A stretch of 23,853 nucleotides of DNA from a virus: positions 1 to 23,853 of the IMG/VR virus record IMGVR_UViG_3300042484_000447; one strand, given 5' to 3'. Under the pieces are notes generated by a model that worked only from the letters and a program-made list of their open reading frames with translations, was not told the origin of the DNA and made no database searches. Each line of letters opens with the position of its first letter. Position 1 is the stretch's first letter. Positions 1 through 23,853 of the stretch are shown here, in pieces. The translations under genes and the position numbers were made by a program.

Positions 1-513
1 GCTTACCCTTATTGGCCTGTGCTTAGTAAGAACAAAGAACGAGAATATGTTTTAGAAGAACCTGTTAATCCTGAATGGAGAAATCCAAGCGTACAAAAGA
101 TAGATGTATTGATAAGAATGCACGGTAGTTTTAAAGAGTATCTTAATCAAACACCAATCAAGTGTGATGCACTACTAGGAAACAAAGTTGTTATTACCGC
201 CGAAGGATTAGTATTACCGTGTAACTTCTTCGAACATAACTTGTACGATGCTAGGTTCCATAACAGGTTACACTTACCGGGGGCAAACGACGCAAGCTTT
301 GACCACCGGGGAGATAATCAAGTACAACAGTTTGTATTACAGTATAAAGACGAACTTAACTTAAATCACAATAGTTTAGAAACTATTTTTAAAAGCGAGT
401 TCTGGAAAGAATTAACCAATCGCTGGTCAGGTCCAAATAAGATTATGGAGTGTGCAATGACATGCGGAGAGAAGTTTACCAAGGTATGGGACCAAGGAGG
501 GTCCGTTAGATGA
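1..513 (+). CDS. C-terminal part of a radical SAM protein with SPASM/Twitch-type domain (5'-partial)
   Basis: The frame is open to the left edge (codons from base 1 read AYPYWPVLSKNK), so the GTG at 19 is probably not a real start and the gene begins outside the window. Numbering from that GTG, the visible part has Cys49, then 13 residues, Gly, four residues and Cys68 (ending GLVLPC), followed far downstream by Cys145-x3-Cys149. The C-x13-G-x4-C ... C-x3-C spacing matches the auxiliary iron-sulfur cluster region (SPASM/Twitch) of radical SAM enzymes. The catalytic CxxxCxxC domain would lie upstream and is not visible, so the class is inferred from the tail alone. The stop overlaps the next start in ATGA, which implies translational coupling with the SDR gene and perhaps one pathway. 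The substrate is unknown. It is likely an auxiliary metabolic gene and not part of the virion. Confidence 0.7.
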   Translation, partial: AYPYWPVLSKNKEREYVLEEPVNPEWRNPSVQKIDVLIRMHGSFKEYLNQTPIKCDALLGNKVVITAEGLVLPCNFFEHNLYDARFHNRLHLPGANDASFDHRGDNQVQQFVLQYKDELNLNHNSLETIFKSEFWKELTNRWSGPNKIMECAMTCGEKFTKVWDQGGSVR

Positions 514-1094
514 AAGTGTTAGTTACAGGCGGTAATAGAGGATTAGGGAAGCATTTAGTTGAAGCATTCGGCGGTGACAGTCTCAGTCGTGCCACTGGGT
601 ACGACATTACAAAACATGTAAAAGAAATAGCCGATAAAAGCGTCATGTATGATGTGTTTATTAATAATGCGTTTGACGGTCCACCACAAGAATCGTGGGC
701 TAATTTTGGACAAGTAAATGTGCTAGAAGCGGTTTATGATAAATGGAAGCAAATTGGTAAATCAGGATATGTTTTCAATATTGGTAGTGCCGGCGAGAAA
801 CATGTTGTTGCCCGTGAACCTGGATTTGAAACTTATCGAGTGGCCAAGGCAGCATTGGCACATGCATCAAAACAATGCACAGCATCATTTAAGGCCAATC
901 AAGTTCCGTTTAAAACTACCTTGATTACACTAGATCGATTAGACACAGAACTTAGTCGCAGTCGTGCAAATTGGACGGGAAATGGCGTTCTATTAGGAGA
1001 TGTAGCTACGTTTATTGAGTATGCTACTGGACTATCAGCAAATACCTGCATTGAAGAAATAACTTTTTATTGTAACTTTGACTACAAGGCATAA
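510..1094 (+). CDS. Short-chain dehydrogenase/reductase (SDR) family protein
   Basis: The 194-residue protein starts with a Rossmann nucleotide-binding motif, TGGNRGLG at residues 6-13, the classical SDR TGxxxGxG form. An NNA motif follows at 52-54 (usual NNAG), a Ser at 93 in the NIGSAG strand, and the catalytic YxxxK pair as Tyr109 and Lys113 (YRVAK). Cofactor-binding and catalytic residues all appear present, so it should be an active NAD(P)(H)-dependent oxidoreductase. It is shorter than most classical SDRs (about 250 residues), mainly through compact loops and a reduced substrate-binding C-terminus. The ATG overlaps the upstream stop by four bases, so it is probably translated together with the SPASM-domain protein. 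The substrate cannot be told from sequence; sugar or cofactor modification are possibilities only. Confidence 0.85.
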   Translation: MKVLVTGGNRGLGKHLVEAFGGDSLSRATGYDITKHVKEIADKSVMYDVFINNAFDGPPQESWANFGQVNVLEAVYDKWKQIGKSGYVFNIGSAGEKHVVAREPGFETYRVAKAALAHASKQCTASFKANQVPFKTTLITLDRLDTELSRSRANWTGNGVLLGDVATFIEYATGLSANTCIEEITFYCNFDYKA

Positions 1095-1104
1095 TTAATG
1101 CTGT

Positions 1105-1539
1105 ATGTCATGGCTATTTGAATCCACTTTAGTGGAAGTACTTCCTGAAGATTGCGTAGGATTTGTGTATTTGATAACAAATACAGTATCTGGACGTAAA
1201 TATATAGGTAAAAAATTAGCTAAATTTTCAAAAACTACTTATAAAGTAGTCAAGCTCAAAAATGGTAACAAAAAACGAAAGAAGATTAGAAGTAAAATAG
1301 ACTCGGATTGGCAAACGTATTATGGGTCAAACGACGAATTAAATCAAGATATACAGACACTAGGTCAAGACAATTTTAAAAGAGAAATACTCTACTACTG
1401 CAATTCCAAAGCACAATGCTCGTACATAGAAGCGCGAGAACAATTTAGACACCAAGTCTTAGAATCAGATGCGTACTACAACGGACAGATCAGCGTTCGT
1501 GTCCATGGCTCCCACATTAAAAACAAGTTAGGCAGTTAA
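1105..1539 (+). CDS. GIY-YIG-family endonuclease, SegE-like
   Basis: This 144-residue basic protein has a GFVYLITN strand (residues 19-26) followed by KYIGKK (32-37), the paired strands that define the GIY-YIG nuclease fold. Further on are YYGSN (72-76) and YIEA with a Glu near 109 in the place of the family's metal-binding glutamate. A Lys/Arg-rich insertion at about 43-64 (NGNKKRKKIRSK) probably contacts DNA. The arrangement resembles the free-standing SegE-type endonucleases of T4-like phages, which nick or cut DNA and spread as selfish genes. An in-frame TAA at 1096-1098 limits the start to the ATG at 1105. No strong ribosome binding site precedes it. The gene ends directly beside the structured region at 1542, an adjacency typical of mobile introns or their remnants, although no interrupted host gene is visible. 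Confidence 0.8.
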   Translation: MSWLFESTLVEVLPEDCVGFVYLITNTVSGRKYIGKKLAKFSKTTYKVVKLKNGNKKRKKIRSKIDSDWQTYYGSNDELNQDIQTLGQDNFKREILYYCNSKAQCSYIEAREQFRHQVLESDAYYNGQISVRVHGSHIKNKLGS

Positions 1540-1541
1540 GC

Positions 1542-1849
1542 TAGCACAAGCTAATATCGTGTGCCCTATACCTGGTAGAAATACGCAGGGATGGAAGACT
1601 CGCCGCTGCAACGAGCACTCAACTACTACCCGCAAGGATGAGGATCGCAAACGCCGCGATTTAGTTGTTTGAATAGGATAATATGGCTAGAAAGACGTAG
1701 CAGCGATGCTACACGTTTATATAGTAGGCTAGTATCTATTGTGTAAACCGCCGTTGTATAAGAACGGAGCTCGAGGTACAGGACAACCGCCTCTGTAATG
1801 CTCTAATACTAGTGACTGTGCTAACTCAGATGAAGTGCATTTATTTTTT
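1542..1849 (+). ncRNA. Candidate structured non-coding RNA, family unknown
   Basis: This stretch has no convincing protein gene but many consistent helices on the plus strand. TAGCACA (1542-1548) pairs with TGTGCTA (1817-1823) and would close the domain. Inside it are CCTG-GTA/TAC-g-CAGG with a GAAA loop (1571-1589); CTCG/CGAG (1599-1615); ATCGC/GCGAT (1644-1660); AC-GTAGCA/TGCTAC-ac-GT with a GCGA loop (1695-1716), enclosed by CTAG/CTAG (1687-1690 and 1729-1732); CCGTT/AACGG (1751-1767); and GAGG/CCTC (1773-1793). Two loops are GNRA tetraloops. A T-rich run (1841-1849) follows the closing helix and could mark the 3' end. It precedes convergent minus-strand genes, so it is not a leader of a downstream gene. 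I could not match it to tmRNA, RNase P RNA, a group I core or a cobalamin riboswitch. The strand is inferred from the GNRA loops. Confidence 0.45.
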
Positions 1850-1865
1850 GCCCGCCCTGGGCAAA
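1847..1865. repeat. Perfect 7-bp inverted repeat (hairpin)
   Basis: TTTGCCC and GGGCAAA are separated by five bases (GCCCT). No T-run follows the hairpin on either strand in the position a classical terminator needs; the T-run precedes it on the plus strand. It may be a boundary structure between the RNA-like region and the minus-strand genes. Confidence 0.5.
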
Positions 1866-1893
1866 GACTGACCATTGAATCTAGATGAAATCT

Positions 1894-1930
1894 CTAAAAA
1901 CAATGTTGATGAGCTTTAGCGAAATCAACA
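1894..1930 (-). terminator. Rho-independent terminator for the minus-strand baseplate genes
   Basis: Read on the minus strand, TGTTGAT and ATCAACA form a 7-bp stem (plus-strand 1904-1910 and 1924-1930), followed by a T-rich tract (complement of 1894-1903). A second smaller hairpin, GATGAC/GTCATC (1931-1946), lies between this stem and the stop codon of the small minus-strand gene. Together they form a tandem-hairpin transcript end. Confidence 0.65.
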
Positions 1931-1946
1931 GATGACGTTAGTCATC

Positions 1947-2159
1947 TTAGAAGAATGGCATTCCTGACTTCTTGGAAGTTTCTAAATTATCTTTAATTAT
2001 CTTGCTAATGAGTTCTCGATCAGTGTTGCTTAAGAGCATGGCATCTTCGTAGTTAAGACCACCCCTCATATACCAGCTGAATCTTAGAGCTTCTTCTCTT
2101 AAGGCTTTTGACTGTTTCTCTAATCTATCAAAATAATCAACCATGTCATCGTTTGACAT
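1947..2159 (-). CDS. Small conserved T4-like phage protein paired with the baseplate hub gene
   Basis: The start is taken as the ATG at 2159 (MSNDDMVDYF, 70 residues) and not the TTG two codons upstream at 2165. An AAGG overlapping the end of the hub gene lies about 9 bases before this ATG. The protein is highly charged and helical, with a segment RFSWYMRGGLNYEDAMLLS and a Lys-rich tail ending GMPFF. Small proteins with this W/YMRGG-type core occur beside gp26-like genes in aquatic T4-like phages, and may act in hub assembly in the way T4 gp51 does. That role is inferred from position and general likeness only. It follows the hub gene by 11 bases, shares its transcript, and is followed by the terminator pair at 1894-1946. 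Confidence 0.7.
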   Translation of the reverse strand: MSNDDMVDYFDRLEKQSKALREEALRFSWYMRGGLNYEDAMLLSNTDRELISKIIKDNLETSKKSGMPFF

Positions 2160-2170
2160 AGCCAAAAGCC

Positions 2171-3007
2171 TTAGGCGAAAAAATTTGATTCTTCAAATGT
2201 TAAGTCTGAGCTGTATTCTTTTGTGCAACTCTGACAGGCTATGTTCATTGGGTGTAGTTTGTTGTTTTTAGATATATTTTCTACTGTAGTTTTAATTTCA
2301 TTGTATAATGCAGTTTCACAATTATAAATGAATTCTTTAATAAACTTTTCTTCAGCTACTTGAGTTCCGTCTTTGGTTACAATAGATTCTATAGCATTAA
2401 CAATAGTCATTATGTTTAGATCAGTGATCTTGGGGAATAGATCTTTAAACTGTTCCATTTTTTGTTCTTCGGTCAAATCACTGCTGGTAATTGCCATTAT
2501 TAGTTTTTGTTGTTCAAACGAATAAAGATTTGCTTTGTTTAGTGATTCAAAAATTAAAGGTTTAATGTTAAATGTTAACTCGCCTATTTGCACTGCAGGA
2601 AAATCTGGTGCTGGCAACGAATCAAGTAGTGTTCCAAGATCAACTGTGTTTAAGTTTTCCTCTCCACAATGTGGGCACTTAGTGGTAATGTCCATGTCTG
2701 ACCCGTAGCTAGCAATACGTATAGAAATCATTATTGGATCTAGGTCTATTGTTGGTATAGCCCAAGCGTTTTTGATACTTGGACAACAACTTTGTATAAC
2801 ATTTACCATACCTTCACCGTTCATTAGGGCGTCTGGGGTTTTGAATGTTATTTCATCTTTGACAGTCATTGGGTATACAGGGATTTCACCTGATGCGGGC
2901 AAATCAATTGCAGATTCGTCCCAATACTGCCCCTGACTAGGTAGCTTTAAGTAGATAGCAGGTTGTCTAAAGTGTTTAAAAAGTGGATTATTTGCTGTAA
3001 TCGCCAT
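2171..3007 (-). CDS. T4 gp26/gp51-family baseplate hub protein
   Basis: The N-terminus (YLKLPSQGQYWDES, then GEIPVYPMTVKDE and LMNGEGMVNVIQSC) follows the pattern of the T4 baseplate hub family that includes gp26 and gp51: a Pro-rich opening, a 'pMt..dE' strand and a conserved Cys-containing helix. Two Cys pairs, CPHCG in the middle and CQSC near the C-terminus, could together bind zinc. The C-terminal half is helical. The product should act in assembly of the central hub of the baseplate. The start is taken as ATG at 3007 (MAITANNPLF, 278 residues) because GGGAATC precedes it at suitable spacing; the ATG at 3022 has no ribosome binding site. A perfect T4 late promoter octamer lies on the minus strand at 3040-3047. 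gp26 and gp51 cannot be told apart by eye. Confidence 0.78.
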   Translation of the reverse strand: MAITANNPLFKHFRQPAIYLKLPSQGQYWDESAIDLPASGEIPVYPMTVKDEITFKTPDALMNGEGMVNVIQSCCPSIKNAWAIPTIDLDPIMISIRIASYGSDMDITTKCPHCGEENLNTVDLGTLLDSLPAPDFPAVQIGELTFNIKPLIFESLNKANLYSFEQQKLIMAITSSDLTEEQKMEQFKDLFPKITDLNIMTIVNAIESIVTKDGTQVAEEKFIKEFIYNCETALYNEIKTTVENISKNNKLHPMNIACQSCTKEYSSDLTFEESNFFA

Positions 3008-3019
3008 GGTGTTGATTCC

Positions 3020-3027
3020 CATAAATA
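3020..3027 (+). promoter_or_regulatory. T4-type late promoter element CATAAATA
   Basis: One mismatch from the T4 late consensus TATAAATA. It sits 32 bases before the ATG at 3060, so it fits a transcript starting near 3034 and reading the tape-measure-like gene. Confidence 0.6.
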
Positions 3028-3039
3028 TAATTGATTACG

Positions 3040-3047
3040 TATTTATA
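3040..3047 (-). promoter_or_regulatory. T4-type late promoter element TATAAATA
   Basis: The plus strand reads TATTTATA, so the minus strand has the exact T4 late consensus. It lies 32 bases upstream of the hub-gene ATG at 3007, giving a short leader that holds the GGGAA ribosome binding site. Confidence 0.7.
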
Positions 3048-3059
3048 GGTAAAAAATCC

Positions 3060-5408
3060 ATGTCTGTAAATGTTGACATTCCGGGAATAGGAAGTGTTAG
3101 GGCACAAAATGCTGCCCAAGAAGATACTCTGAAGGCTTTATTAAGTGTTACCCAAAGTGCAATTGGGCGGCAGCGTCGGTCTGACACAGACGTATCGAAC
3201 CTGTTGCGTAAGCAATCGGCCAGTGCCGAAGATGCCACATCTTCATTTAGCACCATGGCTTCGTCGGCCAAGCAAGCTGGCAGCGCATCATCGTCGTTTT
3301 ACAGCAGAATAACAGATAACTTAGATAGTACAAATCGCGGTTTCAGCATGATGGGGGCGCAAGTCCAGCAATTTGGCAAGGATCTGCTGTTTGTTTCTGG
3401 GAGTATAATTTCTCAGTGGACCAAGAGTTTTTCAGGCGATGTATTTACTAGCCCTGTACAGAAATCCGCTAACTCACTGAACATGGCCATTGGATTAGCA
3501 GTCAAAGGTGTGGGCGTCTTTGGTTCTGCAGCAGGTGGTATTGTTAGTTCTGTGCCGGGATTAGGTAAATTAGGTGATCTGTTTGGCAAGTCCATTGAAG
3601 GATCAGCTGGTGTAATTGGTACAGTATTGACTGAACTAAACAGTCACATGGCGCAGGAACTCACTGGCACTATAAAGAATTACAGTCAATTTAATAAGAT
3701 GGGTGCCAGCTTCACAGAGAGCATAAGCGATCTACGTTTGTACTCTACTGCAGCTGGCATGACTGTTGATCAATTTACAACTGCAATTAAAGCATCAAGA
3801 CAAGACATTGGTAAGTTTGGTGCTAACGTAGCCGACGGCTCATTGATGTTGGCACGGTATAGCAATTACATGAACGAGTTTAATGCTCAAGGTACCAAAG
3901 GAGGCACAAGCTTTAGAAAAGAGCTCATGCTAATGGGCTACGGGATTGAAGAGCAAACAGAACTAACTGCCGGCTATCTAGCTAGTCTACGCGGTGTGAT
4001 GAGCGCAGAAAAAATACGCGATATGGATGCTAAAAAAGTAGCCGAAGGCACCAAGCAATATGCAGCAGATTTGAAAGTTTTGGCAGATATAACAGGACAA
4101 GACGCCAAAGCTGCTCAAGAACGAGCTAGACAAGTTTCAATGGAAGCTGATATCATGGCTCAATTGAAAACTCCTGAAGAAGTAGAAAAGTTCCAGGCTG
4201 CATTACGGTCAATGCCGGAATATGCTAAAAAAGGATTTATGGAATATGTAAGTAGTGGCGGTCAAGCAATTACCGACGGTGCTACAAACGTATTCATGGC
4301 GCAGAATGCTAAATTAATGCCAATGTATGAGCAACAGTATGCTCAGATGAAAGATGCAAATGTTAATTCTAAAGAAGTACAACGAACAACATTAAACAGC
4401 GCAAGAGAAGTGGCAGAAGAACAACGAAGAATAGCACAAGATGGCGGTGCAGTAATTAATCAAGCATATAGAATGGGTGCATCAGGTGTAGGTGAATATG
4501 CTAAAATGATTAACGAAGCCACAGCGTCTGGGTTATATTCAAAAGATGCAGTAGACAATAGTATAACAGCACAAGAAAAACAAGTAAAAACACAAGATCT
4601 ATTAACTAAGAGCATGGTAGATGCTGCAGATTCTACACAGAAGTTTGCAGTGTTTACACAAGAACTATCAAGCAAATATCTACCGCAATACGCAGAGTTA
4701 CTTAAAAACACTACTAGTCTTACCACTGATGTACTTAAATCAGCAGCAACTAAAATAACAGGTGTTCCGTCAGGACCAACAGATATCTCTGGTGGGATTG
4801 ACAGATTATTAAAAGATCTAACGCCAGCGGTCAAGCAAGGTATGGAACTTGGGTGGAACTCAATAAAAGGAACATTAGGTGATTGGATGCGAAATTATGC
4901 ATTTGGCGGTAATCAGCCTGCTATAACACCACGAGCAGCCGGTGGTCCTGTATCTGCCAATATGCCTTATATTGTAGGTGAAGAAGGTCCGGAACTTCGT
5001 GTATTTGATTCACCAGGTACAATATTACCAAGCTCGGTATTGGCCGGGTTATCGCAGCAATTAAATCAACCTGATCAAAGTTCTCCTAGACAGATGCAAG
5101 AAAGCTTTGCATCAACATTGCAATCAATTAAGCAACAGGCGCAGACAGCGTCGGATCGAGCAGCAACAATTAAACCAAAAGAGAATATTGAAGAACTTCC
5201 AACAGCATTGCAAACTGCTTTAGAAAAAGTATTATCCGGTCCATCTGGGTTTGTTACACCAATAACCGAATTTAAAAATCAATTGATTGATAACAATAAA
5301 ACGCAGCAGAGTATGCTACAAGAGCAAATTGACAAACTCAAAGATCTAATAGACGCAATGGGCGAAAATACCAGGGTCAATGAAAGAATAGCCAACGAGC
5401 TTTCGTAG
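3060..5408 (+). CDS. Tail tape-measure-like protein
   Basis: The 782-residue product (from ATG 3060, MSVNVDIPGIG) is mostly helical and rich in Ala, Gln, Ser and Lys. It has a Gly/Ala-rich hydrophobic stretch at about residues 125-165 (GLAVKGVGVFGSAAGG) that could insert in a membrane. Near residue 645 it carries AAGGPVSANMPYIVGEEGPE, a signature common near the C-terminal end of phage tape-measure proteins, followed by a helical tail ending in a coiled-coil-like segment. The expected role is to set tail length and pass DNA through the cell envelope. The ATG at 3006 in the same frame is rejected as the start because it lies upstream of the late promoter and overlaps the divergent hub gene; a weak AGGT precedes the ATG at 3060. 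In T4 the tape measure (gp29) lies elsewhere and is shorter, so orthology to gp29 is not claimed. Confidence 0.75.
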   Translation: MSVNVDIPGIGSVRAQNAAQEDTLKALLSVTQSAIGRQRRSDTDVSNLLRKQSASAEDATSSFSTMASSAKQAGSASSSFYSRITDNLDSTNRGFSMMGAQVQQFGKDLLFVSGSIISQWTKSFSGDVFTSPVQKSANSLNMAIGLAVKGVGVFGSAAGGIVSSVPGLGKLGDLFGKSIEGSAGVIGTVLTELNSHMAQELTGTIKNYSQFNKMGASFTESISDLRLYSTAAGMTVDQFTTAIKASRQDIGKFGANVADGSLMLARYSNYMNEFNAQGTKGGTSFRKELMLMGYGIEEQTELTAGYLASLRGVMSAEKIRDMDAKKVAEGTKQYAADLKVLADITGQDAKAAQERARQVSMEADIMAQLKTPEEVEKFQAALRSMPEYAKKGFMEYVSSGGQAITDGATNVFMAQNAKLMPMYEQQYAQMKDANVNSKEVQRTTLNSAREVAEEQRRIAQDGGAVINQAYRMGASGVGEYAKMINEATASGLYSKDAVDNSITAQEKQVKTQDLLTKSMVDAADSTQKFAVFTQELSSKYLPQYAELLKNTTSLTTDVLKSAATKITGVPSGPTDISGGIDRLLKDLTPAVKQGMELGWNSIKGTLGDWMRNYAFGGNQPAITPRAAGGPVSANMPYIVGEEGPELRVFDSPGTILPSSVLAGLSQQLNQPDQSSPRQMQESFASTLQSIKQQAQTASDRAATIKPKENIEELPTALQTALEKVLSGPSGFVTPITEFKNQLIDNNKTQQSMLQEQIDKLKDLIDAMGENTRVNERIANELS

Positions 5409-5409
5409 C

Positions 5410-5417
5410 GGTAAATA
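5410..5417 (+). promoter_or_regulatory. Late promoter-like element GGTAAATA
   Basis: The TAAATA core lies just after the tape-measure stop and 20 bases before the portal ATG at 5438. GGAA at about 5429-5432 could serve as ribosome binding site in the short leader. Confidence 0.5.
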
Positions 5418-5437
5418 TAGCATATCCTGGAACTCTT

Positions 5438-7159
5438 ATGACGTGGCGCAAATATTTTAAAAGCAGCAACTTACCGAGCAATGTAAGTCCAATTGGCAGT
5501 GGTCGTAGCCAACCCGACCCTGGATACAGAAACTATCAAAGTAACTTACCGGAAGTATACATTGGACACCCAAATCGTACTGAACGTTATAATCAGTACG
5601 AACAAATGGACATGGATTCAGAGATTAATGCAGCATTAGACATACTGGCTGAGTTTATGACTCAAAAGAATGAATCTAACAATACTGCATTTGATATTCA
5701 TTTTAAAGAAAAGCCCACAGACAACGAAGTCAAGATTATCAAAGAGCAGCTACAGCAATGGGTTGCATTAAATGAACTTAACAAAAGAATCTTTAAGATT
5801 ATTCGTAATACTATCAAGTATGGCGATCAAGTGTTTGTTAGAGACCCAGAAACGTTTAAGTTGTTTTGGGTAGAAATGACCAAAGTAGTTAAAGTTATTG
5901 TCAACGAAGCAGAAGGCAAAAAGCCCGAACAATACATTCTTAAAGAGATTAATCCCAACTTTCAGAACTTAACTGTTACAGCAGTTTCAACATCAGACAC
6001 ATACATTAATCACCCACAAGTTGGTGGCCCAAGCGGTAGTTACGTGCAGCCTGCTACACCATATAGCGGTGGGAGTCGCTTTACTCATGCACAAAACGAA
6101 GCTGCAATTAATGCAGAACACGTCATGCATATCAGTTTAACAGAAGGATTAGACGTATATTGGCCGTTCGGAAACAGTGTATTAGAGAATGTTTTTAAGG
6201 TTTTTAAGCAGAAAGAACTGCTAGAAGACAGTATCATTATATACCGTGTGCAACGTGCACCGGAGCGTAGAGTATTCAAAATTGACGTAGGTAACATGCC
6301 TACACACATGGCAATGGCCTATGTAGAACGTGTTAAAAACGAAATACATCAACGAAGGATCCCAACGCAAACTGGCGGTGGTGCAAACATGATGGACGCT
6401 ACATATAACCCATTAAGCATGATGGAAGATTACTTTTTTCCACAAAGTGCAGATGGACGTGGATCTAGTATTGATGTATTCCCAGGTGGACAAAACCTAG
6501 GTGAAATTACAGATTTACGTTTCTTTACTAACAAGTTATTCCGTGGACTGCGTATTCCTAGCTCGTACTTGCCCACTGGATTAGATGATGGATCTCAATC
6601 AGTAAGCGACGGGCGTGTTGGTACGGCACTTATACAAGAATGGCGTTTTAACCAGTATTGTAAGCGTCTGCAGTCAATGATTGTAGACAAATTAGATCAA
6701 GAATTTAAGCTGTTTATGCGTTGGCGCGGTATTAACATTGATGGACAATTGTTTGATTTAATATTCGAAGAGCCGCAAAACTTTGCACAATATCGTCAAG
6801 CTGATATTGATACAGCACGTATTAATACGTTTACTTCATTAGAACAAGTTCCGTATTTGAGTAAGCGTTTTCTAATGAAACGTTACTTAGGAATGACAGA
6901 ACAAGAAATGAGCGAAAACGAAACAATGTGGGCCGAGGAGCAAGGCGACGTTGAAGCAGCACCAGCAGAAGATCCGTCATTGCGATCAGTTGGCATTAGC
7001 CCTGGTGCTATTGCCGGCGACCTTGATGCAGTAACACCACCTGCCGAAGGCGAACTAGGCGGAGGGATGGCTCCTGGCGGAATGGAAGGAATGAGCCCAA
7101 TGTCTGGACCTGCTCCGGGTGCTGCAGCCGGTGTACAAGCTGCCCCAATGGGCGCATAA
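5438..7159 (+). CDS. gp20: Portal vertex protein, T4 gp20-like
   Basis: The 573-residue protein carries the strongly conserved centre of T4-type portals: RAPERRVFKIDVGNMP (from about residue 272), a MEDYFFP segment, FPGGQNLGEITDLRFF (from about 348) and the FRGLRIPSSYLP helix-loop. It forms the dodecameric ring at the unique head vertex, through which DNA is packaged and to which the tail joins. Its length is close to T4 gp20 (about 520 residues), with an added Pro/Gly/Ala/Met-rich low-complexity tail over the last 70 or so residues (GGGMAPGGMEGMSP). It is the first gene of the head module and is followed by core, protease, scaffold and capsid genes in T4-like order. This is among the surest calls in the window. 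Confidence 0.97.
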   Translation: MTWRKYFKSSNLPSNVSPIGSGRSQPDPGYRNYQSNLPEVYIGHPNRTERYNQYEQMDMDSEINAALDILAEFMTQKNESNNTAFDIHFKEKPTDNEVKIIKEQLQQWVALNELNKRIFKIIRNTIKYGDQVFVRDPETFKLFWVEMTKVVKVIVNEAEGKKPEQYILKEINPNFQNLTVTAVSTSDTYINHPQVGGPSGSYVQPATPYSGGSRFTHAQNEAAINAEHVMHISLTEGLDVYWPFGNSVLENVFKVFKQKELLEDSIIIYRVQRAPERRVFKIDVGNMPTHMAMAYVERVKNEIHQRRIPTQTGGGANMMDATYNPLSMMEDYFFPQSADGRGSSIDVFPGGQNLGEITDLRFFTNKLFRGLRIPSSYLPTGLDDGSQSVSDGRVGTALIQEWRFNQYCKRLQSMIVDKLDQEFKLFMRWRGINIDGQLFDLIFEEPQNFAQYRQADIDTARINTFTSLEQVPYLSKRFLMKRYLGMTEQEMSENETMWAEEQGDVEAAPAEDPSLRSVGISPGAIAGDLDAVTPPAEGELGGGMAPGGMEGMSPMSGPAPGAAAGVQAAPMGA

Positions 7160-7171
7160 ATGGTATTTTTG

Positions 7172-7179
7172 GGTAAATA
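7172..7179 (+). promoter_or_regulatory. Late promoter-like element GGTAAATA
   Basis: It lies directly after the portal stop. The core ends only five bases before the ATG at 7185, so if used in T4 fashion the transcript would begin at or next to the start codon. Confidence 0.4.
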
Positions 7180-7184
7180 ATGTT

Positions 7185-7406
7185 ATGATAATCTGTGAAC
7201 TATTTGAACCCGCTAAATCAGGATACCATTCAGTAGCCGATGACCAAACGACAATTAAATTAAAAGACTTGCGTAAAAGTCGTTTAACACTAGGCGATTT
7301 AAATAGATTACGTATGGCCAATGATGTACGTAGAGTAGAACACGAAAACAAACTAGAACAAATCACTAAGCAATATAAGCCTCCTGCAGCCGCTCCTGCG
7401 GTATAG
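7185..7406 (+). CDS. Small protein between portal and core genes (possible prohead accessory)
   Basis: The start is set at ATG 7185 (MIICELFEPAKSGYHSVADD, 73 residues). The longer frame from 7119 overlaps the end of gp20 out of phase and is unlikely. The protein has a short N-terminal strand, a basic helical middle (KLKDLRKSRLTLGDLNRLRM), a charged helix and a Pro/Ala tail (PPAAAPAV) like the tail of gp20. It occupies the gp20-gp21 interval, where T4 has the small prohead core genes 67 and 68, so a role in head assembly is plausible from context alone; I see no clear similarity to gp68. There is no obvious ribosome binding site, and a TAAATA element lies immediately upstream. Confidence 0.65.
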   Translation: MIICELFEPAKSGYHSVADDQTTIKLKDLRKSRLTLGDLNRLRMANDVRRVEHENKLEQITKQYKPPAAAPAV

Positions 7407-7443
7407 TCCTGCAAAATCCTTCAAAAAACACCCATTTAACCTA

Positions 7444-7473
7444 GTAATCTACGTAGTTTAGTAAATAGATTAC
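7444..7473. repeat. Inverted repeat GTAATCT / AGATTAC in the leader of the gp67-like gene
   Basis: Perfect 7-bp arms (7444-7450 and 7467-7473) are separated by 16 bases. The late promoter-like TAAATA core (7462-7467) sits against the right arm, so the structure could affect promoter recognition or end the upstream message. Confidence 0.5.
7460..7467 (+). promoter_or_regulatory. Late promoter-like element AGTAAATA
   Basis: It lies 33 bases before the ATG at 7501. The leader contains a good ribosome binding site (AAGGAG at 7489-7494). Confidence 0.55.
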
Positions 7474-7500
7474 AAGCCATATTATTATAAGGAGTTCCGA

Positions 7501-8457
7501 ATGAACAAATATGAACAGCTAATTGAACACATTATAAACGATGACGAAGCAAAAGCTCGTGCATTGTTTCATCAAATCGTGGTTGAAAAATCACGTGACA
7601 TTTATGAGTCCTTGATGGACGAAGAGTATGCAGAAGAAGATATCCACGCTGGTAACCCAGTTGAAGGTATGGTTGACGAAATCACTGCAGACGAAACTAT
7701 GCAAGCCGAAGGCAATGATGAATTTGACCTAGGTGGTGACGACATGGGCGACGACGACATGGGCATGGATGACATGGGCGGTGACGACATGGACATGGAT
7801 GACATGGACGGCGAAGGTGATCTAGAATCAAAAGTTATGGATCTTGAGTCTGAGCTAGAAGCACTTAAAGCTGAATTTGAAGCTTTAATGGGCAATGATT
7901 CGGACGAAGAAAACGGCAACGACATGATGGACATGGGCGGCGACGAAGAAGGCGATGATTCAGACGAAGAAAACGGCAACGACATGATGGAAGCTGCTGA
8001 CGAAGACGAAGAAGATAAAGAGGAAGATGAAGACGAAGAAATGACAGAGTCAGTTCAACGTAAAGCATATCCTAAGACTGCAGTTGACTTAATGCGTGAA
8101 TACGTAGAGAAAGTTGCTGCTCCTAGTAACACTGAGTTTACTCCAGCTGGTACTAGTACAGGTGGCGACAAAGCAGCCGGTAATACAAAAGGTATCGTAG
8201 CAGGTAAAAACGATATGGGCGGCACATCGCAGAATATTGCTAAAGGTAGTAACGAAACTGCACCAGACGGACAAAGTCCAAATGGTAAAGCCGGCGGCTT
8301 CTTAAAGAACGCACAGGAAATTGATGTTGCTAAACGCAATGTTAACAAACCAGGCGGCAACAAAGGTGCTCAAGATTGGTATGGCACTAAAGCTGCAGCT
8401 AAAAAAGGCGAAGATGGCGGCACTAACAAAACCAGTATCGAAACTGGTGGTAACTAA
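7501..8457 (+). CDS. Acidic prohead core protein, gp67-like
   Basis: The N-terminus (YEQLIEHIINDDEAKARALF, continuing to about residue 38) resembles T4 gp67, which opens with a similar helical 'LIE.I...D...AR.LF' stretch followed by an acidic tail. Here the tail is greatly enlarged. Residues about 40-180 are dominated by Asp, Glu, Gly and Met, including DDMGMDDMGGDDM runs and a 20-residue internal duplication. A Gly/Lys/Asn-rich region of about 135 residues follows, beginning near MTESVQRKAYPKTAVDLM. T4 gp67 is only about 80 residues, so this 318-residue form is either an expanded homologue or a gp67-like head joined to another core domain. It should lie inside the prohead and be cut by gp21. 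A strong AAGGAG site precedes the ATG. Confidence 0.72.
   Translation: MNKYEQLIEHIINDDEAKARALFHQIVVEKSRDIYESLMDEEYAEEDIHAGNPVEGMVDEITADETMQAEGNDEFDLGGDDMGDDDMGMDDMGGDDMDMDDMDGEGDLESKVMDLESELEALKAEFEALMGNDSDEENGNDMMDMGGDEEGDDSDEENGNDMMEAADEDEEDKEEDEDEEMTESVQRKAYPKTAVDLMREYVEKVAAPSNTEFTPAGTSTGGDKAAGNTKGIVAGKNDMGGTSQNIAKGSNETAPDGQSPNGKAGGFLKNAQEIDVAKRNVNKPGGNKGAQDWYGTKAAAKKGEDGGTNKTSIETGGN
7891..7990 (+). repeat. Near-identical 60-bp-period internal duplication in the acidic core gene
   Basis: Bases 7891-7930 and 7951-7990 match at 38 of 40 positions and keep frame, repeating the peptide DSDEENGNDMM. This looks like a recent in-frame duplication within the acidic region. Confidence 0.8.
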
Positions 8458-8470
8458 TTAGGGCAATAAT

Positions 8471-9112
8471 ATGGCTTTGTACCTAAAAGAGAATCTTACT
8501 TTTGATCGGGCACAGATGGAAGTCCTTACCGAGGACTCCACAACTGGTCAAGGTAAGAATCTATATATGAAGGGGATATTCATCGAGGGCGGTGTGAAGA
8601 ACGCTAACCAACGTGTTTATCCCATTCACGAAATAACAAAAGCCGTTAGTCAAATCAACGAACAAATCAAGGAAGGGCATAGTGTCCTTGGCGAAGTTGA
8701 TCACCCTGATGACTTAAAGATTAATTTGGATCGTGTATCACATATGATTGAAGGTATGTGGATGGACGGTCCTTGTGGACATGGTAAACTAAAGATTCTA
8801 CCAACGCCAATGGGTAAACTTGTTGAGGCAATGATTACTAGTGGTGTCAAGTTAGGTGTTAGTAGCCGTGGAAGCGGAGAAGTAAACGAAAGTACCGGAC
8901 ATGTTAGCGGTTTTGATATTATTACCGTTGATATAGTAGCACAACCCAGTGCTCCACATGCATATCCAAAAGCGATTTACGAAGGACTTATGAATATGCG
9001 TCATGGACACCGTGTTTTAGATGTAGCTCGTGATGCTACACAAGATCAAAAAGTACAAAAGTACCTGAGAGAAGGCATTACACGCCTTATCAATGACCTT
9101 AAGTTAAAATAG
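8471..9112 (+). CDS. gp21: Prohead protease, T4 gp21-like
   Basis: The 213-residue protein has the features of the T4 prohead core protease family (serine protease, Peptidase S77): His78 in GEVDHPD, Ser132 in GVSSRGSG, and Asp154 in the following strand (ITVDIVAQPSAPHA), a plausible catalytic triad. Length matches T4 gp21 (about 212). It is made as part of the core and, after head assembly, cleaves scaffold, core proteins and the capsid protein N-terminus, usually after [L/I]-x-Glu, and finally itself. The gene lies 13 bases after the core gene, with AGGG near the start, and precedes the scaffold gene as in T4. Confidence 0.95.
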   Translation: MALYLKENLTFDRAQMEVLTEDSTTGQGKNLYMKGIFIEGGVKNANQRVYPIHEITKAVSQINEQIKEGHSVLGEVDHPDDLKINLDRVSHMIEGMWMDGPCGHGKLKILPTPMGKLVEAMITSGVKLGVSSRGSGEVNESTGHVSGFDIITVDIVAQPSAPHAYPKAIYEGLMNMRHGHRVLDVARDATQDQKVQKYLREGITRLINDLKLK

Positions 9113-9122
9113 GAGAAACCTA

Positions 9123-10226
9123 ATGTTAGATGCTATCAAACCATTGTTAGATAGTGGCATCATTAACGAAGATACTCAACAAGCAATCAATGAAGCTTGG
9201 GAAGCTAGACTTTCTGAAGCCAAAGAGGTAGCTCGTGCGGAACTTCGCGAAGAATTTGCCCAACGCTATCAACATGACAAGCAAGTAATGGTTGAAGCTC
9301 TAGACAAAATGGTAACTGAATCTCTACAAAGTGAACTCGAAGAGTTTGCAGCGGAGAAACAGGCTCTAGCAGAAGATCGTGTGAAATTCAAAACTCACAT
9401 GACCGAGAGTGCTGAAAAATTCAATAACTTCTTAGTTGGGAAACTGGCTGAAGAAATTAGAGAATTGCGTGAAGATCGCAAACAATACGAGAACAGTATT
9501 TCTGGTCTCGAGAAGTTTGTTATCAAACAATTAGCAGAAGAAATTCAAGAGTTTGAGCAAGACAAGCAGGCAGTGGTTGAGACAAAAGTTCGTCTAATCT
9601 CTGGTGCTAAGACTAAACTTGCTGAACTACAGAAGAACTTCGTTGCTCGTTCTGCAGAACTAGTTAAAGAATCAATTGCCAGAAAACTAGAGTCAGAAAT
9701 GACTCAACTCAAAGAAGACATTCACCTAGCACGTGAAAACATGTTTGGTCGTCAAATCTTTGAAGCCTTTGCAAGCGAATTTGCTGTTACTCACTTAAAT
9801 GAGAACAAAGAAATACGTAAACTACAGGCTGTTGTTGCTGCCAAAGAGCAAGCATTAGCGGAAGCTAAAGCTCAAGCTGATTCGGCCACAATGATTGTTG
9901 AATCAAAAAACAAAGAGATTAGAATTATTAAAGAATCAACAGAGCGTAAAGAAACAATTAACGCACTATTGAAAACTTTAAACAAGGAGAAAGCTTCAGT
10001 AATGAGCGAACTTCTTGAAGGTGTGCAAACTGCTAAGTTGCAGAGTGCATACGAAAAATATCTTCCAGCTGTTTTAAACAATACAGCCAAACCTGTAGCA
10101 CAGCCTAAAGCCATGCTAGCAGAAAGCCGTACAGAAGTAACTGGAGATAAAACTGCTAAGACTAACGCCGAAAGAATCGACAGCATGAACAATGTTGTTG
10201 AACTAAAACGTTTAGCAGGGCTATAA
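9123..10226 (+). CDS. gp22: Prohead core scaffolding protein, T4 gp22-like
   Basis: The 367-residue protein is almost wholly helical and highly charged, with long Glu/Lys/Gln/Ala-rich stretches typical of coiled coils (for example EFAAEKQALAEDRVKF and EIRELREDRKQYENSI). It opens MLDAIKPLLDSGIINEDTQQ, as in scaffold proteins of aquatic T4-like phages. Its place between the protease and the major capsid protein is the T4 gene 22 position; T4 gp22 is about 270 residues, so this form is longer. It forms the inner core on which gp23 assembles and is degraded by gp21 before DNA enters. The ribosome binding site AGGAG overlaps the stop of the protease gene. A related EEI.EL/EF..D+..V/Y segment occurs more than once, suggesting internal repeats in the coiled coil. 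Confidence 0.88.
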   Translation: MLDAIKPLLDSGIINEDTQQAINEAWEARLSEAKEVARAELREEFAQRYQHDKQVMVEALDKMVTESLQSELEEFAAEKQALAEDRVKFKTHMTESAEKFNNFLVGKLAEEIRELREDRKQYENSISGLEKFVIKQLAEEIQEFEQDKQAVVETKVRLISGAKTKLAELQKNFVARSAELVKESIARKLESEMTQLKEDIHLARENMFGRQIFEAFASEFAVTHLNENKEIRKLQAVVAAKEQALAEAKAQADSATMIVESKNKEIRIIKESTERKETINALLKTLNKEKASVMSELLEGVQTAKLQSAYEKYLPAVLNNTAKPVAQPKAMLAESRTEVTGDKTAKTNAERIDSMNNVVELKRLAGL

Positions 10227-10232
10227 GTAAAC

Positions 10233-10240
10233 CCTAAATA
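10233..10240 (+). promoter_or_regulatory. Late promoter-like element CCTAAATA before the capsid gene
   Basis: The core is fused to a GGAG (10241-10244). A second, better placed ribosome binding site AAAGG (10246-10250) lies 6 bases from the ATG at 10257 and would remain in a transcript starting just after the promoter. A dedicated promoter suits the high demand for capsid protein. Confidence 0.5.
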
Positions 10241-10256
10241 GGAGAAAAGGAAAATT

Positions 10257-11453
10257 ATGTCACAAGCACTACTAGAAAGCCGTTGGGGCGATACTAAAGA
10301 CGCTCTGTTAGAAGGCTTAAATGGTTCAAAAAGAACCACAATGGGTGTAATTCTTGAAAACACCCGCAAGCACTTGATGGAAACTGCAACTGCAGGTGCC
10401 ACCGCTGCTTCAAACGTTGCAACACTAAACCGCGTAATTCTACCAGTTATTCGTCGTGTTATGCCAACAGTTATTGCAAACGAAATCGTTGGTGTTCAAC
10501 CAATGACAGGTCCAGTAGCTCAGATTCATACACTACGTGTACGTTACGCTGACAACACCACTGACTCAGCTAGCCCATACGCTACTGGCACTACAGCTGG
10601 TGATGAAGCACTAAGCCCATTTAAGATTGCTGTTGCTTATTCCGGTCTAACCAATGGTGGCACTGCTACTACTGGTAAAGCTGCAAGCACAAGCACACTT
10701 GAAGGTGTTACTGGTAACAGAATCAACGTTCAAATCTTGAAACAAGTTGTTGAAGCTAAGACACGTAAACTAGCAGCACGTTGGACATTTGAGGCAGCTC
10801 AAGATGCTCAAGCTATGCATGGTTTAGATATCGAAGCTGAAATCATGGCAGCATTGGCTCAAGAGATCACTGTTGAGATTGACCAAGAAATTCTAGGTTC
10901 ATTGCGTAGCCTAGCAGCAACTGAGTTCACATTTGATCAAGCTGCTGTTTCTGGTACTGCAACATTCGTTGGTGACGAACACGCTGCTTTAGCTGTTTTA
11001 ATCAATCGTACTGCAAACCTAATCGCTTCACGTACACGTCGTGGCGCTGGTAACTGGGCAGTTGTAAGTCCAGCAGCTCTAACCGTTCTACAAAGCGCAA
11101 CAACTTCAGCATTTGCTCGTACAACAGAAGGTACATTCGAAGCTCCTACAAACACCAAGTTTGTTGGTACATTGAATGGCGCTATGCGTATCTATGTTGA
11201 CAGCTATGCAAGCGACAGCCAAGCTGTTCTAGTTGGTTATAAGGGTTCAAGCGAGGCTGATGCAGCCGCGTTCTACTGCCCATATATTCCTCTAATGAGT
11301 TCTGGTGTTGTTCTAGATCCTAGCACATTTGAGCCAGTAGTTGGTTTCATGACTCGTTATGGTTATATCGAGTTAACAAACACAGCGTCATCGTTTGGTA
11401 ACGCTGCTGACTATCTAGGTGAAATTGCTGTTTCTAACCTATCATTCCAGTAA
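10257..11453 (+). CDS. gp23: Major capsid protein, T4 gp23-like
   Basis: The 398-residue protein has the conserved T4-type capsid core: RVILPVIRRVMPTVIANEIV followed by GVQPMTGPVAQIHTLRVRYA (residues 59-98), and a C-terminal region with CPYIPLM, DPSTFEPVVGFMTRYGY and DYLGEIAVSNLSF. It builds the icosahedral head shell. The first 50 or so residues are a helical, charged propeptide with four [L/I]-x-Glu sites (Glu7, Glu19, Glu34, Glu42); cleavage after LME at Glu42 would leave a mature N-terminus starting TATAGATAA, as expected for gp21 processing. It is shorter than T4 gp23 (521 residues), so insertion-domain loops are reduced. It ends the head operon, directly before a strong terminator. No gp24-like vertex paralogue follows in this window. 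Confidence 0.97.
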   Translation: MSQALLESRWGDTKDALLEGLNGSKRTTMGVILENTRKHLMETATAGATAASNVATLNRVILPVIRRVMPTVIANEIVGVQPMTGPVAQIHTLRVRYADNTTDSASPYATGTTAGDEALSPFKIAVAYSGLTNGGTATTGKAASTSTLEGVTGNRINVQILKQVVEAKTRKLAARWTFEAAQDAQAMHGLDIEAEIMAALAQEITVEIDQEILGSLRSLAATEFTFDQAAVSGTATFVGDEHAALAVLINRTANLIASRTRRGAGNWAVVSPAALTVLQSATTSAFARTTEGTFEAPTNTKFVGTLNGAMRIYVDSYASDSQAVLVGYKGSSEADAAAFYCPYIPLMSSGVVLDPSTFEPVVGFMTRYGYIELTNTASSFGNAADYLGEIAVSNLSFQ

Positions 11454-11483
11454 TATTTTAAATTCCTCGGGATGGGAAGCATT

Positions 11484-11506
11484 AAAGGACCGCAAGGTCC
11501 TTTTTT
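11484..11506 (+). terminator. Strong rho-independent terminator after the capsid gene
   Basis: AAAGGACC and GGTCCTTT form an 8-bp stem with a GCAA loop, followed directly by a T-run. It lies 30 bases after the gp23 stop and closes the head transcription unit. Confidence 0.93.
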
Positions 11507-11515
11507 GTTGGCCGC

Positions 11516-11523
11516 AATAAATA
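11516..11523 (+). promoter_or_regulatory. Late promoter-like element AATAAATA
   Basis: It lies just after the gp23 terminator and 82 bases before the next ATG, starting a new transcription unit with an unusually long leader. Confidence 0.55.
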
Positions 11524-11527
11524 CATA

Positions 11528-11584
11528 CGTTCTACTCTTAAATGAGAACTCTCAGGTAATGCCTACCTTGAGTAGCCTAGAACG
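11528..11584 (+). promoter_or_regulatory. Structured 5' leader of the 193-residue protein gene
   Basis: CGTTCTA (11528-11534) is complementary to TAGAACG (11578-11584). In an alternative register CTACTC (11532-11537) pairs with GAGTAG (11570-11575). Inside, CTCaGGTA and TACCttGAG can also pair. The ribosome binding site AAGGAG (11593-11598) lies outside the fold. The leader could stabilise the message or tune translation; it matches no riboswitch I know. Confidence 0.5.
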
Positions 11585-11605
11585 CTAAATTAAAGGAGAA
11601 GTAAA

Positions 11606-12187
11606 ATGGCACGTGGTTTAAAAATCAGTCATAAAGAAACTAATTTATCGCCCGATGGAGTTGTAACAAGATCGTCGAATCTTTTACATAGCCAAGAAAC
11701 TTTTGGAGGCCATCAATTGTCAAGAGGAACATCAGGACAATTAGGGGGTCAAGGCACCATTAATGGATATACATCATTAGGAGCTACTGGTGGTCTACCG
11801 CAGTGGATAACTTCCAATGGTGTAAAAACAGTCAAAGTCCAATATAATACTGCCGCAGGAATCTATCACGGCAATGCCTATATTATTGCTCAAAAAGGCG
11901 CAAAACAGTTCTTGGTAGCAAATGCAGTTGGTGCTATAAATGGTGCAACACATAGTAATGCAAGCGTTACTGTTTGTACCTTGAATGCCGGCGCAGATGC
12001 AGCAAACGCAGCAGCAAACACTTATCCTGGAATAATGACTATTACTGGTTACAACACCAGTAATGTACGTTTCTATGTAAAACGTATTACAAGCAAATAT
12101 GTTTACGATTTTAACAATGTTAGATATCGTTATGTTACAAGTGATAATGTAGCCACATCAACATTTGCTAACGTTGAGTGCCATTGA
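11606..12187 (+). CDS. Probable virion structural protein, function unknown
   Basis: The 193-residue protein opens MARGLKISHKETNLSPDG and is rich in Gly, Asn, Thr and Ala with a predicted beta-rich pattern. It has no signal peptide and no enzymatic motif that I can see. The N-terminal 50 residues are Gly/Ser/Gln-rich (GTSGQLGGQGTING) and may be an extended arm; the rest alternates short strands (VKTVKVQYN, AYIIAQKGAKQFLVAN) and ends in an aromatic-rich VRFYVKRITSKYVYDF region. It is the only gene between two strong terminators and has its own late promoter-like element, structured leader and AAGGAG site, an arrangement that fits a product made in large amounts such as a head decoration or minor capsid protein. 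That role is an inference from position only. Confidence 0.6.
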   Translation: MARGLKISHKETNLSPDGVVTRSSNLLHSQETFGGHQLSRGTSGQLGGQGTINGYTSLGATGGLPQWITSNGVKTVKVQYNTAAGIYHGNAYIIAQKGAKQFLVANAVGAINGATHSNASVTVCTLNAGADAANAAANTYPGIMTITGYNTSNVRFYVKRITSKYVYDFNNVRYRYVTSDNVATSTFANVECH

Positions 12188-12205
12188 TATTTTGCAACCA
12201 AATCT

Positions 12206-12231
12206 AAACCCGCTTCGGCGGGTTTATTTTT
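12206..12231 (+). terminator. Rho-independent terminator with TTCG loop
   Basis: AAACCCGC and GCGGGTTT form a perfect 8-bp stem around a TTCG tetraloop, followed by ATTTTT. It ends the single-gene unit 11606-12187. Confidence 0.95.
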
Positions 12232-12254
12232 GAAATCAGCAAACATAAAGTCCG

Positions 12255-12262
12255 CATAAATA
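12255..12262 (+). promoter_or_regulatory. Late promoter-like element CATAAATA opening the fibre gene cluster
   Basis: It is identical to the octamer at 3020-3027 and lies 21 bases before the ATG at 12284, with AAGGA (12271-12275) as ribosome binding site. Confidence 0.6.
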
Positions 12263-12283
12263 CATTGAATAAGGATAATCAGA

Positions 12284-12907
12284 ATGTCTGCTGTTAAAAG
12301 TTTAAATTCTAACTATACAATCACCAATAAAGCTACCCCGCTAGCCAATGTTATTGTTGCTACCCACACTATGTTTGTGGATGGTAACTTGTTAGTGGGC
12401 GGTAATACTACCCAAGTAACTAAAACAGAATTAAGTATTTCAGATAATACCATTACTATTAATAAAGGTGAAGCAGGTGCAGGTGTTAGTTTAGGCACAG
12501 CCGGAATCGAAGTTGATAGAGGCTCGTCGGCTAATGTTAGCGTACTTTGGAACGAAGTATATGGTAAATGGTCATTAACCAATGATGGTACTACATTTGC
12601 CAATATTTCTACTAGCACTGGAGCAGGATCAGTGTCTATTATCGGAGATCTTGCTCCACAATTGGGCGGCGATCTAGATGTTTTAACTCGTTCTATTTTT
12701 AGCTCAACAACAGACTACGTTAAATTCGCAGACAATGTTGCAATCAATATTACATCAGTTGTGCCCAGTGCCCTGGCAAGCAATGTAGTAATTTCTGCAC
12801 AGACACCAGATCTAGGTCAGTCAGGATTATTTGTAACTACAACAACATACAGTAACCAAGAATTAATTACAAAGAGAAAAGCCGTTTGGTACTCTTTGAT
12901 CATGTAA
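12284..12907 (+). CDS. Fibre-type virion protein with GNTTxV module
   Basis: The 207-residue protein contains, from about residue 32, DGNLLVGGNTTQVTKTELSI, then DNTITINKGEAGAGVSLGTA, an 'AGIEVDRGSSANVSVLWNE' segment and GKWSLTNDGTTFANIS. This is a phage tail fibre beta-module of the form 'GNL.V.GNTT.V....L.v.D..ItlnkG...AGI...RG..a...W'. The same module occurs twice in the 1933-residue fibre protein downstream. The rest (GDLAPQLGGDLDV, and SGLFVTTTTYSNQELITKRK near the C-terminus) also recalls tail-fibre sequences. It is likely a small virion-surface or fibre-associated protein, first in the fibre operon. Which virion part it belongs to cannot be told. Confidence 0.72.
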   Translation: MSAVKSLNSNYTITNKATPLANVIVATHTMFVDGNLLVGGNTTQVTKTELSISDNTITINKGEAGAGVSLGTAGIEVDRGSSANVSVLWNEVYGKWSLTNDGTTFANISTSTGAGSVSIIGDLAPQLGGDLDVLTRSIFSSTTDYVKFADNVAINITSVVPSALASNVVISAQTPDLGQSGLFVTTTTYSNQELITKRKAVWYSLIM

Positions 12908-12917
12908 GGAAAATTAA

Positions 12918-13229
12918 ATGGCAATCGTAAGCACACAACTAACAACCTCAAATGCCAATGTAACATATGGCACTAGTACTTCTACTAAAGCAATTACTGC
13001 ATTATATTTGTGTAATGTTACTGGAGCAACACAAACAGCAAATGTATTTTTAGTGCCAGCTGGCGCTAATCCTGCAGACTGCAGAATTTATAGCAATATT
13101 TCTATAGCAGGGTTTGATAGTTACATCGCAGATACTGAAAGAATTATTTTAGAAACAGGTGACAGTATTTGGGCTAATTGTAGTGCATCAAATGCTGTAG
13201 TAATGACTTTAAGCACAGCGGCAGTGTAA
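12918..13229 (+). CDS. Small beta-rich virion protein
   Basis: The 103-residue protein (MAIVSTQLTTSNANVTYGTS) alternates strands in a single compact beta domain: TKAITALYLCNVTGATQTAN, VFLVPAG, SYIADTERIILETGDSIWAN and a final VVMTLSTAAV. This 'alyLcN.tg..anv.l.vp.G' to 'e...Le.GD.i.a.a' pattern is familiar from small structural proteins of phages in fibre or collar gene clusters, though I cannot name the family. AAGGAAAA overlapping the upstream stop serves as ribosome binding site, and the next gene starts two bases after its stop, so it is tightly built into the fibre operon. Confidence 0.65.
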   Translation: MAIVSTQLTTSNANVTYGTSTSTKAITALYLCNVTGATQTANVFLVPAGANPADCRIYSNISIAGFDSYIADTERIILETGDSIWANCSASNAVVMTLSTAAV

Positions 13230-13230
13230 T

Positions 13231-13653
13231 ATGGGAAGATATCTTAAGAATACTCAAATAAGAGGCGGCGCATATGCTGTTCAGTTGCCATTAGGTACTA
13301 GTAGTCTTGGGCCCGATGCTCCGGTTAACGGGCAAATTAGATTTAATCAAAGTACTAATAAAGTAGAATTATTTTACAATAGTGCATGGAATACTATTGC
13401 TAAAGTTGGTACTGTTTCTATTGTGGTTGATGAATTCACTGGCGATAACTCACAACAGACATTTGAAATGACACAATACGAATACAGTGATTCGGCTGTG
13501 TTAGTATCAATTGGCGGTGTTTACCAACAGCCAACAACGAACTATACGATTTCAAATCAGTTCATTACCTTCACTAGTCCGCCACCGGCTCCGGGAGTTA
13601 ATCCAAATAAAATTGTTGTTGTTCATAATCTTAACAGCACTAACGCTGCATAA
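13231..13653 (+). CDS. Small fibre-module protein (RFN-type plus ITF-type modules)
   Basis: The 140-residue protein has two modules known from phage tail fibres. The first is GQIRFNQSTNKVELFYNSAW at about residues 34-53. The second, at about 90-120, reads VLVSIGGVYQQ, then YTISNQFITFTSPPP. Versions of both, in the same order, occur near the C-termini of the 620- and 1933-residue proteins downstream (YLRYNIDYGSIEWW with LVNINGTIQQ; MLRFNTTSGQLEYY with VVSINGVVQIP). It therefore looks like a stand-alone copy of the shared distal module pair and may be a fibre cap, adaptor or decoration. One base separates its ATG from the upstream stop, and no strong ribosome binding site is present, so translation is probably coupled. 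Confidence 0.7.
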   Translation: MGRYLKNTQIRGGAYAVQLPLGTSSLGPDAPVNGQIRFNQSTNKVELFYNSAWNTIAKVGTVSIVVDEFTGDNSQQTFEMTQYEYSDSAVLVSIGGVYQQPTTNYTISNQFITFTSPPPAPGVNPNKIVVVHNLNSTNAA

Positions 13654-13662
13654 GGACAGACA

Positions 13663-15657
13663 ATGGCAATTGGGCGTATTACTGGACCAATGCTGTTTAG
13701 CAACCTTGAGAGACAAGGTGTTAACCTAGCGATTGAAGCAAATTTACTCTATGTAGATGTAAACAACTTTCGCGTTGGCATAATAAACAGTAGTCCTCAG
13801 TACGCTCTTGATAGCTCAGGTAATGTTAAACTTGCAAATGTAATTGTCCAAGGTAGTACATTTTCCTCTAATACTGGAGTTATGTATTTTGGTAGTAATG
13901 CTAATGTTAGCATTGCAGGAGGATCGCCGGGATTTTTATTATCCACCGACGGTGCTGGAAATTTAACCTGGGCAAACGCATCTTCACTAGTCGGCGAAAT
14001 AAGTTCTACTCTATTAGGCAACACAATACAACTTGGATCAAACAGTTCCGGGTATCTAGTAAGTAATGCAGTCACACTAACTACAACAACCTCAGTGACA
14101 AACGGTATTGCACAATTGAATCAAGTATTAGGAAAGTTAGTTCCGCCCTCTCCGCCAACGTTTCCTGGTGTCAGCACTATTACAATTAGCACCCTATCAA
14201 CTTATATAATGGCGTTAGCACAAGGTAGCCAAGTTGATCTGACTGGTAATAGTAGAACAGTTGCAGCAGGAACAACAGTTGCTAATGTTCGTAGAGCAAG
14301 TTCATATACAACCTCAAACGTTAGCACAGTTGGTCCTGGTGATTCGGGAACTGTTACTGCCTATCTAAACAACACCAGCATGGGATCTCGTGCGTTGACT
14401 GTTGGGTCAGACAACGGTGTATATGGTCATTTGGTGATTGGTAACAATATTGATTACGGTGTTTATAACGGAACAGCACAAGGATTTTGGGAAAGCTGTA
14501 ATGTTTATGCAACCGGATCAAATGTTAGTCCGGGCTGGAACGAAGTTTTCATAAACCACACACAAGGATCCTCAACAAACACACGTTTCTGGTACTTTGA
14601 TAATAGTGCACCTGGAACACCAACTTTTAGTTCTACTAGTATTGCTATATCAAGCAATACAGTAAGTTATTCTAGTACAGTTCCTCACTTGACAAGTAGT
14701 GCAGGATTTACTTTAACATTTAATATTGCTCAACTAAGCGGCGACATGTTCCCAACATCGAATAATATGGTAACAGGAACAGCCGCAGGTGCATTTGGTG
14801 CGCCGGCAACAATTACATACAGCTCAGCAGGCGTTAGTTGGCCATTGGCGGCTAATTTATATGTTAGTTCTGGCAGCGTAGCCTGTGCAACTACGTCAAA
14901 TATTATTTCAGGATTTGGATCAAGTAGTAGTGGACCAACGTTAAGTTGTAGTAACAGCTACAATACAGGAACACAAAACTTTCCACCAGGTGTTACGGTA
15001 CTTTACAAAACAGGTACTGGTAACCAAATTGAAGAAACCAGTATGACCATTGCAGCAGGTGTTGGCAGTGGATCAGGTAATCCTTATCGTATTGTAAATC
15101 CAGGTAGCACAGATAATCCAACTTATAGTGCTAGTGCAACAGCATTTAATAGTACCTCGACTACTTTACAAGTTTATGATGCCACAGTTGTGGCAGCAGT
15201 ATTAAAACATGATCAACTGAATTACAGCACAGGATATTTGCCAGTTGGACCTAATTTAAGTTCTGGACGAAGCGGAAGTCAGTATTACACTTTTGCGTTT
15301 GTTAGAACAGCAGTTTCAAAATTTGATATTAGGTATACAGGCACAATTGCCGGACTATGGGTAGCATTACCAGGTAGCACGATAGACACCAGCTCAACAC
15401 TAAACGGTTGGGTAGATATGGGTATTGCGTATGCAGGATCAGGTGTGCCTGGCGCAGGCGCAGGTGGCAACGGCAGCAATGGTTGCGCCTTGGGTGGACT
15501 AGCAGTATTCAACTCTGCACAAACTAACAAGAGTGTAACTTGTACTTTTGGAACGGTAAGTAGTTCTAGTACAGCAACAAATGAGATTTATGTAAGAGTA
15601 AAATTAACCAGCGGACAAACGGTGTCGGCATTATCTATACAGGCAGCAAGTAACTAA
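13663..15657 (+). CDS. Large tail fibre/adhesin-like virion protein (664 residues)
   Basis: The N-terminus, MAIGRITGPMLFSNLERQGV followed by NLLYVDVNNFRVGI, resembles large virion proteins of aquatic T4-like phages, and the SSPQYALDSSGNVKLANVIV segment is a common fibre attachment motif. The long remainder is Ser/Thr/Gly/Asn-rich beta sequence with few charges. A Gly-rich loop (GSGVPGAGAGGNGSNG) lies at about residues 590-606, and Cys residues are scattered in the last half. Such proteins form fibres or baseplate-attached adhesins that bind the host. A 'GTGNQIEETSMTIAAG' region and a final beta domain (RVKLTSGQTVSALSIQAASN) could be the receptor-facing part. AAGGA overlapping the upstream stop is the ribosome binding site. 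Its stop overlaps the next start by one base (TAATG). Confidence 0.75.
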   Translation: MAIGRITGPMLFSNLERQGVNLAIEANLLYVDVNNFRVGIINSSPQYALDSSGNVKLANVIVQGSTFSSNTGVMYFGSNANVSIAGGSPGFLLSTDGAGNLTWANASSLVGEISSTLLGNTIQLGSNSSGYLVSNAVTLTTTTSVTNGIAQLNQVLGKLVPPSPPTFPGVSTITISTLSTYIMALAQGSQVDLTGNSRTVAAGTTVANVRRASSYTTSNVSTVGPGDSGTVTAYLNNTSMGSRALTVGSDNGVYGHLVIGNNIDYGVYNGTAQGFWESCNVYATGSNVSPGWNEVFINHTQGSSTNTRFWYFDNSAPGTPTFSSTSIAISSNTVSYSSTVPHLTSSAGFTLTFNIAQLSGDMFPTSNNMVTGTAAGAFGAPATITYSSAGVSWPLAANLYVSSGSVACATTSNIISGFGSSSSGPTLSCSNSYNTGTQNFPPGVTVLYKTGTGNQIEETSMTIAAGVGSGSGNPYRIVNPGSTDNPTYSASATAFNSTSTTLQVYDATVVAAVLKHDQLNYSTGYLPVGPNLSSGRSGSQYYTFAFVRTAVSKFDIRYTGTIAGLWVALPGSTIDTSSTLNGWVDMGIAYAGSGVPGAGAGGNGSNGCALGGLAVFNSAQTNKSVTCTFGTVSSSSTATNEIYVRVKLTSGQTVSALSIQAASN

Positions 15658-17519
15658 TGGCTATTACAGACGCACAAAAGGTAGACTTACTATATAAGAA
15701 AATTGGTTTTGGTGTAGCCAAAACAGATACCTCTGCGTTTAAAAGTCCCAGTAACGAAGCCAATGCTAGCCCGTTATTAACACGCGGCGACACTATTTGG
15801 GTAGAAAGTTCTGCAATACCAGCAACCAAACCGGTATCAAATAGCTCAGTCGTGTTGTTGTATCAAGACACAGTATCTAGCACGATTCAGGCCACATTAG
15901 ATGCAACAGTCAGTGGTACCAATAGAACTTGGTTAACAAATCTAAGAGATTGGATTCCGGCTGAATTTGGATCTGACTATCAAGTTAAGATTTATGCTGA
16001 TACAAATGGCAGCACTACTCCTCAGACTACGGGTACGCAATTGTTTTCAGATGGATCCGGTAATAATGATTCGTGGTATTTTGATTACCAATCTGGGATA
16101 TTAAATTTCCCAGATACAAATGTTCCCACAGCAGTGTCTGGAAAAAGGATTTTTGTTGTTGGCGCACGGTATGCAGGCCTTAAAGGTATAGGTACATTAT
16201 CCAATTTAGATATTGGTAATTTAAATGTTAATAGCATGAGTATTAACAATGCATCAATACTAGGTGGATATTTAACGAATATCGCAAACATAACTGCACT
16301 GACCTCAAACATTGGATCGTTGTACTCAGCAATACTTAACATAACATCAGCAAACATTCAAACAGGCTGGGTAGGTAATTTAAGCACCGGCAATGCAGTT
16401 ATCAGTGGCGGATATATTTCATCGTTATCTAATGTTACTGCAATCACTGGCAACACGCAATCTTGGTATACTACCAGTTTAAATAGTACCTCGGCGAATA
16501 TTACAACTTTATCAACTAGCAATTTTAGCACAGCCAATGCATTAATTACCAGTGGTATATTATATAATACCAACATACAGGCTAATAATTTCAGCACAGC
16601 CAACGCATTAATCACTGGTGGTGTGTTAAACAATGTTGATATTCAAGCAAACAATTTTAGTGCAGCTAATGTACTAATTACCAGCGGCAATGTTACTGCG
16701 AACATATCAGGTAATGTCACAGGAACGTTTGGTAATTTTAGTGGTAATGTTAATGCAGATTGGTTTGTTGGAAATGTTGATGCTACTGTTGCAAATTTTT
16801 CAGACTTAGTTTATGCTAATTCTAACTTAACAGTAACAGGGAACTTAACTGCTTTTGGTAATATATTAACACAAAAAATCACTAGTTCTACTGGCGATCT
16901 ACATATTAGTGCCGCAACCAATGATCCTAATAATATTATTAGATTTGACAGCGTAAGCGCACTGGATATTGCTTCCGGGACCACAAACGAAAGACCACCA
17001 ACTCCAGATTACGGGTATCTAAGATATAATATAGATTATGGTTCAATTGAATGGTGGACTGGTGTGTCTTGGGTTCAAGGTATTCAAAATATTTCATCCG
17101 AGATTATAAATCCTGATGGTATTAACAATACATTCACACTAAGTCAAATAGCCACTGAAAACTCAATTTTAGTTAATATCAATGGTACTATACAACAAGC
17201 AGGATCCGGTGCGTATAGTGTTGCTGGGAATCAGATTACATTTGCTGAAATTCCGCTAGTCACTGATATAATTGAAATTAGATTTATTGCTGGTGGTGTT
17301 GCTGTTACCAGTTATGGTAACACACAAGTTGGTGCATATTTGACTAGCTATACAGGTAATATTTCTGCTGCAAATATTACTACATCTGGTAACACCACAG
17401 TGAGCGGAAATTTAAATATAGCATCAACCTCCGGAACCCCTGGCAATACGGCTAGCCCAGCTAGTTGGCTCAAAGTCCATGTAGGCGGAGTAGAGTATTT
17501 CATGCCACTTTACCAATAA
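15657..17519 (+). CDS. Tail fibre protein with repeated NFSTANALIT units (620 residues)
   Basis: The N-terminal 190 residues form a distinct domain (AQKVDLLYKKIGFGVAKTDT, SPSNEANASPLLTRGDTIWV, then DWIPAEFGSDYQVKIYAD and WYFDYQSGILNFPD) of a type I associate with structural proteins of aquatic T4-like phages; it probably anchors the fibre. Repeats follow with forms of NFSTANALITSGILYNTNIQ, about 17-25 residues apart, related to those of the next, much larger fibre. Near the C-terminus are the RYN...EWW and NINGTIQQ...QITFAEIP modules, and the last 30 residues read ASWLKVHVGGVEYFMPLYQ, an end typical of phage proteins that finish in a short conserved strand. It overlaps the preceding stop by one base. 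The protein should form a trimeric or otherwise extended beta fibre; the repeat length could vary between strains. Confidence 0.78.
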   Translation: MAITDAQKVDLLYKKIGFGVAKTDTSAFKSPSNEANASPLLTRGDTIWVESSAIPATKPVSNSSVVLLYQDTVSSTIQATLDATVSGTNRTWLTNLRDWIPAEFGSDYQVKIYADTNGSTTPQTTGTQLFSDGSGNNDSWYFDYQSGILNFPDTNVPTAVSGKRIFVVGARYAGLKGIGTLSNLDIGNLNVNSMSINNASILGGYLTNIANITALTSNIGSLYSAILNITSANIQTGWVGNLSTGNAVISGGYISSLSNVTAITGNTQSWYTTSLNSTSANITTLSTSNFSTANALITSGILYNTNIQANNFSTANALITGGVLNNVDIQANNFSAANVLITSGNVTANISGNVTGTFGNFSGNVNADWFVGNVDATVANFSDLVYANSNLTVTGNLTAFGNILTQKITSSTGDLHISAATNDPNNIIRFDSVSALDIASGTTNERPPTPDYGYLRYNIDYGSIEWWTGVSWVQGIQNISSEIINPDGINNTFTLSQIATENSILVNINGTIQQAGSGAYSVAGNQITFAEIPLVTDIIEIRFIAGGVAVTSYGNTQVGAYLTSYTGNISAANITTSGNTTVSGNLNIASTSGTPGNTASPASWLKVHVGGVEYFMPLYQ

Positions 17520-17567
17520 TTTTACCGCGTAAAAACACACACACAGATAGACCCTTTTTGAATTTTG

Positions 17568-17575
17568 GCTAAATA
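17568..17575 (+). promoter_or_regulatory. Late promoter-like element GCTAAATA
   Basis: It lies in the 90-base gap before the giant fibre gene, 34 bases upstream of the ATG at 17610. A GAGGGA ribosome binding site follows at 17596-17601. No clear terminator precedes it, so the giant fibre may be read both from here and by read-through. Confidence 0.5.
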
Positions 17576-17609
17576 CTCATATTAACAATAATACTGAGGG
17601 ATTTCCAAT

Positions 17610-20600
17610 ATGGCCGTTACAAGAATTAAGAATAATCAGATTACTGATAGTACAATTACGTTTCAAAAAATTGCATCAGGCACATTAACTGGCGGTCTTT
17701 TTAATGCTAATTTAACATTAAATTCTAATGTTAGTATTGTTGGTAACTTACAAGTAACTGGAAATACTACCACAGTTAACTCCATTGATACCTTAGTTAA
17801 CGATCCGTTAATCACTCTGAATAATGGTTATGTTGGTAGTCCTTCTTATGATGTAGGTATTCTGTTTAATCGTGCTCTGGGCAGCTTAGGTAATTACGGT
17901 GGTAAAAATGCTGCATTAGTGTGGTCTGAAACCGACGGCGCATTTATCGTAGTACTAACTACAGAAACTGGTACCACATCTGGTACAATTAATAGAGCAT
18001 TTAAAGCTAATCTGGTCGCTGGTAACGTAACAGTGGCCAATGCATTAGTAGCCGACTCTGCAAATATTTCTTCATTGGTCACTAGCAGTTTAACGTTATC
18101 AACACTACGAGCAACAGGTAATATTCTTGCTGACTCAGGTACAACTAGTACCACTTACACAACAGGTGCAATAGTTGTACCTAACGATGGCGGTGTTGGC
18201 ATTGGCGGTAACTTAAATGTACGTGGAACATCAGATTTTACAGGAAATATTACAGCAGGTAATATTTTAGTATCAGGCAATATCAATGTAACTGTTGGTG
18301 CTGTTGCAAGTAGCTATGGTGTGTTTTACGGCAACGCCGGCGGTGTTGGTGCATTGTATGCTGGCACAACCGGCTATACCCCAATTGATCATACAGTACT
18401 TCAGTTGACTGCGGATTTGAATAATTATGCTCAGGTAAACTTTCAAAATATTAATACAGGTTCAAAAGCATCATCTGACTTTGTGGCAACAGCAGATAAC
18501 GGCGATGATACTGATGGTTTCATTGATGTTGGTATAACTTCAAGCACATACGCAGATCCTGCTTTCCCAGGAATCTATCCAAACGACGGATACTTGATTC
18601 ATCATTCAGCATTAACTAGAGGCAATTTATTAATATTCTCTCACACCGAAGGATCGTCAATTAAGTTTCACGTTGGTGATTATGGTGATGCTAATGTAAA
18701 AGTAACAATTACTAATTCTGGTTTACGTGTAAACACAACTACCACTAGTACATCTACTACCAGTGGCGCATTGATTGTATCTGGTGGACTTGGTGTTAAC
18801 GGTAACATTCATGCTGCAGCAATTAACGCAACACCAATTGGTAATACTGTACCAAGCACCGGTGCGTTTACTACATTAACCGGGACAGATTTTAGTACAA
18901 CTACTTTAGTAGCAACAAACTTTAGTACAGCTAATGCTCGTATAACCGGCGGCTACGCAGACAATTTTCCAATTGGTGCAAATACAGCAGCACCTGGTAC
19001 ATTTACTACAGTCAACGCCACAACTATAGATGCAGGCACGAGCACAATTGCTACAGTTAATACTACCACCGCTAACATTACTGATTCTAAAACTACTACA
19101 GGCGTAGTTACAAACTTTAGTACTGCCAATGCAGTTGTTACCGGTGGTTATCTAAGTGGATTAGCAAATATAATTGCCACAACTGGTAATGTTGGCACTT
19201 GGTATGCTGCTACATTAAATGCAACTAATGCAAACATTACTGGTGCAGTTGCATTAGGTAGTTTAAACACGGCTAATGCAGTTATCACCGGTGGGTACAT
19301 AAACGGATTAGCCAACCTAACTGCAACTACAACACAAACAACAAACCTCAGTACAGGTAATGCAGTTATCACCGGTGGGTACATAAACGGATTAGCCAAC
19401 CTAACTGCAACTACAACACAAACAACAAACCTCAGTACAGGTAATGCAGTTATCACTGGTGGTTACATAGAAGGATTAGGAAATCTAACTGTTACAACTG
19501 GTAACGTTGGATCTTGGTATGCTGCTACATTGAATGCAAGCGCAGCTAATATTACCGGTGCAGTTGCATTAGGTAGTTTAAACACAGCCAATGCAGTTAT
19601 TACTGGTGGTTATATAAACAGCCTTGCTAATATTACAGCAACTACTGCCCAATTTACCAATCTATCAACAGCCAATGCAGTCGTCACTGGTGGTTATATA
19701 AACGGATTAGCAAACATAACTGCTACCACTGGTGATGTTGGATCTTGGTATGCGGCTACATTGAATGCAAGTGCAGCTAATATTAGTGGCCCATTATTTG
19801 CTACAAGTTTAAACACAGCCAATGCAGTCGTCACTGGTGGTTATATAAACGGATTAGCAAACATAACTGCTACCACTGGTGATGTTGGATCTTGGTATGC
19901 AGCCACATTAAATGCCACTGCAGGCAATATTGGAACCCTTGCTGTAACAACTGGATTGAGTACTGCTAATGCTCGCATCACAGGAGGATATGCAGATAAC
20001 TTCCCAATTGGTGCAAACACAAAAGCAACTGGTGCGTTTACTACGTTAACCGCAAATGATGCAACTACATTTACCGCTGCGACACAATCGGACAATACCT
20101 CAACTGGTGCTGTAGTAGTAACTGGTGGTGTTGGTATTGGTGCTAACTTAAATGTTGGTGGTAACATTACTGTAACAGGAAACTTAACAGTCCAAGGAAC
20201 AACCACAACAGTTAACTCAACAACAGTTGATGTTGCTGACCTAAACATTACAATTGCAAAAGGCGCAGCAAGTGCGGCTGCTGCAAACGGAGCCGGTCTA
20301 ACTGTTGATGGTGCAAATGCAACAATTACGTATGCAAACTCGGATGATAGTTGGAACTTCAACAAGAAAGTAAACCTAACTGGAATTACTGTAGCAAGTG
20401 CAAATATTACCAACGGTAATGTTACAACTCTATACGCTCAAAACTTTAGTACAGGTAATGCAATTATCACTGGTGGTAATATTGAAATTGATACACCTGG
20501 TGGAAATTCATCATTTGTACAAGCTGACCATGTTGAAGGATATTACGGAGTTTTTGGCAATTTAATTTCGGCTAACGTTGAAATATCTGGTGGTAATGTA

Positions 20601-23411
20601 ACTAGCATGTGGTCTGTGTCAACTAATAATGCTATTATCACCGGCGGTGCAATTAACAATACAGGAATTGGATTTACTACACCTGCAACTGGCAACTTTA
20701 CTACAGCAAACGCTACTACTGTTACTGCATATACAGTTGACACTTTTTTATCAAACACAACCACTGCTAATATTACAACACTAGTTGCCACTAATTTCTC
20801 AAGCGGCAATGCTAGAATCACCGGTGGATACGCAGACAATTTCCCAATTGGTGCCAATGTTAAATCAACCGGTTCATTTACAACACTTACAGCTGACTCG
20901 TTTATATTAGCCGGCTCAGACACAACCAATGCTAACATTGTTAGTGCTAATATTTTAACTGGAGTAGTTGGCAACCTAAGTTCAGGTAACACTAGAATCA
21001 CTGGCGGGTATGCTGACAATTTCCCCTTGGGTGCTAATACAGCAAGTACTGGTAATTTTACTACAGCAAATGCCGCCACAGTTGATGCATATACAGTTAA
21101 CGCAACTACTCAAAACGCAACTACAGGAAACATTACAAACCTTAGCACTCCAACAATTGATACTGGAAATATTACAGCCTGGGGGGCCAATATTACGTCA
21201 GGTAATATCACAACCTTAGCCACTGGTACAGCAACTATAGTAACGGTTAATACTACCACTGCCAATATTACGGATTCTAAGACTACCACTGGCGTAGTTA
21301 CAAACTTTAGCACTGGTAATGCTCGTATCACTGGTGGTTACGCAGATAACTTCCATATTGGCGCAAACACTGCAGCCACTGGTACATTTACACAAGTAAC
21401 AGTATCAGGCGAAACAAAAACTGCAACACTAAATGCAACATCAAACGTTTATCTAAGTCCACAATCTGGTGCAGCAACAGTTACTATTAATCCACTGACG
21501 CCAGGTAATATGGACAACATGACCGTTGGTGCCACAAGTGCAGCAAACGTTTATGCAAGTAACTTTAGATCAGCAACTAGTTTATGGGCAGCAACGACCG
21601 GACCAGTCTGGATTAAAGGTGGCACTGGAACTAGTGGAATCAATAGTATACCAATTGGTGCTGTGGATCCTTCAACTGCGGTGTTTACGACTCTAACTGC
21701 GACCACAGCAAATGCATCAACGGTCAATATAACCAGCGGCAATATTACTACATTGTTTGCACAAAACTTTAGTACCAGTAATATAGTTATTACTGGAGGC
21801 GAGCTAAGTGGCCTCAGTGGCATATATGCAACAACTGGTAATATTACCAACTTTAGTACTGCTAATGCACAAGTAACAGGTGGGTATGCAGACAATTTCC
21901 CAATTGGCGCAAACGTTCCTGCAACTGGTGCGTTTACCACACTAACTGCGGTCTCGTTTACCCCTGCAGCAATCCAAGCGCAAGCAATTGGAAATGTAAC
22001 ACCAGGAACCGGCGCATTCACTACACTAAGTGCCACTGGTACACTGATCACTGGTGGTAATATTGTTAATACCAGTAACACTACTACGGTATACACAGCA
22101 GCCGCAGGAACAGCAAACACAACTGGAGCGTTAGTAATAACTGGTACAGGTGGTGCAGCAATTAACGGCAATGTGTATGTTGGTCAAGGCATGGTTATTA
22201 ACGGTAACAAGTCAGCACACGACACTATAATCAGAGGTGTCAATGAGCGTAGCTTGGTATTTGTTGTAGCAGACAGCACTTACGATCAAGTCGGAATAGG
22301 CGGCAACCTAACTGCAGCCAATATTACACAAGGTGCCAAATTTGGTGTTTACAGCACAGATTCCTTGTTACTACCAGTTGGGCCAAGCTCCGAAAGACCA
22401 AGTGCAAAAGGATTCACTGACGTTGAAGGTATGCTTCGCTTCAATACCACTTCAGGACAACTTGAATATTATGGTAACGGGCAGTGGAATAATACCGGTA
22501 GTACATTTACTGTTATTACCGGAAGAACATTTGACGCAGCGTCAGGTAACCCATATGGTAACGTTGATGGGACAAATCAAACATTCACATTAAGTGCAAA
22601 TAGCAGTACCAATGGCACTGTGGTAAGCATTAACGGTGTGGTACAAATCCCAACAACTGCGTATAGCGTATCACTAGACCAAATTACCTTTACTGAAGCT
22701 CCGGCGATAGGTGACGTAATTGACACTAGAGTTATTACAACTACATCAACAGTCTCTGGAATAGCAGGTCCAAATGGATTTAATAGTTTTCAAGCATCGA
22801 ATGATTATTTAAGTTTCTACACTGGCAATGTTTCGCTAGGCACAGTTGAAAACTGGAGAATTGATACACACGGAGATTTCTACCCAGTAACCACTAGCAA
22901 TATTGGATCACCAACTAACCGTGTTGATTACTTCTTTGGTAGTAACATTAACCTAAGCGGCGGATCAATTACTGGTGCTACAGTAAGTAGCGGTAGCTTG
23001 GACGATACAGTAATTGGAGGAAACGTTGCTCGTTCCGGGGACTTTACAACATTGTCTGCTAACGGTACCTTTACAACCAATGCTGAGATTGTTACTAATG
23101 ATATCAGAGGAAAGTATGTTGCTCCTGGACTGACTGATGCAGTTTACGGGTTTAATAAAGCAGTGTATCGTAGCGGTAAGTTCTTTGTACAATTAAGCGA
23201 CGAAAGCGGCACAGAATATCAAGCAGCAGAAGTTGTTTGTGTACACAACGGGACCACTCCAACTATTGAAGTGTACGGAGTTACCTACACAGGTGCTGCT
23301 AATCTTGCTACGTTCTCGTCAAATATTGCAGGTAGCACAGTTTATTTAAATGCAAGCAGTGCAGGAGCCAATTTGGCAATTAAAGTTACACCAACATTAA
23401 TGAAGATATAA
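17610..23411 (+). CDS. Giant repetitive tail fibre/adhesin (1933 residues)
   Basis: The N-terminus (MAVTRIKNNQITDSTITFQK) leads into a GNLQVTGNTTTVNS module (about residues 44-58) and a conserved fibre domain with DFVATADNGDDTDGFIDVG and YPNDGYLIHHS (about 278-375). The centre (about 400-1530) holds many repeats of the form TANAxITGGYxxGLANITAT and about eleven copies of a PIGANTxxxGxFTTLTA motif, the last ones further on; a second GNTTxVNS-like module lies near 845-880. Near the C-terminus are MLRFNTTSGQLEYY, SINGVVQIP...QITFTEAP and a terminal domain with KFFVQLSDESGTEYQAAEVV followed by VHNGTTPTIEVYGV, seen in many T4-like fibre proteins. It should be a long beta-structured host-binding fibre. 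Exact DNA repeats inside the gene indicate recent expansion. Confidence 0.85.
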   Translation: MAVTRIKNNQITDSTITFQKIASGTLTGGLFNANLTLNSNVSIVGNLQVTGNTTTVNSIDTLVNDPLITLNNGYVGSPSYDVGILFNRALGSLGNYGGKNAALVWSETDGAFIVVLTTETGTTSGTINRAFKANLVAGNVTVANALVADSANISSLVTSSLTLSTLRATGNILADSGTTSTTYTTGAIVVPNDGGVGIGGNLNVRGTSDFTGNITAGNILVSGNINVTVGAVASSYGVFYGNAGGVGALYAGTTGYTPIDHTVLQLTADLNNYAQVNFQNINTGSKASSDFVATADNGDDTDGFIDVGITSSTYADPAFPGIYPNDGYLIHHSALTRGNLLIFSHTEGSSIKFHVGDYGDANVKVTITNSGLRVNTTTTSTSTTSGALIVSGGLGVNGNIHAAAINATPIGNTVPSTGAFTTLTGTDFSTTTLVATNFSTANARITGGYADNFPIGANTAAPGTFTTVNATTIDAGTSTIATVNTTTANITDSKTTTGVVTNFSTANAVVTGGYLSGLANIIATTGNVGTWYAATLNATNANITGAVALGSLNTANAVITGGYINGLANLTATTTQTTNLSTGNAVITGGYINGLANLTATTTQTTNLSTGNAVITGGYIEGLGNLTVTTGNVGSWYAATLNASAANITGAVALGSLNTANAVITGGYINSLANITATTAQFTNLSTANAVVTGGYINGLANITATTGDVGSWYAATLNASAANISGPLFATSLNTANAVVTGGYINGLANITATTGDVGSWYAATLNATAGNIGTLAVTTGLSTANARITGGYADNFPIGANTKATGAFTTLTANDATTFTAATQSDNTSTGAVVVTGGVGIGANLNVGGNITVTGNLTVQGTTTTVNSTTVDVADLNITIAKGAASAAAANGAGLTVDGANATITYANSDDSWNFNKKVNLTGITVASANITNGNVTTLYAQNFSTGNAIITGGNIEIDTPGGNSSFVQADHVEGYYGVFGNLISANVEISGGNVTSMWSVSTNNAIITGGAINNTGIGFTTPATGNFTTANATTVTAYTVDTFLSNTTTANITTLVATNFSSGNARITGGYADNFPIGANVKSTGSFTTLTADSFILAGSDTTNANIVSANILTGVVGNLSSGNTRITGGYADNFPLGANTASTGNFTTANAATVDAYTVNATTQNATTGNITNLSTPTIDTGNITAWGANITSGNITTLATGTATIVTVNTTTANITDSKTTTGVVTNFSTGNARITGGYADNFHIGANTAATGTFTQVTVSGETKTATLNATSNVYLSPQSGAATVTINPLTPGNMDNMTVGATSAANVYASNFRSATSLWAATTGPVWIKGGTGTSGINSIPIGAVDPSTAVFTTLTATTANASTVNITSGNITTLFAQNFSTSNIVITGGELSGLSGIYATTGNITNFSTANAQVTGGYADNFPIGANVPATGAFTTLTAVSFTPAAIQAQAIGNVTPGTGAFTTLSATGTLITGGNIVNTSNTTTVYTAAAGTANTTGALVITGTGGAAINGNVYVGQGMVINGNKSAHDTIIRGVNERSLVFVVADSTYDQVGIGGNLTAANITQGAKFGVYSTDSLLLPVGPSSERPSAKGFTDVEGMLRFNTTSGQLEYYGNGQWNNTGSTFTVITGRTFDAASGNPYGNVDGTNQTFTLSANSSTNGTVVSINGVVQIPTTAYSVSLDQITFTEAPAIGDVIDTRVITTTSTVSGIAGPNGFNSFQASNDYLSFYTGNVSLGTVENWRIDTHGDFYPVTTSNIGSPTNRVDYFFGSNINLSGGSITGATVSSGSLDDTVIGGNVARSGDFTTLSANGTFTTNAEIVTNDIRGKYVAPGLTDAVYGFNKAVYRSGKFFVQLSDESGTEYQAAEVVCVHNGTTPTIEVYGVTYTGAANLATFSSNIAGSTVYLNASSAGANLAIKVTPTLMKI
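19275..19442 (+). repeat. Exact tandem duplication, two 84-bp units
   Basis: Bases 19275-19358 and 19359-19442 are identical over 84 bp (28 codons); a third, diverged copy begins at 19443. Each unit encodes NAVITGGYINGLANLTATTT followed by QTTNLSTG. Lack of silent differences points to a very recent duplication or conversion. Confidence 0.95.
19668..19900 (+). repeat. Exact 86-bp direct repeat with 147-bp period
   Basis: Bases 19668-19753 and 19815-19900 are identical. The 147-bp spacing equals a 49-residue unit that contains ITGGYINGLANITATTGDVG-type sequence followed by SWYAATLNA. Diverged copies of this longer unit also occur near 19130-19260 and 19440-19590. Confidence 0.93.
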
Positions 23412-23439
23412 AAAATAGCCAACTGGGAGATATGGAACA

Positions 23440-23853
23440 ATGGCAAATAAAAATTTTGTAGTACACAACGGACTTGAAGTTGGTCCAGTAACGATATTTT
23501 CTGGTAACGGAGACATTGTTTCGTCGGGTAATATTACCAGTACAAATAGTGCTAGTATTGCCACAATAGCAGTTACCAAATATGTAATGCAGTTTCCTGA
23601 TGCACTAGGTTCTGCAACTTGGTATAAACTTGGAACCTTTAGTGTCAACAGCGGTGTAGGAGCCGGTGAAACAGTAGAAATTACAGTTACGGCCGGATCT
23701 GGATACGGCACTGATTCAATAGCCAAAGACGTAATCAATGTTCGAATTCTAAGCGGGTCAGGTACTAATGTTCAAGCTAATTATTATAGCCAAGGATTTA
23801 AAGAAGCAATATCTGGTGTTAAAGTAAAAAGTGTTAATAGTATAGCCACTGAC
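23440..23853 (+). CDS. Fibre-type virion protein, N-terminal part (3'-partial)
   Basis: The frame from ATG 23440 (MANKNFVVHNGLEVGPVTIF) stays open to the window edge, giving 138 visible residues. The opening 'NFVVHNGLEVG....SGNGDIVSSGNI' is the common start of short fibre proteins in this kind of cluster. It is followed by a beta domain with FPDALGSATWYKLGTFSVNS, a Gly/Thr-rich strand pair and VINVRILSGSG, which resembles distal receptor-binding domains of T4-like fibres ('KLGtf......v.I.v.sg.GY'). GGGAG (23425-23429) is the likely ribosome binding site. It lies 28 bases after the giant fibre stop and is probably co-transcribed. The other ATG at 23432 gives only a nine-codon frame. Confidence 0.75.
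   Translation, partial: MANKNFVVHNGLEVGPVTIFSGNGDIVSSGNITSTNSASIATIAVTKYVMQFPDALGSATWYKLGTFSVNSGVGAGETVEITVTAGSGYGTDSIAKDVINVRILSGSGTNVQANYYSQGFKEAISGVKVKSVNSIATD

Follow-up and report, generated by a model that had tools for sequence, protein, structure and literature searches.

What is encoded by the roughly 300 bases without a protein gene that follow a GIY-YIG nuclease gene in this viral DNA (the window, 23,853 nt)? The initial annotation had proposed a free-standing structured RNA of unknown class at 1542–1849. As it had described, the region begins directly at the stop of ORF 1105–1539 and is devoid of protein genes, with no ORF of at least 50 aa in 1540–1946 on either strand.

Identity and extent of the RNA

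The Infernal search that the initial annotation had suggested (cmscan against Rfam) gave a match to Polynucleobacter-1 (RF01718) at 1539–1670 (+), with 106.7 bits over model positions 1–141 of 141. As this score is above the gathering cut-off of 37 bits, the segment 1539–1670 is a member of Polynucleobacter-1 (hereafter Poly-1). A structured phage RNA is therefore present as proposed, but its class is not entirely new, as the 5' third belongs to RF01718. Conservation among homologues extends well past the end of the Rfam model, from ~1531 to ~1947, and the end of the RNA was set near 1947 based on this conservation and on a minus-strand ORF ending at 1947. The limits 1542–1849 were thus too narrow on both sides: the RNA starts slightly earlier, with 1532–1535 engaged in helix P0, and this strand lies within the final GIY-YIG codons, so that the 5' end of the RNA overlaps the gene. 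RF01718 covers only the 5' third of a phage noncoding RNA of ~420 nt. No tRNA or tmRNA was detected by ARAGORN. The main features are:

1105–1539 (+), GIY-YIG nuclease ORF (PF19835 SegE_GIY-YIG, phrog_447; E 4.7e-34)
1531–1947 (+), whole structured RNA, ~417 nt (limits estimated from conservation)
1539–1670 (+), RF01718 Polynucleobacter-1 domain, 5' third (Rfam match)
2171–3022 (−), T4 baseplate protein, PF12322 (E 2.4e-16), the syntenic anchor

Polynucleobacter-1 goes back to Weinberg et al. 2010 (PMC2864571); Table 1 of that paper lists it as RNA 'y', cis-reg 'y' and switch '?', from Burkholderiales and fresh water/estuary. No further paper naming it was found among the open-access papers searched. 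The Rfam family is known, but neither Rfam nor these papers were found to describe the complete length of the window RNA, its architecture, its slot in phages, the twin-repeat tail or the sharing of this tail between RNA bodies. A pattern built from the 5' domain occurs in at least 120 stretches of IMG/VR; in bacterial genomes it matched three MAGs. For one of these MAGs, 401 genomes of its family were scanned for RF01718, which turned up in 2 of them and added a further locus (L133). BLASTn returned no match to named phages for Poly-1, cow-rumen-2 or class 3 RNAs (the latter two are described below), and none to plasmids for the bacterial Polynucleobacter-1 form.

Secondary structure and covariation

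Single-sequence folding of the RNA is unremarkable (z 0.48), so the evidence for structure is comparative. Using 64 sequences of <92% identity, dozens of column pairs were found to covary as Watson–Crick pairs. In a stricter alignment (A2, 23 sequences, <82% identity), the structure model consists of 16 helices totalling 83 pairs, four pseudoknot interactions included, and is 95.4% paired, with both-sided changes in 56 of the 83 pairs. The covariation score is 0.455 compared with 0.167 after shuffling, and 0 of 500 shuffles reached the observed score; covariation in the homologous regions of related phages, which the initial annotation had named as a check, was thus confirmed. It disappears once the helix partners are slid, a control somewhat biased towards the model since the model was derived from the covariation of these same homologues. 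The helices of the RF01718 model (equivalent to P1–P6) are paired and covarying in A2, and the core taken alone gave a likewise positive result. The two-sided changes are direct evidence for the following structure model:

1532–1535 with 1606–1609 (+), P0, long-range pseudoknot helix; 95.7% paired, two-sided changes in 3 of 4 pairs
1539–1541 with 1550–1552 (+), P1a, forming an H-type pseudoknot with P1; 92.8% paired, covarying
1544–1548 with 1560–1564 (+), P1; 99.1% paired, covarying
1572–1577 with 1582–1588 (+), P2; covarying or invariant in homologues
1697–1701 with 1708–1712 (+), P7, GCGA loop; covarying or invariant in homologues
1713–1813 (+), core, supported by covariation, with P8, P9, P10, P11 and P12
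1715–1727 with 1736–1748 (+), P8 hairpin; covarying or invariant in homologues
P8 loop with 1806–1812 (+), P9, pseudoknot
1753–1757 with 1783–1787 (+), P10, crossing P11 and P12
1766–1770 with 1800–1804 (+), P11, crossed by P10
1773–1776 with 1790–1793 (+), P12, loop UACAGGACAACCG

Most helices of the initial annotation (P1, P2, P7, P8 and P13) recur in this model as covarying or invariant pairings, but the helix 1542–1548/1817–1823 that was thought to enclose them all does not: it is 55.7% paired in homologues versus 54.4% after shuffling, and 1544–1548 pairs with 1560–1564. Similarly, the GAAA and GCGA tetraloops exist in the window, but the P2 and P7 loops vary in homologues. Positions 1629 and 1639 in the P5 loop swap between C.U and U.C, a non-Watson–Crick exchange between two forms across phages, perhaps reflecting a tertiary contact.

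Twin repeats in the 3' tail

Downstream of the core, the RNA carries a tail with two short repeats:

1823–1834 (+), repeat R1, AACUC-AGAUGAA, predicted unpaired
1847–1865 (+), hairpin P13 between R1 and R2, 1847–1853 with 1859–1865; 94.4% paired
1878–1889 (+), repeat R2, AAUCU-AGAUGAA
1905–1929 (+), 3' hairpin, GUUGAU-GA-GCUUUAGC-GAA-AUCAAC, internal loop GA/GAA; 1906–1907/1928–1929 covary
1930–1947 (+), final hairpin and probable 3' end, AGAUGAC/GUCAUCU; 1931–1935/1941–1946 covary

The consensus is NNA-CUC-RNAURAW for R1 and NNA-UCU-RNAURAW for R2. The 7-mer of R1 (1828–1834) equals that of R2 in 63 of 64 phages, yet it varies between phages, in about ten forms. Columns 1829/1884, 1832/1887 and 1834/1889 are identical in 64/64 and 1828/1883 in 63/64. 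When R2 was swapped among phages, the longest string common to R1 and R2 fell from 7.1 to 5.5, with the observed value reached in 0 of 2000 permutations; this outcome holds for both Poly-1 and cow-rumen-2. No strand within the RNA covaries with R1 or R2, so that no intramolecular partner was found, and in 845 kb of flanking DNA the phages' own repeats, as motif or complement on either strand, show no enrichment. Residues of the GIY-YIG, gp46 and baseplate (PF12322) proteins single out no protein partner. The 3' hairpin resembles a hammerhead (UGAUGAG..CGAAA); this identity was rejected as the stem covaries through the motif, with GUUC..GAAC in other phages.

Two apparently unpaired sites that are equal within but not between phages suggest a shared, changing reader. 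Based on these sequence patterns, the explanation we tentatively favour is a stand-alone scaffold RNA that would act in trans, whose pseudoknotted body may serve as a stable platform presenting two identical single-stranded motifs. Both repeats would bind the same partner at two sites; this could be an RNA-binding protein of the phage or its host, or an RNA, which would thereby be sequestered, recruited or held in two copies. The concerted evolution of the repeats is proposed to result from partner specificity that shifts between phages, pulling both repeats along.

Against this explanation, the concerted repeats could be processing sites or DNA elements. The main rival is a self-processing or catalytic RNA, in which cleavage or ligation would take place at both repeats, each with the same recognition sequence, so that the hairpin between them is excised or the RNA circularised. 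It would account for two identical, apparently accessible sites with a fixed CUC versus UCU difference around a hairpin, and the body is large and pseudoknotted. However, the RNA contains no covarying guide strand and matches no ribozyme or intron family in Rfam, and we consider self-processing unlikely.

Other RNA bodies

The core has no Rfam family of its own. Its best match is a weak one to cow-rumen-2 (RF02947) at 1716–1815, which scores 20 bits with an E of 0.4 over 701 bases, below the gathering cut-off of 66 bits; an RF02947 search of 16 other Poly-1 loci gave no match at that search size. About 60 loci of cow-rumen-2 were located; they lie on phage contigs as long as 424 kb, with multiple copies per genome. 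In the reverse direction, a Poly-1 core model searched against 21 cow-rumen-2 loci gave 11 matches at E ≤ 10, all on RF02947 sites (best E 0.005). Against whole jumbo genomes, 3 of 5 matches fell on RF02947 sites and 2 elsewhere, so that single E-values are weak. The gene next to the main cow-rumen-2 copy encodes PF12322 (E 6e-8), and another copy adjoins gp46. Up to four copies occur per contig (L138–L201), with repeat variants that differ by copy, and a Bacteroidetes-type promoter box, TAnnTTTG, lies upstream of cow-rumen-2 in about 8 of 19, which points away from a leader here too.

A different RNA body was found at the GIY-YIG locus of L299, where the slot is filled by an unrelated-looking RNA that has no match in Rfam but carries the same tail. 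A 17-mer from this RNA matched 45 stretches, 42 of them real, and 43 loci of this class 3 were tabulated including L299. Their neighbours include GIY-YIG in 34, PF12322 in 29, gp46 in 21 and the portal gene in 19. Where the class 3 repeats have the standard motif, they are identical in 33/38 and differ in the last base in 5/38; four further loci carry GGUUAAUGUAA twice. Some class 3 column pairs covary, e.g. C-G/U-A at 247/262 of L473; the larger alignment is noisy, and RNAalifold found only 3 compensatory pairs. Tail-only patterns gave at least 120 matches each, those with ACAU variants mostly class 3, and require near-identical repeats, hence they carry no evidence for concertedness. Many class 3 carriers are apparently marine. 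In five loci (L463, L501, L482, L526 and L492) the tail occurs on further RNA bodies that fit poorly to Poly-1 and class 3, and eleven class 3 or other-body loci gave no meaningful Rfam match. Taken together, the tail of the Poly-1 body also occurs, at the equivalent slot in sister phages, joined to a body belonging to another class.

This sharing bears on whether the repeats work as DNA, i.e. as recombination, replication-origin or protein-binding sites separate from the upstream RNA. Direct repeats with identical cores that enclose an inverted repeat would suit such elements, but two or more distinct RNA bodies carry the tail, which lies on their strand and directly after the core, and the DNA reading is improbable. 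For the scaffold RNA, the wider picture may be a widespread and as yet unrecognised modular phage RNA family in which interchangeable large bodies (Polynucleobacter-1, cow-rumen-2-like, class 3 and others) share a twin-repeat tail locked to a fast-changing trans partner, with bodies swapped at the slot between gp46/GIY-YIG and baseplate; we regard the case for such a family as almost evenly balanced.

Genomic context

The RNA occupies a fixed address in T4-like phages. The gene order is constant: gp47-like, gp46-like, GIY-YIG (PF19835), the RNA, then a 72-aa ORF on the minus strand, the gene for the PF12322 baseplate protein and that for the portal. A homing-endonuclease element at variable sites was rejected since synteny is fixed in >100 loci. 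An ORF is inserted between GIY-YIG and the RNA in five loci. Across L015, L028, L037, L077, L117, L252 and L310, differing ORFs (150–334 aa in the first five) lie in this gap, or after GIY-YIG where the RNA was not reached, and the gap looks like an insertion hotspot. Upstream in the window, the ORFs at 19–1094 show a weak adh_short match; their homologues in L121 form one fused protein, radical-SAM-like and short-chain-dehydrogenase-like.

The proximity of the nuclease gene raises the alternative that the RNA and the GIY-YIG protein form a complex in which the nuclease would read or cut the repeats. Among the matches listed, a GIY-YIG gene is found no more than 1.5 kb upstream of 71/75 Poly-1 and 77/77 class 3 tails; of the 67 close GIY-YIG relatives for which the sequence suffices, 64 have the RNA; and in L471 and L533 the gene, though downstream, still adjoins the RNA. 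Synteny is, however, explained by the common ancestry of the phages, and the bacterial and cow-rumen-2 relatives have no neighbouring GIY-YIG. Members of the gene family are present in 419 named phages, for the most part cyanophages, and the Poly-1 core model finds no match in Melnitz, phiN3, ACP17 and P-RSM4, all of which have the gene. In addition, GIY-YIG residues track the repeat variants no better than those of the control proteins gp46 and baseplate, which gives no reason to prefer the nuclease as the reader, and we rate this complex as rather doubtful. Members of phrog_447, the family of the window's GIY-YIG gene, are widely labelled 'NAD synthetase' in named phages, which looks like a propagated misannotation.

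A cis-regulatory role on a neighbouring gene would agree with the 'cis-reg' entry of Weinberg et al. 2010. The downstream genes vary, however, and the ORF lies on the opposite strand in 31 of the 62 loci having one. Among the 31 co-oriented loci, 29 have ATAAATA, the T4 late-promoter core, between the RNA and the ORF, and this box is otherwise nearly missing within 600 bases upstream or 900 downstream. Since half of the downstream ORFs face the RNA and most of the rest have a late-promoter-like box, the RNA is not a 5' leader, as had been concluded from the minus-strand genes to its right in the window. The cis-regulatory reading is largely refuted for the phage form and has very little probability left. 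Even less can be said for an intron remnant, which the initial annotation had considered, or for decayed coding sequence: apart from the neighbouring GIY-YIG gene, nothing points that way, and with no split gene, no group I/II match, no ORF, a conserved intergenic slot and compensatory changes, the chance is negligible.

In all four bacterial loci (L123, L126, L127 and L133), a divergent DUF6641 (PF20346) gene lies beside the RNA. The DUF6641 gene occurs in 14 of the 401 genomes of that bacterial family, mostly without the RNA, and the bacterial-type core was found in no viral contigs. L126 also has integrases, and L127 a type III restriction-modification system. In L226, a tRNA gene that lies downstream from a DUF6641 gene contains a group I intron (791–1004), perhaps marking an integration site; the intron was discarded as a link to the RNA because it lies in the tRNA gene, not at the position of the RNA, and was judged a coincidence.

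Comparison with known systems

The proposed scaffold RNA would have a functional analogue in CsrB/RsmZ-type RNAs, which sequester an RNA-binding protein at repeated motifs. The likeness, that a structured RNA contains a short single-stranded motif more than once, is an analogy only: here there are two copies, the motif shifts in concert between phages and there is no conserved GGA. GOLLD, ROOL and OLE (PMC12286853) are likewise large and intricate RNAs from environmental, bacterial or phage DNA with mostly unknown function, and the RNA has no Rfam match to any of them.

With Polynucleobacter-1 (RF01718) the likeness is in the 5' domain, where 1539–1670 covers all 141 model positions far over the cut-off. 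The Rfam model lacks the core, the concerted-repeat tail and pseudoknots P0, P9 and P10, and the family was listed as probably cis-regulatory, whereas the window form is free-standing in a phage slot. The RNA gene is abundant and syntenic in uncultivated T4-like phages of lakes, seas and guts and has mostly escaped annotation: pieces of it are listed in Rfam under two names that bear no relation to each other, and the searches run there gave no entry for the marine class 3. The tail consensus NNA-CUC-RNAURAW ... NNA-UCU-RNAURAW provides a sequence handle for finding carriers. The lock-step motifs suggest a definite, fast-changing partner, whose identity could reveal a new phage–host or phage–phage RNA interaction.

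Cow-rumen-2 (RF02947) shares with the window RNA the P8 hairpin, the P11/P12 nesting and a near-identical P12 loop, UAC(A/C)GGAYRACCG, and its unmodelled 3' extension also has concerted repeats around a hairpin. It differs in the partner strand of the P8-loop pseudoknot and in the 5' domain and, unlike the window RNA, is multicopy in jumbo phages without an adjacent GIY-YIG gene. Judged from these shared elements and from the PF12322 and gp46 neighbours, Poly-1 and cow-rumen-2 probably have a common origin.
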